Source of the DNA: Candidatus Methanoperedens sp.
GTDB lineage: Archaea; Halobacteriota; Methanosarcinia; Methanosarcinales; Methanoperedenaceae
Assembly (NCBI GenBank): GCA_012026795.1
Contig: VEPM01000017.1
Coordinates: 1-64,000, forward strand
Reading direction: 5' to 3'
Length of the DNA stretch: 64,000 nucleotides
Below the pieces are notes generated by a model, which was given only the letters and a program-made list of their open reading frames with translations, did not search any database and was not told the origin of the DNA. Position 1 is the first letter of the stretch. Each line of letters opens with the position of its first letter. The position numbers were made by a program, and so were the translations under genes. Positions 1 through 64,000 of this stretch are shown piece after piece.

Positions 1-43
1 GAATTTTAAAAAACGATAAGCATAGGACTAACCGTTTGTTAGG

Positions 44-769
44 CTAACACACATATGGGCAATAGATAGCGGATTTTCGATCATCTTTGAAAGGTGAGTC
101 AAACTTATTTATGGGAACCGCAAATGTCAGTTCATCTGCGGAAACATAGGGGCGTGCTGAAACATCGAACATCCCGATAATCCCTTTCGAGCTATCTGAA
201 TCCTTTTCAAGATAGGGGTTCTGGATAATAGAAGCGCATCCTGCGCCAAATGGCGCAATAACCCCATTGGGCTCGGATTCATCAAATCCACACAGGGTGA
301 AAAGTCCTGACATGACATCAGGTCTTGCAAAGAAGATTACCACTTCGGGATTATCCGATTCTTCAAGCATATCCCATCTCTTAAAAACAATGTACTTTGC
401 AGGCGCCCTGAAAACAGGCTGCTTATTCATCAGTTCCTTTACGAGTTCGGGGGATTTCTTGTACCGTTCGCCTTCCATTTCCCCGGGAATGCCGCATGAG
501 AGGAAATATTCGAAGCTGGGCATTATCGTTTCAGAAAAACCAAGATATCTTTTTCCGCCGAAGCATCCAATGGACCCGATGTCGAAACAATAAGATTCAC
601 CTTTTCTTACATTCTGCAATGCACCAATAACGCATCTCGGGACAGTACCGGGTTTAACGAGCCTGGCATGACCCTCTTCCCCGGTATAATAAAATGCCAT
701 GGGAAGTTCTGCGTTATCGAAATATTTCTTCCAGAGTTGAATGAAGTTATTTTTGAAATTTATATCCAT
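44..769 (-). CDS. DUF169 family protein
   Basis: A 241-residue soluble protein that matches the DUF169 (COG2043) pattern. It has an N-terminal WKKYF...ELPMAFYYT segment and a central Cys/Gly-rich stretch (ESYCFDIGSIGCFGGKR, about residues 58-74). The family is common in methanogens and other anaerobes and has no settled function; conserved cysteines suggest metal or cofactor binding, which is inference. The ATG at 767-769 precedes the conserved N-terminal segment, so this start is natural. It is transcribed away from the mini-gene at 1122 and has no co-directional neighbour in view. The family call is fairly secure; the role is unknown. Confidence 0.8.
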   Translation of the reverse strand: MDINFKNNFIQLWKKYFDNAELPMAFYYTGEEGHARLVKPGTVPRCVIGALQNVRKGESYCFDIGSIGCFGGKRYLGFSETIMPSFEYFLSCGIPGEMEGERYKKSPELVKELMNKQPVFRAPAKYIVFKRWDMLEESDNPEVVIFFARPDVMSGLFTLCGFDESEPNGVIAPFGAGCASIIQNPYLEKDSDSSKGIIGMFDVSARPYVSADELTFAVPINKFDSPFKDDRKSAIYCPYVC

Positions 770-878
770 GAATTATTGCTCCTGTGTGTACTTAATTTCA
801 ATTATGTATCTCAATCATATACAATAATGCTTACGAACGATAAATTAAATGCATAAGTACGTGGCGTCATCATGAAAA

Positions 879-915
879 ATCCGAGAAGCACATCCATTAA
901 AACAAGGATTGAAAC
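879..915 (+). repeat. Solitary CRISPR-type repeat (37 nt)
   Basis: A 37-nt segment ends in AACAAGGATTGAAAC, the typical 3' end of archaeal type I-B/III CRISPR repeats. From memory its last 24 nt match the Methanosarcina mazei repeat. No second copy lies at spacer distance on either side (about 840-880 and 945-1000), and none was noticed elsewhere in the window. No cas gene is present. It therefore looks like an array remnant or an isolated repeat, not a working array. Confidence 0.6.
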
Positions 916-1061
916 TTAAAAATATAAACAAGCGGCTGCTGTGGCGGCGGCACAAAAGATATGTTGATTGTGTTGATGGTCATAGTAGTTTTAGCAATAA
1001 AATATTTTACAAGAGGATGAAAAAGAATCTCATCATTTTTTTGGATAAATCCTCAGGAAGA

Positions 1062-1070
1062 TTTATATAT
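1062..1070 (+). promoter_or_regulatory. TATA box of the 14-codon mini-gene
   Basis: TTTATATAT is an archaeal TATA element in an AT-rich stretch. Initiation about 25 nt downstream (near 1090) would give a short leader that carries the Shine-Dalgarno AGGAGG at 1107-1112 and then the ATG at 1122. Confidence 0.5.
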
Positions 1071-1121
1071 AAAAAATTATTATATTCAATAAGACTTTTT
1101 AAAGTCAGGAGGCAAAAACTA

Positions 1122-1166
1122 ATGGCAAAAAAAATGACAAAAGGAAAACCAAAACCCAAGAAATAA
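1122..1166 (+). CDS. 14-residue Lys/Pro-rich peptide
   Basis: A free-standing mini-ORF of 14 codons plus TAA encodes MAKKMTKGKPKPKK, with seven lysines. It has a full transcription unit: TATA box at 1062-1070, perfect AGGAGG at 1107-1112 nine bases before the ATG, and a T8 run at 1185-1192 after the stop. Such a strong ribosome site is unusual in this window and argues for translation. The peptide is strongly basic and could bind nucleic acid or acidic protein, but that is inference. It could also be a leader peptide, though no gene follows on this strand. A longer reading from a TTG at 909 starts inside the CRISPR-like repeat and is less likely. Confidence 0.5.
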   Translation: MAKKMTKGKPKPKK

Positions 1167-1184
1167 TTAATTTGATTTAATTTC

Positions 1185-1192
1185 TTTTTTTT
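1185..1192 (+). terminator. Oligo-T terminator after the mini-gene
   Basis: A run of eight T within a T-rich stretch (1171-1200) lies about 20 nt after the mini-gene stop, as expected for archaeal intrinsic termination. It ends just before the thiC stop, which is read from the other strand. Confidence 0.45.
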
Positions 1193-1198
1193 ATATTC

Positions 1199-2467
1199 TT
1201 ATTTTTTTCCCATGACATCTCTCATCATCTTGATCGAGCACAATTCCCCGCACATGCTACAGGTATCAACATTCTTGCTTCTTGCATGGATCGCTTTTGC
1301 TTTATCAGGGTCTATTGCATTTCCGAACTGACCGCTCCAGTCAAGATCGCGCCGCGAAAGTGCCATCTTGCGGTCATGGGCGCGCGCCCGTTCCCTTACC
1401 CCTTCTTTTGTAAGGTCGGCAGCATGCGCCGCAATTCTTGTCACGATCGTTCCTTCTTTTATATCCTCAACATCTGGCAGGGCAAGATGCTCGGCAGGCG
1501 TGGTCATGCACAGGAAATCCGCTCCATGCATTCCTGCAACCGTCCCGCCTATGGCTGCGGTAATATGGTCATATCCGGGCGCGATATCAGTGACAAGAGG
1601 ACCAAGAAGATATATCGGTGCATTTCCGGTCAGGTGCTTCATTGCAGTTACTGAAAGTCCGATCTCATCAACAGGAACATGTCCCGGACCTTCAACAATA
1701 GTCTGGACACCCGCTGCCCGTGCTCTTTTAACGAGTTCGCCAAGGATTATGAACTCCTCAAATTTCGCCCTGTCCGATGCATCGTTTATGCAGCCAGGGC
1801 GCATGCCATCTCCAAGGCTTATGGTCAATTCATATTCCCTTGCCATCTCAAGCAGGTAATCATATTCAGAATAAAAAGGGTTCTCCCTGTTATTATGTTC
1901 CATCCATGATATCGTAAAAGCCCCTCCGCGGCTCACTACATCAAGTATCCTGTCGCTGTTTTTCAGGCGCTGGAATGAGGATAATGTCACCCCTGCATGT
2001 ATCGTGATAAAATCAATCCCGTCTTCTGCATGTTTCCTTACTGCATTGAACATATCATCAGAAGTCATATTTTCGATACTATTGCCAGCAGCCTGGTATA
2101 TCGGGACAGAGCCGACAGGAACGCTCACCGAATCCATGATACGCCTGCGGATCAGATCAAGGTTTCCACCCGTAGATAAGTCCATAATGGTATCTGCACC
2201 GTATTTTTCAGCTGTCCTGGCTTTTTCAACTTCAGCTTCGATATCAACATTATCCCTGGATGTACCCACATTGGCGTTGATCTTTGTCCGCATCATTTTA
2301 CCTATGCCGATAGGATGAGATCTGCTCTTCAGATTCCGCGGGATGACAATTAACCCCTGCGCAATGAGTTTTCTTACAATCCCGGCATCAACCCCCTCTT
2401 TTGCAGCTACGCTTTTTATCTCTTTTGTTACTATCCCGGAGTGTGCCATTTCCATTAAAGTTGTCAT
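1199..2467 (-). CDS. thiC: Phosphomethylpyrimidine synthase ThiC
   Basis: ThiC is a radical SAM enzyme that rearranges aminoimidazole ribotide into hydroxymethylpyrimidine phosphate for thiamine. The 422-residue protein is the short anaerobe/archaeal form without the bacterial N-terminal extension. It shows [12 protein letters not shown] near residue 60, the [11 protein letters not shown] core and a C-terminal cluster motif with cysteines at 403, 406 and 410. That spacing reads CX2CX3C, against the CX2CX4C of classical ThiC. The related 5-hydroxybenzimidazole synthase BzaF is an alternative. Its ATG overlaps the HerA-like stop by four bases, so it is probably cotranscribed with that gene. No TPP riboswitch was seen. 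Confidence 0.88.
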
Positions 2468-4260
2468 TTCTTCCTCGATCCGAACATTTTGCGATACAGG
2501 CTTGTTTCGCGTTTTCCCTTTTTTCGTTCTATTTGCTCTTTGATCTCTTCATGCTGCCGGGGCTGTTCAGGTTTTTTTAGTTCTGGTTTTGATTCTGGTT
2601 TTGGTCCTGCTTTTAGTTCTGGTTTTGGTTCTGGTTTTGATTCGATAATTGTTTTAGCTTTATCAATAATAGCCCTGGGAGATTCGAGAATATTCCTTGC
2701 ATTGTCAATTATTTTCCGGGAATTAATAATCGATTTCTCATCAATTCCTGTCGGTACTACTCTTGTCTCCGGAATTTGATCAAGATGGTCTTTGACGACA
2801 GGAACACTTGCTCCACCGTGCTTGCTTTTTCGTGTTCGTATATCCACAAGGATGGGGCGCTCAATGTAGGTGCTTACGATCATCGCCACACCGGGTGAAA
2901 GACTTTTGATATCATCTTCAACATCAGAACCTATGCCTTCAAGCCCTTTGCTGATGGCTTTCAAGTCGTTGGGATTTGTCACTTTCATTATGATCTGGGT
3001 ATTGCACTGCGAAAGGATATTCTTGTCAACACGCGCAGGACGCTGCGAAACAACCATGAGACCAAGCCCGAATTTTCGCCCTTCGGAAGCGATCGTCCGA
3101 AGAATATCGGTGCTGACGGTTCTCTCAAATCCTTTTTCGGGGCAGAAATTATGCGCTTCTTCAATTACAAGCATGCACGGGGGAACTGTATTGAGTTTTC
3201 TTGCATCGAAAATATCGGCACATAATTTCGCCACGATCATGGCCTGGAGGTCGGGATTAACGCCTTTCATATCGATTATCGAAGCCCGTCCGTCCTGCAC
3301 AAGTTCATTTATCGTAGTTGGCTTATCTGCAAGAATCCCGGTTTCCCGAAGCGTTTCAAGCTTATTGATCACATTCCACTTGGCTTTGCTCTTATTCTGG
3401 CCAACCTCAAATATAATGTCGTCAATAGTATAATTCTGTTTTTCGACTTTTAGTTTTGAGACCGCTTCGAACAATATGCCTGTCTCGTTCTGTGATCGTT
3501 CATCCGAGAAAAACTGCGATAATTCCTTAATACTAAGATTAATTCCGTTTAACCTGAAAAGAGAATCCGCAGCAGGATTGAGTACCTTATTCGCTGGCGT
3601 ATAAACTGTTACCTGCGATGCATACCCTTTTGGGGTTAACCCATAGCGTTCAAAAGATGAAGGTTTATCATCATTCGGGAGTTTAAGGGTTGCATATTCC
3701 CCGTGAGGGTCGATTATCAGAAGCGGAACGCCCTTATCAAGAAGCTCTTCAAGAATTACGCCCCCTGTATAGGATTTCCCAGCTCCTGTTTTTGCAAGGA
3801 TGCTGCAATGTTTCTGCACAAGATTATTTGCATCAAGATTTACCCGGACGGTTTGCCCGTCAAGAAGCCCGATATAAACATCCCCGCGCATAAGACCCAG
3901 GGTCTGTTTAATCAGGACATCATCTGCCTTGAATATTTTATCACCAGGGCTGAAAGGTGATTTGGGGACGCGTAGCACGCCGTCTTTATCCCGCACACCT
4001 ATTACAGTAGCATCAGCGATAATATGTTCATCCATATCGCCTATTTTTGATGTGCCCTCAGCAGCGTCCACAGCTTCTTCCACCGAGAAATCCTCGCTTG
4101 AACTTGTGATCGTTGAGACCTGGGCAAGCGCCCAGCCATCAGATTCATGCCAGACCTTGATATAGTCAGCTCTCCTTGTTGCCAGGCTGTCAGAAACAGC
4201 AAACCTGAAACCTGTTGAACTTGTCTTTCCGAATATTACGCCGATTGAGTCCTTCGCCAT
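2464..4260 (-). CDS. HerA-type FtsK/VirB4-like DNA helicase ATPase
   Basis: A 598-residue ATPase of the HerA family (COG0433), hexameric DNA pumps that act with NurA, Mre11 and Rad50 in end resection. An N-terminal beta-barrel (about 1-125) is followed by a RecA-like core: Walker [16 protein letters not shown] just after it, Walker [10 protein letters not shown], and a GRKFGLG...SQRPARVDK arginine-finger region. The tail (about 535-598) is a low-complexity Lys/Pro/Glu repeat ending in basic residues, longer than usual and likely disordered. Neither NurA nor Mre11-Rad50 is adjacent, so it may be one of several HerA paralogues. thiC overlaps its stop by 4 nt. Confidence 0.85.
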
Positions 4261-4327
4261 TGTGCACTGAAATTAATTCAGGAGAGTATTATACTTTCGA
4301 TAAGGCAGCTTTTGTAATGTAATTTTC

Positions 4328-5500
4328 CTACTCACGTTCTCCTGCAGGCGCGTATTTACATCCTTCAAGTCCGCAGTATCTCCCGACATAATCAGCTTCA
4401 GGCCTGTAAATGACAGCTTTTGGCTGCGCCTCGGCAAATATCTCTTCGATAATGTGCGCGCACCATCCGGAGATTCTTGAAAATGCAAAAACCGGGGTAA
4501 AGAGGTCCGGATCAATTCCCATAACGCAGTAAATGGAAGGACTATAAAAATCCACATTCGGATATATTTCCTTTCCTTTGCGATTCTTAAATTCCGTCCG
4601 GACTACATTTTCAATTTTCCTGGATAATTCAAACCATTTTGTATTTCCTGTCCTTTGCGCGAGTTTTTCCGAAATATCGGAAAGTATCTTTGCACGGGGG
4701 TCCCATGTCTTATAAACCGCATGCCCCATACCCATGATCTTTTCTCCCGCATCCAGTTTTGAATTTATCCACCTCTCTACTCTTTCGGTTTTATCAATAT
4801 CAAAAAGCATTTTCATTACCTGGGCATTGGCGCCGCCGTGAAGTTCTCCTGAAAGCGCAGCCAGCGCCGCGCCAGTACATGCGTACATATGCGCCCGTGT
4901 CGAAGCCACAACCCTGGCAGCGAAAGTAGAGGCATTAAAAGAGTGTTCCGCATGAAGCACAAGACATATATCAAAATCCTTTGCAGTCTGCATATCAGGT
5001 ATTTCCCCATTAAGCATATACAGGAAGTTTGCAGCAGATCCCAGTTTTTCATCCGGTTTTCTGATTTCAAGATTTTTCCTTATCCTGTCCCAGTATGCAA
5101 CAATGGTTGGCATTTTGGCGATTAGCTTTAAGGAGGTTTTTACCTGTGATCCTTTTGTATTCAGTCTTGCCGCATCATCGAAATCTGCAAGCATCGGTAT
5201 CACTGATTGGAGAACATCCATGGGATGGGCAGTCTTTTTCCTCTTTTTCATGTGCCTGACAATCCCTGCAGGAAGGTTCCTTTCAGAAGCGAGCATTTCT
5301 GTAAATATTTCTAATTCTTTCCTGTTAGGAAGGTTCTCATAAAGCATTAAATAGGCCGTTTCCTCATAAGTTGAGTTCTCAGCAAGTACTTCTATATCAT
5401 ATCCACGATAGATCAATCTGCCATTTTCCCCATCTACCGCGCTTATTCTTGTATCAGCGACCGGAACGCCTCTTAGTCCGGTATCCTTGGTTTCCAGCAT
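4328..5500 (-). CDS. gltA: Citrate synthase
   Basis: A 390-residue type II-like citrate synthase that condenses oxaloacetate and acetyl-CoA. Visible active-site elements are the histidine in ELHGGANAQV, the second histidine in GMGHAVYKTWDPRA, the aspartate in NVDFYSPSIY and the substrate arginine in IYRPEADYVG. The length is standard. 2-Methylcitrate synthase has the same fold and cannot be excluded. The gene stands apart from both neighbours (67 and 71 nt gaps), and no other TCA-cycle gene is next to it. In a methanogen-type archaeon it would supply 2-oxoglutarate for biosynthesis. Confidence 0.88.
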   Translation of the reverse strand: MLETKDTGLRGVPVADTRISAVDGENGRLIYRGYDIEVLAENSTYEETAYLMLYENLPNRKELEIFTEMLASERNLPAGIVRHMKKRKKTAHPMDVLQSVIPMLADFDDAARLNTKGSQVKTSLKLIAKMPTIVAYWDRIRKNLEIRKPDEKLGSAANFLYMLNGEIPDMQTAKDFDICLVLHAEHSFNASTFAARVVASTRAHMYACTGAALAALSGELHGGANAQVMKMLFDIDKTERVERWINSKLDAGEKIMGMGHAVYKTWDPRAKILSDISEKLAQRTGNTKWFELSRKIENVVRTEFKNRKGKEIYPNVDFYSPSIYCVMGIDPDLFTPVFAFSRISGWCAHIIEEIFAEAQPKAVIYRPEADYVGRYCGLEGCKYAPAGERE

Positions 5501-5571
5501 TATATAACCCCGCTTTTTAGAAGGGTTCGGCAGCTAATAAGTTTTTTGGACAAATAGGCGTCTATCGTACA

Positions 5572-6381
5572 TCATTCACAGACAGGAATTATCCTGTCTT
5601 TCAGTTTTGTTTCAAGATCCTGGTTCATTGTTTCAATAACATTGCTGATAATACCCTCGACATCTTTTTTTAATCTTTTGTCATTTTTAAAAAAATCATT
5701 GTCTGTCTTTGAATTATATTGTGCACCATGCGTTGCATATATGAATCCGAACGGAGCAAGGATATAACCCATTTGTTGAAAGTAAAGAAAAATGTCCATT
5801 GCTGTTTTCACTCCTCCATCCTCATGGCCATTGACTAAGATCCCGACAACTTTCCCTGTAGTTAAGCCTTCTTTTTTCAGCAAATAAAGGTTTTGAAGGC
5901 ATGTCAGCCTGTCCAGGAAATCCTTTAATCGCGCAGACATATTATTCCAGTTAATGGGAGAACCGATAATCACTGCCCTGGAATCAACAATCATCTCATG
6001 GAGTGCAGGCGCATCATCAAGCTGGTTCCTGCACGGGTATGTGCATGCTGAATCCCTCATACTGTAGCAGCACCAGCAGTGCTGGATATCCAATTCGTTC
6101 AAATTCAACCGCCTGTAATTCACTTCTTTTCTTTTAAGGGCTTTTTCCGCCAGATCCACTAAAAGGCCAGTATTGTGACCCCTGTGAGAACTTCCGTTTA
6201 TCAATAATACTTCAAACTTTTCTCCATCATATTTGAGTTTTTGTTTATCCTTTAGTTCCGAATATTCTTTAAAAGAACTGCTGCACTGGGGACATTCGTC
6301 AGGAGGTTCGTTTCCCGTATGAATATAACCGCATACGCTGCATTTCCAGGTTTTACTTTTTTGCAAGCTGATCCTCTTCAT
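5572..6381 (-). CDS. Rubredoxin-like/flavodoxin-fold fusion (FMN reductase family)
   Basis: A flavoprotein of about 269 residues in two parts. A rubredoxin-type iron site comes first (CSVCGY then CPQCSS, about residues 14-35). A NADPH-dependent FMN reductase/iron-sulfur flavoprotein domain follows, with FEVLLINGSSHRGHNTG for FMN phosphate binding, a Cys-rich HCWCCYS...CTYPC segment and GSPINWNNMSARLKDFLDR. It probably moves electrons between ferredoxin-like carriers and flavin; the partners are unknown. The reading frame is open up to an ATG at 6426. I chose the ATG at 6381 because the rubredoxin fold begins just after it and the overlap with the DUF2769 gene is then 29 nt. Confidence 0.78.
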   Translation of the reverse strand: MKRISLQKSKTWKCSVCGYIHTGNEPPDECPQCSSSFKEYSELKDKQKLKYDGEKFEVLLINGSSHRGHNTGLLVDLAEKALKRKEVNYRRLNLNELDIQHCWCCYSMRDSACTYPCRNQLDDAPALHEMIVDSRAVIIGSPINWNNMSARLKDFLDRLTCLQNLYLLKKEGLTTGKVVGILVNGHEDGGVKTAMDIFLYFQQMGYILAPFGFIYATHGAQYNSKTDNDFFKNDKRLKKDVEGIISNVIETMNQDLETKLKDRIIPVCE

Positions 6382-6580
6382 TTCCACGGATGCAATAGAA
6401 AACATGTTTAAATCCCATTTTATCATGAACCGGACAGCCTGGGCACAGACATCCTTTTTCCACTTTAATACACTTGCTTTTTCCTGTTGTTGAAAGACAA
6501 AATGCTATTTCTTCTTTGCATTCGATATAAGTGGGACATCCCCTGCACATGCATAGCTTTACGGCTGCTTTTTTATCCAT
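6353..6580 (-). CDS. DUF2769 cysteine-rich protein
   Basis: A 75-residue protein with ten cysteines in CMCRGCPTYIEC, CLSTTGKSKC and CLCPGCP motifs, the DUF2769 pattern known from methanogenic archaea. The spacing suggests metal binding (Zn or Fe-S), which is inference. Its 3' end overlaps the start of the rubredoxin-flavoprotein gene, so the two are translationally coupled and may form one redox unit. Confidence 0.8.
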   Translation of the reverse strand: MDKKAAVKLCMCRGCPTYIECKEEIAFCLSTTGKSKCIKVEKGCLCPGCPVHDKMGFKHVFYCIRGNEEDQLAKK

Positions 6581-6688
6581 ATTAAACCTCTTATAAAGAT
6601 TTCAATATTGATTCTATTGATTTCGACATATTTGTATATTTGGGTTGGAATGACAAAAATATATTTTCACAGTAATGGTATAAACCGT

Positions 6689-8065
6689 CTAATCCATTAG
6701 TCTGAATATAATGTTGGTCAATATCTCGAAGGGTTTAGTAACTAGGAATGAATACTTCCCCGATCTCTTCGCCATCTCGAACTGCATTTCTCCCTTTAAT
6801 ATCGCGAACTTCATTTTTGTCTCGGAGAAGTCTGTATCGAAGGTAAGGACATGATCCGAGATCAGGCTGTCCGGGGCTTCCCATTCCTTTTTTATCCTGC
6901 TTTTTACCCTCTCATAAAGGGCAGTTCCAGGCAGAGGATAAGGCATGGTGAAAGAGAGGTAATCAAGAGGAAGAGAGACAGCAAAACGAAGTGTATCAAG
7001 CACAGTATCATCGTCTTCTCCTGGATAGCAGAGAATGAAAAAAGCCCCGGTCCGAAGACCGGCTTCATGGGCTGCATAAACTGCCCTGCGTGCTTTTTCC
7101 AGCGTGATCTTCTTGTTCATAAGTTTTAACACCGAATCGTTGCCAGACTCTATACCGAAGTATATCTTATCACATCCTGCGTCCTTCATAGCATTAGAGA
7201 GTTCTTTATCGATCGAATCGACTCTTCCCAGGCATTCCCATTTGAATCGAATACCCCTTTTCCTGATCTCGTCACATATCTTGAGCACACGTTCCCTGTT
7301 GAGCGTGAATACGTCATCAGCGAAGTGAATGCGATCGTATCCGAAGGAAAGAGCCTGTTCGACCTCATCCACTACATTTGCAGGGGATCTTTCTCGATAA
7401 GAAATCCCAAAGACAGCATTACTGCAGAACTCGCAACTAAAGGGACAGCCCCTGGTTGTGAATACGGTGGTCGTAGCATGCCCGAACCTTTTCTTCCAGT
7501 AGTCAATGTATCTGTCATTTGGAAACAAATCCCTTGCTGGAAAAGCAATTCTATCCAGGTCAGGTTCTAATTTGCGCGGTGCTGTGAAAACTATTTCACC
7601 TTGCGTCCCTCCCGACCAGCCATTATTCCCTCTGCGGTATACGATTCCCTGTATGGACTCAGGATCACAACCGTTCTCATATACCCTGAGCAGTTCTAAC
7701 ATAGCATATTCCCCTTCTCCCTTCACAACAACATCAAAGTCTTTCACGAATGAGCCAGGATCACAGGAAGGAAGCGGACCTCCGGCAATAAGAAGATCAC
7801 AGCTATCCCGTAAGTGTCTTGCGAACCAGATGCTATCATTGCGCATGGTCACCATGCTGTATATCCCTACAACATCCGCTTTAATACTCATGGCTTTCTT
7901 TAGGGCATCGTCCCTTTTCATAAAGGTACAATCAAGGAAATCTACATGGTACCCTGCGTTCCTGAGGGATGCTGCCACATATCCTAACCCAAGTGGAGGA
8001 AAGCGAAAACTCGTCCTTTTGTGCGGCTGATTGAAATAAGGGTATATGAGGAGAACGCAGGTCAT
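6689..8065 (-). CDS. B12-binding radical SAM protein (BchE-like class)
   Basis: A 458-residue protein with an N-terminal Rossmann-like cobalamin-binding region (about 1-150: LLIYPYFNQP, FPPLGLGYVAASL, GGPLPS, VVKGEGE). A radical SAM domain follows with the cluster motif CPFSCEFC (CX3CX2C, about residue 205) and downstream elements FADDVFTLN and YFGIESGND. Class B members methylate or rearrange unreactive carbons of lipids, cofactors or peptides. The substrate cannot be read here. Its ATG overlaps the upstream gene's stop by 4 nt, so that unknown protein is the likely functional partner. Confidence 0.82.
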   Translation of the reverse strand: MTCVLLIYPYFNQPHKRTSFRFPPLGLGYVAASLRNAGYHVDFLDCTFMKRDDALKKAMSIKADVVGIYSMVTMRNDSIWFARHLRDSCDLLIAGGPLPSCDPGSFVKDFDVVVKGEGEYAMLELLRVYENGCDPESIQGIVYRRGNNGWSGGTQGEIVFTAPRKLEPDLDRIAFPARDLFPNDRYIDYWKKRFGHATTTVFTTRGCPFSCEFCSNAVFGISYRERSPANVVDEVEQALSFGYDRIHFADDVFTLNRERVLKICDEIRKRGIRFKWECLGRVDSIDKELSNAMKDAGCDKIYFGIESGNDSVLKLMNKKITLEKARRAVYAAHEAGLRTGAFFILCYPGEDDDTVLDTLRFAVSLPLDYLSFTMPYPLPGTALYERVKSRIKKEWEAPDSLISDHVLTFDTDFSETKMKFAILKGEMQFEMAKRSGKYSFLVTKPFEILTNIIFRLMD

Positions 8066-8979
8066 TTCGGCGCTCCAATCCGGATATCGTAATCAAAACA
8101 AATAATGCCCTGAGATAACAAATAGGCGAATCCGGACCAGGCCAGGCGTTCCTCTACAAGCTCCCGTCCCCTGAACATCCTGGCTCCCTTTACTTGGTTA
8201 AGTGTGAAAGCTATGTTATCGCAAGAATCAACGAGTGATGCCTCATCCGCAAATATCTCATCCCATGTCCCTATTGCATTTCCCCTGAGGAATAACCCGT
8301 TTGAATCGCGGTAGCTGTCAAAGTTGTTTGCGCCCAGTTCGTTCATGATATTTACCTCTGTGCATCTTTCTTTTTTCACATTGTTTATATCCACACTAAC
8401 ATGAATCGTGCCCTTTTTGATATTGATTGTATTAACAACACTTGCAATACCTTTAGATGCAACCTTTTCGAATCTGGTCTTTATATCACAGGTACGCCTT
8501 AATGAATTAGAAGATCGTACGAGGAATCCTCTCAACAGTGGATATTCCCGGTGCAACCAGGAGAAATATTCCTTTGTTTTGTAAAAAACTTTGCTGTCTA
8601 TCCTCTTGCAGCTTTTCACGGCCATTCTCTCTACTAAGTTCATATCATAATCGATCTTAACCACTATTATATCACTATCTTTTTCAGCAGTTACGCACTT
8701 ATTTCCCGGAAAAATAGTCTCATGCCCGAACTTGAGTACAGGTACTCCGAATCCAATACCCTCTTCAGATAGATCTCTATTTTCATGAAAAAGCACAAGT
8801 CCCTTCTGTATCCTGCTGGCAGGATAGTCTCCATGTTCAATTCCAGTATCATTGATATGGAGACATAATCCTTTTGTTATTTCGATTCCCACCCCTGCGG
8901 GGATGTCGCTGGTCATCAAGAAATTATCAAAGGGTTCTTTCATATCTGCCGTGGTCACTTCCATAACAATGTCTTCCAA
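8062..8979 (-). CDS. Uncharacterised protein paired with B12-radical SAM enzyme
   Basis: A 305-residue soluble protein that I do not recognise. It has no signal peptide or membrane segment, several conserved-looking aromatic and charged blocks, and scattered cysteines without a cluster motif. It is the first gene of a two-gene operon, with a 4-nt ATGA overlap to the radical SAM gene. A role as substrate-binding partner, carrier or follow-on enzyme of that protein is inference. The ATG at 8979 or the in-frame ATG five codons later could be the start. Confidence 0.7.
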   Translation of the reverse strand: MEDIVMEVTTADMKEPFDNFLMTSDIPAGVGIEITKGLCLHINDTGIEHGDYPASRIQKGLVLFHENRDLSEEGIGFGVPVLKFGHETIFPGNKCVTAEKDSDIIVVKIDYDMNLVERMAVKSCKRIDSKVFYKTKEYFSWLHREYPLLRGFLVRSSNSLRRTCDIKTRFEKVASKGIASVVNTINIKKGTIHVSVDINNVKKERCTEVNIMNELGANNFDSYRDSNGLFLRGNAIGTWDEIFADEASLVDSCDNIAFTLNQVKGARMFRGRELVEERLAWSGFAYLLSQGIICFDYDIRIGAPK

Positions 8980-9029
8980 GATTTTTTAAGTTAACTGGAT
9001 TCTCATTCAACACAGCACAAAAGGAAAAG

Positions 9030-9066
9030 CTATTTAATCATTGGTGAATGGATATTAAGCGGAGGT
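9030..9066 (+). promoter_or_regulatory. Promoter and Shine-Dalgarno of the aconitase-family operon
   Basis: CTATTTAAT at 9030-9038 is a TATA-like box about 37 nt before the chosen ATG. GGAGGT at 9061-9066 lies eight bases before the ATG at 9075 and decides that start over the ATG at 9048, which has no such site. Confidence 0.5.
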
Positions 9067-9074
9067 TAGAAAAC

Positions 9075-10331
9075 ATGGCAGGTAAAACCCTTTCAGAGAA
9101 GATAATTGGGAATCATTGCGGTAAAGCTGTAAATGCAGGGGAAACCGTTATCGTTAATGTTGATCTGAGCTACGTGCAGGATGGCACAGGCCCTCTTACT
9201 ATACGAAGAATGAAAGAGATGGGGATAGAAGTGGCGTATAACCCGAAAAAGACCATATTTTTCCTTGACCATGCTTCTCCAAGCCCAAGGATGGAGTTGA
9301 GCAACGATCATGAATTCATGAGGGATTTTGCAAGGAAGTCAGGCATAATATTATCCAATGTAGGAAATGGCATATCACATCATAATTCCCTGGAAAAATA
9401 TGCCTGCCCGGGTGATGTAATTGTCGGGGCTGATTCCCATACATGCACGAACGGGGCCCTGGGCGCATTCGGGACAGGAATGGGAAGTACTGATGTGGCA
9501 GCAGCAATAGCCCTCGGAAAGACCTGGATGAGGGTACCTGAAACGTATCTCGTTGAAGTGAACGGGAGACTGCAAAAAGGAGTATATTCCAAAGATATAA
9601 TTCTCTATCTCATAGGCACTATCGGCAGCAACGGGGCTACTTATAAAGCGCTGGAGTTTACGGGTGATACGATTAATGATATGAGTACTGCAGGCCGGAG
9701 CACAATGGCAAATATGTCAGTCGAAGCCGGAGCTAAAGCCGGTATTTTTCCACCTGATGAGGAGACCCGGAATTTCCTGAAAGCCATGGGCAGGGAAGAG
9801 GCATTCAGGGAATTGAAGTCTGATGAGGATGCTGTTTTTGAAAAGAAAATACAGATTAAAGCAGATGAGCTTGAACCTTTAATCGCAGTTCCGCATCTTG
9901 TTGATAATGTCAAAAAAATCAGCGAGATCGGAAAAGTCAAAGTCCATGAGGTTTTTATAGGTACTTCATGTAACGGTCGCCTTGAAGACCTCCATATTGC
10001 CGCATCGATACTGAAAGGCCATACGATCAATCCCGATACGAGGGCCATTGTGACTCCGGCTTCAAGGAGGGTTTATATTGAAGCATTAAAAGATGGGACA
10101 ATTGAAACATTTATGGAAGCAGGCGCACTGGTTACAGGTGCGGGATGCGGGGCATGCGATGGCGTACATATGGGTATCCTGGGAGATGGAGAGGTTTGCC
10201 TGGCCACGCAGCCCCGGAATTTTAAGGGAAGGATGGGAGATCCGGACTCTTTTATTTATCTTGGTAATCCGGCTGTTGCCGCAGCTACAGCCCTGGCAGG
10301 AGAAATATCCGACCCCAGAGAGGTGATGTAA
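9075..10331 (+). CDS. aksD: Homoaconitase / 3-isopropylmalate dehydratase large subunit
   Basis: A 418-residue aconitase-superfamily large subunit. It binds a [4Fe-4S] cluster through the cysteine in [12 protein letters not shown] and the pair in GAGCGACDG. Further family marks are [30 protein letters not shown] and [10 protein letters not shown]. Archaea carry two near-identical systems: LeuCD for leucine and AksDE for homocitrate to homoisocitrate in coenzyme B and related 2-oxoacid synthesis. The large subunit alone does not separate them; the loop in the small subunit favours Aks. The start at 9075 is set by GGAGGT. The small subunit follows with no gap. Confidence 0.82.
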
Positions 10332-10820
10332 ATGGGAAAAGCATGGAAATTCGGAGACAGCATCAGCACGGATGTAATTGCTCCCGGCAGGTATTTCCAT
10401 CTGCGCTCTAATCTTCCTGAACTTTCAAAGCATGTGCTGGAACCGGCACGACCTGAGTTCGCCCTGGAGGTGAAGAAAGGAGATTTCGTTGTCGCAGGGG
10501 AAAATTTCGGCCTGGGTTCAAGCAGGGAACATGCCCCTATGATAATAAAAATTGCGGGCGTAAAAGCAGTTCTGGCAAAGAGTTTTGCAAGGATATTTTA
10601 CAGGAACTGCATAAATATAGGACTTCCAGCCATAACCTGCAATACGGATGAAATAGGGGAGGGGGATGAGCTTGAGCTGGATATGGAAAAGGGTTTGTTA
10701 AGGAATAAAACAAAAGGGATCGAATTGGAATTTCCACAGCTCCCTCCTGTCATGAACAGGATATTGCGGGAAGGCGGCCTTGTTGCTTATATAAAAGCGC
10801 ATAAAAGCCTGGAAATTTGA
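10332..10820 (+). CDS. aksE: Homoaconitase / 3-isopropylmalate dehydratase small subunit
   Basis: A 162-residue small (swivel) subunit with [15 protein letters not shown], the [14 protein letters not shown] motif and [16 protein letters not shown], all standard for LeuD/AksE. The substrate-specificity loop after the PGRY motif reads HLRS. In characterised archaeal homologues an arginine here (YLRT in homoaconitase) reads the longer substrate, whereas isopropylmalate isomerases have YLVY-like loops. This supports homoaconitase, although the loop is two residues longer than in the Methanocaldococcus protein as I remember it. The ATG follows the large-subunit stop directly, so the subunits are made together. 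Confidence 0.78.
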
Positions 10821-10834
10821 TCAATTCCTGACTG

Positions 10835-10870
10835 TATTTATTTTCTTATTCATTTCTTATTTATTTCTTA
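10835..10870 (+). terminator. T-rich terminator after aksE
   Basis: A strongly T-rich stretch of repeated TTATT/TTCTT units begins about 15 nt after the stop codon. It is consistent with archaeal oligo-T termination and separates the isomerase operon from the rsb cluster. Confidence 0.4.
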
Positions 10871-10923
10871 TCAGTTCGATGCAATATTATACCAAACTGT
10901 AATGTGGCGACTTCTGTCGTAAA

Positions 10924-10933
10924 GTATTTATTC
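10924..10933 (+). promoter_or_regulatory. Probable promoter of the rsb cluster
   Basis: GTATTTATTC resembles a TATA box about 95-100 nt before the rsbR ATG. CGACTTCTGTCG, a short dyad, lies just upstream (10909-10920). The leader has no other obvious element. This is the only good candidate promoter for the five rsb/kinase genes. Confidence 0.35.
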
Positions 10934-11027
10934 AATCTATATCCTTAACATTTAGTCATGGCCCTGAGTAATGTGACCTGGGCTTTAACAAAACCGCATT
11001 ATGAATTTTATTATGAAGGGAGAAGTA

Positions 11028-11927
11028 ATGAAAAAGAAAAAGACAAACGGACAAGCCAATAAACCGAACGATAAATTGCGGCAGGAGTTAGTGGATCATT
11101 TCCGTGAAAAGCGGGAACTTCTGAGGCAGCAATGGGTAGAGCAGATGATTACCAAGGGATTGCTCGCGGGTCTGAACCAGGAAGAGATTGAGACCGAATC
11201 GATCACGATCTATGATACCTGTATCGTCTGCCTGGAAACAGGAGAATATGACGGCGCCCAGACCTATGCCATACGCATGGCCGAACGCGGCGTGCTGCGG
11301 GGAATGACGAGCGAACAAATAATCGGCGGTTTGCTCACTCTTCGCGATGTGTATGGACGCAGCCTGTTTGAGCGATATCAGCAGGATATGGAGAGATTAT
11401 CATCAGCACTGGATATCTACGAACCTGTTGCCAATAAGATTCTTTCCATCGTTGCACTCGCTTTTGTCGAAGAGCGTGAAAAAATAGTCCGCCAGCAGCA
11501 AGAGGCTATCCAGGAACTCTCAACTCCGGTATTGCAGGTTCGTGACCAGATGCTCATCCTGCCGATCATCGGAGTGATCGATACGCATCGTGCCCGCCAG
11601 TTAACCGAGCAATTATTGCGCACCATCCGCACCAGCCGGGCCAAGGTCGTAGTTATGGATATTACCGGTGTGCCGGGAGTGGATTCTAAAGTGGCTAATC
11701 ATCTGGTGCAGACGGTGGATGCATCGCAGCTTATGGGTGCAACAGTCATCGTTACAGGTATATCACCTGAGATTGCCCAGACCCTTGTCACTCTTGGTGT
11801 GGACCTGACCAAAATGAACACCGTAGGCGACCTGCAAGGCGGGATTGAAGAAGCAGACCGGTTATTAGGCTACAAGGTTGTCAGGATAGATCCGGGAACT
11901 GGCTTTATTCGTAACGAAAAGGTGTAA
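11028..11927 (+). CDS. rsbR: RsbR-like stressosome sensor/scaffold (RsbRD-type N domain + STAS)
   Basis: A 299-residue stressosome co-antagonist. The N-terminal helical domain (about 18-150) resembles the RsbRD N-terminal family (HFREKRELLRQQWVEQM). A linker helix and a STAS domain (about 168-285) follow. In Bacillus RsbR, two STAS threonines are phosphorylated by RsbT; here the equivalent region has Ser220 (GVDSKVA) and Thr252 (IAQTLV). The ATG at 11028 is chosen because GGGAG lies just before it; an ATG at 11001 is also open. Arginine is mostly CGN and the gene is GC-richer than its neighbours, which suggests a bacterial origin. It leads a tight five-gene cluster. Confidence 0.85.
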   Translation: MKKKKTNGQANKPNDKLRQELVDHFREKRELLRQQWVEQMITKGLLAGLNQEEIETESITIYDTCIVCLETGEYDGAQTYAIRMAERGVLRGMTSEQIIGGLLTLRDVYGRSLFERYQQDMERLSSALDIYEPVANKILSIVALAFVEEREKIVRQQQEAIQELSTPVLQVRDQMLILPIIGVIDTHRARQLTEQLLRTIRTSRAKVVVMDITGVPGVDSKVANHLVQTVDASQLMGATVIVTGISPEIAQTLVTLGVDLTKMNTVGDLQGGIEEADRLLGYKVVRIDPGTGFIRNEKV

Positions 11928-11933
11928 CGAAAA

Positions 11934-12305
11934 ATGTCGGTTCCAATTCTTAAACAGGGTGATTACCTGATCGCTTCTGTTCAATCAGAGTTGAGCGATG
12001 CCGATTTGCTGAAATTACGGGATGACCTGGTAAATCGTGTAGGCGAGTTCCGTTCACGCGGAGTCATAGTGGATGTCACTATCCTGGATGTAATGGACTC
12101 GTTCGCGACCCGGACCCTGCGTTCCATGTCGCATATGATCATGCTGCGCGGTGCAAAAACAGTCATTGTCGGGATACAACCTGAGGTTGCATTTTCGATG
12201 GTGCAGCTGGGCCTGAAGCTGGAAAATGTAGCGACAGCGCTGGATCTGGAAGAGGGAATGGCACTCCTTGACCGTCAAACAAAAGGAGATACCAGGCGTG
12301 GCTGA
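11934..12305 (+). CDS. rsbS: RsbS-like STAS-only stressosome scaffold
   Basis: A 123-residue single STAS domain, the usual length of RsbS. The key phosphorylation motif is present as DVMDSFATR with Ser56, matching the serine that RsbT phosphorylates to release itself in Bacillus. RsbS and RsbR together form the about 1.8 MDa stressosome core in bacteria. It lies 6 nt after rsbR, and its end overlaps the rsbT start by 8 nt. Identification is strong because of length, motif and order in the cluster. Confidence 0.87.
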   Translation: MSVPILKQGDYLIASVQSELSDADLLKLRDDLVNRVGEFRSRGVIVDVTILDVMDSFATRTLRSMSHMIMLRGAKTVIVGIQPEVAFSMVQLGLKLENVATALDLEEGMALLDRQTKGDTRRG

Positions 12306-12711
12306 TGAAAATTGCATACCTATCAATTCCGAGATAGATATAGTGACAGCTCGCAAGAAGGGGCGGGAAATGGCCTCACAGTTAGGCTTCTCATCAACAG
12401 AATTGACCCTTATCGCCACTGCCATATCCGAGATAGCGCGTAACATCGTGGAATATGCCAGGAAGGGTAAAATCTCCCTGAGCATCGGCAAGCAGGGTGA
12501 TAAACGAGGTATCATTGTAATCGGCTGCGATGAAGGACCAGGCATTCCCAATATTAAGCTGGCTATGCAGGATGGCTATTCGACAGGGAAAAGTCTGGGG
12601 CTGGGCCTTCCCGGAGCGAAGCGGTTGATGGATGAGTTTGAAATCGTTTCTGAAGTCGGGAAGGGAACAAAAGTAACTATGAAGAAATGGGTGCAAAGCC
12701 ATGCCCGGTGA
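12298..12711 (+). CDS. rsbT: RsbT-like switch serine kinase
   Basis: A 137-residue GHKL-fold kinase. It shows the N box EIARNIVEYA, the G1 box DEGPGIP and the G2 region GLGLPGAKRLMDEF. In bacteria RsbT phosphorylates RsbR/RsbS, leaves the stressosome and activates a partner carrying an RsbU-N domain. The start is the GTG at 12298, which has AGGAG at 12284-12288 and gives the family length (about 133); an upstream ATG at 12268 would run 38 nt into rsbS. The next gene begins 11 nt before its stop. Confidence 0.87.
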   Translation: MADENCIPINSEIDIVTARKKGREMASQLGFSSTELTLIATAISEIARNIVEYARKGKISLSIGKQGDKRGIIVIGCDEGPGIPNIKLAMQDGYSTGKSLGLGLPGAKRLMDEFEIVSEVGKGTKVTMKKWVQSHAR

Positions 12712-13342
12712 AGTGACCGATCCACTCGGGTTGATTGAATGGGGTTCTTCCATGATGCCATTTCCAGGACAGAATGTCTCAGGCGATAGTTTATTGATCA
12801 AATCGTTTAAAAGCGGCATCCTCATAGCTGTCGTGGACGGGTTAGGACATGGCTATGAAGCTGCTGCAGCTTCCAGGATTGCAATTGAAACGCTTGATAC
12901 CAATACTAATACCAATACCGGTGCTAATGAACAAATTACCGCGATGGTCAGGCGCTGCCATGAGGCTTTGAAGGGAACACGCGGAGTGGTGATGAGCATT
13001 GCATTCCTGGATTTACCTGATAAGAAGATTACATGGCTTGGTGTTGGTAATATCGAGGGTATGCTGCTGCGGCAGGATACAAATTCAGTTATCACGCACG
13101 AGAGATTGCTGTTACGCGGCGGAGCATTAGGTTATCAACTCCCGCCACTAAAGGAAGCCGTTATCCCGTTTATACCGGATGATACGTTGATTTTTGTTAC
13201 AGATGGTATTAAAAGCAGTTTTGAAACCGATATAAACTTGAGTGAAAAGCCGCAACAAATTGCTGATAATATCATGGCACGGTTTGCCAGAGGTACAGAT
13301 GATGCACTGGTTCTTGTTGTGCGGTATGCAGATAAGAAATAA
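12701..13342 (+). CDS. rsbX: RsbX-like PP2C phosphatase
   Basis: A 213-residue PP2C/SpoIIE-type serine phosphatase with no sensor domain, like RsbX. Metal-binding motifs are SGDSLLI, the VVDGLGHG box and C-terminal FVTDGIK and TDDALVLVV. In Bacillus, RsbX removes phosphate from RsbS and RsbR and resets the stressosome. A small NTNTNTN tract (about residue 70) is encoded by an imperfect AAT/ACC repeat. It overlaps rsbT by 11 nt and lies 6 nt before the kinase gene. Confidence 0.83.
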   Translation: MPGEVTDPLGLIEWGSSMMPFPGQNVSGDSLLIKSFKSGILIAVVDGLGHGYEAAAASRIAIETLDTNTNTNTGANEQITAMVRRCHEALKGTRGVVMSIAFLDLPDKKITWLGVGNIEGMLLRQDTNSVITHERLLLRGGALGYQLPPLKEAVIPFIPDDTLIFVTDGIKSSFETDINLSEKPQQIADNIMARFARGTDDALVLVVRYADKK

Positions 13343-13348
13343 CAATAT

Positions 13349-15562
13349 ATGCAAATAAGAGACAACACTGCGGATGAATTAAAAAAGCAATACATATCAG
13401 CGCTCCAGGATTACCTTGAAGAAGGAGAGGAAAAGTCTCTGGAACATGCGTATGAGCTTGGTCGAAAAGCAATAGCCGACGGGAAAGGTATCCTGGATAT
13501 GGCAGCGGTTCACCAGGATGCGCTGGTTACGGTCCTGCCGCAGACAATAAAAAGAGGAGAGATAAAAGAAATTTTAAAAAAAGCAGCGCAGTTCTTCTCT
13601 GAGAGCATTGCACCGTTTGAAATGACCTTTCGCGGGTTCCAGGATTCTATTACTGAATTATATAACCTGAATAAAATTTTGGAACAATCAGAGATGAAAT
13701 TCCGCTCAGTGGTACAGGCAGCAAATGATGCGATCATTTCAGGTAAGAGCAATGGAGACATCATTTCATGGAACAAATGCGCAGAAACCATATTTGGCTA
13801 TTTCGAAGGGGAAGTAATTGATAAACCGCTAATCATCCTGATACCTGAACGGCTCAGGTATACCCTTTCCAGAAGACTGGAACGATTAATGTCGGCAGGT
13901 GAATCCGAATACAACAAAAAAATGTTCGAATCTTACGGGCGCAAGAAAGATAGAAGTGAATTTCCAATTGAGATTTCTATTGCAGCCTGGAAAACAGAAG
14001 AAGGAACATTTTACACCTGTATCATCCGCGATATCACTGAACGTAAGAGAGCGCAGGAGAAAATACGCGAACGTGCATCGCTTCTTAATATAACGCACGA
14101 CGCTATTGTGGTCAGGGACTTAGAACACAGGCTTACCGACTGGAATAAAGGTGCGGAGAAATTATATGGCTGGACCGAAGATGAAATCAAAGGAAAAAAT
14201 GCAAATGAGCTTCTCTATAAGGAAGAATCGCCAGGTCTTATGGAAGCCAGAAAGACCGTTATTGAAAGGGGCAAATGGACAGGCGAGCTTCGCCAGGTAA
14301 CAAAAGATGGTAAAGAGATCGTTGTGGATAGCCGCTGGGTACTTACTTACGATCGTGAAGGTGCACCAAAATCTATTCTTATCATCAATACTGATATAAC
14401 CGAGAAAAAGAAGCTTGAAGCGCAGTTCCTGCGGGCTCAGCGTATGGACAGCCTGGGTACGCTTGCAGGAGGAATAGCGCACGATCTTAACAATATACTG
14501 ACGCCAATAATGCTCTCGCTGCAAATATTAAAAGAAGAACGCCTGGAAGGGGATAAGCTAAAAATGTTCGATATACTCGAAAGGAATACAATGCGCGGAG
14601 CTGATTTGATAAAACAGGTGCTATTATTTGCGCGGGGAGCAGAGGGGGAACGCAGGACTATTCAGGTAACATATCTTATCTCAGAAATTGGGAAAGTTAC
14701 AAAAGAGACGTTCCCAAAATCTATCGAAGTAAGGTTCAATATATGCACCGGGCTGTGGGAAGTCACCGGAGATGCCACACAACTATATCAGGTTCTCATG
14801 AACCTGTGTGTGAATGCACGGGATGCGATGCCAGAAGGTGGAATCCTGACCATATCTGCTGAAAATCTTTTCATTGATGAAAACCATAAGCGGATGAATA
14901 TCGAGGCTAAAATCGGTCCTTACATTGTAATTACTGTCACTGATACCGGGACAGGAATCCCTCCTGAAATACTGGATAAGGTTTTTGAACCGTTCTTCAC
15001 TACAAAAGCGCGCGGTAAAGGCACCGGTCTTGGTCTTTCAACGTCTATCGGGATCATAAAAAGCCATTCGGGATTTATAGAAGTAAACAGCGAAGTTGGA
15101 AAAGGAACAGCATTTAAGGTATATTTGCCATCTGCTGCAACAACAGGAACGCAAAAAATAGAAGCACAGGAGCTTAACCCGCATACTGGAAATGGGAAAG
15201 TGATTCTTGTAGTTGATGATGAAGTTTCAATTCGTGAAGTTACAAGGATGATTTTAGAAACAAATGGATACAGGGTAATCACGGCCGCTGATGGAGCTGA
15301 AGCTATCTCATTGTATAAGGAGAAAGGAACGGAAATCAAAATTGTTCTTATGGATATGGCAATGCCAGTTATGGATGGCTATTCATGCATTCGGGCGCTT
15401 CTTAAAATTAACCCGGAAGTCAAGATAATAGCAGTAAGTGGTTTAATAGAAAAAGGGAATTTTTCGAAAGTTGCAAAACAGGTAAATACTTTTTTAAAGA
15501 AGCCTTACAGTGCTGAAGAATTATTGAAAACCATAAAAGATATCTCAGGATCAAATTATTAA
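13349..15562 (+). CDS. Hybrid histidine kinase with RsbU-N-like domain (RsbU_N-PAS-PAS-HK-REC)
   Basis: A 737-residue soluble kinase and last gene of the rsb cluster. Residues 10-105 look like the N-terminal RsbT-binding domain of RsbU (YISALQDYLEEGEEKSLEHA...PFEMTFRGF). Two PAS domains (about 115-225 and 240-350) follow, then HisKA with His378 in IAHDLNN, and a HATPase with NLCVNARDAM, DTGTGIP and GTGLGLS. The C-terminal receiver has Asp669 in VLMDMAMP and a KKPY lysine. By analogy, released RsbT would dock on the first domain and switch on the kinase, so the stress signal enters a phosphorelay. No membrane segment is seen. No separate output regulator is adjacent, and the target is unknown. 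Its 3' end overlaps the opposing oxidoreductase gene by 12 nt. Confidence 0.85.
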   Translation: MQIRDNTADELKKQYISALQDYLEEGEEKSLEHAYELGRKAIADGKGILDMAAVHQDALVTVLPQTIKRGEIKEILKKAAQFFSESIAPFEMTFRGFQDSITELYNLNKILEQSEMKFRSVVQAANDAIISGKSNGDIISWNKCAETIFGYFEGEVIDKPLIILIPERLRYTLSRRLERLMSAGESEYNKKMFESYGRKKDRSEFPIEISIAAWKTEEGTFYTCIIRDITERKRAQEKIRERASLLNITHDAIVVRDLEHRLTDWNKGAEKLYGWTEDEIKGKNANELLYKEESPGLMEARKTVIERGKWTGELRQVTKDGKEIVVDSRWVLTYDREGAPKSILIINTDITEKKKLEAQFLRAQRMDSLGTLAGGIAHDLNNILTPIMLSLQILKEERLEGDKLKMFDILERNTMRGADLIKQVLLFARGAEGERRTIQVTYLISEIGKVTKETFPKSIEVRFNICTGLWEVTGDATQLYQVLMNLCVNARDAMPEGGILTISAENLFIDENHKRMNIEAKIGPYIVITVTDTGTGIPPEILDKVFEPFFTTKARGKGTGLGLSTSIGIIKSHSGFIEVNSEVGKGTAFKVYLPSAATTGTQKIEAQELNPHTGNGKVILVVDDEVSIREVTRMILETNGYRVITAADGAEAISLYKEKGTEIKIVLMDMAMPVMDGYSCIRALLKINPEVKIIAVSGLIEKGNFSKVAKQVNTFLKKPYSAEELLKTIKDISGSNY

Positions 15563-16771
15563 ATCTTCCTTTTCAACATCCCTATCTCGCAATGAAAGTC
15601 CGGATACCTTGAACTTTGACCCGTCCGCAAGAAGTGCTTCCTCGTGACCCTGCATCCGTGCGGCTGCAATCCGGCCGATGGCATCGGCTTTCATTATACC
15701 GCTTCCTGAAGTCCCGCTGGCCCATGTAAGGTTTGCTACAGACTCAATAACAGGGGTCATATCAGGCCAGTGGTAATCATAATATCCTGCCCATTTAAGG
15801 GACAATGTAAAATCCAGTCCCGGGAAATAGTGGCCTAAGACAGGCTCTATTGCGTTCCGGAAATAAAGAGGATCAGGTTCCGGGTCTGACATCAGGAAGG
15901 GCTGGCCCAGGTCATCAGCGCAGCCAACTATTATAATATTTTTATCAAGTACTGGTTTTATATAAACCCCGCCTGCCGGAAGTATTATTGCAGGTCTTAT
16001 TGTTGATATTGAATCCACAAATCCGGCATTGTTTTTTAACTTTAAAGCGAAGAGCTGCCGCTTTTTGGGAAATATGCCTGAAGCGATACCAACAGGTGCA
16101 AGCAGTTCATGCGTCCAGGCGCCGGTCGCTATGATGAACTCTTTTGCATAATAGGTATTTCCTTTCCGATCTATGATCCCATCAATAAAAACGTCATCCC
16201 AGGGTGCATAGCAGCTGTTTTGTCCTGTTATAATAAACTCTTTAATGTCTGTATTGAAATTTATTTCTCCTCCCATGGATTTAAAAAGAGATGCATAGTG
16301 CTGTGCAAGTGCCGTTGCAGAAAGAGAACCGCATAGATGGCAGAAAATCCCGGAATTAACATCAGGGAAATGACCTTTTGCCTGATAGTTTATACTGAGA
16401 ATGCCTGCAATTCTGTCCCTGTCCAGGATTTCAAATTTATTCTTTTCAGGATCAAGCTTCTGGATGGCTTTCTGGGAGGCATTCCATTGTTCTTTCGAGA
16501 ACAACCAGAGATAACCTATCGGATCAATCTGGATTTTTGAGCCCAGTTCAAGATAATAGCTGATAGAGCTACCCGCAAGCACCCGGTTTGTACGAGATGA
16601 AAAAAAGTTCCTGAACAGAGCCGCACTCCTGGCTGTATTTCCTGCACCTGCTGTGTGATTCCTGTCAATGAGCAGGATCTTACTGCCAGGTAGCGCTTTT
16701 TTCAAGTAGCAGGCAGTTGCGCTCCCTATGACGCCAGCACCGATGATTATAAAATCAAAGTTCATGATCAT
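15551..16771 (-). CDS. FAD-dependent oxidoreductase (DAO/glycine oxidase family)
   Basis: A 406-residue flavoenzyme. The N-terminal dinucleotide site is FIIIGAGVIGSATACYL with an acidic end of strand two (LLIDRN), then AGAGNTARSAALFR. The later ATGAWTHEL and the C-terminal TWASGTSGSGIMKADAIGR complete the DAO fold. Such enzymes oxidise amino or hydroxy acids; the substrate cannot be read. It is the third gene of a run with the PspC and LiaF-like genes (27 nt gap), which may be only positional. It ends tail-to-tail with the hybrid kinase gene, overlapping by 12 nt. Confidence 0.78.
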   Translation of the reverse strand: MIMNFDFIIIGAGVIGSATACYLKKALPGSKILLIDRNHTAGAGNTARSAALFRNFFSSRTNRVLAGSSISYYLELGSKIQIDPIGYLWLFSKEQWNASQKAIQKLDPEKNKFEILDRDRIAGILSINYQAKGHFPDVNSGIFCHLCGSLSATALAQHYASLFKSMGGEINFNTDIKEFIITGQNSCYAPWDDVFIDGIIDRKGNTYYAKEFIIATGAWTHELLAPVGIASGIFPKKRQLFALKLKNNAGFVDSISTIRPAIILPAGGVYIKPVLDKNIIIVGCADDLGQPFLMSDPEPDPLYFRNAIEPVLGHYFPGLDFTLSLKWAGYYDYHWPDMTPVIESVANLTWASGTSGSGIMKADAIGRIAAARMQGHEEALLADGSKFKVSGLSLRDRDVEKEDLII

Positions 16772-16798
16772 AAACCCCTGTACGTGGATGCGTGCGGA

Positions 16799-17422
16799 TT
16801 ACCAGCACGGTCCATTTCTCGAGTCAGGGCATATCGTGGATTTAGAGGTTCTCGCAAATCCATAATTCGCACCTTCCATCCTGGCGCCTGTCATGTTTGC
16901 GCCATCAAGATTGGCGAAATTTAGATTAGCGCCATCAAGATTCGCATAGCTCAGGTCTGAATATTTCAGGTCGGCAAAATTCATATTTGCGCCATCCAGG
17001 CTTGAATTACTAAAATTTGCATTTTGCATGCTTGCAAAATTCATATTTGCGCCATTTAACATTGAATTACTAAAGTCTGAATTATCAAGATCGGCAAAGT
17101 CAAAATTATTATCCCCGGGATGGCTATTATTAAATATAGACCACCTCAGGCTCTTTTCCAGTGCATCCGGTGCAGGGTAACCATTCCAGGCCAAAAAAAT
17201 GGTTCCGGTGATCAACAAAATACTAAGAATTACCGCTAATACATACATAATACCGGATTCGGAACGCCTGGCGAGTATCTGGATGCCAGACAATATGAGT
17301 ATTACAGGCCAGTATTGCCATAAGCTGCCCCATATCTCCCATGGAAGTGATCCCAGGTTATTGAACAACAGGATAAAGCCAATGGTCAGAAGAAGAAGTG
17401 GCCCCACGTATCCCGGTTTCAT
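16799..17422 (-). CDS. LiaF-type membrane domain fused to pentapeptide repeats
   Basis: A 207-residue protein. The first about 85 residues hold three hydrophobic segments of the LiaI/LiaF-TM (DUF5668-like) type (GPLLLLTIGFILLFNNLG; YWPVILILSGIQIL; LAVILSILLITGTIFLAW). Residues 105-195 are pentapeptide repeats of the A(N/D)LXX kind (DGANLNFANL), forming a right-handed quadrilateral beta-helix. The repeats are visible at DNA level between 16870 and 17100. The fusion places a rigid rod on a membrane anchor, perhaps for envelope stress sensing. It starts 4 nt after the PspC gene stop, so the two are coexpressed. Confidence 0.75.
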   Translation of the reverse strand: MKPGYVGPLLLLTIGFILLFNNLGSLPWEIWGSLWQYWPVILILSGIQILARRSESGIMYVLAVILSILLITGTIFLAWNGYPAPDALEKSLRWSIFNNSHPGDNNFDFADLDNSDFSNSMLNGANMNFASMQNANFSNSSLDGANMNFADLKYSDLSYANLDGANLNFANLDGANMTGARMEGANYGFARTSKSTICPDSRNGPCW

Positions 17423-17426
17423 ATTA

Positions 17427-17891
17427 TCAGCTCCAACGCTTTATCAGCAACCACACTCCAACAAGAATAATAATTATCGGCCAGAGAATATCTCTATCAA
17501 TCCATGGTATCAAATGAAGATTTTCAAGAAGGAAATAGATACCAAGCAGAATAAGGATTATACCGAACCAGACTGCACGCTTTGAATGTTTTTCTTCGGT
17601 TTTCCTTGAAAAAGCCTGCCCCAATCCTTCGCCAGTTTCTTTTACACGTTCACCTATTTCCTGTACATTCTCCTGGATAGTTTCTTTTGGCGGCTGGCCG
17701 GCTTGCTCAGCGTTTGGCATTATTATGACTAATATTATGTATAGCAGCAAACCGATGCCATTTAAAAATACAAGCACGACGAAGATAAGCCTGACAATGA
17801 CTGAATCAATCCCGAAATACTCGGCAATTCCGCCGCATACACCATCAATGACCTTGTCTGTTTTGCTTTTTGTAATGCGTTCCCCATGCAT
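17427..17891 (-). CDS. PspC-domain membrane protein
   Basis: A 154-residue protein with an N-terminal PspC domain (KVIDGVCGGIAEYFGID then a long hydrophobic segment, residues 10-60). A charged linker follows, and two further membrane segments of the LiaF-TM type lie at about 108-150. PspC proteins sense or buffer membrane stress in bacteria, and archaea carry many without the rest of the Psp system. No PspA is seen here. It is the first gene of the run with the pentapeptide protein. Confidence 0.82.
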   Translation of the reverse strand: MHGERITKSKTDKVIDGVCGGIAEYFGIDSVIVRLIFVVLVFLNGIGLLLYIILVIIMPNAEQAGQPPKETIQENVQEIGERVKETGEGLGQAFSRKTEEKHSKRAVWFGIILILLGIYFLLENLHLIPWIDRDILWPIIIILVGVWLLIKRWS

Positions 17892-17989
17892 ATTAATGAT
17901 ACCTCCTTAACAAATTAAATAACGATAGTATCTTCATTCAAGATAAAAGTTTTTACATCAGCTCGATGAACTCCTGAACCTGACATGAT

Positions 17990-18376
17990 TTATTCATCTA
18001 CAACAATCTTTTTCATCAACCATGCCATATTTTCTCCGAGATTCTTCATTGTCCGGATTCCCTCTTCATCTGTCCGGACATCCCCGATCTGTCTTCCAAG
18101 ACCCATGTTCCAGTAACTCGCACCCGGAACGATCATCTGGCTGATATGAAAGAAATGATTGATCGAGTCAAATCCATGGATCGCACCGCCTCTTCGATGC
18201 CCATCTTTTTTGTCTAAACATTTATAACAGGCTGTGCATCCCCGGATTTTTTCTCCTGAAAGTTCTATCAGTTCTGTTTCTATCCCGGCTTTCTCCAATT
18301 CATTCAACACATATTTAATAAGAATTGCAGTATTTCCTTGCTTTCTGGCGCTTCCATTAATTGCTATTACTTTCAT
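17990..18376 (-). CDS. Internally deleted iron-sulfur flavoprotein / FMN reductase
   Basis: A 128-residue open frame that begins like a normal flavodoxin-fold FMN reductase (MKVIAINGSARKQGNTA; Cys pair CTACYKC) and ends with its normal C-terminus (RRGGAIHGFDSINHFF through AWLMKK). The middle of about 65-70 residues, including the GSPTYF flavin-ring loop, is missing. The join is near residue 59 (about 18200). Full-length relatives have about 190-200 residues. The frame is intact and it overlaps the upstream REC-PAS gene by 4 nt, so it may still be translated, but FMN binding is probably lost. It is either a decaying gene or a repurposed fragment. Confidence 0.72.
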   Translation of the reverse strand: MKVIAINGSARKQGNTAILIKYVLNELEKAGIETELIELSGEKIRGCTACYKCLDKKDGHRRGGAIHGFDSINHFFHISQMIVPGASYWNMGLGRQIGDVRTDEEGIRTMKNLGENMAWLMKKIVVDE

Positions 18377-19716
18377 TTTATCTTTTCCTCTATTCTTATC
18401 GTTTCAAGTTGTGCTATCCTCTTTTTAAGTTCGATCATCTTGAGTTCACGCCCCACAAAGAGCCGGTTAATGCGTTCAATCTCTACTGTTTTCTTTTCGA
18501 GTTCCGCAGTTCGCTCCTTTACCATATCCTCAAGATGTTCGCGGTATTTTTTTAGTTCTTCTTCCACTTTCTTACGCCCGGTCAGATCAAGACCGAAGGT
18601 CCAGTTCTGTTCGCCCGTCGAAATGAAACTCCATGAGATGTATTTCTTTGAACCATCTTTGCAGGTAACGACAACTTCCATCGGTTCTATTTCCGATTTT
18701 GTTTCGATCGCCTGCCTGATCTTAGTTTGCCATTCTTCTTCGACCCTTGCGCGGTATTTTTCGTCAGGATAAGCCAGATTACACCATTTTTCCGCAGTTG
18801 GAACATCTTCTAATGTATAACCAAATAATTTAGTGAATGTGGGGTTTATGTATTCGGCTTTTTGCTTTATTCCAACTGACATGCATATAGCCAGAGGTGA
18901 TGTTTCAGCCATAGCCCTGAACTTTTCCTCGCTCTCGCGCAGCATTTCTTCCCCACGCTGGATATCGGTGATATCTCTTCCTGTAGATAGTGCCCCGGTT
19001 ACATTTCCATTTGAATCTTTGAGAACACGGCACCACCATGCTAAAAGACGCCGTTCGCCATCTTTTCGTCTCTGCCAGCTCCCAACATAAATAACATCTT
19101 CTCTTCCAGCAAATAAAGGCTGTACTATGTTGTAAGTTTTTTGTTCACCTTCAAAATAGAAAGAAGCTTCTTTTCCGATAACATCATCACCAAAGAATTC
19201 AAAACCAGCTTTGTTTGCCCATGTGTATATTTTGTTAATATCAACTTCCATAATAATATCCGGGACAGCAGACAGTATTGCTTCATAACGTAAAGATAAG
19301 GATCGCAGTGCCTCCCCGGTAATTTTCTGTTTTAGCCTTCCTGCCGCTTCTTCAAGTTCCCGCTCAATAGCAGGATTCAGGCGCCTCAGGTCGTCCTTCC
19401 TGACATAATCCTGTGCCCCTGCTTTCATAGCATCAACCGCCATATCTTCCCCGATCCTGCCTGAAACGAGGATAAAAGGCACATCGATCTCTTTTTTTTT
19501 CAATAATTCCAAAGCGGAAAGTCCGCTAAATCGAGGCATGACATAATCAGAGATAATGAGATCCCATTTCTTTGAATCAAGAGCTGTGCTCATAGCATCA
19601 GCATTATCAACACGCTCATATTCTGGTTGATAGCCTCCCCGCTTTAATTCTCTTATCAGGAGCAGAGCATCGTTCTGCGAATCCTCGACTATCAGAACCC
19701 GGAGTTGTTTGCTCAT
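18373..19716 (-). CDS. Response regulator with PAS domains (REC-PAS-PAS, no kinase)
   Basis: A 447-residue soluble signalling protein. The N-terminal receiver (about 5-125) has the acidic pair VEDS, phospho-acceptor Asp in IISDYVMP and the lysine in YVRKDD. Two PAS domains follow (about 145-255 and 265-385), and the end (390-447) is a charged coiled coil. No HisKA or HATPase is present, so it receives phosphate and ligand signals but has no catalytic output. It could be a target of an orphan kinase such as the hybrid kinase at 13349, but that is speculation. It overlaps the truncated flavoprotein gene by 4 nt. Confidence 0.8.
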   Translation of the reverse strand: MSKQLRVLIVEDSQNDALLLIRELKRGGYQPEYERVDNADAMSTALDSKKWDLIISDYVMPRFSGLSALELLKKKEIDVPFILVSGRIGEDMAVDAMKAGAQDYVRKDDLRRLNPAIERELEEAAGRLKQKITGEALRSLSLRYEAILSAVPDIIMEVDINKIYTWANKAGFEFFGDDVIGKEASFYFEGEQKTYNIVQPLFAGREDVIYVGSWQRRKDGERRLLAWWCRVLKDSNGNVTGALSTGRDITDIQRGEEMLRESEEKFRAMAETSPLAICMSVGIKQKAEYINPTFTKLFGYTLEDVPTAEKWCNLAYPDEKYRARVEEEWQTKIRQAIETKSEIEPMEVVVTCKDGSKKYISWSFISTGEQNWTFGLDLTGRKKVEEELKKYREHLEDMVKERTAELEKKTVEIERINRLFVGRELKMIELKKRIAQLETIRIEEKIK

Positions 19717-19759
19717 ATTTTATCTTTTTTATTAATTGAAGTTATAGAACTATAAAGTT

Positions 19760-21196
19760 TTATTTATCATTTATTTCCTTTATTAAAGGGTGTTCAGGCA
19801 GATCATCCAAAAGAATTGTAAATTCAGAATCCGGGTTTAGTTCGATCAAATGAAGCGTATTTTGAAGGGCAACAGTCAGTGATTCATAATCCGGATCATT
19901 CATCACTTCTGCATTGAAAGGAAATGTTTCTTTGAGTTCTAATGGATATGGGCCAAAAGGGGGCTTGAAATCAAACACCCAGTCAAATTCAGCCTCATTT
20001 TCAAGTCTTTTATTCCTGACAAGGACCTTTCCATTAATATTCAGATTTTTGAGTTTATTCCTGTGCCTCAAAACCTCAGGCCTCAGGGACGATTCCGGTC
20101 CGCTGTAAAAGAATGTTGACCTTGATAAAGGCTGGGTTGTTTCGATCCATCCTGAGTGTTGTGATAGCGCCCTCTTCAGCCCGGATAATAATTGAGGGTG
20201 CGCCCTGCATCTATTTTCCACAAGTTCCCACAGGCTTCCTTCCTGTATCGCCTGTTTTACAACTCGTATTTCCTCAAAGGTCACATAAAGATTATGGCGC
20301 GCCAGCAGCTCTTCACGCTTTTCGCTTTCAAACAATTCCCGGGCACTCAGGGAACTGCATACCGGGCAGGAACAGGGCAGGTACTGGAGATTTTCAATAT
20401 GATACGTACCCCGCGCTGTCATGTATCTCCCATCCTTTGCGTAGAGGGCATAAGATGCGGAATCAAAAAGATCACAGCCTAAAGCCACGGCAAGAGACAA
20501 CATCATTGGATGCCCGGCTCCGAAAAGATGCACCGGGGCTGCTGGTGATAGTCCTTTTTTAGAAGCAACAATAACATCCACAAGTTCAGAAAACCGATAT
20601 GATTCCATAAGAGGTACAACTGCCCCAAGAGGATAAACATCAAAATCAAGCAAGCTTAACTCGCGCGCACATCTCTCCCTCAGGTCAGCAAAATTAGAAC
20701 CCTGGACAGGCGCAGCAAGAAGCATATCCTTTCTTGATCCTAAAGCCTCTTTTTCCCGGGCTATTGTTTGTTCAAGTTCAGACTCGGCACGAATTCGTGA
20801 AACGTCCGGAGGTGTAGGAATATCAAGAGGTACGCCAATATCTGAGCCAATATCTTGCTGGAATTCGACTATCTGTTTATTATTTACTTCTACTTCCCCG
20901 TATATCGATAACTGGTATGAGCCTGAGTCTGTCATTATAGGGCCATCAAACCCGATAAGCGAATGTAAGCCTTCCTTCAGTGCGCGTTCCCTCAGTTCCG
21001 CATTTCGGTAAATTATATATGAGTTTGTTATGATGATCCGGGCGCCGAATTTTTGAAGTTCTGATGGCTTGATCGTCTGGATATTGGGATTTACTACAGG
21101 CATGATCGTGGGTGTCTCGATGATCCCGTGACGGGTTTCTATCCGTCCGATACGACCGGCACAGTCCTTCTGGAGAATTTCGAAGATTGGAGGCAT
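19760..21196 (-). CDS. tgtA: Archaeal tRNA-guanine(15) transglycosylase
   Basis: A 478-residue ArcTGT. It exchanges guanine 15 of archaeal tRNAs for preQ0, the first step of archaeosine formation. The TIM-barrel has TDSGSYQLSIYG (catalytic Asp), the substrate loop LGAVVPLMESYRF, the nucleophile region DLFDSASYALYAKDGRY and the zinc ligands CSCPVC. The C-terminal part (about 340-478) is the archaeal C1-like extension; a PUA domain is not obvious, as in species where a separate TgtA2/ArcS carries it. The start is the ATG at 21196. No other archaeosine gene is adjacent. Confidence 0.92.
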   Translation of the reverse strand: MPPIFEILQKDCAGRIGRIETRHGIIETPTIMPVVNPNIQTIKPSELQKFGARIIITNSYIIYRNAELRERALKEGLHSLIGFDGPIMTDSGSYQLSIYGEVEVNNKQIVEFQQDIGSDIGVPLDIPTPPDVSRIRAESELEQTIAREKEALGSRKDMLLAAPVQGSNFADLRERCARELSLLDFDVYPLGAVVPLMESYRFSELVDVIVASKKGLSPAAPVHLFGAGHPMMLSLAVALGCDLFDSASYALYAKDGRYMTARGTYHIENLQYLPCSCPVCSSLSARELFESEKREELLARHNLYVTFEEIRVVKQAIQEGSLWELVENRCRAHPQLLSGLKRALSQHSGWIETTQPLSRSTFFYSGPESSLRPEVLRHRNKLKNLNINGKVLVRNKRLENEAEFDWVFDFKPPFGPYPLELKETFPFNAEVMNDPDYESLTVALQNTLHLIELNPDSEFTILLDDLPEHPLIKEINDK

Positions 21197-21264
21197 TATA
21201 GCCTGATATTGGAATGAGGAGTATATTAGGATGAGGTATTAAAATCCAATATTTTTTCCAGATA

Positions 21265-21837
21265 TCAGGAAATATACGAGGCCAGGTCAAAATCATATTC
21301 CTTTTCTTTCCCGTTTGCCTTTACCCCTATGTGCATTACCGGATCATCGTTTTTACTTACTACCGGAAAACATATCCCTGTTTTTTTATTGGCATTTGGG
21401 AAAAGCTTGAAGAAATTTTCAGTATCGCATTGACTATTTAATTGTTTAGTATTATATAACCCACCGTATTTATCAAGTTGTTTTCCATCTTTTGTGACAA
21501 TAGTCCTTCCTGTAATTTCAAAAGTTACACTGTCATTCTGATTATTCTTAATATCGAGATTAACGAGTGTACAGGGCGATTTAGCATCAAGGGAAATATC
21601 AAAACAGTCTTTCAGTATCCTGGCCTCGCTGAGGTTGATATCATAGTTTGGCGGTTTGAGGTTTTTATCCATGAAGTCGTTATAAACCCTGATGATTTCC
21701 AGATAGGCATCAGTGTATAATTTCGAGATTTTATCCACTATTCCATTAACACCTGATTTTTCAACAACTGATCCGATGCTTCCTGAACTGAGCACTAATA
21801 AGATAGAAACAAAGAGAAGAATGCGGATATATTTCAT
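21265..21837 (-). CDS. Secreted protein of unknown function
   Basis: A 190-residue protein with a clear N-terminal signal sequence (MKYIRILLFVSILLVLSSGSIGS). It has a predicted beta-rich domain with four cysteines that could form disulfides outside the cell. The pattern of a ligand- or protein-binding domain with TIVTKDGKQ resembles DUF4352-like immunoglobulin folds, but I am not confident. The ATG shares one base with the stop of the upstream anchored protein, so the two are probably one envelope unit. Confidence 0.65.
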   Translation of the reverse strand: MKYIRILLFVSILLVLSSGSIGSVVEKSGVNGIVDKISKLYTDAYLEIIRVYNDFMDKNLKPPNYDINLSEARILKDCFDISLDAKSPCTLVNLDIKNNQNDSVTFEITGRTIVTKDGKQLDKYGGLYNTKQLNSQCDTENFFKLFPNANKKTGICFPVVSKNDDPVMHIGVKANGKEKEYDFDLASYIS

Positions 21838-22535
21838 TATTTCACCGGCACTGATTCTGCTTTTACCGCTTTTTTCTTTCGGACTCTTTTTTTCCCTGGC
21901 TTTTCAGTTTCCCCGATCAACGGTTTAGCTGGTGAAACTATGGATTTCTTAATCGTTGAACCTGATTTCTTCGTGGAGATCTTTCTTCGTCTCTTTTTTT
22001 CTTCTTCGATCCCTGTCAACGTGTCTTCAAGCTTAAGCCCCGAAACATCTTCCGTCATTGTTACTGTTACATTAATGTCTTCTTTTGCATCAGTTTTTGT
22101 GATATCTGGTTCTGTTTTCGGAATTTCATCTTTGGTTTTACTCTCCTCCTGGATATTATTTTTTATCTCGTGTATTTTATTATCCACGTCCGGAGAGATT
22201 TTTAAATCTCTTTTCTGCCTTCGGATTTTCTCTTCAATACTGATTGTTTCCCGGTCCGGTTCTGTTATACCAGCATCTGTTGCAGGTTTCATCAAATCCT
22301 TGATCTGATGAATATCTACGTTATTCAATCCGGGATTTTCAAACCTGAATTCCGGAGAGATCTCAGCGATATCCTTATATTCAATTTTTTCTTGTTCTTG
22401 TTCTGATTCTTGTTCCTGCTCTTGTTCTTGATATTGTTTTTTTTCATGGGATTTCCTGAGCAATACAAATAGATAAATCGCAATAATAAAAAGAAAAACA
22501 ATAATGATGAAAAGCGCGATTTCAGCTGTACTCAT
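21837..22535 (-). CDS. Membrane-anchored highly charged protein
   Basis: A 232-residue protein with one N-terminal transmembrane helix (IALFIIIVFLFIIAIYLFVLL). A long cytoplasmic, low-complexity tail follows, beginning with a Glu/Gln repeat (about 35-50) and ending in a Lys/Arg-rich segment. There is no catalytic motif. It may be a scaffold or cytoskeleton-membrane linker. It is cotranscribed with the secreted protein that follows it. Confidence 0.6.
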   Translation of the reverse strand: MSTAEIALFIIIVFLFIIAIYLFVLLRKSHEKKQYQEQEQEQESEQEQEKIEYKDIAEISPEFRFENPGLNNVDIHQIKDLMKPATDAGITEPDRETISIEEKIRRQKRDLKISPDVDNKIHEIKNNIQEESKTKDEIPKTEPDITKTDAKEDINVTVTMTEDVSGLKLEDTLTGIEEEKKRRRKISTKKSGSTIKKSIVSPAKPLIGETEKPGKKRVRKKKAVKAESVPVK

Positions 22536-22636
22536 GGCATCTCCATGATATATATGATTATAATGATCATATTTAATTCTTTTGATTACAAAATATCATA
22601 GGATTATACAATAAATATTATACAGTATCATATAAT

Positions 22637-23575
22637 TTATTTATCCCCCTGATCCATATCACCTAATTTCCAGCCCAGGTATTCCTTTATTATAATATAT
22701 GCCATTTCAGGAGGGATCGCCCCGACCTCCGTACATATAAGATCGATATATTCGCGCGGCGTTACATCAAAAGCAGGATTTTTCACAGATACGTTTGAGA
22801 ATTCCCGTAATTTTTCATCTGCTATTACTTCAGAACTGTTTCGTTCTTCTATCTCAATAAGCTCACCCAATAATGATTTTGGGCTGAATTTATAGGTCTC
22901 GGCTGCAATTATTACATTTTTCCTTGCTTCATGCGCAGCAAGGGCAAGCTGGGATGTGCCTATTTTATTTATAACTGAACCATTAGCCGTAACGGCATCT
23001 GCGCCCATCACCACAAGGTCAGCTTCCTTCATGAAATACCGGACAGCAGAGTCTACTATTAATGATGTTTTTATCCCGGTTTCATCAAGCTGCCTGATGG
23101 TCAGGTGTCCCTGCCATCTCGGACGGGATTCCGTAGCTATGACAGTGATATTTTTCCCATGCTTATGTGCGGCAGCCATTATTGAAATTGCGGCACTGGA
23201 GTTGCAGTGCGTCATTATCGTGTCGCCATCCCGTATCCTGTGTGCGCCGATTTCGCCAATTTTTAGCACGGCAGTTTCCGAATTTAGGATAAATCCATCT
23301 GCAAGTTCTTTGATATTTGCTTTTGCTTCATCGATGCTGTTGCCTTTATATTTCATCACAGCACGGACAGCATTTGGCAGTGATACTGCTGTGGGGCGCG
23401 TACTGATAAGAAGCCAGGCAGCTTCAGTCATCTTTTTATTGAATTCTTCAAGATTTTGTGTTCGGATGCGCTTGCTATAATCGCGAAGTTCGGCTGCCGC
23501 TGCCCGTGCGATTCTTCCTGCGCCCCTTATTTCCATATTCTTTATCTTTTTTGCTGTTTCTGAAAGCTGTTTCAT
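22637..23575 (-). CDS. Ribose-1,5-bisphosphate isomerase (eIF2B-related)
   Basis: A 312-residue member of the eIF2B/MtnA fold. Motifs typical of archaeal R15P isomerase are RGAGRIARAAA near the start, the cysteine in MTHCNSSAA, ATESRPRWQGH, and the aspartate in VMGADAVTANGSVINKIGT. The enzyme turns ribose-1,5-bisphosphate into ribulose-1,5-bisphosphate in the archaeal AMP pathway that feeds form III RuBisCO. Neither AMP phosphorylase nor RuBisCO lies in this window. It shares one base with the cobQ stop, so it is the last gene of a likely gfcR-cobQ operon. Confidence 0.85.
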   Translation of the reverse strand: MKQLSETAKKIKNMEIRGAGRIARAAAAELRDYSKRIRTQNLEEFNKKMTEAAWLLISTRPTAVSLPNAVRAVMKYKGNSIDEAKANIKELADGFILNSETAVLKIGEIGAHRIRDGDTIMTHCNSSAAISIMAAAHKHGKNITVIATESRPRWQGHLTIRQLDETGIKTSLIVDSAVRYFMKEADLVVMGADAVTANGSVINKIGTSQLALAAHEARKNVIIAAETYKFSPKSLLGELIEIEERNSSEVIADEKLREFSNVSVKNPAFDVTPREYIDLICTEVGAIPPEMAYIIIKEYLGWKLGDMDQGDK

Positions 23576-25029
23576 TATTCCTCCAGCATCCGGTAAATCA
23601 AATCCATATTCACATGTGACCTGATAATTGCTGCAAGCTCCTCAATGCCATCTGCGCGGATTTTATTTTCATATATCAATCCTTTTTGATTATATAAATA
23701 ACTGAGGAAAGAATTCCGGAAATTATCGTTCTCAAACAGCCCGTGAAGATAGGTGCCAATGATAATCCCATTCTCACTCACGCTTCCGTCATCCCCGAAA
23801 GCGGGCTTTCCTCCTTCTGTTTCACCCATATGGATCTCATATCCTGTAACGCGCTGGTCTTTTATTGGTCCAAGTATCGGTCCGTTTCCCGTAACTGGTT
23901 TTTCAACCTGGCGGGTTTGTTTTTCATATTTCCCAAACCGCGTAGAAACATTAAGGAGTCCAAGTCCCTTTATAGAACATGCGCCGCCTGATCCTTCTAT
24001 ACCACTGTCTGTTATTTCGTTGCCAAGCATCTGGTAACCCCCGCATATACCTATAATTGGAATCCCTTTTTTGGCCTCAGCGATGATCCTCTGTCCCACT
24101 TTGCCTGATAAAAGGACTTTCACATCATCCATTGTGTTTTTTGTTCCCGGTAATATGATGGCATCTGATCCGGAGAGTTCTTCACCGGGTTCAACATATT
24201 CAATATCGGCACAATGTTCAAGAGGCTCAAAATCAGTAAAATTTGATATATGGGGTAATCGTATCACTGATATCTTAACCGGATTGCCGTTATGGGTTTT
24301 GTCTCTAATGGAAACAGAATCCTCTGATGGTATCTTCAGGTTGGTATAAGGAATTACGCCCAGGACAGGGAGTCCGGTGATTTCTTCAAGCTGTTTTATT
24401 CCAGGAGTAAGTAGCTTTATATCTCCCCTGAATTTGTTTATGATAAGACCGGCAACAAGGGGTTTGATATCAGCAGGGAGCAATTGCAGGGTTCCGTAAA
24501 TACTTGCAAAAACCCCGCCCCGCTCGATATCCCCGACCAGTATTATCGGAGGCTTGACCAGTCTTGCCATACCCGTGTTCACGATATCCCGGTGATACAG
24601 GTTTATTTCAGCGGCCCCTCCTGCTCCTTCTATTATTATTAATTCGTGCTGATCGCATAGACGCCCGAAAGCCCCGGAAACAATCGACATGACATCATCT
24701 ATCGAATCGTAATAATCCCCTGCTTCCTTATCGGCTACAGGCTTTCCAAGGATTATCACCTGTGACATGTGATCTCCTTTAGGCTTCAGTAACACCGGAT
24801 TCATGTCTGCTGTTGGTTCGATCCCTGCTGCTTTTGCCTGGATTGCCTGTGCTATCCCGATTTCGCTGCCATCATGCGTTATCCATGAATTAAGGCTCAT
24901 ATTCTGCGCCTTAAATGGGACAACGGAATATCTTTTTGAGAGGATCCTGCAGAAGGCTGTTACAAGTATGCTTTTTCCCACATGTGATCCCGTACCCACG
25001 ATCATGAGGCTTTTTGTATTTTTTTTCAT
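23575..25029 (-). CDS. cobQ: Cobyric acid synthase
   Basis: A 484-residue CobQ/CbiP that amidates four side chains of adenosyl-cobyrinate diamide. The N-terminal dethiobiotin-synthetase-like domain has GTGSHVGKSILV. The C-terminal triad-type glutamine amidotransferase has the nucleophile in GICGGYQML and the histidine in GTYLHGLFEN. The length is standard. Cobamides are essential for methyl-transfer in methanogen-type metabolism and for the B12-radical SAM enzyme at 6689. It overlaps the upstream membrane-hydrolase gene by 4 nt. No cobalamin riboswitch was seen. Confidence 0.92.
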   Translation of the reverse strand: MKKNTKSLMIVGTGSHVGKSILVTAFCRILSKRYSVVPFKAQNMSLNSWITHDGSEIGIAQAIQAKAAGIEPTADMNPVLLKPKGDHMSQVIILGKPVADKEAGDYYDSIDDVMSIVSGAFGRLCDQHELIIIEGAGGAAEINLYHRDIVNTGMARLVKPPIILVGDIERGGVFASIYGTLQLLPADIKPLVAGLIINKFRGDIKLLTPGIKQLEEITGLPVLGVIPYTNLKIPSEDSVSIRDKTHNGNPVKISVIRLPHISNFTDFEPLEHCADIEYVEPGEELSGSDAIILPGTKNTMDDVKVLLSGKVGQRIIAEAKKGIPIIGICGGYQMLGNEITDSGIEGSGGACSIKGLGLLNVSTRFGKYEKQTRQVEKPVTGNGPILGPIKDQRVTGYEIHMGETEGGKPAFGDDGSVSENGIIIGTYLHGLFENDNFRNSFLSYLYNQKGLIYENKIRADGIEELAAIIRSHVNMDLIYRMLEE

Positions 25030-25541
25030 TTATTTTCCTTTTCGAATATCCTGCCCCTGTAAGCTTTCCAGATACCTGCTGCCAATATAAATACAAGGGA
25101 ACCAGTCCCCACGCTGTCTGAAATATAACCATAAGCGGTCTTCCAGTTCTCACCATAACTGCCAAAACCATAATCAAATGTCCATAATAATTGATTTGTC
25201 TTGCTCATTTCAAGGCTTGCATCAATAAAGGCTATTTCATTGTACACCGGATAAAAAAGTACTACTCCGCCGTCGAACATATCAAGAATAACATGAGATG
25301 CAAAATATACGGCAGCTATTAAGAATATTGCCCGCATTTTCTTAATTGACAGACCAATAAAAAATAGTATTGCAGGAATAAAAATATTATGTAAAAGCGC
25401 CCTGTGTTCAGCCGCAAAAGTGTCAATATCAGGCAAAACCGCAAGTGGTAACAGCAAAAGGATATATTTATAATCCTCTTTCCTGCCCACCATTATAAGG
25501 GCAAGAAAAGGAATTATTAAATGTATAGCCCAATTTGGCAT
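25026..25541 (-). CDS. YdjM/DUF457-type membrane metal-dependent hydrolase
   Basis: A 171-residue integral membrane protein with about four hydrophobic helices. Conserved polar sites are NWAIHLI, LPDIDTF, HRALLHN and ASHVILDMFD, which form the histidine/aspartate pattern of the membrane-bound metal-dependent hydrolase family (DUF457). The function is not established; phospholipid or envelope roles are proposed for relatives. It lies between gfcR (23 nt gap) and cobQ (4-nt overlap). Confidence 0.72.
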   Translation of the reverse strand: MPNWAIHLIIPFLALIMVGRKEDYKYILLLLPLAVLPDIDTFAAEHRALLHNIFIPAILFFIGLSIKKMRAIFLIAAVYFASHVILDMFDGGVVLFYPVYNEIAFIDASLEMSKTNQLLWTFDYGFGSYGENWKTAYGYISDSVGTGSLVFILAAGIWKAYRGRIFEKENK

Positions 25542-25564
25542 TTTAGAATATTTTCCTTATCTAT

Positions 25565-26191
25565 TCATTCGGTTTTGTCAACTCTTGTAACTCGCAGCAA
25601 TGCATTAAGAGGAACGCCTGAAATCTCATCAAGTCCTTTTTTATCAATAAGTACCGCTATCGCTACTGGTTTTGCCCCAAGGTTCTCAAGAACTGCTATG
25701 GCTTCTGTAAGAGTCGTTCCTGATGTTACAACATCGTCAATAAGTACGCAATTCTTTCCTGTAACCTTTGCAAAGTTCTGGCTTACTGTTCCGCCTGTTT
25801 CCTTTGATTCCGGCTCCCATTTCTGTTTATTCGGATGGTATGTAGCAAATTCAACCCCTAATTCATCCGCTATCAGGTTAGCAAGAGGTATACCGGAAAG
25901 TGCAACGCCCACTATTACATCAATATCGTTTTCTGTCTTGCTCAGGCATTCAATGACCATATCGGTCAATGAGCTGGCGATGAATCTCTGCCTGTTTGAG
26001 CTTCTTCCGATGTTGCTCCAGTCAATATAAATATCCTTGGGAGCTGCGGTGGCATCACCCTTTTTGGAATGGACAAGAAGCCATGTTGCTGTTTCACGGG
26101 ATACATTTAATTCATCAGCGATCTGGCCTGTCAAGAGCCCGCCAGCCTGGAGTTCTACAGCTTTCTGGATTAATTCATCGATTGTTTTCAT
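25565..26191 (-). CDS. gfcR: GfcR-type transcriptional regulator (HTH + phosphoribosyltransferase fold)
   Basis: A 208-residue protein once annotated as PyrE-like. A helix-turn-helix (about 5-50, GLLTGQIADELNVSRETAT) precedes a type I phosphoribosyltransferase domain with the PRPP loop VLIDDVVTSGTT (about 150-162). In haloarchaea GfcR controls sugar-catabolic and central carbon genes; here it likely senses a phosphorylated sugar or nucleotide. It is first in a run with the membrane hydrolase, cobQ and R15P isomerase, the last of which fits a pentose-phosphate signal. Confidence 0.83.
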   Translation of the reverse strand: MKTIDELIQKAVELQAGGLLTGQIADELNVSRETATWLLVHSKKGDATAAPKDIYIDWSNIGRSSNRQRFIASSLTDMVIECLSKTENDIDVIVGVALSGIPLANLIADELGVEFATYHPNKQKWEPESKETGGTVSQNFAKVTGKNCVLIDDVVTSGTTLTEAIAVLENLGAKPVAIAVLIDKKGLDEISGVPLNALLRVTRVDKTE

Positions 26192-26293
26192 AAAGATTTC
26201 ACCGGAGGTGATAATAATACTTTTTCTTTGTATTTAATAGATTGTCTGGCAACCCCCGAATTTATAAAATATATCCTGCCACTCCAATTTATA

Positions 26294-26470
26294 TTATTTT
26301 TTGATCTGGGATATGATTTTTTTACCGGGAATTTTATAAGCCCACCTATTGAAACTATTTATATAGTATATTTTATCATGGCTGCTATTTTCAACGTATT
26401 GTATATCTCCTTCATGTACTTCGCCTGACTCAAGTTTAAATCTGACAACATCCCCAATAGTGTATTTCAT
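26294..26470 (-). CDS. Small beta-barrel-like protein, 58 residues
   Basis: A 58-residue protein beginning MKYTIGDVVRFKLESGEVHEGD, reminiscent of a small SH3- or KOW-like barrel; no family is assigned. GGTGA sits just before the ATG at 26468-26470 and decides this start over an ATG five codons upstream. It is transcribed divergently from the thermosome gene. Confidence 0.55.
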   Translation of the reverse strand: MKYTIGDVVRFKLESGEVHEGDIQYVENSSHDKIYYINSFNRWAYKIPGKKIISQIKK

Positions 26471-26595
26471 ATATTCACCCCACAAGGATAATCAAACATG
26501 ATGATTTCCTGTTCCATAAAATGTAATATTTTATAATAACATAAAACTTTTGGTCTATCAGGATTAGGATTTTTAGGCGGATACAATTTGGTATG

Positions 26596-26612
26596 CGAAA
26601 TCTTTTTATAGA
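26596..26612 (+). promoter_or_regulatory. Thermosome gene promoter
   Basis: GAAATC followed by TTTTTATA (26603-26610) fits a BRE plus TATA box for the thermosome gene. It implies a leader of about 70 nt. A GGAG lies near 26695, before the ATG at 26706. Confidence 0.5.
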
Positions 26613-26705
26613 ACTATAAACATGAAACAACGGAACGTCAAGGGTAAATCCATTATTGGAACCAGGGACGCATTTCATTTAATTATCTGATACAGGAGAA
26701 TATCT

Positions 26706-28322
26706 ATGCAAGGTCAAACCGGCGGACAGCCGATCATTATTTTAAAACAGGGAACAGAAGAAACAAGAGGAGACGAAGCAAAGAGAAGCAATATAATAGC
26801 AGCGCGCGCTGTGGCTGAAGCCGTGCGGACAACTCTTGGTCCAAAGGGATTGGATAAGATGATTACAGATCCTGCCGGACTTGTAATTATCACAAACGAT
26901 GGCGCCACTATCCTTGATGAGATGAAAATAAAACATCCGGCCGCAAAACTTGTCGCTGAAGTTGCAAAGACACAGGATGATGAAGTCGGCGATGGTACGA
27001 CAACAGCAGCGGTTTTGACAGGTGAATTCTTAAAAGGCGCCCAGGAGCTCATGGAAATAGGGGTTCATCCGACAACTATTATCCACGGGTACAATCTTGC
27101 ATCCCACAAATCAAAAGAAATCCTCTCTGACGTAGCTGTTCATTCTACAGATGAACACCTGAAAAAAATAGCCGAGACTGCACTTACCGGAAAAGGCGTT
27201 GAATTCTCAAGAGAAAAATTAGCTAATCTTGTAGTAACGGCTGTAAAATCAATAGTAAAAACAGAAAATGGAAAGAAGACCGTTAATATAAAGGACATCT
27301 CTATTGAGCGCCGCGGGGAAGGTAGCGTTGAGGACAGCGAATTGATCGAAGGTATTATACTTGATAAGACAAAAACCCACCAGAGCATGCCTTCAAGAAT
27401 AGAGAATGCAAAGATCGCGATCCTTGCCACACCGATTGAAGTCAGGAAGACTGAGACAAAATCCGAGATATCCATTGAATCCATAGGGCAGACCCGGATG
27501 TTCCTCGAACAGGAAGAAAATCTTGTAAGAGCTGCGGCTGATAAGGTAATAAAAAGCGGCGCTAATGTCGTTTTCTGTCAGAAAGGCGTTGATGACATGG
27601 CCAGGTATTTCCTTGCAAAAGCAGGTATTTTTGTATCCCACAGGATAAAAAAGAACGACCTTATAAAATTATCAAGAGCAACCGGAGGAAAGATCATTAC
27701 AAGCCTTGATGAAATAAAACCCAATACTCTTGGGGAAGCAGGACTTGTTGAAGAGAAAATGGTAGGCAACGGAGAAATGATATTCATCACTGGCTGCAAG
27801 AATCCTGATACCAATTCAATATTGTTGCGCGGCGGCTCGGAGCATGTTGTGACAAGCCTCGCCAGGGCTATGCATGACGCCCTCAGGGTCGTTGGTGTAG
27901 CAATCGAAGATGAGAAAATACTCGCTGGCGGCGGTTCACCTGAGATAGAACTTGCACTTCGCCTCAGGGAATATGCTTCAACACTTGAAGGCAGGGAACA
28001 GCTTGCGGTCAATAAATTTGCCCTGGCGCTTGAGATAATACCCAAGACACTTGCCGAAAATGCGGGGCTTGATGCTATTGACATGCTTGTTGAGCTTCGA
28101 AGCTCGCATGAACATGGAAATAAAACCGTTGGCCTTGATGTATTTGAGGGTAAACCTGTAAATATGCTCGATATCGGGGTTATCGAACCGCTTCGTGTTA
28201 AGACCCAGGCGATAAGTTCGGCAACAGAAGCAGCTTCTATGATATTACGCATCGACGATGTGATAGCATCTGCAAAGGATGCAAACCCAAAGAAAAAACC
28301 TGATATGAGTGATCTGGATTAG
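26706..28322 (+). CDS. thsA: Thermosome (group II chaperonin) subunit
   Basis: A 538-residue group II chaperonin subunit that refolds proteins in a double-ring complex with a built-in lid. Hallmarks are [19 protein letters not shown], the nucleotide loop [10 protein letters not shown], and [20 protein letters not shown] near the C-terminal equatorial domain. The C-terminus ends PDMSDLD without the Gly-Gly-Met tail seen in many paralogues. Methanosarcinales carry several subunits; which this is cannot be read. It stands alone behind its own promoter. Confidence 0.95.
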
Positions 28323-28372
28323 ATAGGTGGGTAATCAATCCTGATATTTCAAATGCCCTGCTGTCATCATGT

Positions 28373-28819
28373 TTAGCTCAGGCCAATCTGCTTCATCATT
28401 CCCACAAGGTCATAGAAGAGTCTCTCCTCGACGATCTCTCCGTCCTTCCAGTGGGCGACCGTGCAAAATTCAAGCCGGAATTTCTTGTTCGTGGGCAGGA
28501 TCGTTTTGCCGTCAGGCCCCTTCATTGGTCCCTTCATTGTACCTGTAAAATCGGCTACTGTGCACGTATAGTCGCCCTGGCCGAAAAAAATCTTATATGG
28601 GTTGTTCACAAGGTGGTTATCAGGAAACGTCTTGAAAAATTCCACCGCTTCATCGTGATGCGCCTTTCTCCCTCTTGTTGGCTCTGGCTGCCCGGGCCAG
28701 TACACAACAGTATCCTGGGCATGACGTTTCTTGAACGTCTCCCAGTCCTGGGAATTCCATGCGTCATCTAACGTTTTCATCAGTTGTAGGTTTTCCTCTA
28801 CACTCTTTTGTTGTACCAT
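28373..28819 (-). CDS. SnoaL-like ester cyclase family protein
   Basis: A 148-residue alpha+beta barrel of the SnoaL/NTF2-like superfamily. It has LDDAWNSQDWETFKKRHAQD, the WPGQPEPTRGRKAH segment and an FCTVAHWKDGEIVEE strand, typical of the ester-cyclase subgroup. The biochemical role of the archaeal members is unknown. It follows the DUF1614 membrane protein gene by 55 nt on the same strand. Confidence 0.78.
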   Translation of the reverse strand: MVQQKSVEENLQLMKTLDDAWNSQDWETFKKRHAQDTVVYWPGQPEPTRGRKAHHDEAVEFFKTFPDNHLVNNPYKIFFGQGDYTCTVADFTGTMKGPMKGPDGKTILPTNKKFRLEFCTVAHWKDGEIVEERLFYDLVGMMKQIGLS

Positions 28820-28874
28820 GATTTATCACTCCCATTTTATATCGTAGCTTATGCGGAATAAAGATTACGCTAAA

Positions 28875-29555
28875 CTAAGCCAACAGCACGGAAATTATAC
28901 CTGTCAGGAATATTCCGTCAAAAGTTCCAGCTCCTCCGATCGAAGCTATTGGAGTTCCAAGATATGGTATCTTTTTCAAGTTTAAAAGGTCAGCACCGAT
29001 AAGACTTCCGAGCGTGCCTGAAATATAGGCAAATACAGGCGCACTTTGAGGCGCAATTATCAGGGCTAAAACTGCTGCCATGATTGGAGGTATCAGTGCA
29101 GGAACAGCTATCCCAAGCCCCTTCACAGGTCTTGCTATCATATGTATAAGAACAGTCATAAAAAATACCCCTATTACCAGATCAATCGGGTTTACAACCG
29201 GGATTAGAAAAATCGATATTAATACTGGAATCACACAACCTCCGAGGTTAATTGCAATTATTGTCTGCCGTTCTTCTATCTCAAGAAGAGGAAGAATATA
29301 CCTCAATCCATAAAAATCAACAATCCCACCCGAAATTACCGGTTCCTGCGACTTGATTACATTGATGGGAATATTTACATGGCTACCAATCAATGAAAAG
29401 AATAAGAGGAGAATTGAATATTCCGGCGGAAAGCCGAGTTTCGTAAAAGCAAGACCAATAAGGTTGATTGTAACCAGGAAAAAAACCACTCCGAGGATAA
29501 ATAATAATAGGAATATAAAGAAATCTGTCGTTCTTCTGTAAACGATACGTGACAT
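28875..29555 (-). CDS. DUF1614 integral membrane protein
   Basis: A 226-residue polytopic membrane protein with about seven hydrophobic segments and the DUF1614 pattern (GSHVNIPI; GGCVIPVLIS; GGAGTFDGIFLTGI near the C-terminus). The family is widespread in methanogens and some bacteria and is uncharacterised. It lies 25 nt after the phytoene-desaturase-like gene, which suggests cotranscription. Confidence 0.78.
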   Translation of the reverse strand: MSRIVYRRTTDFFIFLLLFILGVVFFLVTINLIGLAFTKLGFPPEYSILLLFFSLIGSHVNIPINVIKSQEPVISGGIVDFYGLRYILPLLEIEERQTIIAINLGGCVIPVLISIFLIPVVNPIDLVIGVFFMTVLIHMIARPVKGLGIAVPALIPPIMAAVLALIIAPQSAPVFAYISGTLGSLIGADLLNLKKIPYLGTPIASIGGAGTFDGIFLTGIISVLLA

Positions 29556-29580
29556 ATTATACCTCTGAATTCTTGTTTTT

Positions 29581-30912
29581 TCATATTGATTTTAGCATTT
29601 CAAGCACGGAATATCCTGCGCGTGTTATACCCATGCTTCGCATGTCGGTATCTGTTCCCACAACATACAAATCCTTAACCGGGGTTTTGATCGAAGGGAA
29701 ACAATTGAGAGAAACAGATGCCTTCTCCGGAGCCATTATCTGTGTATGCATCATCTCGATATTTTTCTCTACTGCAGGCACTATAGAATATATTGTGTTG
29801 AGAAGCTTTTCCTCAGAATCATGGCATTTTTTCGGGTCTATTATCGTACTGACTCCCACAAGACCTTTATTTCGCGGCGCAATCTCTGGCACAGGCATGA
29901 GCCAGTAGAACAATTCTTTTTCAGCATCGCAGACATCGCAAAACACTTCCGAACCATTATAATTGAACTCCCTCAGAGGTTTCTTAAGTCCGAGCCATAT
30001 TGTCATTGCCGTTGCCTGCTCAAGTTCCTTCACCTGCTGGCTCCATTCTGCTGGCATCTCGATAATACCGGGCAGCCTTTTTACTTCCCCTGAGTAGATG
30101 ATTTTATCCGCAAAATAATCGGCTTCCGGAGTTGAAACACAAAAACCTTTTTCGATTTGTTCGATCCGCCGGACTTCTTCTTCTGTATGATATATCACGT
30201 TTTTCGGAAACGATGAGATAACTCCGTCTGTTATTGACTGTATGCCGCCCAGGGGATAACCCTGCGAGCGGTATCCTGAATTGTAAAAAAGGTTTGCCAT
30301 TTCAGCGATACGCCTGATTATTCCTTTTTTACCGCCTGAGCTGAATCCGCATCCTTCAACAAGCCGGGATACCGATGTTTTTTCCATTGAAAGTCCGCTT
30401 AGCAGATAAGAAAGCGCATTCACAAACTGCATCGTTCTTTTGCTGAGCTGATGCTTTGATATGACATCGTATACCGCCTTTTGTCTATCCCCAAAAACGG
30501 CGCGTGAGACTACGGTTTTCAGAAGATCTCCTGCAAGGATCATCCTGTCTTTTGCAGGAAGAGCGCTCATATTCAAGAATCCGGGGAGCGTTGATGGAAA
30601 TTTTTCCAATCCGTCTTTTTTGCGAAGATAGTAGTCATTATGCTGCCTGAATGCGGGAAACTTTCCGGGATCGAAATAGCGCTTCAATTGCTTTAGCGGG
30701 CCGTAAATAAGTTCTGTTATTGCATGGACCCCGGTATCAACACGCCACCCCGGACAGTTCGCAGGTTCATACGTCCTGCAGTTTCCACCAAGAATGCCTG
30801 CTTTTTCAAGAAGAAGGATATTGTTTCCTTTCTTTCCCAGGGCCAGCGCAGACATCAGGCCGGAAATTCCTCCACCTACAACAATCGCATCATATGCTTT
30901 ATAATTATTCAT
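29581..30912 (-). CDS. Phytoene desaturase-like FAD/NAD(P) oxidoreductase
   Basis: A 443-residue flavoenzyme of the CrtI/phytoene dehydrogenase-like superfamily. The N-terminal GGGISGLMSALALGKKG and LLLEKAGILGGNCRTY bind FAD. The C-terminal VVGTDTDMRSMGITRAGYSVLEML completes the fold. Substrates could be isoprenoids, lipids or carotenoid-like chains; nothing in the neighbourhood decides. The ATG at 30910-30912 is chosen because GGGGGTG precedes it; twelve more codons are open upstream. Confidence 0.8.
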   Translation of the reverse strand: MNNYKAYDAIVVGGGISGLMSALALGKKGNNILLLEKAGILGGNCRTYEPANCPGWRVDTGVHAITELIYGPLKQLKRYFDPGKFPAFRQHNDYYLRKKDGLEKFPSTLPGFLNMSALPAKDRMILAGDLLKTVVSRAVFGDRQKAVYDVISKHQLSKRTMQFVNALSYLLSGLSMEKTSVSRLVEGCGFSSGGKKGIIRRIAEMANLFYNSGYRSQGYPLGGIQSITDGVISSFPKNVIYHTEEEVRRIEQIEKGFCVSTPEADYFADKIIYSGEVKRLPGIIEMPAEWSQQVKELEQATAMTIWLGLKKPLREFNYNGSEVFCDVCDAEKELFYWLMPVPEIAPRNKGLVGVSTIIDPKKCHDSEEKLLNTIYSIVPAVEKNIEMMHTQIMAPEKASVSLNCFPSIKTPVKDLYVVGTDTDMRSMGITRAGYSVLEMLKSI

Positions 30913-31226
30913 AAGGCACCCCCAAATAACTTTATTATAATAATTCAATTTTAGATTTGATATTCCACTCTTGAATTAAATTTAATGTATGCTTCTTAAA
31001 GTATAAATAGATTTGTTGAAAATGCAATTATTGAAAGCACCGATTTAATTTATTTAATTAATATAATATATATTAATTAGTAGATCAATGAAATTTACAT
31101 GTCACTAATAGAAAGCAAGGTATGCGGACTTGAATTAGTATAAGTTAAATGCGTGAAAAAAAGAAAAGAGGGAACATGACTACCATGTAATTGGCAGCCG
31201 CGCTTCTCTTTTGCATTTTCCAGGAT
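30913..31226. other. 314-nt non-coding gap
   Basis: AT-rich spacer between the giant secreted protein gene and the oxidoreductase gene, both on the minus strand. It holds the likely promoter of the oxidoreductase and, near 31160-31215, a weak inverted pair (AAAAGAG / CTCTTTT) that could help end the giant transcript. A 14-codon plus-strand frame at 31098 has no ribosome site. Confidence 0.4.
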
Positions 31227-34200
31227 TTAACCAGTGATATTGAAGTTGTTATTGCCCGAATCAGTAATCGCAGGATTAATTGTGCTGTTAATCCGGATCA
31301 TATAGTCACTTCCCGGCAGCTGTGTTGCCGGAATTAACCAGGGATGTGAACCATCATTAAGGGTGCTTGCTACGATCAATCTGTTAAAAACCCCAGCTTT
31401 CAGGAGTTCTATCTTAACATACGTCCCTGGACTCTCAGTAGAGGTCCATTTGATGGTTTGGGTCATCCCCCTTCTCCAATTCTCTCCTCCATTTGGAGTT
31501 GCTACAGTAATTGAGGGAACAGGGATTGTGAAATTGCCATCGCTGATGTCATTGTTTGATGCGTTAATGGTACTTGTGATCTTCACTTTATAATCACTTC
31601 CCGGCGCCTGTGCAGAAGGAATTAGCCATGGATGTGAACCATCATTAAGGGTGCTTGATATGATCACCTGGTTTGGCTTCCCTGGTTTCAGGAGTTCTAT
31701 CTTAACATACGATCCAGGGCTCTCAGTAGACATCCAGTTTATAATTTTAGTTGTTCCTCTTATCCAGTTCTCTCCGTCATTCGGAGAAACGACAGTGATG
31801 GATGGAGCCATGATCGTGAAGTTGTTATCGCTTATGTCGCTGACCGAGGCATTTGTGGTGCTTGTGATCTTCACTTTATAATCACTTCCTGGAGCCAGTG
31901 CAGCCGGGATGGGCCATGGATAGGAGCCATCATTCAATGTATATGTTGTGATGGCACTCTTTAAAGCTCCGGCTTTGAAAAGTTCGATCTTGACATATGA
32001 TCCGGGGCTCTCAGTAGAGGTCCAGTTTATAATTTTAGTTGTACCTCTTCTCAAGTTCTCTCCGCCATTTGGAGAAATTACGGTGAAGGAAGGGGTCAGG
32101 ATCGTAAAGTTGTTATCGCTTATGTCGTTGTACGCTGGACTGGTCGTGCTTGTAATCCTAACTTTATAATCACTTCCCGGAGAAAGTGTTGGCGGGATCA
32201 TCCAGGGGTGAGAGCCGTCATTCGGGGTGCTTGATATGATTATAATCTTTGGCACTCCTGATTTTAGAAGTTCTATCTTGACATACCCCCCAGGATTGTT
32301 AGCTGAGCTCCAGTTTATGATTTCAGTTGCTCCCCTTCTTAAGTTCTCTCCACCATTCGGGGAAGCTACTGTGATCGATGGGGTGAGGATGGTGAAGTTG
32401 TTATCGCTGGTGTCATTGACTGCGGGATTTGTAGTGCTCGTAATCTTCACTTTATAGTCACTTCCTGGAGCCTGTGCCGCCGGGATAGACCATGGATGCG
32501 AACCGTCATTCAGGGTGCTTGATACGATCACCTGGTTTGGCTTACCTGGTTTCAGGAGTTCTATCTTTACGTACGATCCGGGGCTTTCAGTAGAAGTCCA
32601 GTTTATTATTCTGGTTGTTCCTCTTGTCCAGTTCTCTCCTCCATTTGGAGAAACGACTGTGATGGACGGAGTCATAATCGTGAAGTAGTTATCGCTGGTG
32701 TCAGTTATTATAGGATTGGTCGTGCAAGTGATCCTAACCATATAATCATTTCCCGGAGGCTGTGTCGGCAGGATCAGCCAGGGATGGAAACCGTCATTCA
32801 AGGTGCTTGCTACAATCAACTGGATCGGCTTACCTGGTTTCAGAAGTTCTATCTTCACATAAGCACAGGGTTTGTTAATTGGATCCCATATTATGGGTGG
32901 AGTTGTACCTCGTCTCCAGTTCTCGCCACCATTGGGAGAGACTACTTTGATCCCTGTCTCAGGAGGTTTGTAAGTAAGCGGCAGGTAGTCTGAATTGTTA
33001 CTATTGAATGAATATTTTGAATCGCAAATTCCATCCCTATCAATATCCGGGCAGGTCTGGCTGAAACCATTGCCTGATGGATTTGCCCAGAAGTTTCCTC
33101 CAAGAACAAAGCCACCAATTATGTTTATGCCAGGTTTTTTAGTGGTGTTCCAAGTATTTACATAATTTGTTCCAGTGAAAAGAAAATTGTTGGTATTATT
33201 GAAATAGTTGTTATAGATAATGTTTTTACTTGATGAATAAAGCTCTAATCCGTAATTATTTAAAATAAAAGTGTTATTTGTCAGAGTATTATCATTTGAA
33301 GAGTATATCGTGACGCCTCTTTCAGAATAATTTTGTAAATTGTTGGTTGAGAATTTGCTGTCCGTGATCGAGTTATTAGGAGACTGTCTCAGATAGATAC
33401 CCCATCCACTTTGCTTAACTGTTATATTTTGGATTCGAGAATTGCTGGTTGACCAGAAATAGACCCCTTTATCCATATTAGAAATTTCCATGTCTTTGAA
33501 AGTCACGTTATTGCATAAAATACAATAGAATGTGCTTGCTTTCATTGAACTGCCATATACGGTGTCCTTTCCATTTATTATATAATATACATGTCTTCCA
33601 TTAGCGAGGTTTGTTGTATCTATATTATTTCCATCAAAATGAGATGTAAGATTGCCGCCCACTCCAAAGTTAAAGCTGTTGTTTTCCATAATGTTGTCGG
33701 AAGCCGTGGTGTTAAAGGCATAGACGAAGAACATTCCATAGTTACTGTTGTAAACTTTGTTGCCTTTGATGATATTATCTGTGGAAGTGTCATAGACTCT
33801 GATTCCAAAGGAGGTGCTATTGGATATGTTGTTGCTGGTTATTTTGTTGAAGTTGGAAGAATTGAGGAAGATTCCTTGACTGTTTGAGGTGGCATTGTTA
33901 TCTCTGACCGTGTTATTATTTGAAATAACATTGATCCCTGCCTCTGTATTAGAACCAGCCCCTGTCACAGTAAAGCCTTCAAGCCTGATCCCATCCGCAG
34001 AAAGCGTGATCGCACTTCCGCTGCCTCTGGCATCCACAACAGGCATCCCGATACCGCGCAAATTTAACTGCTTGGTTACGTTCATGTTCTCGAAATAAGT
34101 GCCACTATCTACTTGTATCTCATTGCCTGGGTTGGCATCATTGATAGCCGCTTGGATAGTGATGTAGTGTTTACTCTTGTTGATGTTATGGACTGGTTTT

Positions 34201-37200
34201 CTTATGGAAAGCGGCAAGTAATCAATATTGACACTATCGAGTGTATAAACCGAATCGCATATATCATCTCTATTGCTGTCTTCGCATGTTTGGCTCAAGC
34301 CTATGCCCTCTGGGTTTGCCCAGAAGTTGCCTCCGAGATTGGTGCCTCCAATGATGTTAGTGCTGGATTGCCTGGTGGTGTTCCAAGTGTTAATATTTGA
34401 ATCCCAGAATTCAACATTATTGAGGTTGTTGAAAATGTTATTGAATATCGTGTTGTTGTTGCTGGAATACGACATCAGGATGCCTGTGCCACCCCAGTAG
34501 TCGCCGTTGTCAGATGCATTGTTGCCACTGAGCCTGTTGTTGCTGGAAGAGGACATTAAGATGCCGGCGTAGTTATTTAAGTTTGCATTGTTACCAATCA
34601 GTGTACTGTTATCTGATGATGTGAAAGAAATGCCTATGCCGCCATAGTAACCGTTGTTCGATGCATTATTGCCGATCAGGGTGTTGCTGCTTGACAAGGA
34701 AAGAGAGATGCCTGTGCCGCCATAGTAACCGTTGTTCGACGCATTATTGCCGATCAAGGTGTTGCTGCTTGACGAGGAAAGAGAGATGCCTGTGCCTCCC
34801 CACCATTCACCGTTGTTTGAGCTAGCATTGTTGCTGATGAGCGTATTATTGCTTGAAGAATAAAGATATATTCCAGAATCATCGTTGTTCCAAGTTGCAT
34901 TATTGCCGACCAATATGTTGTTGCTGGATGAAAACAGGGAGATGCCACCACGGTTGTTAGAAACAGTTATATTCTGTATTTTTGAGTAAGTAGTATTCCA
35001 GAAAAATATTCCCTTCATATTATTTTTCAAGTTAAGGTTTCTTAACGTTACATTTACACAACTTATACAATAGAAATTTCCTACAGTTGTATCAGAATCA
35101 TAAACTGTGTTTTTCGCGCCTTTTATGTAATATATAGATTTTCCATCCACCAGATTGGTTGTATCGATCTGATTGTCAAAATCTGAATACGAACTTCCGC
35201 CTAATCCAAAATTGTAATTATTCTCGTTCATTATATTGTTTACAAGTATGCTCTTGCTGGAATATGACAAAGAGATGCCTGTGCCCTTATAGTCACCGTT
35301 GTTTGACGCATTGTTGCCGACGAGCATGGTTTGGCTGGAAGAGGATAGGGAGATGCCTGTTCCGACGCCGCAGTAGTTGCAGCCGTAGTCATCATAATAA
35401 TAGTTCAAGTTTGCAGTGTTGTCGATCAGAGTGTTGTTGCTGGAAGAGGACAAAGAGATGCCGAAGCCATAGCCTTCGCCTGGATCAGCGTAACCATTGT
35501 TCGAGTTTGCATTATTGCTGATTAGCGTGTTGTTGCTGGAAGAAGAAAGAAAAATACCGTAACCATAGCCTTCGCCGTATTCGTATGTTCTTCCCCAGTT
35601 CGAGTTTGCATTATTGTTGATCAGCGTGTTGTTACTGGAAAAGGACAGAGAGATGCCGTAGCCGTAGCTATAGGCATAGTAATCATAGTAGTAGTCGCCA
35701 GCATCCCAGCCACCGTTACCCGATGCATTATTGCCTATCAGAGTATTGTTGCTGGAAGAAGATAGAGAGATGCCTGTGCCAACGGAATATTCACCGTTGT
35801 CCGATGCAGTATTGCCTATCAGAGTATTGTTGCTGGAAGAAGATAGAGAGATGCCTGTGCTGCCTCCGTACTTGTTGTCCGAAGCATCGTTGCCGCTAAG
35901 GGTGTTATTGCTGGAAGAGAAAAGAGAAATGCCGACGTCGTAGTTCAAATTTGCACTGTTGCTGCTGAGATTGCTGTTATTGGAAGAATACAGATAGATG
36001 CCATACCAATTGTTCGAGGCGTCGTTATCGATCAACGTGTTGTTGATGGAAGAAGACATAGATATACCATAGACATTGTTAGAGATAGTTACATTTTGTA
36101 TTTTTAACTGAGTAGTATTCCATATAAATATTCCATTCAAATTATTTTTCATATCAAGGTTTTTCAGAGTTAAATTCATGCAACTTATACAATATAAGGT
36201 TCCTACATTTGCATAAGAATCATAAACTATGTCTTTTGCACCTTTTATGTAGTATACGGATTTCCCATCCACCAGATTGGTTGTATCGATCTGATTGTCA
36301 AAATATAGGTATGAATCTCCTTCTACCCCAAAATTGTAGCTATTTCCGTTCATTACATTGTTTATAAGCACGTTCTTGTTGGAAGAGTATAGGGAGATTC
36401 CGTAGCCGTTGTGTGAAGCATTATTGCTGCTCAACGTGTTATTGCTGGAAGAAGATAGATAGATGCCGTAGCTGTTGTGTGAAGCATTGTTGCTGCTCAA
36501 CGTGTTATTGCTGGAAGAAGATAGATAGATGCCTATGCTGCCCCACCAGTAGTCGTTCGATGCGTTGTTGCCTGTCAGTGTGTTATTATTTGAAGTAACC
36601 TTGATACCTGCCTCTGTACTGCCCCCCCCGATCACAGTAAATCCATCAAGTATGCTTCCATTCGCAGAAAGCGTGATCGAGCTCCCGCTCCTTCTGGCAT
36701 CCACTACAGGCATGCCAACTCCACGAAGGATTAACCGCTTATTGACATTAACATTCTCGTAATAGGTACGGCTAGCCACACGTATCTCATCGCCTGGGTG
36801 GGCGTCGTTGATAGCTGCTTGGATGGTAGTATAGTTAGTGCCCTTGTTGATGTTATGAATTGAGCCTCTTGTGGAAAACGGAAGGTAATCGATATTGGTA
36901 CTATCAAGAGCATAAGCAAAATCGCATATGCCGTCTAAATTGCCATCGTCACAATTTTGGCTGATGCCTGAGCCATCTGGTTTTGCCCAGAAGTTACCGC
37001 CAAGGTATAAACCCCCGATGATGTTAGTTCGTGATTGCTTCGTAATGTTCCAGTTATTAATATTGGGATTAATGATTTTAACATTTTCAGTATTGTTGAA
37101 AATGTTGTCGTAGATTACATTGTTCTTGGAAGAGACCAGAACCATGCCTAAGGCGTTAGACGATACATTATTACCTCTCAACGTGTTGTTATTTGAAATT

Positions 37201-39404
37201 ATTTTGATCCCTGCCTCCGGATAAAAGGCTCCCCGTGTTGCAGTAAATCCTTCAAGAATAATTCCATCTTCAGAAAGCGTGAAAGCACTTCCGCTACCCC
37301 TTGCATCCACAACAGGACTTCCAAATCCACGCAGGGTCAATTGCTTATTAATTTGTACATTCTCATAGTAGGTTCCGTTTTTCACTGAAATTAGGCTTCC
37401 CGGATTTGCTCCATCGACAGCTGCCTGGATAGTCGTATAATCACAGCCAGTGGGGCAAACTGTGCGGTAAGTGATAGCTTTTTGAATATTCAAACGTCCC
37501 CCTGTCACAGTCTTTCCATTCAAAGAGGGGAGAGGATCAACACTATTCATTAAGATATTCTTGATTTCAAGATGGGTAAGCGATGGGTTTAATGCTTTTA
37601 ATAATGCAGATGCTCCTGAGACATGAGGTGCGGCCATCGAAGTTCCGCTATATGAAGAATATGAATTACCAGGGACTGAACTGAGAATATCAACACCTGG
37701 CGCCCCGATATCGATGGTCAGAGGTCCATAATTCGAAAAAGAGGCCAGATTATCATTCTTATCTGTTGCAGCTATTGATATGACATTCGGGACATCATAG
37801 CCAGAAGGATAATTTGGATATTGATCTGTATTTTCTGCCCAATTTCCCGAGGCTGCCACAAAAAGAATCCCGGCATTATCAGCAGCTTGAATAGCCGCTT
37901 CTAATGCTGATGAGTATTCTCCTCCTCCCCAGCTGTTGCTCATTATATCAACACCCATCATAGTTGCATAGTTTATTGCGTCAATCGCATCTGAAGTCCA
38001 ACCATAACCATCATCACCCAAAAATTTCACGGCCATAATATTAGTATTCCATAAGACACCTGCAACACCTTTGCCGTTATTGCCAACTCCCCCAATTGTT
38101 CCAGAGACATGGGTTCCATGAGAATTCCCATCCATGGGGTCATTGTCGTCATACGCAAAGTCCCAGCCATAATAATCATCTGCAAAACCGTTATTATCAT
38201 CGTCTATTCCATTATCTGGTATTTCTCCTATATTGGTCCACATATTAGCTGCAAGGTCTTCGTGTGTATAATCAACACCGGTATCAATTACTGCAACGAT
38301 CACTTCTTTATTTCCCGTGGAAATATCCCATGCTTGCGGTGCATCTATGTCTGCATCAGGTGTGCCTCCGGTCTGGCCTGTATTATTCATAGCCCATAGT
38401 TCATTAAAACGCAAATCGTTTGGAGTTTTTAATGCCTTTACTATGTAATTTGGCTCTGCATCCTCGAATTTATCGGAGAGGGAGAGACTTTCCATAGTTT
38501 TTTCAAGTTTTGATTCATCAACTTGAATAAGATTATATCTGATACTAGGATAATCTTTTATGAAAGTAATATTTTGCGATTTATAGAAAGTTTCAAAATC
38601 TTTTTTTTGTAATTTCGTAGTATATTTAACGAGTAATTCCCCAGGTTTATGTTTAGATTTTAATGAAGTGACATCAAACCTACTTCTTGATTTATTTGAT
38701 TTTAAAATATTATTATAATTAGCCCTTGGTTTCAAAGAGCCCAAAGGTTGGGTCTGGACTGCGCCCTTTTTTGAAGAAATATTAAGTACTGATGGCATTT
38801 GTGGCTCTGGGACAAAATACGCATTACCTATAATTCGCCCTGATTGGTTATTATTTCTTGAGAAAAGACCAGTTTGTGCCAATTTTCCGGTAAAATTTTT
38901 GTAAATGTTGAGTTTGTTATTGTTCGTCTTCACAATGAATTCATCGGTTCTAACGTTATTGATCGTTAGATATACCCTGGTTTTGTCATCGTTAAGTTTT
39001 AGCAAAAGAGAATTATTTCCAGTAGATACTTTTATGGTCATGCCACCATCGGTCTTTCCAATTGTTGCTGTTTTAATCCACTCGATATGAAATATACTCC
39101 TCAAAAGTGTTATTAGTCTGACAGTATCGTTTCCTGGAATATCATCCCAGCTAAATAAATATATATTTTTATTATTGTTAAGGTTATTCAATCGACCAGG
39201 ATGAATATCTCCCATTGTGATATTGGGTAGGGGTCTAAATGTTATCGTATCTCTAAGACTTTCTATATGGCTAATGTTCTTTAACCTTGTTGGAAAGTCC
39301 GATGAATTTGGAAAGATATGGGATTCCTGGGCTGCGGACGGATAAACAAGAACAATCGTGAGAATAAATAATAAAAGTATGTTACTATTTCTTAAAAACG
39401 TCAT
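31227..39404 (-). CDS. Giant secreted subtilase with NosD beta-helix arrays and Ig-like repeats
   Basis: A 2,725-residue exported protein. A signal peptide (MTFLRNSNILLLFILTIVLVYP) precedes a propeptide region to about 320 and a complete S8 peptidase (about 335-640) with Asp374 (VIDTGVD), His429 (NSHGTHVSG) and Ser589 (SGTSMAAPH). From about 650 to 2150 there are parallel beta-helix (NosD/PbH1) blocks. They are built of SSSNNTLxxNNAS-type units and restart several times with a TIQAAI(N/V)DA(N/H)PG leader and a YLP block. Six Ig-like repeats of about 95 residues (SPNGGENWRRGTT...) close the protein, without a membrane anchor or sortase motif. It may be a self-processing surface adhesin or carbohydrate-binding protease. 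Upstream lies a long leader with GAGGGAG before the ATG. Confidence 0.88.
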   Translation of the reverse strand: MTFLRNSNILLLFILTIVLVYPSAAQESHIFPNSSDFPTRLKNISHIESLRDTITFRPLPNITMGDIHPGRLNNLNNNKNIYLFSWDDIPGNDTVRLITLLRSIFHIEWIKTATIGKTDGGMTIKVSTGNNSLLLKLNDDKTRVYLTINNVRTDEFIVKTNNNKLNIYKNFTGKLAQTGLFSRNNNQSGRIIGNAYFVPEPQMPSVLNISSKKGAVQTQPLGSLKPRANYNNILKSNKSRSRFDVTSLKSKHKPGELLVKYTTKLQKKDFETFYKSQNITFIKDYPSIRYNLIQVDESKLEKTMESLSLSDKFEDAEPNYIVKALKTPNDLRFNELWAMNNTGQTGGTPDADIDAPQAWDISTGNKEVIVAVIDTGVDYTHEDLAANMWTNIGEIPDNGIDDDNNGFADDYYGWDFAYDDNDPMDGNSHGTHVSGTIGGVGNNGKGVAGVLWNTNIMAVKFLGDDGYGWTSDAIDAINYATMMGVDIMSNSWGGGEYSSALEAAIQAADNAGILFVAASGNWAENTDQYPNYPSGYDVPNVISIAATDKNDNLASFSNYGPLTIDIGAPGVDILSSVPGNSYSSYSGTSMAAPHVSGASALLKALNPSLTHLEIKNILMNSVDPLPSLNGKTVTGGRLNIQKAITYRTVCPTGCDYTTIQAAVDGANPGSLISVKNGTYYENVQINKQLTLRGFGSPVVDARGSGSAFTLSEDGIILEGFTATRGAFYPEAGIKIISNNNTLRGNNVSSNALGMVLVSSKNNVIYDNIFNNTENVKIINPNINNWNITKQSRTNIIGGLYLGGNFWAKPDGSGISQNCDDGNLDGICDFAYALDSTNIDYLPFSTRGSIHNINKGTNYTTIQAAINDAHPGDEIRVASRTYYENVNVNKRLILRGVGMPVVDARRSGSSITLSANGSILDGFTVIGGGSTEAGIKVTSNNNTLTGNNASNDYWWGSIGIYLSSSSNNTLSSNNASHNSYGIYLSSSSNNTLSSNNASHNGYGISLYSSNKNVLINNVMNGNSYNFGVEGDSYLYFDNQIDTTNLVDGKSVYYIKGAKDIVYDSYANVGTLYCISCMNLTLKNLDMKNNLNGIFIWNTTQLKIQNVTISNNVYGISMSSSINNTLIDNDASNNWYGIYLYSSNNSNLSSNSANLNYDVGISLFSSSNNTLSGNDASDNKYGGSTGISLSSSSNNTLIGNTASDNGEYSVGTGISLSSSSNNTLIGNNASGNGGWDAGDYYYDYYAYSYGYGISLSFSSNNTLINNNANSNWGRTYEYGEGYGYGIFLSSSSNNTLISNNANSNNGYADPGEGYGFGISLSSSSNNTLIDNTANLNYYYDDYGCNYCGVGTGISLSSSSQTMLVGNNASNNGDYKGTGISLSYSSKSILVNNIMNENNYNFGLGGSSYSDFDNQIDTTNLVDGKSIYYIKGAKNTVYDSDTTVGNFYCISCVNVTLRNLNLKNNMKGIFFWNTTYSKIQNITVSNNRGGISLFSSSNNILVGNNATWNNDDSGIYLYSSSNNTLISNNASSNNGEWWGGTGISLSSSSSNTLIGNNASNNGYYGGTGISLSLSSSNTLIGNNASNNGYYGGIGISFTSSDNSTLIGNNANLNNYAGILMSSSSNNRLSGNNASDNGDYWGGTGILMSYSSNNNTIFNNIFNNLNNVEFWDSNINTWNTTRQSSTNIIGGTNLGGNFWANPEGIGLSQTCEDSNRDDICDSVYTLDSVNIDYLPLSIRKPVHNINKSKHYITIQAAINDANPGNEIQVDSGTYFENMNVTKQLNLRGIGMPVVDARGSGSAITLSADGIRLEGFTVTGAGSNTEAGINVISNNNTVRDNNATSNSQGIFLNSSNFNKITSNNISNSTSFGIRVYDTSTDNIIKGNKVYNSNYGMFFVYAFNTTASDNIMENNSFNFGVGGNLTSHFDGNNIDTTNLANGRHVYYIINGKDTVYGSSMKASTFYCILCNNVTFKDMEISNMDKGVYFWSTSNSRIQNITVKQSGWGIYLRQSPNNSITDSKFSTNNLQNYSERGVTIYSSNDNTLTNNTFILNNYGLELYSSSKNIIYNNYFNNTNNFLFTGTNYVNTWNTTKKPGINIIGGFVLGGNFWANPSGNGFSQTCPDIDRDGICDSKYSFNSNNSDYLPLTYKPPETGIKVVSPNGGENWRRGTTPPIIWDPINKPCAYVKIELLKPGKPIQLIVASTLNDGFHPWLILPTQPPGNDYMVRITCTTNPIITDTSDNYFTIMTPSITVVSPNGGENWTRGTTRIINWTSTESPGSYVKIELLKPGKPNQVIVSSTLNDGSHPWSIPAAQAPGSDYKVKITSTTNPAVNDTSDNNFTILTPSITVASPNGGENLRRGATEIINWSSANNPGGYVKIELLKSGVPKIIIISSTPNDGSHPWMIPPTLSPGSDYKVRITSTTSPAYNDISDNNFTILTPSFTVISPNGGENLRRGTTKIINWTSTESPGSYVKIELFKAGALKSAITTYTLNDGSYPWPIPAALAPGSDYKVKITSTTNASVSDISDNNFTIMAPSITVVSPNDGENWIRGTTKIINWMSTESPGSYVKIELLKPGKPNQVIISSTLNDGSHPWLIPSAQAPGSDYKVKITSTINASNNDISDGNFTIPVPSITVATPNGGENWRRGMTQTIKWTSTESPGTYVKIELLKAGVFNRLIVASTLNDGSHPWLIPATQLPGSDYMIRINSTINPAITDSGNNNFNITG
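31233..32960 (-). repeat. Six tandem repeats of about 285 nt (Ig-like domains)
   Basis: The 3' part of the giant gene consists of six direct repeats of roughly 280-297 nt. Each encodes one SPNGGENW...NFTI domain, resembling the Kre9/KNH-type (Ser-Thr-rich anchored) repeat. Long stretches are near-identical between copies, so copy-number change by recombination is likely. Confidence 0.75.
34430..37200 (-). repeat. Short tandem repeats encoding beta-helix coils
   Basis: DNA units of about 66-100 nt encoding SSSNNTLIGNNAS-like coils recur many times. The copies at about 34660-34735 and 34720-34800, and those at about 35735-35790 and 35808-35860, are almost identical, which points to recent duplication. 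Confidence 0.7.
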
Positions 39405-39869
39405 ACTATCACTCCCTCGCCGCCACTATCCACAACAGGCACCGCCCCCTGCTCTCTATCAACAATTCAAGAGCAATCGTTCCAATCGCTATCAAGAGGA
39501 TATGTCCTCTCCACACATAATTACCAGATACCATTTTCCATACCTACCTTGATTTACAGTCCGCTCTTTCGAGCATGACCACCAATATTAACCTTATCCA
39601 TCCGATGAAAGTATATAAAACTTTCGTTATAATATTATACTGATTATATTAATCATTATGCTCATGTTCGAAATCATTAACTTGATTTAAAGAAAGATCT
39701 GGGATGAACCAATTCAGAAGCCTTGCCCTACCTTCCTTCCTTTCCCAACCGGGGCGAGCGCCTCAACCCCAGGTGGGAAAATGCGCGACCATAAACTATT
39801 TAACCTCCACCTTCATTATAGCATTGTTCGTAGTCAGACGAATGATTCCAAACAGGAAAAATAATAAAA
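39405..39869. other. Intergenic region with dyad-flanked TATA and GC hairpin
   Basis: 465 nt between divergent genes. GAAAGT-ATATAAA-ACTTTC at 39607-39625 is a perfect 6-bp dyad around a TATA box that could serve the giant gene about 200 nt away. A 34-nt GC-rich imperfect hairpin occupies 39744-39777 (arms CCCAACCGGGG / CCCCAGGTGGG). A second TATA-like ACTATTTAAC lies at about 39793-39802 for the plus-strand gene. Short frames here lack support. Confidence 0.45.
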
Positions 39870-40391
39870 ATGACCTTAGAAAATTTCAAACCAAAGAAAG
39901 ACTTCAATACCCGTCTTGAAAACACAAAGAGCCTGCCAGACATATTTGAAGTGGTGAAAGCTGCAGTCTGGGAATGCCAGAGAAAAAGCCGTGGAGGCCT
40001 GATGCTGGGACTTGCCAACCTCGGAAACCATCCGGAGGGATTTTTCGGTGCATTCTATCCGGTCGGTTCAAATGTCATTGTGATGAATAAGATCCCTCTT
40101 GAGAGAATAAAAGAGACAAGGCTTGAACTTTACAAACCTTATGCTTTCCATGTTCTTCTCCATGAATACCTGCACACGCTGGGCTATATGGACGAAAGCG
40201 GCGTAAGACAGATGGCGCATAAGATCACAAAAGAGGTATTCGGCGAAGAACATCTTGCAACCAGGATCGCTGCAAACACGGCGCACTTCTTCCATAATCT
40301 TGTTTATCCGGGCGCAACATGGCAGCCTGATGATACGAAAATGGAGCTTGTGGATGGTTTTGACAGGGGAAGTGCGAGTTATATTTGTTAA
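39870..40391 (+). CDS. Zincin-like putative metallopeptidase
   Basis: A 173-residue soluble protein with HEYLHTLGYMDE at residues 98-109. This fits the HEXXHXXGXXD zinc-metallopeptidase signature. There is no signal peptide, so it should be cytoplasmic. The rest matches no family I can name. The catalytic glutamate is Glu99. The start context (CAGGAAAAATAATAAAAATG) is weak. No operon partner; the next gene is convergent. Confidence 0.65.
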   Translation: MTLENFKPKKDFNTRLENTKSLPDIFEVVKAAVWECQRKSRGGLMLGLANLGNHPEGFFGAFYPVGSNVIVMNKIPLERIKETRLELYKPYAFHVLLHEYLHTLGYMDESGVRQMAHKITKEVFGEEHLATRIAANTAHFFHNLVYPGATWQPDDTKMELVDGFDRGSASYIC

Positions 40392-40460
40392 TCCCAGGTT
40401 ACTGATAAAAAAAAATAAGAAATCATACTATAGCATTATTTTTCTATAATATGACTCTAA

Positions 40461-41555
40461 CTATTTTGCCATTTTGGCAGCTTTTCCTGTGGCATGGCAA
40501 TCCGAACAGAATTTTGGTTGGTGGCAATCACTGCAAACTTTACCTATTAATACCTGTGACTTATGAGTACTCAACCAATTGGCTGGATGTTCGCTCTTAT
40601 GACAGTTGGCACATAGATTTTCCTTTATCTTGGGTGCATGCTGCACATCCGAATGACAGTTATAACAGGCGATCTTATTATTTGTTACATGATTCTTATG
40701 TACAAAATTAAAATCATCATATTTTTCTATCCTTTCTGAACTATAATGGCACGAATTGCATTTATCCTTGGAAACAATGTCATTTGCGCTCTTTGATATA
40801 TCAGTATGGCATGTCAGGCAATCAGCTCCACGACTCAAATGGCTTGTATGATCAAAGTTTGTGTAATTCCTGGGAGTACCTTTTGGAGGGCCGTGGCATG
40901 ATGGACAGCCGGATACCGAAGTATTGCCTGGAACATCTCTGAAGTGGCAGGTAAAACATGTAGATGTTGTTACCACTATGTGCCCTTTATCTTTCTGTTC
41001 CATGTTTGGATGACATTGGGCACATGATGGATCTGATACCGACTGATGTTCTTTCATTCCGATAACGAGCATGGAATGGCAACTTGTGCAGGTTAATTGT
41101 ATACCTCTATTTGGTTTTAGCAAATGGTTCTTATGACTGAAATTAACTCCTGTGAATGGAACTTCGGTTGAAAAAATACGATCTTCATGACATATGAGGC
41201 AGTTTTTATCCATGACTTTAGCGTATAAATTATCTTTGTATTCTTCCACCGTGGTCTCATAGCTGTAGAATTGCATCAGCCCGTTTATTTTACCTTTTAC
41301 ATGGCCTATTATACCCGGTTCATAATGACATTCCACACATTTTACTGTAGTGTGGGATGAGGTTCTCCATGAATCGTAATATGGTCTCATTATATGGCAA
41401 TTCTTACCGCAAAATGCGGGATTTTCAGTGATCTCCAGCATCTTTACTGAAATTACCAATGTAACTGAAAGAAAAACGATCAATACAATAATAATAGGAA
41501 TTTTATATTTTGAAATCCTGTGCTTAATAACATCTGTAAGTGATATTTTATCCAT
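40461..41555 (-). CDS. Membrane-anchored multihaem c-type cytochrome (about 13 haem sites)
   Basis: A 364-residue cytochrome. One N-terminal transmembrane helix (IPIIIVLIVFLSVTLVISV) is followed by a first site FCGKNCH (CX3CH) in a NapC/NirT-like context. Twelve CX2CH motifs follow (CVECH, CLICH, CTSCH, CAQCH, CFTCH, CPSCH, CLTCH, CNSCH, CYNCH, CANCH, and two CSDCH). It probably takes electrons from the membrane quinone pool and passes them outward. GGGAGA before the ATG at 41555 supports this start; 22 more codons are open upstream. It lies 13 nt after the smaller cytochrome gene. Confidence 0.88.
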   Translation of the reverse strand: MDKISLTDVIKHRISKYKIPIIIVLIVFLSVTLVISVKMLEITENPAFCGKNCHIMRPYYDSWRTSSHTTVKCVECHYEPGIIGHVKGKINGLMQFYSYETTVEEYKDNLYAKVMDKNCLICHEDRIFSTEVPFTGVNFSHKNHLLKPNRGIQLTCTSCHSMLVIGMKEHQSVSDPSCAQCHPNMEQKDKGHIVVTTSTCFTCHFRDVPGNTSVSGCPSCHGPPKGTPRNYTNFDHTSHLSRGADCLTCHTDISKSANDIVSKDKCNSCHYSSERIEKYDDFNFVHKNHVTNNKIACYNCHSDVQHAPKIKENLCANCHKSEHPANWLSTHKSQVLIGKVCSDCHQPKFCSDCHATGKAAKMAK

Positions 41556-41568
41556 TTTAGGTCTCCCT

Positions 41569-42549
41569 TTACCGTTTCCACTTTCTAATAAGATACAATA
41601 TTGTGAATATTCCCATAACAAGTACTATTCCTATTCCAGGAACAGAAGGTACTGTTTGTTCAGCTTCACTTATTTTACCTTGCGCTCTGTTGGCCGAATC
41701 GATCCCGATTTGGATTTGGTTGTCGAAATCTTTAAGATCAAAACTATGCCATAATGATGGAACCTCATTTAACACAGACTTTGCTTTATCAAGATCATTT
41801 CGAGCAGATGTTATATCTTTTCCTTTTGCCTTTGCTTCGGATATGGAATTTTCTGCCAGACGAATATCTTCTTTTAATTCATCTGCTTTTTCAAGCGCAG
41901 ATTTTGCATCCCTGGGAACATCCGCTGATGCAATCTGGTCTTTTTGATTATGGCAAACACTGCAAAGAGAAGTGATTTCAGATGCCTTTAATACTTTAAA
42001 GCTATGAGGCTGATGGCAATTAACACAAGATGGAGCACGTTTTTCCGCGCTTAATCTTTGATAGTGCATTGTATTTTTAAAATGCTCTAATTCTGTTGAA
42101 TGGCATTTTCCACATGTTTCAGGAATATTTTTATAATAAATCGGACTTTCCGGATTAGTAATGTTCCTCATGGAGGAATGAGCTCCTGCTTCAGTATTTA
42201 CATCAGGATTGCCTCCATGGCACGCATCACAGGTCACAAAATAACTTGAATGACCCGAATCAGACCACTGCTGGAAATTATCTGAAGCTTTTTTCCTTAT
42301 TATATCTTCATGGCATTCAAGCGAGCAGGATATATTTCTGTCAGTATGATTAGATCTGATATCATTGAACCTTATTTGCTCATCTGTAAAAGGTGATAAA
42401 CTCTTATGACAATTTACACACGAATTATTAAAGGCCTCTAAATTTGCTGCTCCGGCAGGAGCAATCAAGAAAATAAAGACAATTATTATTAAACAAGCAA
42501 ATCTAAAACTATACACGTAAGAATTTGGGTTTTTATCTTTTGAAGACAT
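41569..42549 (-). CDS. Exported multihaem cytochrome with C-terminal anchor (6 haem sites)
   Basis: A 326-residue protein. A signal segment (FACLIIIVFIFLIAPAGAANL) is followed by six haem sites: CVNCH, CSLECH (CX3CH), CDACH, CGKCH, CVNCH and CSVCH (residues about 44-200). A helical coiled-coil-like stretch (about 210-295) separates these from a C-terminal VPGIGIVLVMGIFTILYLIRKWKR-like hydrophobic tail, ending in basic residues, either a stop-transfer anchor or a PGF-CTERM-like sorting signal. It is cotranscribed with the larger cytochrome and likely forms one outward electron conduit. Confidence 0.85.
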   Translation of the reverse strand: MSSKDKNPNSYVYSFRFACLIIIVFIFLIAPAGAANLEAFNNSCVNCHKSLSPFTDEQIRFNDIRSNHTDRNISCSLECHEDIIRKKASDNFQQWSDSGHSSYFVTCDACHGGNPDVNTEAGAHSSMRNITNPESPIYYKNIPETCGKCHSTELEHFKNTMHYQRLSAEKRAPSCVNCHQPHSFKVLKASEITSLCSVCHNQKDQIASADVPRDAKSALEKADELKEDIRLAENSISEAKAKGKDITSARNDLDKAKSVLNEVPSLWHSFDLKDFDNQIQIGIDSANRAQGKISEAEQTVPSVPGIGIVLVMGIFTILYLIRKWKR

Positions 42550-42564
42550 TTTTCCTTTTCACCG

Positions 42565-42720
42565 TTATTTATGATTCAATATCCTATCTCTTAATGCCAG
42601 AACTATGTACCCGTTTTTTATTCTGTATCTTGTGATGATGTGATGATTCCCTACAATAAAAAGTTTGCGATAATATTACGTCAATGATTTGGAGAATTTC
42701 TTTTGCCAGGTTCTTCCATC
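42565..42720 (-). pseudogene. Short degenerate coding remnant
   Basis: On the minus strand 42675-42565 is an open segment reading YYRKLFIVGNHHIITRYRI and then KNGYIVLALRDRILNHK with a stop. A matching-frame stretch continues upstream to about 42720, interrupted by one TAA. There is no start codon. The end resembles the C-terminal strand pattern of RelE/ParE toxins (VGNYRIIYRIKN). It looks like the tail of a broken toxin-like gene just upstream of the threonine synthase stop; family assignment is tentative. Confidence 0.35.
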
Positions 42721-42721
42721 A

Positions 42722-43861
42722 TCATCCCAGCCCATACATATCCTTTAATCCATGTCCCGTAGCAATACAAACAACTGTGCCTTCCAGCTTATTCTTTATA
42801 TATCCGGCATATGCAACAGCGCCGCTGGGTTCAACAAAAATCCCGTTACAGGAAAGCAAATTACGTGCAGATAGCGCCTCATCGTCCGTAATTTTTATGG
42901 CAAAGCCTCCTGAATCCCTTATCGCCCGAAGGGCTGCCAGGCCATCTATCGGATCCCCGCATGCAATGGCTGTTGCTATTGTTTTGGGATTTTTTACAGG
43001 GATTATTTCTTTTAAGTTCTTTTCCCAGGCATCGGCCACTGGCGCACAATTTTCAACCTGTACGCCTATTATCCCCGGTATTTTATCGGTTATTCCAACA
43101 AGAGCAAGCTCGCGGAAGGCTTCATAAATGCTCCATATCAGTGTTCCGTTACCAACCGGCACTACAATATAATCGGGAACATGCCAGTACAACTGATCTG
43201 CTATTTCAAACCCTACTGTCTTTGTGCCTTCGCTGCGCCATGGATAATCTCCTGTCAGGAATGAATCGCTGTTTGACATCACAAATTCTTCGGCACGCCT
43301 CATGGCCACAGAATAATCCCCGGCAACAGGTATCGTTTCTGCACCATATGCTTTTATCTGCATGATCTTTTCTTTTCCCACGATATCGGGAATGAACACT
43401 TTGCATTCGAGGCCAGCAAAAGCCGCATACGCAGCCATGGAAGCACCCATGTTGCCAGTGGATGCAAGCGCTACTTTTTTCTTCTTGAACTCAAGTGTTT
43501 TTGTTATTTCAAGAGAGGAACCCCGATCTTTAAAAGAGCCTGTGGGGTTTGCAGCTTCGTATTTTATGAGCAAGCGTCCTTTTTTTGAGAGTCTCTTATT
43601 TTCAAGAAGAGGTGTTCCTCCTTCACCCATTGAAATGCACTTTGAAAGGTCTTTTACAGGCATGAAAGCCCAGTATTTCCAGTGGTTCGGGGGAGTACGC
43701 ATGAATTCATCACGAAGAATTACTTTTTTTATGGATTTGTAATCATATTCAGCATCCACAGCCGAGCCGCACTCACACCGCGGAATTGGCAACCGCTCTA
43801 TTTCATAGGGTTTATGCAGCCTTCCACACCTGAAACATCTAAAACCTGTAACGTAAACCAT
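42722..43861 (-). CDS. thrC: Threonine synthase
   Basis: A 379-residue PLP enzyme that makes threonine from O-phosphohomoserine. An N-terminal zinc ribbon (FRCFRCG ... PRCECG) is typical of archaeal ThrC. The PLP lysine is in PTGSFKDRG, with ASTGNMGASMA and the phosphate-binding VPVGNGTLIW after it. The ATG at 43861 starts directly before the zinc ribbon; 26 further upstream codons to 43939 are open but overlap a remnant on the other strand and are unlikely. No neighbouring threonine gene is present. Confidence 0.88.
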   Translation of the reverse strand: MVYVTGFRCFRCGRLHKPYEIERLPIPRCECGSAVDAEYDYKSIKKVILRDEFMRTPPNHWKYWAFMPVKDLSKCISMGEGGTPLLENKRLSKKGRLLIKYEAANPTGSFKDRGSSLEITKTLEFKKKKVALASTGNMGASMAAYAAFAGLECKVFIPDIVGKEKIMQIKAYGAETIPVAGDYSVAMRRAEEFVMSNSDSFLTGDYPWRSEGTKTVGFEIADQLYWHVPDYIVVPVGNGTLIWSIYEAFRELALVGITDKIPGIIGVQVENCAPVADAWEKNLKEIIPVKNPKTIATAIACGDPIDGLAALRAIRDSGGFAIKITDDEALSARNLLSCNGIFVEPSGAVAYAGYIKNKLEGTVVCIATGHGLKDMYGLG

Positions 43862-43905
43862 TAATATTAATTTATGCTCTTCTGAAATATTATCGTTTTG
43901 GAACT

Positions 43906-44001
43906 CTGGAAGCGGCATTGAAAGAAAAGATTCCTGCAATTAAGAAAGTAGAGGCGATTCCGGATAAGGATATGACAGATAAGTTCTGTTCGCATCCATA
44001 A
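43906..44001 (+). pseudogene. C-terminal remnant, possibly NifU-like
   Basis: A plus-strand fragment of 31 codons ends in TAA and reads LEAALKEKIPAIKKVEAIPD and a short tail. This resembles the end of NifU C-terminal (Fe-S scaffold) domains, where L(K/E)ERIPEIKEV is common. No start codon or upstream domain is present. It lies in the gap upstream of threonine synthase. It is a fragment at most. Confidence 0.3.
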
Positions 44002-44014
44002 TAAGGCATGGATT

Positions 44015-44506
44015 TTACTTCTGGATCAAAGCCGCCAGAAAAGCATTAAAGGATTTGCAGTTATTTGTAAGTACCTTAAAATCCAATTCAGTGGCATACT
44101 TTGGAAGATTCCATTTTTCATAACCAGAATTATTTTTCAGCACTTCAGAAGGCTTTGAATGCGGCCATTTCAAATTTTTGCTGATGCATATCCATTCTTC
44201 AATTTCATACTCTGCAAGAATGATTTTGACTGGAGTTTTCAAGCTATGAGGCACATGGCGTTCTACATTTGCATATCTGTAGTCATAATTTTTTGGTTCA
44301 TCAGAATCCAGTATGATGATTATCTTGTCACAGGAATTATCGAATGCCTTCAAAATCCTGTCAAGCTTTAAATTACATAAGGGACGCATGGGTTTTGTGG
44401 TTTTTACGGTTACATTTCCTACCAGATTCTTATTTTTAAGCAGAACAATTACGTTCTTTAAAAATGCCCCGCCATAATCGTCTTCGGAGATTATTTTAAT
44501 GTTCAT
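44015..44506 (-). CDS. TOPRIM-like DUF4276-type partner of AAA15 ATPase
   Basis: A 163-residue protein with an N-terminal acidic motif (IISEDDYGG), a later ILDSDEP pair and ILAEYEIEEW. This is the Glu then Asp-X-Asp arrangement of TOPRIM-type nucleases such as DUF4276/RloB. Such proteins occur next to OLD/AAA15 ATPases in abortive-infection systems (AbiL and relatives). Its ATG lies one base after the ATPase stop, so the pair is coexpressed. A nuclease role is inference. Confidence 0.62.
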   Translation of the reverse strand: MNIKIISEDDYGGAFLKNVIVLLKNKNLVGNVTVKTTKPMRPLCNLKLDRILKAFDNSCDKIIIILDSDEPKNYDYRYANVERHVPHSLKTPVKIILAEYEIEEWICISKNLKWPHSKPSEVLKNNSGYEKWNLPKYATELDFKVLTNNCKSFNAFLAALIQK

Positions 44507-44507
44507 G

Positions 44508-45890
44508 CTACTGTTCGGTCTTTAATAGATCTCCGTAAATCCAGCCCTCGCTGAACGTTATACCCTTTTCTATTAAGAACTCCCTTATTTTATCAGGGTC
44601 TTTTATACGTTTAAATTTTGATTCTCCTTGTTCTATTTCGACAAGAATAATATTATTTAGCTCTGTCATATCAACTACAACAGGCGAATGGGTGGTTATT
44701 ATTGCCTGTGTATCGCCTATTTTTATTGTATCCAAAATGAGTTCTAATGTTGAAGGATGCAGGGAATTCTCAATTTCATCGACTATAAGCAAAGGTGGTT
44801 TTAAGTAAATAGCTATCAGCAGCGCTAATAGCTTATAAAATCCATCGGAGGTGTTGGGTGGTAAAAGTTCAAAACCATCTTCAAAGAATTTTATCATGAC
44901 CCTACCGTCATCAGTAATATGTGGACGCACATCTATTTTTGGAAAAATCATTGAAAAAGGATTGTATATCTCTTCAGGAATTTTTCCTTCTTTGAGATAA
45001 ATGGTGTGATATACACTTGCAATATTGCTTCCATCTTCTTTGGGAATTTCTTCTCTTCTAAAAGGTTGAGGAACTTTCATTAGCCGAATATTGAGCGGAT
45101 ATAAAATCAATTGTTTGCTTAAAGTTGAAAGTATTGTTGTTGATGCATACGAAAAAAGTGGACCTTCTAAATGATAACCATCTTCTTTGTCATAGATAAC
45201 CGGACATAATGTTGTAATTGACTCAGATTTTTCATCTTTTCCGAAACGTCTCGGAGCAACAATGTGGGATATCATATACAGGTTCAATGTTTTTTTTTCG
45301 GTAAGCCTACGCCCCTCCCATGACATATTTCTGATTGAATCGAAAAGCCTCTGTTCTATATCAACCCGAATTTTTTTCTCTTTTATTAATTGATTCTTCT
45401 CCTTTTTTAGTGTCTTTTTAGCTCCGTAGAATCCTCCATGCATTGATTTATATCCATTTAAGTTTCTAATAATAGTTTCTATAAAATCAGTATCATGAAT
45501 GATCAATAGCCATTCGCCTTCTTTTTCAAACTTCACATATCCTTTAATATCTAAAACTTCTCGCAAAATCTGGAATTTCTGCCCAACTCCAGTAAAACTT
45601 GTCTCAAAATAGACATCATAACCTTCAATATCAAAAAGCAGCCCAATAATTATGGGCAATTCTTCCTTTCTCTGCCATACGACATTGTCATAACCCCACC
45701 ATTCTAAAAATGGGAAACTCTCTTTATCTGCATAAATCTTTTTCAATAACCTGAATGCTTCAATTAAATTTGATTTCCCCGAAGCATTAGCCCCCACAAC
45801 TACATTCATCTTTCCAATATCGATTTCACAATCATGAAGACTTTTGAAATTCTTAATAAAAACCTTCTTTAGAGACGATTTTACCATCAA
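44508..45890 (-). CDS. AAA15/OLD-like ABC-type ATPase
   Basis: A 460-residue SMC/ABC-family ATPase. Walker A is GANASGKSN (about residues 33-41) after the FKNFKSLHDCEIDIG strand. The C-terminal half has the signature-like region PPNTSDGFYKLLALL, Walker B LLIVDEIENSLHP and the switch histidine in ITTHSPVVV. It lacks the fused TOPRIM domain of classical OLD proteins; that activity seems to sit in the next gene. A phage-defence role is suggested by this pairing but not shown. Confidence 0.8.
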   Translation of the reverse strand: MMVKSSLKKVFIKNFKSLHDCEIDIGKMNVVVGANASGKSNLIEAFRLLKKIYADKESFPFLEWWGYDNVVWQRKEELPIIIGLLFDIEGYDVYFETSFTGVGQKFQILREVLDIKGYVKFEKEGEWLLIIHDTDFIETIIRNLNGYKSMHGGFYGAKKTLKKEKNQLIKEKKIRVDIEQRLFDSIRNMSWEGRRLTEKKTLNLYMISHIVAPRRFGKDEKSESITTLCPVIYDKEDGYHLEGPLFSYASTTILSTLSKQLILYPLNIRLMKVPQPFRREEIPKEDGSNIASVYHTIYLKEGKIPEEIYNPFSMIFPKIDVRPHITDDGRVMIKFFEDGFELLPPNTSDGFYKLLALLIAIYLKPPLLIVDEIENSLHPSTLELILDTIKIGDTQAIITTHSPVVVDMTELNNIILVEIEQGESKFKRIKDPDKIREFLIEKGITFSEGWIYGDLLKTEQ

Positions 45891-45969
45891 AGCATAATTT
45901 AAAGAGCATACTATTTAAATTTTTGTAATAAAAAATAACAAAAACTATACTAAGAGAACCGATACAAAC

Positions 45970-47895
45970 TCACATTTCCTTCCTCAGCTTCGCTATCCTG
46001 TCCCTTATCTTAGCTGCCTTCTCAAACTCCTGGCTCTTGGCAGCCCGATGCATCTCAGCTTCAAGCTCCACAATATAATTGAAAATCTCCTCTCTGGGCG
46101 GCGCCTCTTCGGTTACCGCGCGCGGCTCAACAGACTTCTGTATGGTCTGCGGCGTAATGTTATGCTCCTTATTATATTCAATCTGCATCGTCCGCCTTCT
46201 GTTTGTCTCATCTATCGCTCTTTGCATCGAACCAGTCATTGTGTCTGCATACATCACCACTTTCCCCTCAACATTTCTTGAAGTCCTGCCTATTGTCTGC
46301 AAAAGTGATCGGCCAGAACGCAAAAAACCTTCCTTGTCAGCATCAAGGACAGCAACAAGCGCGACTTCAGGCAGGTCAAGCCCTTCACGAAGCAGGTTGA
46401 TCCCCACAAGCACATCGAACTCACCAAGGCGCAGCCCTCTGATTATCTCGATTCTCTCAAGCGTCTCTATCTCAGAATGCATGTATCGTGCTTTTATCCC
46501 GACTCCGAGAAGATATTCTGTAAGGTCTTCTGCCATTCTTTTTGTAAGAGTTGTAACAAGAATCCTGAATTTTTTTGCAGTCTTTGCGCGGATCTCCCCG
46601 ATCAGGTCATCGATCTGTCCTGTTATGGGTTTAACAATGATCTCAGGATCAACAAGCCCCGTGGGGCGGATGATCTGCTCCACGACCTGTGCGCTCATTG
46701 CAATCTCATAATCAGCAGGCGTTGCCGAAACATACAGCGCCTGGTTCACCCTTTCACTGAATTCATCGAATGTGAGCGGGCGGTTATCGTATGCTGACGG
46801 CAGCCTGAAACCGTAATTCACCAGAGATTCTTTTCGCGCATGATCCCCCGCCTGCATACCGCGTATTTGCGGGATGGTAACATGCGATTCATCGATCACT
46901 ATCAAAAAATCTTTCGGGAAATAATCCATAAGCGTGTACGCAGGCTCACCCTCTCTTCGGCCATCCATGTGGCGGCTGTAATTTTCTATTCCCTGGCAGT
47001 ACCCGATCTCATGCATCATCTCGATATCGAATTTCGTTCTCTGCTCAAGACGCGCTGCTTCCAGTATTTTTCCAGTTCGCTTTAGTTCCTGTAATCTTCC
47101 TTTAAGTTCTTCCTCTATTGATTCGATAGCAACGTCGATCTTTTCCTGAGGCATAACGAAATGCTTGGCAGGATAGATGACAAGGGCGTCTTTTTCCATG
47201 ATAATTTTTCCTGTCAGCGGGTCAAATTCCGAGATGCGTTCTATCTCATCACCGAACAATTCGATCCTGACACCGGTTGATGCATAAGACGGAAATACTT
47301 CGATCGTATCACCGCGCGCCCGGAATTTTCCAGTGCTGAAATCAAGGTCATTTCGTTCATATTGCATGTCCACAAGCCTTGAAAGTATTACCTTTCGCGG
47401 CGCTTCATCTCCTTTTTTAAGGAGAATGGACATATCACGCCATTCCTGCGGCGACCCGATGCCATAAATGCAGGAAACGCTTGCTACAACAATAACATCC
47501 TTCCGCTCGAACAGCGACCGGGTTGCTGAAAGGCGCATCCTGTTGATCTCCTCGTTTATGGAAGCGTCTTTTTCAATATAGGTATCAGTCTGGGGGATAT
47601 AGGCTTCAGGCTGGTAGTAATCATAATAGCTTACAAAGTACTCAACTGCATTTTCGGGAAAAAAGGCTTTGAATTCGGAATAAAGCTGTGCTGCAAGGGT
47701 CTTGTTATGTGAAATGACAAGAGTCGGACGCTGGATATTCCGGATAACGTTGGCGACAGTGAAGGTTTTCCCCGAACCTGTCACACCAAGAAGTGTCTGG
47801 TGCTTCATACCCTGATTAAGACCCAGGATCAGTTTCTCTATGGCTTTTACCTGGTCGCCTTTTGGTTCAAATACTGATGTGAGTTTAAATGACAA
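45970..47895 (-). CDS. uvrB: UvrABC excinuclease subunit B
   Basis: A 641-residue UvrB. Walker A is [10 protein letters not shown], the damage-binding beta-hairpin is [17 protein letters not shown], the DEAD-type box is VIDESHV, and motif VI is [13 protein letters not shown] motif ([20 protein letters not shown]) ends the protein and binds UvrA or UvrC. The system is bacterial in origin and is found in mesophilic methanogen-type archaea. UvrA and UvrC are not in the window. Promoter elements shared with the divergent permease lie at 47896-47984. Confidence 0.95.
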
Positions 47896-47984
47896 TGTTA
47901 TCCCTTCAGCTTAGGTTTATTCAATTGTGATATAATTAATACTTCTTATTACATAGTATTCATCATAAAACAGGTGGCAAGGTC

Positions 47985-49424
47985 ATGGGCTCGAATAAGA
48001 ATACTGGTCATGCTAAAGACAGGTTCAGGGAAGATTTGACTTTCTTCGATTTAACTAATATTATTATCGGTTCGATTGTTGGGGCTGATATTTATATAGC
48101 ATCTGCATTGACGGCCGGGATGATCGGGCCTTTTTCAATAATCGTCTGGATTATCGCAGGTATAATGGCCACAATAATAGCACTGGTTTTTGCTTACTGT
48201 AGTTATTATGTTCCGAAGGTGGGAGGACCTTTTGCTTTTGTTTCTTATGCTTTTGATGATTTTTTTGGTTTCCTTACAGGCTGGAGCATGTGGATTGCAG
48301 AAATCCTTGCATTACCGGTTTTTGCCATAGCGTTTGTACAATACCTGCAATATTTTCTTCCCCTGGATCCTGTCCAGCAAATTCTCGTAAAAGGACTGTT
48401 CGTGTTTGTTTTAACTTTTATAAATATAATTGGAGTTAAAGCTGCAGGAAAAGTCAATGACGTTTTGACAGTTGTTAAGCTAATCCCGCTAATTTTATTG
48501 GTCTTCGGGGGGATTTTCTTTTTCATATTTAACCCAAAAATCCTTGTTACAAATTATACACCGTTAGCCCCGCTTGGTTTGGATAATTTCGGGGCTGCCC
48601 TGGTGCTGGTATTCTGGGCATACGCCGGATTTGAACTGGGTACGCTGCCTGCAAGTGAAGTTAAGGACCCAAAAAGGACGATACCAAAAGCGATAGCAAC
48701 CGGAATGATGATTGTCACGGCATTTTACCTATTTACTAATTTTGTCATTTATGGGGCAATCAAATGGTCTGCTTTAGCAGCGACTTCAACTCCCCTGGTT
48801 GATGTCGCATCAGTAATTTTTGGCGCGGTTGGAGCTTTAATTATGGCTACAGGGGCTTTATTATCAGTATCTGGGTCTGATGAAGCAAATATCCTCACCA
48901 CCGCACGATTATCATATGCAATGTCTATTGATGGCTTATTTCCCGGGATATTTTCTAAAATCCACACAAGCTTCGGCACACCATATATGGCATTATTGAT
49001 CCATGGGATTATTGCATTTACATTGTCCATTTTTTCCGGATTACACGGATTGATCTCGTTTTCTGTTTTTAATCTTGCATTCTCGTACCTGCTAACCTGT
49101 CTTGCCCTGATCATACTAAAAAAACGTACAGAAAAAGGTTTATATGGGCAAAATATTTTACCCTGGATCGGTATCGGGGTATGTCTATATCTTCTTTATT
49201 CCACATCCATATTCGATAAGGTTGTTGGTTCGGCGTTAATATTCTTCGGTATCTTCCTGTATGTGTTTTTTTCACCAAAAACGGATATACGCCATCTGAA
49301 AGAGTTATTTATTTCCGAAGAAAATATTTTTATACGGAGAATGGAAAGGAAAGAGCGGTTCTTGGCAAATTTTATAAGATTGCTGCGTAAAGCTTATAGA
49401 AAGTTTAGGCAATTTAGTGTTTGA
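47985..49424 (+). CDS. APC-family amino acid permease
   Basis: A 479-residue transporter with about twelve hydrophobic segments. The first has the helix-1 break pattern IIGSIVGADIYIASAL; VGGPFAFVSYAFDDFFGFLTGW and EVKDPKRTIPKAIATG are further APC marks. It likely imports an amino acid or polyamine with a cation; specificity is not readable. GGTGG precedes the ATG. It is divergent from uvrB. A T-rich stretch near 49516-49531 follows. Confidence 0.85.
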   Translation: MGSNKNTGHAKDRFREDLTFFDLTNIIIGSIVGADIYIASALTAGMIGPFSIIVWIIAGIMATIIALVFAYCSYYVPKVGGPFAFVSYAFDDFFGFLTGWSMWIAEILALPVFAIAFVQYLQYFLPLDPVQQILVKGLFVFVLTFINIIGVKAAGKVNDVLTVVKLIPLILLVFGGIFFFIFNPKILVTNYTPLAPLGLDNFGAALVLVFWAYAGFELGTLPASEVKDPKRTIPKAIATGMMIVTAFYLFTNFVIYGAIKWSALAATSTPLVDVASVIFGAVGALIMATGALLSVSGSDEANILTTARLSYAMSIDGLFPGIFSKIHTSFGTPYMALLIHGIIAFTLSIFSGLHGLISFSVFNLAFSYLLTCLALIILKKRTEKGLYGQNILPWIGIGVCLYLLYSTSIFDKVVGSALIFFGIFLYVFFSPKTDIRHLKELFISEENIFIRRMERKERFLANFIRLLRKAYRKFRQFSV

Positions 49425-49515
49425 TGGTATCTAACAGGCGGCTGTCACAAATTCAGGTTTCCAAGCAATGATCAAATATTCAGACAAGCTCTAAGAAATA
49501 TGTACCCTCTTCATG

Positions 49516-49531
49516 TTTCTTTTTCTTAATC
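49516..49531 (+). terminator. T-rich terminator after the permease
   Basis: TTTCTTTTTCTTAAT in the convergent spacer is consistent with archaeal oligo-T termination of the permease mRNA, about 95 nt after its stop. Confidence 0.35.
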
Positions 49532-49574
49532 TTGTCCTCTTTTCGCCGGACCACAGGATTTACGGATGCGGCTT

Positions 49575-52424
49575 CTAAAATCCGTATTTGTCCTTTCTCA
49601 GTCGGAATGCTTTCTCTCCTCCTTCCATTACGGAAGTGATTTCATTTCTAACTGCTTTTTTATCAATTGCACCTTCTTCTTTTAATATTCCTCTTGTTTG
49701 ACTTGTTGAATCTTTGTAATCACAGCAAATTACTAATTCAGCATCTCCATTAACAACAAGATTTGCATTATGACTTGTAAACACTAATTGCCTTTTCTTT
49801 TTTGCATCCCAAATGTTTTTTATTATTTGGTCAATTGCTCTGTTGTCAATATCATCTTCAGGCTGGTCAATAAGAAGCGGAATTCCTGACTGATTTAATA
49901 AAACTGTCAAAAGTGCTGTTGCTTGTTGGCCTGCCGATGCTGCCGCAAATGGAATAACATCATCAAGTTTATTATTGTTTTTGTAATAAAATTCAGGATT
50001 AAATTCTAACTCATTTGTAGATAACCTCAACCAATCATCTGTTGAAATTTTACTACATATTTTTGATTTCTGTTCTTCGGTAAATTTACAAGATGTCAGA
50101 ATTGGAGTTTCAGGAATTTTCAATGTTTTATCATCTGAAACTTTTAGTTCGACTAACAATCTAAATTCCTCTAAAACTGAAATGTATTCTTTAATTGGTT
50201 CTTTTGATTGTTTGATATGCTCAATTATTGCATCAATTTTTTCTTCTCTAATTCTTGTTCCTTCAAAAATATTTTTCAGTTGCGTTTTGAAAGGTTGGAA
50301 ATTAATGCTCTTTGTTACTTCGGCTTTTATCAAATTATTTGATAATTGTGTAAACTGTTTTGCTTGTTCATTTAATAACGAAACCTTATCTGTATGAAAT
50401 TTTACCCAATTTTGCCTTTGAATATTAAAATCATTTTCAAAATTTCCAATTTCTTTAATAAGTGATTTTTTGTCCGAAACTTCTTTATTAATTCCACTTA
50501 TTTCCTTTTCAATTTGCTGAATTTCATGGAGCTGTTGTTTGCTTGATTGAGACTTGCTTTTTGCAATATCATAAGCAGCCTCAAAAGATTCTTTTTTCAA
50601 TCTCCATTCATCCAACATTGCATTGAGTTTATTCAAATATTCAGCACTAAAAATATTTTTTAATGTTTTTGCTGCTGTATTTATCTCAACAAATTTTGCT
50701 TCAACTTCTGCCGAAATATTTTGAATTAATTGTTTGTTTTCAATTTCGTCAACTTTTCTTAATGGTTCAGGATATAATTCAAGAAGTTTAAGAAGCTCAT
50801 CTGCTTTATTTTCAACTACACTTAATTCTTTTATAGAATTGTTTATTATGATTTGTTCTATTTCATATTTTGATTTCTTATTAATGGTCTCTTTGTCAGC
50901 ATCTGAAATTCCTTTTAGAGATTTTCGGATATTGTCAACTTGTGTATTTAATGACTGGAATTGAAGATTGAAGTTTTTAATCTCCTGTTCAATTTCTTTT
51001 TTTCTTATCAACTGATTATATGAACTTTTAAGTTTTGTTCCAGTTTCACTAAGTTGATATTTCAATGTATCTAATTGGCTAAGAATAGGTTGTTCAATAA
51101 ATCGTTTCAATTCCTCTGTCTTTACACCAACATCACTTAGCTGCTTTTGACTATATGATTGAATTGGAAGTAACTTACGAATATCTTCTTCTTTCACCTG
51201 CTGAAATTCATCTTCTCCGATTTTCAAAAGTATTTCTCGTCCAGAATTGCGCTTTACAACGTGAAGAATTCCATTCTTCTCCATTGTTATTCTTACTTCT
51301 CCATTTACATCAACCAAAGTTTTTTGAATTAATGCATTCCTTCTTTTTTCAATAACAGTTAGCTCATCATAATCAGCATTCTGAATTGTTTGGTCACATA
51401 ATCCCCATCTCAAATATTCCAGTATTGTTGATTTTCCGGTTCCTCTTCCGCCTATTAGAGCAGTATATTGTTTGTTGAAATCTATATTGAATGTTCCTAA
51501 AAATTTGGAAGTTGTAACATCAATTGATTTAATATAAATTTGAGGTAATTCAGGTTCAGTCTGTGAAATTCTGGATTCTTTCGCCAAACAAGCTTGTCGT
51601 ATTGCTTCTGCTGTTGGTTCTGCCCACTTAATCCATGTTGAATGTTGTCCGAATTCTCTGCCATCTTCAAAACGATTATCAGATGTTGAAATAACAGCAA
51701 TGGATTTGTTTCCATAATGAACATCACCACCATTGATTTTGTTTTGATAACCCGATTCAGTTGAAATAGCTTTGTCAACATAGCCACCAACGCAAGGCAT
51801 TTTTCTATAATGTTCTTGAAAACCTCGTCGCAAAATTGAATCCTGCCCATCTTTTCCGACATGAGGTAAAATAATATAGTGTCCACGACAATAAGCAAGT
51901 TCATCTAATTTTTTATGGAGATGCACTAAGTCGTTAATAATCGCTTGTGAGATTCTTTCGGTTTCTACTGTGGACTTTTCAAATTCATTTGTCGGTGTAA
52001 TCCCCAAAAAATTAATAACATAATCAAGATTGGCGTCACTAAAACCAGCATCAAAAATTAATAAACATTGACTTGCAGGATTTGCAAGAGTTAATTCAAT
52101 ACCTGGAAATATGGTTATTATCTTTTCAAATTGAGAATCAGCAATAAATGCTCGGTTTTCTTCTTCTGCAACCTCTCTAATAAGCTTTGTTGAAACTACA
52201 TCGTGATGGTCAGTTATAGCAATTGCATTGAGTCCGGCATTTCTGGCTTTAAGCAAATACTCTTTCGCAAACTGAATTCTGTCATCAGTTATTTGCTTTT
52301 TCGATTCAGCGGTTAATGTTTCAAGTGCATCTGGATTAACGCCAATTTGTTTTCCAGTCCAATTTCTATCTCTCGGACTATGAACTTGAAAATCGCACCT
52401 GTAAAAATGTGCTCCCTTATCCAT
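49575..52424 (-). CDS. TrlF-type PHP-domain/SMC-like ATPase
   Basis: A 949-residue protein. An N-terminal PHP phosphoesterase (about 1-290) has DFQVHSPRD, AIAITDHHD, FPGIEL and LPHVGKDGQ, which supply metal ligands. An ABC/SMC ATPase follows with Walker A GGRGTGKST (about 325). A long coiled-coil middle (about 430-750) and a C-terminal signature ASAGQQATALL and Walker B PLLIDQPEDDIDN complete it. TrlF-like proteins occur in defence islands and may cleave nucleic acids when triggered. The gene is conspicuously AT-rich with CAA/AAT-biased codons, unlike the genes around it, so recent transfer (possibly from Bacteroidota) is likely. Confidence 0.82.
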   Translation of the reverse strand: MDKGAHFYRCDFQVHSPRDRNWTGKQIGVNPDALETLTAESKKQITDDRIQFAKEYLLKARNAGLNAIAITDHHDVVSTKLIREVAEEENRAFIADSQFEKIITIFPGIELTLANPASQCLLIFDAGFSDANLDYVINFLGITPTNEFEKSTVETERISQAIINDLVHLHKKLDELAYCRGHYIILPHVGKDGQDSILRRGFQEHYRKMPCVGGYVDKAISTESGYQNKINGGDVHYGNKSIAVISTSDNRFEDGREFGQHSTWIKWAEPTAEAIRQACLAKESRISQTEPELPQIYIKSIDVTTSKFLGTFNIDFNKQYTALIGGRGTGKSTILEYLRWGLCDQTIQNADYDELTVIEKRRNALIQKTLVDVNGEVRITMEKNGILHVVKRNSGREILLKIGEDEFQQVKEEDIRKLLPIQSYSQKQLSDVGVKTEELKRFIEQPILSQLDTLKYQLSETGTKLKSSYNQLIRKKEIEQEIKNFNLQFQSLNTQVDNIRKSLKGISDADKETINKKSKYEIEQIIINNSIKELSVVENKADELLKLLELYPEPLRKVDEIENKQLIQNISAEVEAKFVEINTAAKTLKNIFSAEYLNKLNAMLDEWRLKKESFEAAYDIAKSKSQSSKQQLHEIQQIEKEISGINKEVSDKKSLIKEIGNFENDFNIQRQNWVKFHTDKVSLLNEQAKQFTQLSNNLIKAEVTKSINFQPFKTQLKNIFEGTRIREEKIDAIIEHIKQSKEPIKEYISVLEEFRLLVELKVSDDKTLKIPETPILTSCKFTEEQKSKICSKISTDDWLRLSTNELEFNPEFYYKNNNKLDDVIPFAAASAGQQATALLTVLLNQSGIPLLIDQPEDDIDNRAIDQIIKNIWDAKKKRQLVFTSHNANLVVNGDAELVICCDYKDSTSQTRGILKEEGAIDKKAVRNEITSVMEGGEKAFRLRKDKYGF

Positions 52425-52586
52425 AATAAAAACTCCTTTTGCGAAGCCCTATTTCGCATATGCATTCCTCTGGTCGAACTCTACAATCGTCAATCACTTT
52501 CTCCTCTTTTTATCTGTAAACTATTTGGATGACTTTAATCTTATCTGTGAAATGTTATGCTCATTTCATAAGGAGTTTATAGTTGT

Positions 52587-52679
52587 ATGAAACCAGAATC
52601 CAAACTCGCTGATTTTCACAAGCATATGAAATTTTATACAATTAACAGCAGCAGATATTATTCATTTCAAGGCGGATAA
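52587..52679 (+). other. 30-codon frame of doubtful status
   Basis: A plus-strand frame starting MKPESKLADFHKHMKFYTIN has AAGGAG (52570-52575) 11-12 bases before the ATG. It lies in the 580-nt gap between trlF and gltX (52425-53006). No family is recognised, and it may be a remnant. Confidence 0.25.
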
Positions 52680-52712
52680 TCTTAAAATAGTGACATTATA
52701 AAACCACAGGAT

Positions 52713-52892
52713 ATGAAGAAAGGCAGCTGTATAATAGTAAGAAATAATGGAAAAGATAATATTCTTGGAATAGTTGAGCATTTAAAGATTTTAAGTACAA
52801 TGGTAGAAATTCAAGTTCGATTACAAGAAATTAATGCTACAGAGGCGAAACATTTTAAAATTGATTTATATAGGAATGAGTTTGATTCATAG
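52713..52892 (+). CDS. Hypothetical 59-residue protein
   Basis: A small frame starting MKKGSCIIVRNNGKDNILGI and ending KIDLYRNEFDS with TAG. It is soluble with an alternating hydrophobic pattern that suggests a small beta-barrel like the 58-residue protein at 26294. Only a weak AGGA precedes the ATG. No family is recognised. It is in the gap between trlF and gltX. Confidence 0.4.
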   Translation: MKKGSCIIVRNNGKDNILGIVEHLKILSTMVEIQVRLQEINATEAKHFKIDLYRNEFDS

Positions 52893-53006
52893 TATATGAG
52901 AAATACTTTTTCCAATCCCGACGGTCAATTATTGTATATGTGCCAAGGTGAGCGCATGGCAATCCATGGGATATTAATGGACGCTAAACTATAAGTATGC
53001 ACTTTT

Positions 53007-54977
53007 TCACTTATGCGTATAATACGCCACTACCTCATCCCTGCTAACGCTATCGATCCTCACAAACCCGAACCTCTCAAACTGCACCACCTTATCAAGC
53101 TCTTTCTCGATCCCGCGCTCGCCAACTCCCGAATATTCACCATCAGGTGAAAGAACTCTCACCTTCAGGCCATCAAGGGGAGCCCAGTGGATTATGCGCG
53201 CTTTCTCCTTCTTCACTAAATCCATATCAGTGCCGATGAATCTGGCTGATAGCGGTGATAATCCTGTGATCTGGATATTATACAGGTCTTTCAATCGCAG
53301 CTTCTCACCTTCTTTCAGGTTTTCCACATCGCTCTGGCAGATCAGCACTTTTGTTCCCGCGGGGATCTCTCTTATCCCGCCCCGTGAAGGATGAAGAGGC
53401 GCATTTGCAATTTTTGGTTCTGCGCCCTCAATTTCAAGTTCAACAGGATCCCATACAAAAAAATACCTGTTCGCTATCGGGTCAACGATCTTCCTGTTCT
53501 CGGCATAGAGCGTATCAAGGCTGAGACTGATATCTGTTTCCCCAAGACCAAGTTCTATCATGAATTTCCTGAGAGCTTCCGGTCGTAGGCCGCGCCGCCT
53601 CAATGCCCTTATCGTGGGCACGCGCGGGTCATCCCATCCCGTGTATGTTCCGTCAGCTATCGCTTTCTTTAACCCGCTTGTGCTTAATTTCCCGAACTCG
53701 TGTATCTGCACGCGTCCCCAGTGCATGGTTTCGGGATATTTCCAGCCCATGTATTTATAAACATATCGCTGGCGCGTCTCACTGTCAGTGAGGTCTTTGC
53801 CCCGGATAATAAGAGTCGTGCCCAGGAGGTGGTCTTCCACGGCGCCCTCAAAATCAAGAAGCGGCCAGGCATTGTATTTATCCGCAACTTCGGGTCTTGG
53901 GTGCGGCGTCTTAACGATACGAAAGGCTACCCAGTCCCTTATTGCCGGGTCTTTATGTGCGATATCTGTCTTGATGCGAAGCACAGCTTCCTGCTCTTTA
54001 AATTCACCTGATAACATTTTTTTCCATAGGGCAAGATTCTCTTCCGCATCCTTTCCCCTGTGGAGGCAGGCTTTCTTTTCATCTTTTAGCGCCTTGAATT
54101 CTTCCTGCTCGCAGAAACAAACGTATGCCCCGCCTTTCTTAATAAGCTGTTCAGCCACTTCATAATACTTCGGGATCCTGTCAGAGGCGATTACAACTTC
54201 ATCAGGATGCGCGCCAAGCCATTCACAGTCGTCAAGATACCAGATATATGCTTCAAGCATGGGGCGCTTGGTCGCAGGGTCTGTGTCATCAAAACGGATG
54301 ACGAACTTGCCATTATATTTCTTCGTGTATTCCGAGTTAACAACGATACCGCGCGAACTCCCTATGGTAGGCGGACCATTCGGGTTTGGCGCGAACCTCA
54401 TTACGAGCTGTCCTTTAATATCAAGCGGCGGAAGGCCTTTTTCTGGCTCTTTCTTTTCCCTGAGTTCTGCAATGAGTTCAGGGGCGATCCGGTTCAATTC
54501 CTGCTCCCATGTTTCTTGAGGCATTTCATTTCTTTCTCTGAGCACTTCCTCAATAAGAATATTTATTTCTTTAGCCTGAGACCGAAGTTCAGGAGCAACA
54601 GCCATAACCTTGCCCATAACAGCCCCCTTTTCTTCCTTTCGAGCTTTTACAAGATTCTTCATCAGGGTATCGATTTTGGCATAAAAGATGTTGTTTTCAT
54701 TTGTAGTCCATTTTTCACAGTCGTCGAGGGTTGATGAACGATCAAACCTCAGAGCACCGTTCCCAGCGATTCCGTTTGCTACCGCTGTTCTTCCATTCTC
54801 ATCTATTGCTTCCTCGTGCCCTTCAAGGTATTTTCGGAGAATCCAAAATTCACCAAAATCCTCTATGGTTGTTTTATCATATTCTCCTATTTTTGACTGC
54901 GGCATCATTCTATATTTAATAGCATTCTGCAGCGCGTATTTCTTAATAAGTATTTTAATATCATCAGTTGTTAACAT
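53007..54977 (-). CDS. gltX: Glutamyl-tRNA synthetase (archaeal type) with N-terminal insertion
   Basis: A 656-residue class I synthetase that charges tRNA-Glu (and probably tRNA-Gln for the Gat pathway). The catalytic part begins near residue 190 with MRFAPNPNGPPTIGSSRG, IRFDDTDPATKRP, a KLSTS motif in FGKLSTSGLKK, and a beta-barrel anticodon domain. Two oddities: the HIGH motif reads TIGS, and the N-terminal domain seems to carry about 90 extra residues (about 22-114) between NAIKY and GAVMGKVMAVAPELRS. Archaeal relatives have about 560-570 residues with these joined. The insertion has no intein or nuclease motif that I can see. Confidence 0.9.
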   Translation of the reverse strand: MLTTDDIKILIKKYALQNAIKYRMMPQSKIGEYDKTTIEDFGEFWILRKYLEGHEEAIDENGRTAVANGIAGNGALRFDRSSTLDDCEKWTTNENNIFYAKIDTLMKNLVKARKEEKGAVMGKVMAVAPELRSQAKEINILIEEVLRERNEMPQETWEQELNRIAPELIAELREKKEPEKGLPPLDIKGQLVMRFAPNPNGPPTIGSSRGIVVNSEYTKKYNGKFVIRFDDTDPATKRPMLEAYIWYLDDCEWLGAHPDEVVIASDRIPKYYEVAEQLIKKGGAYVCFCEQEEFKALKDEKKACLHRGKDAEENLALWKKMLSGEFKEQEAVLRIKTDIAHKDPAIRDWVAFRIVKTPHPRPEVADKYNAWPLLDFEGAVEDHLLGTTLIIRGKDLTDSETRQRYVYKYMGWKYPETMHWGRVQIHEFGKLSTSGLKKAIADGTYTGWDDPRVPTIRALRRRGLRPEALRKFMIELGLGETDISLSLDTLYAENRKIVDPIANRYFFVWDPVELEIEGAEPKIANAPLHPSRGGIREIPAGTKVLICQSDVENLKEGEKLRLKDLYNIQITGLSPLSARFIGTDMDLVKKEKARIIHWAPLDGLKVRVLSPDGEYSGVGERGIEKELDKVVQFERFGFVRIDSVSRDEVVAYYTHK

Positions 54978-55074
54978 TACAGCCTAATTCATCACATAAG
55001 AATATTAAACTTCTGCGAAAAAAGAATACTTTTCAATTTATTAAGGTTAAGTGAATCCAGATAAGGATAATCGA

Positions 55075-55139
55075 CCACAGAGTACCCAGAGAGCACAGAG
55101 CTTTGCAGCTTTTCTCTGTGTACTCTGTGCTCTCTGTGG
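55075..55139. repeat. CACAGAG-type inverted repeat (hairpin element)
   Basis: Two 26-nt arms, 55075-55100 and 55114-55139, are imperfect reverse complements (outer CCACAGAG/CTCTGTGG, inner CACAGAG/CTCTGTG) around a 13-nt loop. CACAGAG-rich elements of this kind recur in many environmental genomes. It sits upstream of the PRC-barrel gene, clear of its TATA box at 55187-55195. Confidence 0.7.
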
Positions 55140-55226
55140 TTTTTCAAACCAGAATATAATAAAAGTCTCAAAAAAGTTTCAATAAAGTTTATATTGATAC
55201 CATTCATATTCAGGTAAGGTGAAATA

Positions 55227-55523
55227 ATGCAGGCTGAGGTTTCAACACTATTTGGATTAAATATTTACACCGAAAAAGGAGTATATATTGGAAAAGTAAA
55301 CGATGTCGTGCTTGAAGTAAACGAGAAAAAAGCAACGGGTCTTGCTGCCACAAAATTAAATCCCAATATGTTTGATTCGGGAAGCAAAGGCGTAGTCGTC
55401 CCGTTCAGGTGGGTTGTAGCAGTTGCGGATGTTGTTCTTATAAGGCATGTCAAAGACCAGTTCAAGAAACCCGAAGAGGTTTCTGAAGAGTATGATATCC
55501 CCCAGGATGATGAGGAACAATAA
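55227..55523 (+). CDS. PRC-barrel domain protein
   Basis: A 98-residue protein with one PRC barrel (residues 3-80: LNIYTEKGVYIGKVNDVVLEV). Archaeal PRC-barrel proteins include the cell-division factors CdpB, which join SepF to the division ring; others bind RNA or pyrroles. Which role applies is not readable. TATA box TTTATATT and GGTGA precede the ATG. A short acidic tail ends the protein. Thg1 follows on the same strand. Confidence 0.8.
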   Translation: MQAEVSTLFGLNIYTEKGVYIGKVNDVVLEVNEKKATGLAATKLNPNMFDSGSKGVVVPFRWVVAVADVVLIRHVKDQFKKPEEVSEEYDIPQDDEEQ

Positions 55524-55556
55524 TAAATCTTGAATGATGATTTTTCAGAAAATGAA

Positions 55557-56282
55557 ATGAAAGAGAGGGAAATATATTCCCACCTCCGGGTATTTCCTCC
55601 TTTTGCCGTAAGGATCGATGGCAGGGGTTTTCGTCGCGCGCTTGGGTTGCTGGGACTTTTAAAACCCTATGATGAAAGATTTGCCCATGCGATGGCGGAC
55701 TCAATAGAGTTATTTTTTAAGGAAAGCGGCCTGAATCCACTTTTTGCTTTTACATTTTCAGATGAGATATCCTTCTTTTTCTATGAGATGCCCTATAATA
55801 ACAGGATCGAGAAAATTGACTCCATTATCCCTGCATTTGTTTCCTCTGCGCTTACAATCCGGTTGAAGCTTGAAAAACCTGTTTCCTTTGATTCAAGGAT
55901 TGTCATTCTTGGAAAAGAAGACATTTACAAATATCTCTTGTGGAGGCAGGCTGAAACCTGGAGAAATCATATGAGTTCCTACGGATATTACACGCTGTTA
56001 AAATCCGGAATGAGCGAAAATGAAGCTGCAATGAGCCTGAAAAATATGAAGGCAAGCCAGGTCCATGAGCTTGTATTCAGTCATGGGATCAATCTTGCAG
56101 AAACACCACGCTGGCAGCGATGCGGCATAATGGTTTACAGGGAATCCCATGAAAAAACCGGTTTTAATCCACTAAAACAAAAGGAAGTTAAAACAAAAAG
56201 GAGAAGAATAAAACAGGATTGGAATCTACCAATTTTCAAGACTGAAGAAGGAAGAAAGCTTATCAAAAGGCTTGTTTCATGA
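55557..56282 (+). CDS. thg1: Thg1-like tRNA(His) guanylyltransferase
   Basis: A 241-residue 3'-5' polymerase-like enzyme that adds the G(-1) nucleotide to tRNA-His or repairs 5' ends. The metal-binding Asp is in VRIDGRGFRRA (about residue 20) and the second acidic pair in FTFSDEISFFF. WRQAETWRNH is also typical of the family. A TTG at 55530 gives nine extra residues; I prefer the ATG at 55557, which starts just before the conserved domain. It is 33 nt after the PRC-barrel gene and ends 3 nt from the RNase HII stop on the other strand. Confidence 0.85.
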   Translation: MKEREIYSHLRVFPPFAVRIDGRGFRRALGLLGLLKPYDERFAHAMADSIELFFKESGLNPLFAFTFSDEISFFFYEMPYNNRIEKIDSIIPAFVSSALTIRLKLEKPVSFDSRIVILGKEDIYKYLLWRQAETWRNHMSSYGYYTLLKSGMSENEAAMSLKNMKASQVHELVFSHGINLAETPRWQRCGIMVYRESHEKTGFNPLKQKEVKTKRRRIKQDWNLPIFKTEEGRKLIKRLVS

Positions 56283-56285
56283 TTT

Positions 56286-56963
56286 TTATAAATTGTAATC
56301 AAATAATCTTTTCTGGTTTCTATTGAATTTAAATAAAATATTTTTCGAAGTTTCCCACGAACTACGAGCAAAAGAAGGGAGAGAATCATGGTCATTCACC
56401 CATTGTTCAAGGAACCTGATAGTTTTTGCATCAGAAGGATAACCGCTTCCTATTTCCAGTCCCAGTTCGTTTTCGATTTGTTTTACAAGCAAGTCCCTCC
56501 GGACTTTTGCAAGTATAGAAGCAGCCGATACGATAGGGTATTTAATATCTGCTTTATGTTCTGAAGTGATCATTATTTCCCCTGGATATTTATATTTCAT
56601 CCTGATATTTTTACCAAATCGTTTCGCAATTACATCCGCAGCATCTACAAAAGCATGATCAGGTCTTAATTCCTCAAGGACTTTTGTAAATGAGGCGACC
56701 ATTATTTCATTCATAGTCATTATCTTCCTGAGCTCATCTATCCTGGAAGAGGTAATTTCAAGGATAAAATATTTTTCAGCCAGTTCCTTAATTTTCCCGG
56801 CCAGTGCTTCCCGCTTTTTCGCGGTCAGTTGTTTGGAATCCTTCACTCCGATCCTTGAAAGCTCGCCTATTTTTCTTTTATCAAGCAGTATTCCTGCTAC
56901 GCACATAGGCCCAAGAACCGGGCCTTTTCCTGCTTCATCGACCCCGGAGATCATAAAAACCAT
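56286..56963 (-). CDS. rnhB: Ribonuclease HII
   Basis: A 225-residue type 2 RNase H that removes ribonucleotides and RNA primers from DNA. The catalytic acids are in SGVDEAGKGPVLGP (Asp9, Glu10) and HAFVDAADV. HKADIKYPIVSAASILAKVRRD carries the conserved substrate-binding stretch. Its ATG shares a base with the isochorismatase-like stop, so the two are coupled, last in a three-gene run with the membrane protein at 57520. Confidence 0.93.
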   Translation of the reverse strand: MVFMISGVDEAGKGPVLGPMCVAGILLDKRKIGELSRIGVKDSKQLTAKKREALAGKIKELAEKYFILEITSSRIDELRKIMTMNEIMVASFTKVLEELRPDHAFVDAADVIAKRFGKNIRMKYKYPGEIMITSEHKADIKYPIVSAASILAKVRRDLLVKQIENELGLEIGSGYPSDAKTIRFLEQWVNDHDSLPSFARSSWETSKNILFKFNRNQKRLFDYNL

Positions 56964-57490
56964 TATAAAACCTTATCAGATGATGTAATTTCCGTACCAT
57001 AAATATTTTTCATATATTTCAGGGAGTATTCATAAGACTCTTCATCTATCGTAGCAGTGCAGTCACGCGCGACTACTGTCTTATACCCTGAAAAATATGC
57101 ATGAGCAACATTATTCTGCACGCAGATATCTGTGCTTACACCTATAAAGACCAGGGTGTCTGCACTCATTTTTTTTAAAATTTCGGGAAGTTGTGTATCC
57201 ACAAAAGCGCTGTACCATTTTTTCTCTATCACTATATCATTTTTTTCAGGCCGAAGCTCCGGGATAAGTTCTGATCCCTTACTTCCTTTCATGGCATGTT
57301 CCCCCCAGATGCCCATCTCCTTATCTGTCGTACTATGCGCATCCCGTAGAAATATTACCGGGACTCCAAGTTCATGTGCTTTTTTTATAAGAGCAACAAC
57401 ATTCGGGATGATATTCCGGGCGCGGTCACTTCCAAGTTTCCCTGTGACGAAATCATTTATCATATCCACAACAATGAGAACTTTTACCAT
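56963..57490 (-). CDS. Isochorismatase-family cysteine hydrolase
   Basis: A 175-residue hydrolase. The triad is visible: Asp9 in VVDMINDFV, the lysine in VIEKKWYSAF, and the cysteine in GVSTDICVQNNV (about 121). The family includes nicotinamidases and N-carbamoylsarcosine amidases; the substrate is undecided. It follows the GT-C-like membrane protein gene by 29 nt and overlaps rnhB by one base. Confidence 0.82.
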   Translation of the reverse strand: MVKVLIVVDMINDFVTGKLGSDRARNIIPNVVALIKKAHELGVPVIFLRDAHSTTDKEMGIWGEHAMKGSKGSELIPELRPEKNDIVIEKKWYSAFVDTQLPEILKKMSADTLVFIGVSTDICVQNNVAHAYFSGYKTVVARDCTATIDEESYEYSLKYMKNIYGTEITSSDKVL

Positions 57491-57519
57491 ACTACCTCCA
57501 AATTTATATCCATATATTA

Positions 57520-59517
57520 TTAATTGTCCTGGTATTTAGGTTTATAGAACAGCACTACCCTGTATTCTGAAGGTTCGCGGTCCATCTTCCTGTAAAGCAA
57601 ATAATCAATGGTAATATCTGACTCTTTAAACCAGTACCATGACATCTTTGCACTGTCAAGCCGCTCATAATCCGTGCGAAGGTTGCGCTTTACAATATCA
57701 GCTTCATTTGGCTTCTCATCGCCATCATGAACGATTATTAACGGCGCATCAAGGGTGGAATTGATACTGGTTTTCCACTGGATGTTATTGAAATGGCGCA
57801 TGTACCAGAGGAACTGGGTTTCTAAATCCGTGTCAGTAAGCTGTATCTTTGTAGAATTACCATCATACTGCGATGAAATTTCATCTATTTTACTTAAGAG
57901 TAATGCAAATTTCTGCGGCGGCTGGGCAGCCTGGATAAGAGGTTCGGCGGTATCTGTATAACGTTTAAAGTTCAATCCGATACTTGAATATATGAAAAAG
58001 GATGATGTTAAAATAATAATTGCGACTATAATAATTCCTTTAAGGGAGTTTAAATCCAGTCCAGGAATAATTTCATTCAGGTAGATCGCTGCAATTAATG
58101 CAAGAGGGAGTAAGGGATTAAGTACAAGCCAGGGTACTTTTTCCTGGATATAAGAATATGCAAAGAAATTAGCCAGTGCCCAATATGTCAGGAAAGCAAC
58201 AAAAAGATTTTTTGACTTCAATACGCTTAAGAATGCAAATATCAGCAATGGTAATAAAACGATTATTGAAGCCGGGAGGTAAGATATGGGAAGGAACCTG
58301 CTTGATTCCGGATATGTTTTTGATATGAGATAAAATATACCGGCTATTAACCAGTATATAAGAGAAATCATTAATATCTTTCTTTTCTGATTATCGCAGC
58401 AGCTATAATGTGCAATTCCTAAAATTCCAAATATGAGTATTGGAAGCTCATAGAGAGCTATGATCGGTAAGTAAAAAAAGAAAACGCCGCCCATACGTTC
58501 GATCTTATGCATCTCGTACCAGTGTATAACCGCTTTCATGAACGCATCTTTAATCCCCGGAAGGTCAAGGAAATTTCCCGTATAATATAAGGAGAAAAAG
58601 ACAATAAATATAATAACAAACAATAAAATTTCTGTAGACAGGATCACAAATTTATTATCGAGATTTTTGATTTTCCCGATCAAACCAATGTACCATTTTT
58701 CCCTTATGGCGAAAAGAAACAGGTAAAATAATACCAGAGCCATTATGATGTATGCATTTTCTTTAAGCGCAACCAGTGATGCAAGCGCCAGTGCCCCGAC
58801 AATAATGTAAATAAATCTCAGTAAAGGATATCTGCCGAAACTTAGAATAATTATAACTAATCCGATCAATGCAAATGAAAAAAAATATAATCCTTTCAAG
58901 GTTAATAACGATAGCATCCGAATGTATAAATCCGGTATGACCCAGATAAATGCCAGTGTTAATATTATTAATATAGTTGCAAATAAATATGCATTCCTGG
59001 TCACTATATTTTTATCATTTGAATAATTGATATTATAATAATTTATAGTAGAATAATTATCTACAAATTTGATCGCGCAAACAAATAATAATAGTGTAAA
59101 AAAAGACATGAATATGTCTTCCCTGTAAAAACGGGAATAATACAGGAACGATGGCGAGAGCGCAAGGAAGAAAGCACAGATCAGCGATCCGGTCTTTCCG
59201 ATATATTCCTTTAATGGCAGCAAAAATAACAGCATAGCAGATCCGAAAATTGCTGGCAGGATTCGTGCGGAATAGTCACTATCCCCTAATCTTTTAAATA
59301 TTTCTGTTGTCACATAATACATAAAAGGCCCATGGAACGAGGGATCGTAAGAATAGCTATGCTGGGTGAACAACCTGTACGTAAAATAACCTACAGCAGC
59401 CTCATCGTGATGAAATACCCTTTCATCAAGCCTGTAAAATCTTAAGAAAAATGCAAGGGCTACCAGGATAAAAAAACAAAGATAATAAGGAAAGCTTTTT
59501 TTACTCATCCACTTCAT
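57520..59517 (-). CDS. TIGR03663-type membrane glycosyltransferase-like protein
   Basis: A 665-residue polytopic membrane protein with about thirteen hydrophobic segments. The first extracytoplasmic loop has RLDERVFHHDEAAVGYFTYRLF and a second YSRFYREDIF, the acidic pair pattern of GT-C (PMT/ArnT-like) glycosyltransferases. The TIGR03663 family is widespread in archaea. The C-terminal part (about 515-665) is a soluble domain. A role in N-glycan or lipid glycosylation of the envelope is inference. It is divergent from moaD. Confidence 0.8.
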   Translation of the reverse strand: MKWMSKKSFPYYLCFFILVALAFFLRFYRLDERVFHHDEAAVGYFTYRLFTQHSYSYDPSFHGPFMYYVTTEIFKRLGDSDYSARILPAIFGSAMLLFLLPLKEYIGKTGSLICAFFLALSPSFLYYSRFYREDIFMSFFTLLLFVCAIKFVDNYSTINYYNINYSNDKNIVTRNAYLFATILIILTLAFIWVIPDLYIRMLSLLTLKGLYFFSFALIGLVIIILSFGRYPLLRFIYIIVGALALASLVALKENAYIIMALVLFYLFLFAIREKWYIGLIGKIKNLDNKFVILSTEILLFVIIFIVFFSLYYTGNFLDLPGIKDAFMKAVIHWYEMHKIERMGGVFFFYLPIIALYELPILIFGILGIAHYSCCDNQKRKILMISLIYWLIAGIFYLISKTYPESSRFLPISYLPASIIVLLPLLIFAFLSVLKSKNLFVAFLTYWALANFFAYSYIQEKVPWLVLNPLLPLALIAAIYLNEIIPGLDLNSLKGIIIVAIIILTSSFFIYSSIGLNFKRYTDTAEPLIQAAQPPQKFALLLSKIDEISSQYDGNSTKIQLTDTDLETQFLWYMRHFNNIQWKTSINSTLDAPLIIVHDGDEKPNEADIVKRNLRTDYERLDSAKMSWYWFKESDITIDYLLYRKMDREPSEYRVVLFYKPKYQDN

Positions 59518-59571
59518 GATAGCTTAAACTTATTCATAGCATTTATGGTTTTGGAAAAACATTCATGGCGC

Positions 59572-59844
59572 ATGCCAAAAATCAACGTCAGGTTCTTTGC
59601 AAATTTCAGGGAATTCACAAAAACAAGTGAGCTTGAAATTGAAGGAGATACTATCCGGGAGATACTTGAAGTGATTTGTATTAAGTTCCCGGAAATGGAT
59701 AAGATCTTATTTATTGATGGAAAATTACAGCCTTATGTTAATATTTTTCTGAATGGGGAAAATATTCTTGAGTCAGATGGAATAGATAAGTTGCTTCAAC
59801 CGGGTGATGAAATAGCTATTTTCCCTCCTGTGTCGGGTGGATGA
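59572..59844 (+). CDS. MoaD/ThiS-family sulfur carrier
   Basis: A 90-residue ubiquitin-fold sulfur carrier: MPKINVRFFANFREFTKTSE at the start and PPVSGG at the end. The terminal Gly-Gly receives the thiocarboxylate used to build molybdopterin or another sulfur product. I chose the ATG at 59572, at the start of the fold; an ATG at 59545 adds nine residues. It overlaps moeA by 4 nt, which supports the molybdopterin role. Confidence 0.83.
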   Translation: MPKINVRFFANFREFTKTSELEIEGDTIREILEVICIKFPEMDKILFIDGKLQPYVNIFLNGENILESDGIDKLLQPGDEIAIFPPVSGG

Positions 59845-61022
59845 TGTTTAAAGAAAGAATAAATGCACAAAAAGCAAAAGAATTATTTCTCCATTCATTT
59901 CAACCAATTTCAAAAATAGAGGCTTTGCCAATTGAAGAATGTGATGGAAGGATAATTGCAGAAGATATAATTGCAAGCATAGATGTGCCGCATTACCGGC
60001 GTGCAGCCATGGATGGATTTGCAGTCATGGCATCTGAAACGCTCGGAGCAGGCACTGGTTCACCTGTTATTCTCAGATTATCAAATAATATGGAGAAAGG
60101 CACATGCATGAGGGTGCATACAGGTTCACCCATGCCGGAAAATTCGGACGCAGTCGTTATGATTGAAGATACGGTATTGTCCGGCGATAAGGTTGAAATA
60201 TTTGCACAAATCCATCCTTTTAAGAACGTTGGGGCAATAGGGGAGGATGTACAAAAAGGTGAAATTATCTTAAACAGGGGACGCTTGCTTCGTCCCTGTG
60301 ATATCGCTGTTCTTGCGTCACTTGGTATCCGGAATATTAAAGTTTTTAAAAGGCCCCTTGTTGTTATCATTCCGACCGGTGAGGAACTTGTGCCCAGGGG
60401 TAAGAAAAACCTGGCGGATGGAGAAATCTATGAAACAAATGGATTGATGTCTGCAATGTATATACGAAAATGGGGTGGTATCCCGTGCCTGCTTGATATT
60501 GTGACCGATTCTCCTGACAGAATAAAAGAAGCTATTATATCAAACCTTGATGCAGATATGATTTTAACAAGCGGTGGGACTTCAGTGGGAAAACGCGATT
60601 TTGTTCCGGCAGTTATCGGATCACTTGGAAAACTCCTTGCCCATGGTGTCGGGATCAGTCCTGGAAAGCCTACAGCTCTTGGGATTATCAATGGTAAACC
60701 TGTTGTATGCATGCCCGGATATCCTGTTGCAGGTATAGTTGCGCTTTTTTTTTATGGAAAGGCCGCATTTCGAAGGCTCGGGCATATTCCGGATGAGCCT
60801 GAAAGAACTGTAAAGGCAGTGCTTTCCGGAAAGATAGCCGGAAGGACAGGGTATAAAACATTTGCCCGTGTAAAAATAGATAATGGCGTTGCGATCCCAC
60901 TGGCAACAGCCGGGGCAGGGATTTTAAGTTCGGTTTCTAAAGCTGATGGGTTCGTGATAATTCCGGAAAATATCGAAGGACGAAATGCTGGTGAAGAAGT
61001 GGAAGTAGTGTTAATTGATTGA
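59841..61022 (+). CDS. moeA: Molybdopterin molybdotransferase MoeA
   Basis: A 393-residue MoeA that inserts molybdate or tungstate into adenylated molybdopterin. Visible marks: YRRAAMDGFAVMA, MRVHTGSPMPENSDAVVMIED, IPTGEELVPRGK, TSGGTSVGKRDF and GISPGKPTALGIINGKPVVC. The product would serve formylmethanofuran dehydrogenase and other Mo/W enzymes. The gene is coupled to the MoaD-like gene. Confidence 0.92.
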   Translation: MMFKERINAQKAKELFLHSFQPISKIEALPIEECDGRIIAEDIIASIDVPHYRRAAMDGFAVMASETLGAGTGSPVILRLSNNMEKGTCMRVHTGSPMPENSDAVVMIEDTVLSGDKVEIFAQIHPFKNVGAIGEDVQKGEIILNRGRLLRPCDIAVLASLGIRNIKVFKRPLVVIIPTGEELVPRGKKNLADGEIYETNGLMSAMYIRKWGGIPCLLDIVTDSPDRIKEAIISNLDADMILTSGGTSVGKRDFVPAVIGSLGKLLAHGVGISPGKPTALGIINGKPVVCMPGYPVAGIVALFFYGKAAFRRLGHIPDEPERTVKAVLSGKIAGRTGYKTFARVKIDNGVAIPLATAGAGILSSVSKADGFVIIPENIEGRNAGEEVEVVLID

Positions 61023-61200
61023 TTATTTTGTCATCATTATAATCATTTTATCGGCAAATAAGTATATTAGTTATGATACTTATTATTAGTATGAGCAGGC
61101 AAATAATTCATTTATATTTTCCCCACATCCTATCCACTGCCTGCTCTATCCTATTTTTTAACGGACATTATCCTGGTGTATTTGAAAAAAATGGTGGTAT

Positions 61201-61248
61201 AATGGGCAGGTTGGGGAGTGGTGGTATTTAAAAAAATTCCTGCCCATT
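61201..61248. repeat. Perfect 10-bp inverted repeat between convergent genes
   Basis: AATGGGCAGG at 61201-61210 and CCTGCCCATT at 61239-61248 form a perfect 10-bp stem with a 28-nt loop. It lies about 180 nt after moeA and 40 nt after the TIM-barrel gene (opposite strand). It could act as a two-way terminator or 3' stabiliser. The rest of the 61023-61290 gap is AT-rich with no gene. Confidence 0.5.
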
Positions 61249-61290
61249 GTTTTCCTAAAAACACACATAATATTTAAAATATTGTACGAC

Positions 61291-62103
61291 TTATTCATAA
61301 TTCAAACCTAAAAGTATCTTCTTTCCCGCCCTTACATCATCAACAGAAAACACCTCAAGATTATACACACCATTAAACCTGAGTTCTTTCAAAATAGAAA
61401 AATCAATAACTCCTTTTCCAGGCGCACCATGAAGATCGCCCCAGAATTTCTCTGTAAAAAAACCCTGGTTATCGTGGACATGAACATGCGTTACATAATT
61501 TTTTAACTCCCTGGCAAATTCCCGAAGTTTCACCTGGTTTCCCTTGCATGTCAGGTTGGCATGCCCTATATCAAAAGTAGCCCTCAAATTGGGTGAACCT
61601 GTCTCTTCGATAGCTTTTATCAGGTCAGTTGCGCTGATGCACAGGTTATCCGGGTCAGTTCCTTCCTTATTTTCAAGTCCGAGTATAACATTCGCATCTT
61701 TGGCAAATTTCGAAAGACGGGATAATCCTGACACCATGTTTTCAAATGATTCGTCTTTATTTTTATTTCCATTGATCCTTCCCGGATGAATAACCACAAT
61801 CCCTGATCCGAGAGCTTCTGCGATCATGATACTTTCTTTCATGAGCTTCTCTGTTGTATCACTCAATCTTGCAGTGTCCACAATGAGTTCGTGCGGGTAA
61901 TTTGGCGCATCGCTAAAATAAGGAGCATGGATAGAAGTTGATAAATCGTATGACGAAAGCGTATCTGTTAGTTTGCGTATGCGTGATTTTATTAACTTTG
62001 TTCCTTCATAAACTCCAAGCTTTGGTATATACAGCTCTACAGATTCAACTTCGCGCTCCAATTCAGGAAGTGTTCCTGCAAAAGATGATGCCCCAATGAT
62101 CAT
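61291..62103 (-). CDS. Xylose isomerase-like TIM-barrel protein
   Basis: A 270-residue member of the AP-endonuclease-2/sugar-phosphate isomerase fold. Metal-site residues are in STSIHAPYFSD, IVVIHPGR, LGLENKEG, ATFDIGHANL, HVHVHDNQG and LHGAPGKGVI. It could act on a sugar phosphate or on DNA like endonuclease IV. It starts 12 nt after the mfnB stop, so a role close to methanofuran or carbohydrate metabolism is possible. Confidence 0.78.
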   Translation of the reverse strand: MIIGASSFAGTLPELEREVESVELYIPKLGVYEGTKLIKSRIRKLTDTLSSYDLSTSIHAPYFSDAPNYPHELIVDTARLSDTTEKLMKESIMIAEALGSGIVVIHPGRINGNKNKDESFENMVSGLSRLSKFAKDANVILGLENKEGTDPDNLCISATDLIKAIEETGSPNLRATFDIGHANLTCKGNQVKLREFARELKNYVTHVHVHDNQGFFTEKFWGDLHGAPGKGVIDFSILKELRFNGVYNLEVFSVDDVRAGKKILLGLNYE

Positions 62104-62115
62104 TTTCCATTTCCA

Positions 62116-62820
62116 TTAATTCTTGTTGATCAGGGATCTTAATTTTTCAACAAGCTCTTTCCTTATTGAAGATTTGCGGTCTCCGCCGCACACGCAACCC
62201 CTGACCCCGATAATATCCGGAGAAATTCTTTTTAATGCAGGGATATCTTCAAATTTGATCGTGCCTGCAAGGGCTGCCTGGAGCCCGTGGTCTCTTGAAC
62301 TTGAAACGAACTGCCTGAGTTCATCTTCGGTCAGGAATTCAAATGTGGAGCGGCCATCCTTGATTCCCGTATCCATCATCACAACATCTACGCCTGCTGT
62401 TTCACCTATCTCTGGCAGTTCAAAAGGTGAAATGGAATTAATTCGCTTATAATCAGAATAACCTGAAGCCACTACAAACTTATTTTTATCATATTCCTTT
62501 ACAGAACGGACGATATTTGTAAGCATGTCAAGGGCCTGCTCCCTGGTCTGTATATCGAATAATCCAACTTTGATGTAATCTGCACCAGAGACAGCCGCAC
62601 CAAGCGCTGCTAATGATGCCGTTCCTGGCTTATAATTAAAATCACCGATCGTTGCGCTCAAAGGTACTGCGCCTGCCACGTTTTTCACAGCTTTTATCAT
62701 CCACGGGAAATTAGCGCCAAGTGAGCCTTCTTTCGGGTTCTTTACATCTATGATATCAGCTCCTCCTGATTTGCAGGTTCTGGCTTCCTCAACGTTGATC
62801 GGGCTTACGAGTAACTTCAT
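62116..62820 (-). CDS. mfnB: (5-Formylfuran-3-yl)methyl phosphate synthase
   Basis: A 234-residue enzyme that builds the furan ring precursor of methanofuran from two glyceraldehyde-3-phosphate molecules. The Schiff-base lysine is in DVKNPKEGSLGAN (Lys27) and another conserved lysine in YIKVGLFD. The C-terminal GVRGCVCGGDR is typical (former DUF556). This is the clearest C1-pathway gene in the window and ties the organism to methanogenesis or methane oxidation. First gene of a pair with the TIM-barrel protein. Confidence 0.93.
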   Translation of the reverse strand: MKLLVSPINVEEARTCKSGGADIIDVKNPKEGSLGANFPWMIKAVKNVAGAVPLSATIGDFNYKPGTASLAALGAAVSGADYIKVGLFDIQTREQALDMLTNIVRSVKEYDKNKFVVASGYSDYKRINSISPFELPEIGETAGVDVVMMDTGIKDGRSTFEFLTEDELRQFVSSSRDHGLQAALAGTIKFEDIPALKRISPDIIGVRGCVCGGDRKSSIRKELVEKLRSLINKN

Positions 62821-62950
62821 ATCAATAGATTAAATTGATGCACTAATACATTTATGTTTCGAATTTGTTTTGATATAATATACGGTTGAATTTTTGCAAT
62901 TGCAATCAGGATATTGAAGTGGGTTGAATTATGAAAATAATATTAAAATT

Positions 62951-63346
62951 TTAATAACTCTCAATCGCCAGTCCCGGAACCTTCGAAAAGTGCTTTGCAT
63001 TCTTCGTAAGCAGAGGCTCGCCATGAGTAAGGGCGATACTTGCTATAAGGAGGTCAAAATCCCCGATATCATTTCCTTTTCTCTGGAGTTCTATCGAAAG
63101 TTTCCCAAATGTTTCACTGGCAGCAATTGAAAATTCCAGAATATCAAGGGTATCGAGCAGATGCCGTACTTTTTTAGCTTCTTCGATCGGCCGGGATGAG
63201 TTATATGCACCTTTGTAGAGTTCAGATGCATTAAGAGGCGTTGTATTTAATTTATCACCATCTGCTGTCAGCTCTTCCAGTTTTCTCTCCGCAGCAGGTT
63301 TACGGCGCAGCAGATCGATTATGAAATCAGTGTCCAGGCAGGTCAT
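62951..63346 (-). CDS. vapC: VapC-type PIN-domain toxin
   Basis: A 131-residue PIN nuclease. The acidic residues that bind metal are Asp5 (CLDTDFIIDLL), the glutamate in LNASELYKGA, and the aspartates in DIGDFDLLIASIA. VapC toxins cleave tRNA or rRNA until bound by VapB. The ATG overlaps the antitoxin stop by 4 nt, the normal arrangement. Confidence 0.88.
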   Translation of the reverse strand: MTCLDTDFIIDLLRRKPAAERKLEELTADGDKLNTTPLNASELYKGAYNSSRPIEEAKKVRHLLDTLDILEFSIAASETFGKLSIELQRKGNDIGDFDLLIASIALTHGEPLLTKNAKHFSKVPGLAIESY

Positions 63347-63564
63347 AGATCAACTTTCCTGAGTTTTGCTTTTCTTGTTTCCTGCATTGATTTTTCAATA
63401 TTATCTGCAAGTTCGGTACTGGTTTTCAGTGAACGTATGTAATCAAGCGTATTCTTTTTCCTGGTCAGTTTCAATATTATGTCCGTAAAGCTTTCGTTAG
63501 GGGCTTTTTTTGCTCGTAATTTCTTATAAGCATCCAGCGTAATTGTTATGGTTTTGGTCGCCAT
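63343..63564 (-). CDS. vapB: VapB-type antitoxin (DUF217)
   Basis: A 73-residue antitoxin beginning MATKTITITLDAYKKLRAKK, the ribbon-helix-helix start of DUF217 antitoxins, with SFTDIILKLTRKK after it and a charged C-terminus that would bind VapC. The ATG at 63564 is chosen because the domain begins there; 34 more codons are open upstream. It overlaps vapC by 4 nt and probably represses the pair. Confidence 0.82.
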   Translation of the reverse strand: MATKTITITLDAYKKLRAKKAPNESFTDIILKLTRKKNTLDYIRSLKTSTELADNIEKSMQETRKAKLRKVDL

Positions 63565-63662
63565 AATATCCATGTATGTGCATGTACACTTATAATTCTT
63601 GCTATTGGATAAAATCATTTTTTGGAGATCTATTCGCATTCTGTGCCCACAGCAAATATTTT

Positions 63663-64000
63663 TCAAATACTAACAACCACAGAAGCTATAATCGGTGCCA
63701 CGCTCACAACACTTACGCCTTTATCAATTGTATCGGTAGCTATGATACCTTTTACTCCCGCCTTAAATAATTTAATAATCGCATTATTTGTAAGGACAGG
63801 ATGCACACAGGCTGCATAGACTTCATGGGCTCCCTGTTTCCTGAGTAATGATACCGTTTCTGCAACGGTTCCGCCGGTTGAAATGATATCATCGATAATA
63901 ATAACATCCCTTCCTTTTACATTAACATTCTTTGGATGGATTGATACAATCTCACCGCTTAGCCTTGTCTTTTCAAGATAATCATAATCAATACCAAGGT
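63663..64000 (-). CDS. prs: Ribose-phosphate pyrophosphokinase, C-terminal part
   Basis: The last 112 codons of a PRPP synthetase; its 5' part lies beyond the window edge. Visible motifs are LEKTRLSGE, VIIIDDIISTGGT (PRPP-binding loop) and AACVHPVLTNNA. It makes the ribose donor for nucleotides, histidine and the methanopterin pathway. It ends in TGA (63663-63665), about 100 nt before vapB on the same strand. Confidence 0.88.
   Translation of the reverse strand, partial: LGIDYDYLEKTRLSGEIVSIHPKNVNVKGRDVIIIDDIISTGGTVAETVSLLRKQGAHEVYAACVHPVLTNNAIIKLFKAGVKGIIATDTIDKGVSVVSVAPIIASVVVSI

Follow-up and report, generated by a model that had tools for sequence, protein, structure and literature searches.

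A stressosome gene cluster in a Methanoperedens-like archaeon with a probable exit through an RsbU_N-bearing histidine kinase

Five adjacent genes on the forward (+) strand, at positions 11028–15562 of the window (the whole 64,000-nucleotide stretch analysed here), probably encode an archaeal stressosome signalling module that has a histidine kinase as its exit and functions without a sigma factor; in this reading we infer that the particle assembles, that RsbT is released and that the kinase is controlled by it. Work on the stressosome, a megadalton pseudo-icosahedral particle of RsbR and RsbS that binds and releases RsbT, has treated it as a hub of bacteria and has dealt mainly with sigma factor release. 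The cluster consists of rsbR (11028..11927, 299 aa, a sensor head followed by a STAS domain), rsbS (11934..12305, 123 aa, a single-STAS scaffold protein), rsbT (12298..12711, 137 aa, a GHKL serine kinase with a GTG start), rsbX (12701..13342, 213 aa, a PP2C-type feedback phosphatase of the SpoIIE family) and an output gene (13349..15562, 737 aa), whose product is assigned by Pfam as a hybrid histidine kinase with the layout RsbU_N-PAS-PAS-HisKA-HATPase-REC. All five ORFs are intact, with 0 internal stops, and follow each other with a 6-nt gap, an 8-nt overlap (rsbS with rsbT), an 11-nt overlap and a 6-nt gap, just as tightly packed as the preliminary description had them. The gene order had also been equated with that of Bacillus, which is not the case, as the Bacillus operon carries rsbX at its end, 3′ of sigB. 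Many other bacteria do have the contiguous RSTX arrangement (PMC9237108).

Judged by sequence comparison, the identity of the stressosome proteins is far beyond chance. RsbR matches the RsbR of the Listeria stressosome (7b0u) at E 9e-33, and its STAS domain (residues 167–259, nt 11526–11804) is recognised by Pfam at E 4e-16. In the alignment to 7b0u, the phospho-acceptor positions T186 (nt 11583–11585) and S220 (nt 11685–11687) correspond to Listeria T175 and T209, the second position being Ser here, and both positions are occupied by S or T in 21/21 archaeal RsbRs. The AlphaFold2 model of RsbR (pLDDT 79.5, pTM 0.52) consists of a globin-like head made of helices, then a long helix and finally the STAS domain. 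Its best Foldseek match is 7b0u over 271 columns, with a TM of only 0.42–0.45 because the orientation of the domains is loose, as the pTM indicates. The sensor head (about residues 12–164) is predicted to be all-helical, ends in a 44-residue helix and is also globin-like in Foldseek (5ohe, E 2e-3). Haem sensing as in Vibrio was considered; H24, the only histidine of the head, is not kept outside the genus clade, hence haem binding by this head is unlikely.

RsbS matches PDB 6jhk and 6qcm at E 3e-26 and 5e-26, respectively, and its phospho-acceptor S56 (nt 12099–12101) is invariant in 24/24 archaeal RsbSs. Both RsbR and RsbS thereby match stressosome chains solved by cryo-EM. RsbT is recognised by the Pfam HATPase_c_2 profile at 46 bits and contains all ATP-site motifs, with E45, N49, D78, G80 and G82 invariant in 21/21 archaeal RsbTs. 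Among the RsbU-contacting residues, R19 is likewise invariant in all 21, and R23 is R or K. RsbX is assigned to SpoIIE at 63.8 bits by Pfam, and matches the Moorella protein 3zt9 at E 4e-14 and Bacillus RsbX (3w40) at E 2e-10. The sequence features that define a stressosome RSTX set are therefore present: an RsbR with two phosphorylatable residues, an RsbS with a phosphorylatable serine, a stand-alone GHKL kinase as RsbT and a single-domain PP2C phosphatase as RsbX. These matches to solved proteins, together with the conserved functional residues, bear out the earlier claim of a complete gene set.

The fifth protein had been described as a hybrid histidine kinase, and its HisKA, HATPase and REC domains agree with this; however, the N-terminal RsbU_N domain (residues 13–92, nt 13385..13624; PF08673, 36.7 bits against a cut-off of 25.5) had been missed. 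Two PAS domains follow, the first of the PAS_9 family (residues 127–231, nt 13727..14041) and the second a PAS match (residues 242–349, nt 14072..14395), which could provide the kinase with inputs of its own. The HisKA dimerisation and phospho-acceptor domain (nt 14453..14644, 39.5 bits) contains H378 (nt 14480–14482) in the motif AHDLNN, the HATPase_c catalytic domain spans residues 474–595 (nt 14768..15133, 82.8 bits), and the REC receiver (residues 619–729, nt 15203..15535; Response_reg, 74 bits) contains D669 in the motif VLMDMAMP as the probable phospho-acceptor. In the whole 3.59-Mb genome, RsbU_N has one match above the cut-off, and this match lies in the gene directly after rsbX; a weak second match at C16:29211, with 18 bits in a 100-aa frame, falls below the cut-off and is taken as chance. 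Among 14 control genomes, RsbU_N occurs only in B. subtilis. It is this predicted RsbT-docking domain, and not merely adjacency, that identifies the fifth gene as the output.

A profile of archaeal RsbU_N sequences finds B. subtilis RsbU (2j6z) at E 2.6e-18. The predicted domain has four helices, the fourth of which comprises 48 residues (72–119) and runs into the first PAS domain, and such an RsbU_N with a long helix is, in the model, the layout expected of a linker-controlled enzyme. A Foldseek search with the RsbU_N model returned no significant match, a small helical bundle being uninformative there, so the assignment of the domain rests on sequence. In Bacillus, RsbU_N is the docking site of stress-released RsbT, and docking rigidifies a helical linker and activates RsbU; the RsbT-contacting residues of RsbU are E24, Y28, I74 and I78 (PMC12143880). 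E28 of the window protein occupies the position of E24, which is E in 25/26 archaeal RsbU_N domains and D in the remaining one. Y28 is replaced by E32, I74 and I78 read as S and A by eye, and N24 of RsbT is replaced by E24; because these residues are not conserved here, the RsbT–RsbU_N interface appears at least to have drifted. An extension of this linker mechanism to histidine kinases, with RsbU_N as an exchangeable module on them, was put forward by Baral et al. 2025 (PMC12143880).

By homology, the STAS domains of RsbR and RsbS would bring the two proteins into one assembly, which would retain RsbT. When the globin-like head of RsbR receives a signal, RsbT would phosphorylate T186 and S220 of RsbR and S56 of RsbS, residues that are present, and would leave the particle. 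Free RsbT would then dock on the N-terminal RsbU_N of the output kinase and, by analogy with the RsbU mechanism, alter the helical linker between RsbU_N and PAS/HisKA, thereby switching histidine autophosphorylation. The phosphate would be handed to the REC domain of the kinase itself, to an orphan response regulator or to both, and RsbX would dephosphorylate RsbR and RsbS to reset the hub; a sigma factor would have no part in the pathway.

Two other relations between RsbT and the kinase have to be weighed. The main effect of RsbT on the fifth protein may be serine/threonine phosphorylation during a transient contact, without stable docking on RsbU_N, as has been proposed for Vibrio vulnificus, where the downstream two-component protein lacks RsbU_N and no interaction with RsbT is seen (PMC9237108). 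The catalytic residues of RsbT are intact here, which is consistent with this mode; however, RsbU_N in every archaeal output scanned in the order argues for RsbU-like docking, and the transient mode is considered improbable. Slightly less probable still is an arrangement in which the hybrid kinase stands upstream, its RsbU_N binding RsbT to compete with the stressosome or to report a PAS signal, with the output located elsewhere. The two PAS sensor domains would suit such a role, as would an orphan pair of rsbT and an RsbU_N kinase without R, S or X in two related genomes (L057 and L058), but in Bacillus it is through RsbU_N that the signal leaves the hub (PMC12143880), and the genome holds no other RsbU_N candidate target above the cut-off.

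Pfam profile searches found no sigma-70 region 2 (PF04542, Sigma70_r2) in the genome, a STAS search found no third STAS or RsbV-like protein, and the HATPase_c_2 search found no stand-alone RsbW above the cut-off. A hidden SigB-like cascade (RsbU–RsbV–RsbW–SigB) was accordingly rejected, in agreement with the earlier expectation that an archaeal host without a sigma factor must use a different output. The accompanying statement that bacterial stressosomes usually release a sigma factor is inaccurate, as most bacterial RSTX modules are without sigB and adjoin other outputs (PMC9237108), and in the present sample most bacterial clusters have an RsbU_N kinase as their last gene. The suggestion of a multi-step phosphorelay also finds no support. 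The genome encodes about 30 REC domains and one HPt domain recognisable by Pfam, by which a divergent HPt could be missed, and this HPt lies within a separate 653-aa ORF, probably CheA, next to CheY-like RECs. A classical His-Asp-His-Asp relay was rejected on this ground, and direct phosphorylation by the kinase of its own REC or of an orphan response regulator is the most likely next step.

The search for rsbRSTX clusters in other archaeal genomes, proposed earlier as a check, shows that many genomes of the same order share the gene order. RsbT relatives occur in 38/186 genomes of the order, and the order R-S-T-X-(RsbU_N protein) recurs in 33 Methanosarcinales-type neighbourhoods, some of which contain a second RsbT-like gene or an RsbU_N gene located 5′ of X. 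RsbU_N is found at 32/33 loci, the exception (L053) stopping at a contig end right after rsbX. Pfam scanning of the order-level output proteins (n = 31) found RsbU_N in all 31 at E ≤ 1e-5, together with HisKA in 25, HATPase in 24, REC in 10, GAF in 7 and PP2C, GGDEF or EAL in 0. At three loci from the same genus (L043–L045), RsbU_N is 52–53% identical to that of the window and the kinase is without REC. A constant RsbU_N with a varying remainder is a natural domain swap.

Across the phylum (394 genomes), RsbS occurs in 29 genomes and RsbU_N in 24, and both occur in 17 against 1.8 expected (hypergeometric 5.5e-17, which is not a true probability, since the genomes are related). Twelve genomes with RsbS outside the order are without a Pfam RsbU_N; those inspected contain R-S-T, often accompanied by another RsbT that is fused to the phosphatase, and at several of these loci R-S-T is followed by PAS/coiled-coil kinases without RsbU_N. 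At L160:7523-11284, an RsbT-like domain is fused directly to a PAS histidine kinase. In this archaeal phylum, stressosome-like modules thus have a fairly wide distribution and are coupled to kinases in two ways or more.

Judging from mcrA, kinship and genome size, the host is probably an ANME-2d/Methanoperedens-like methane oxidiser. Its genome contains mcrA, which aligns over its full length to the MCR chains 9qr1 and 9qqt (1306 and 1255 bits), and the cluster is flanked by leuC/leuD on one side and by a DAO-type oxidoreductase gene on the other. These flanks are syntenic in sister genomes, on both sides in L033, on the oxidoreductase side in L034 and on the leuC/leuD side in L035. The archaeal host assumed from the start is thereby confirmed. 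That the contig is bacterial contamination could be suspected from the nearest RsbT outside the genus, which is bacterial with up to 65% identity, but the syntenic flanks, the recurrence of the cluster on independent assemblies, and mcrA in a genome without a sigma factor rule this out, leaving it a negligible probability.

In the concatenated R+S+T tree (98 loci, root not inferred), the archaea need 4 label changes, at least 3 of which are forced by starred branches. The window clade, consisting of 14 same-genus clusters, lies beside a 56-row bacterial clade and apart from the other archaeal clusters, some of which derive from the same genus. The GC3 of rsbR/S/T (0.52–0.56) exceeds the value of about 0.40 for most of the window and is the highest in it, apart from a pair of overlapping ORFs on opposite strands near 46 kb (0.50); rsbX and the kinase gene have unremarkable values. 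The switches between archaea and bacteria, together with the raised GC3, make horizontal transfer into these archaea the simplest reading, probably from bacteria, although the unrooted tree does not itself give the direction. The same GC3, and a patchy presence in 17/32 of the same-genus genomes listed, this one counted, might also point to a poorly integrated acquisition that forms no assembled stressosome or is unexpressed. Against this, at least 14 related type-1 clusters, with RsbT identity down to 68–72%, all preserve their reading frames and the active-site residues; purifying selection is therefore indicated, and poor integration is judged very unlikely.

Among known systems, the Bacillus and Listeria stressosomes (PDB 6qcm and 7b0u) share with the archaeal cluster the four proteins, their domain layout, the phospho-acceptor positions and an RsbT-docking domain on the next protein. 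However, the archaeal locus is without the RsbU phosphatase, RsbV, RsbW and sigma-B, has a hybrid histidine kinase in the place of RsbU and rsbX inside the block, and its genome contains no RsbR paralogue. In the case of Vibrio vulnificus RSTX-D1-D2, contiguous RSTX genes precede two-component proteins, with a single RsbR and no sigma-B, as here; but the Vibrio RsbR is a haem globin sensor, whereas the archaeal head has no obvious conserved haem histidine, and the Vibrio downstream kinase lacks the RsbU_N carried by the archaeal one (PMC9237108).

Bacterial RSTX clusters with RsbU_N histidine kinases (Acidobacteriota, Rokubacteria, Proteobacteria and Mycobacteriaceae; for Proteobacteria see PMC9237108, PMC12143880) have the same R-S-T-X-(RsbU_N output) order and the same RsbR subfamily. 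In a sample of 44 bacterial outputs, which is biased because its loci were chosen for the similarity of their RsbT to the archaeal one, histidine kinases again predominate, with HATPase_c in 31, PP2C in 8, GGDEF/EAL in 2, HD in 1 and REC in 1; a REC-bearing hybrid kinase is thus found in 1/44 bacterial against 10/31 archaeal outputs, and the bacteria also use PP2C, GGDEF/EAL and HD. In Moorella thermoacetica (MtR/MtS/MtT/MtX/MtG), RsbU_N also joins the stressosome to a non-phosphatase enzyme (PMC12143880), but to a diguanylate cyclase (GGDEF) instead of a histidine kinase. Bacillus cereus RsbK is a hybrid histidine kinase feeding a stress response, as is predicted for the archaeal protein; RsbK, however, is not gated by a stressosome, and its pathway leads via RsbY to sigma-B (PMC7522486).

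To our knowledge, stress signalling in ANME-2d is essentially unstudied. A literature search, with most subscription journals outside its coverage, found no paper on an archaeal stressosome and no match in which rsbT or rsbR is mentioned alongside methanogens or Methanosarcina. Heinz et al. (2022) reported RSTX in diverse bacteria 'and even some archaeal species', and some proteobacterial downstream proteins with RsbU_N, some of them HisKA/REC phosphorelay proteins (PMC9237108). RSTX with RsbU_N kinases in bacteria and the mention of RSTX in some archaea are consequently already known; the new elements are the coupling at the exit, its occurrence across archaea and its hybrid-kinase version.

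On balance, a true stressosome particle would work in Archaea and, in this order, would be rewired to histidine kinases only, via a shared RsbU_N socket. If so, one hub with interchangeable kinase outputs would act on archaeal (TBP/TFB-based) gene expression or metabolism in a sigma-free manner. Complete, conserved sets in sigma-free archaea indicate that the stressosome core is independent of sigma factors, and the constant RsbU_N on changing outputs marks the exit socket, so that the way in which a single hub is reconnected to various enzymes becomes testable in a new domain of life.

Single proteins joining an RsbT-like kinase domain and an RsbX-type phosphatase exist in both archaea (L052:7958-8944, L160:6486-7526, L161:7133-8137, and L164:6195-7274) and bacteria (L108, L114, and L118), the L-numbers denoting neighbourhoods of RsbT/RsbS relatives. 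In L160, the rsbR-rsbS-rsbT-(TX fusion) cluster is directly followed by a gene for a 1253-aa archaeal protein (L160:7523-11284), which combines an RsbT-like GHKL domain with several PAS domains and a histidine kinase in one fused chain. In L164, L166, and L167, from high-GC, haloarchaea-like genomes, the same gene order precedes PAS histidine kinases, which share a 'ETNEGMVALTLEL' coiled coil and lack the RsbT-docking domain RsbU_N.

An orphan REC-PAS-PAS protein is encoded at window 18373-19716 (-), 2.8 kb from the rsbRSTX cluster, and a homologue in the same-genus locus L043 is likewise situated close to the cluster there; it is a conceivable partner of the hybrid kinase. The longest open reading frame of the window, by a wide margin, comprises 2725 aa (31230-39407, -).

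At L057:5848-8288 (-) and L058:6934-9440 (+), an orphan rsbT forms a pair with the gene immediately downstream, which encodes an RsbU_N-GAF-GAF-histidine kinase; rsbR, rsbS, and rsbX are absent beside them. Both genomes also contain a full rsbRSTX cluster elsewhere (L043 and L044); the orphan pair possibly constitutes a second output of the same stressosome hub.
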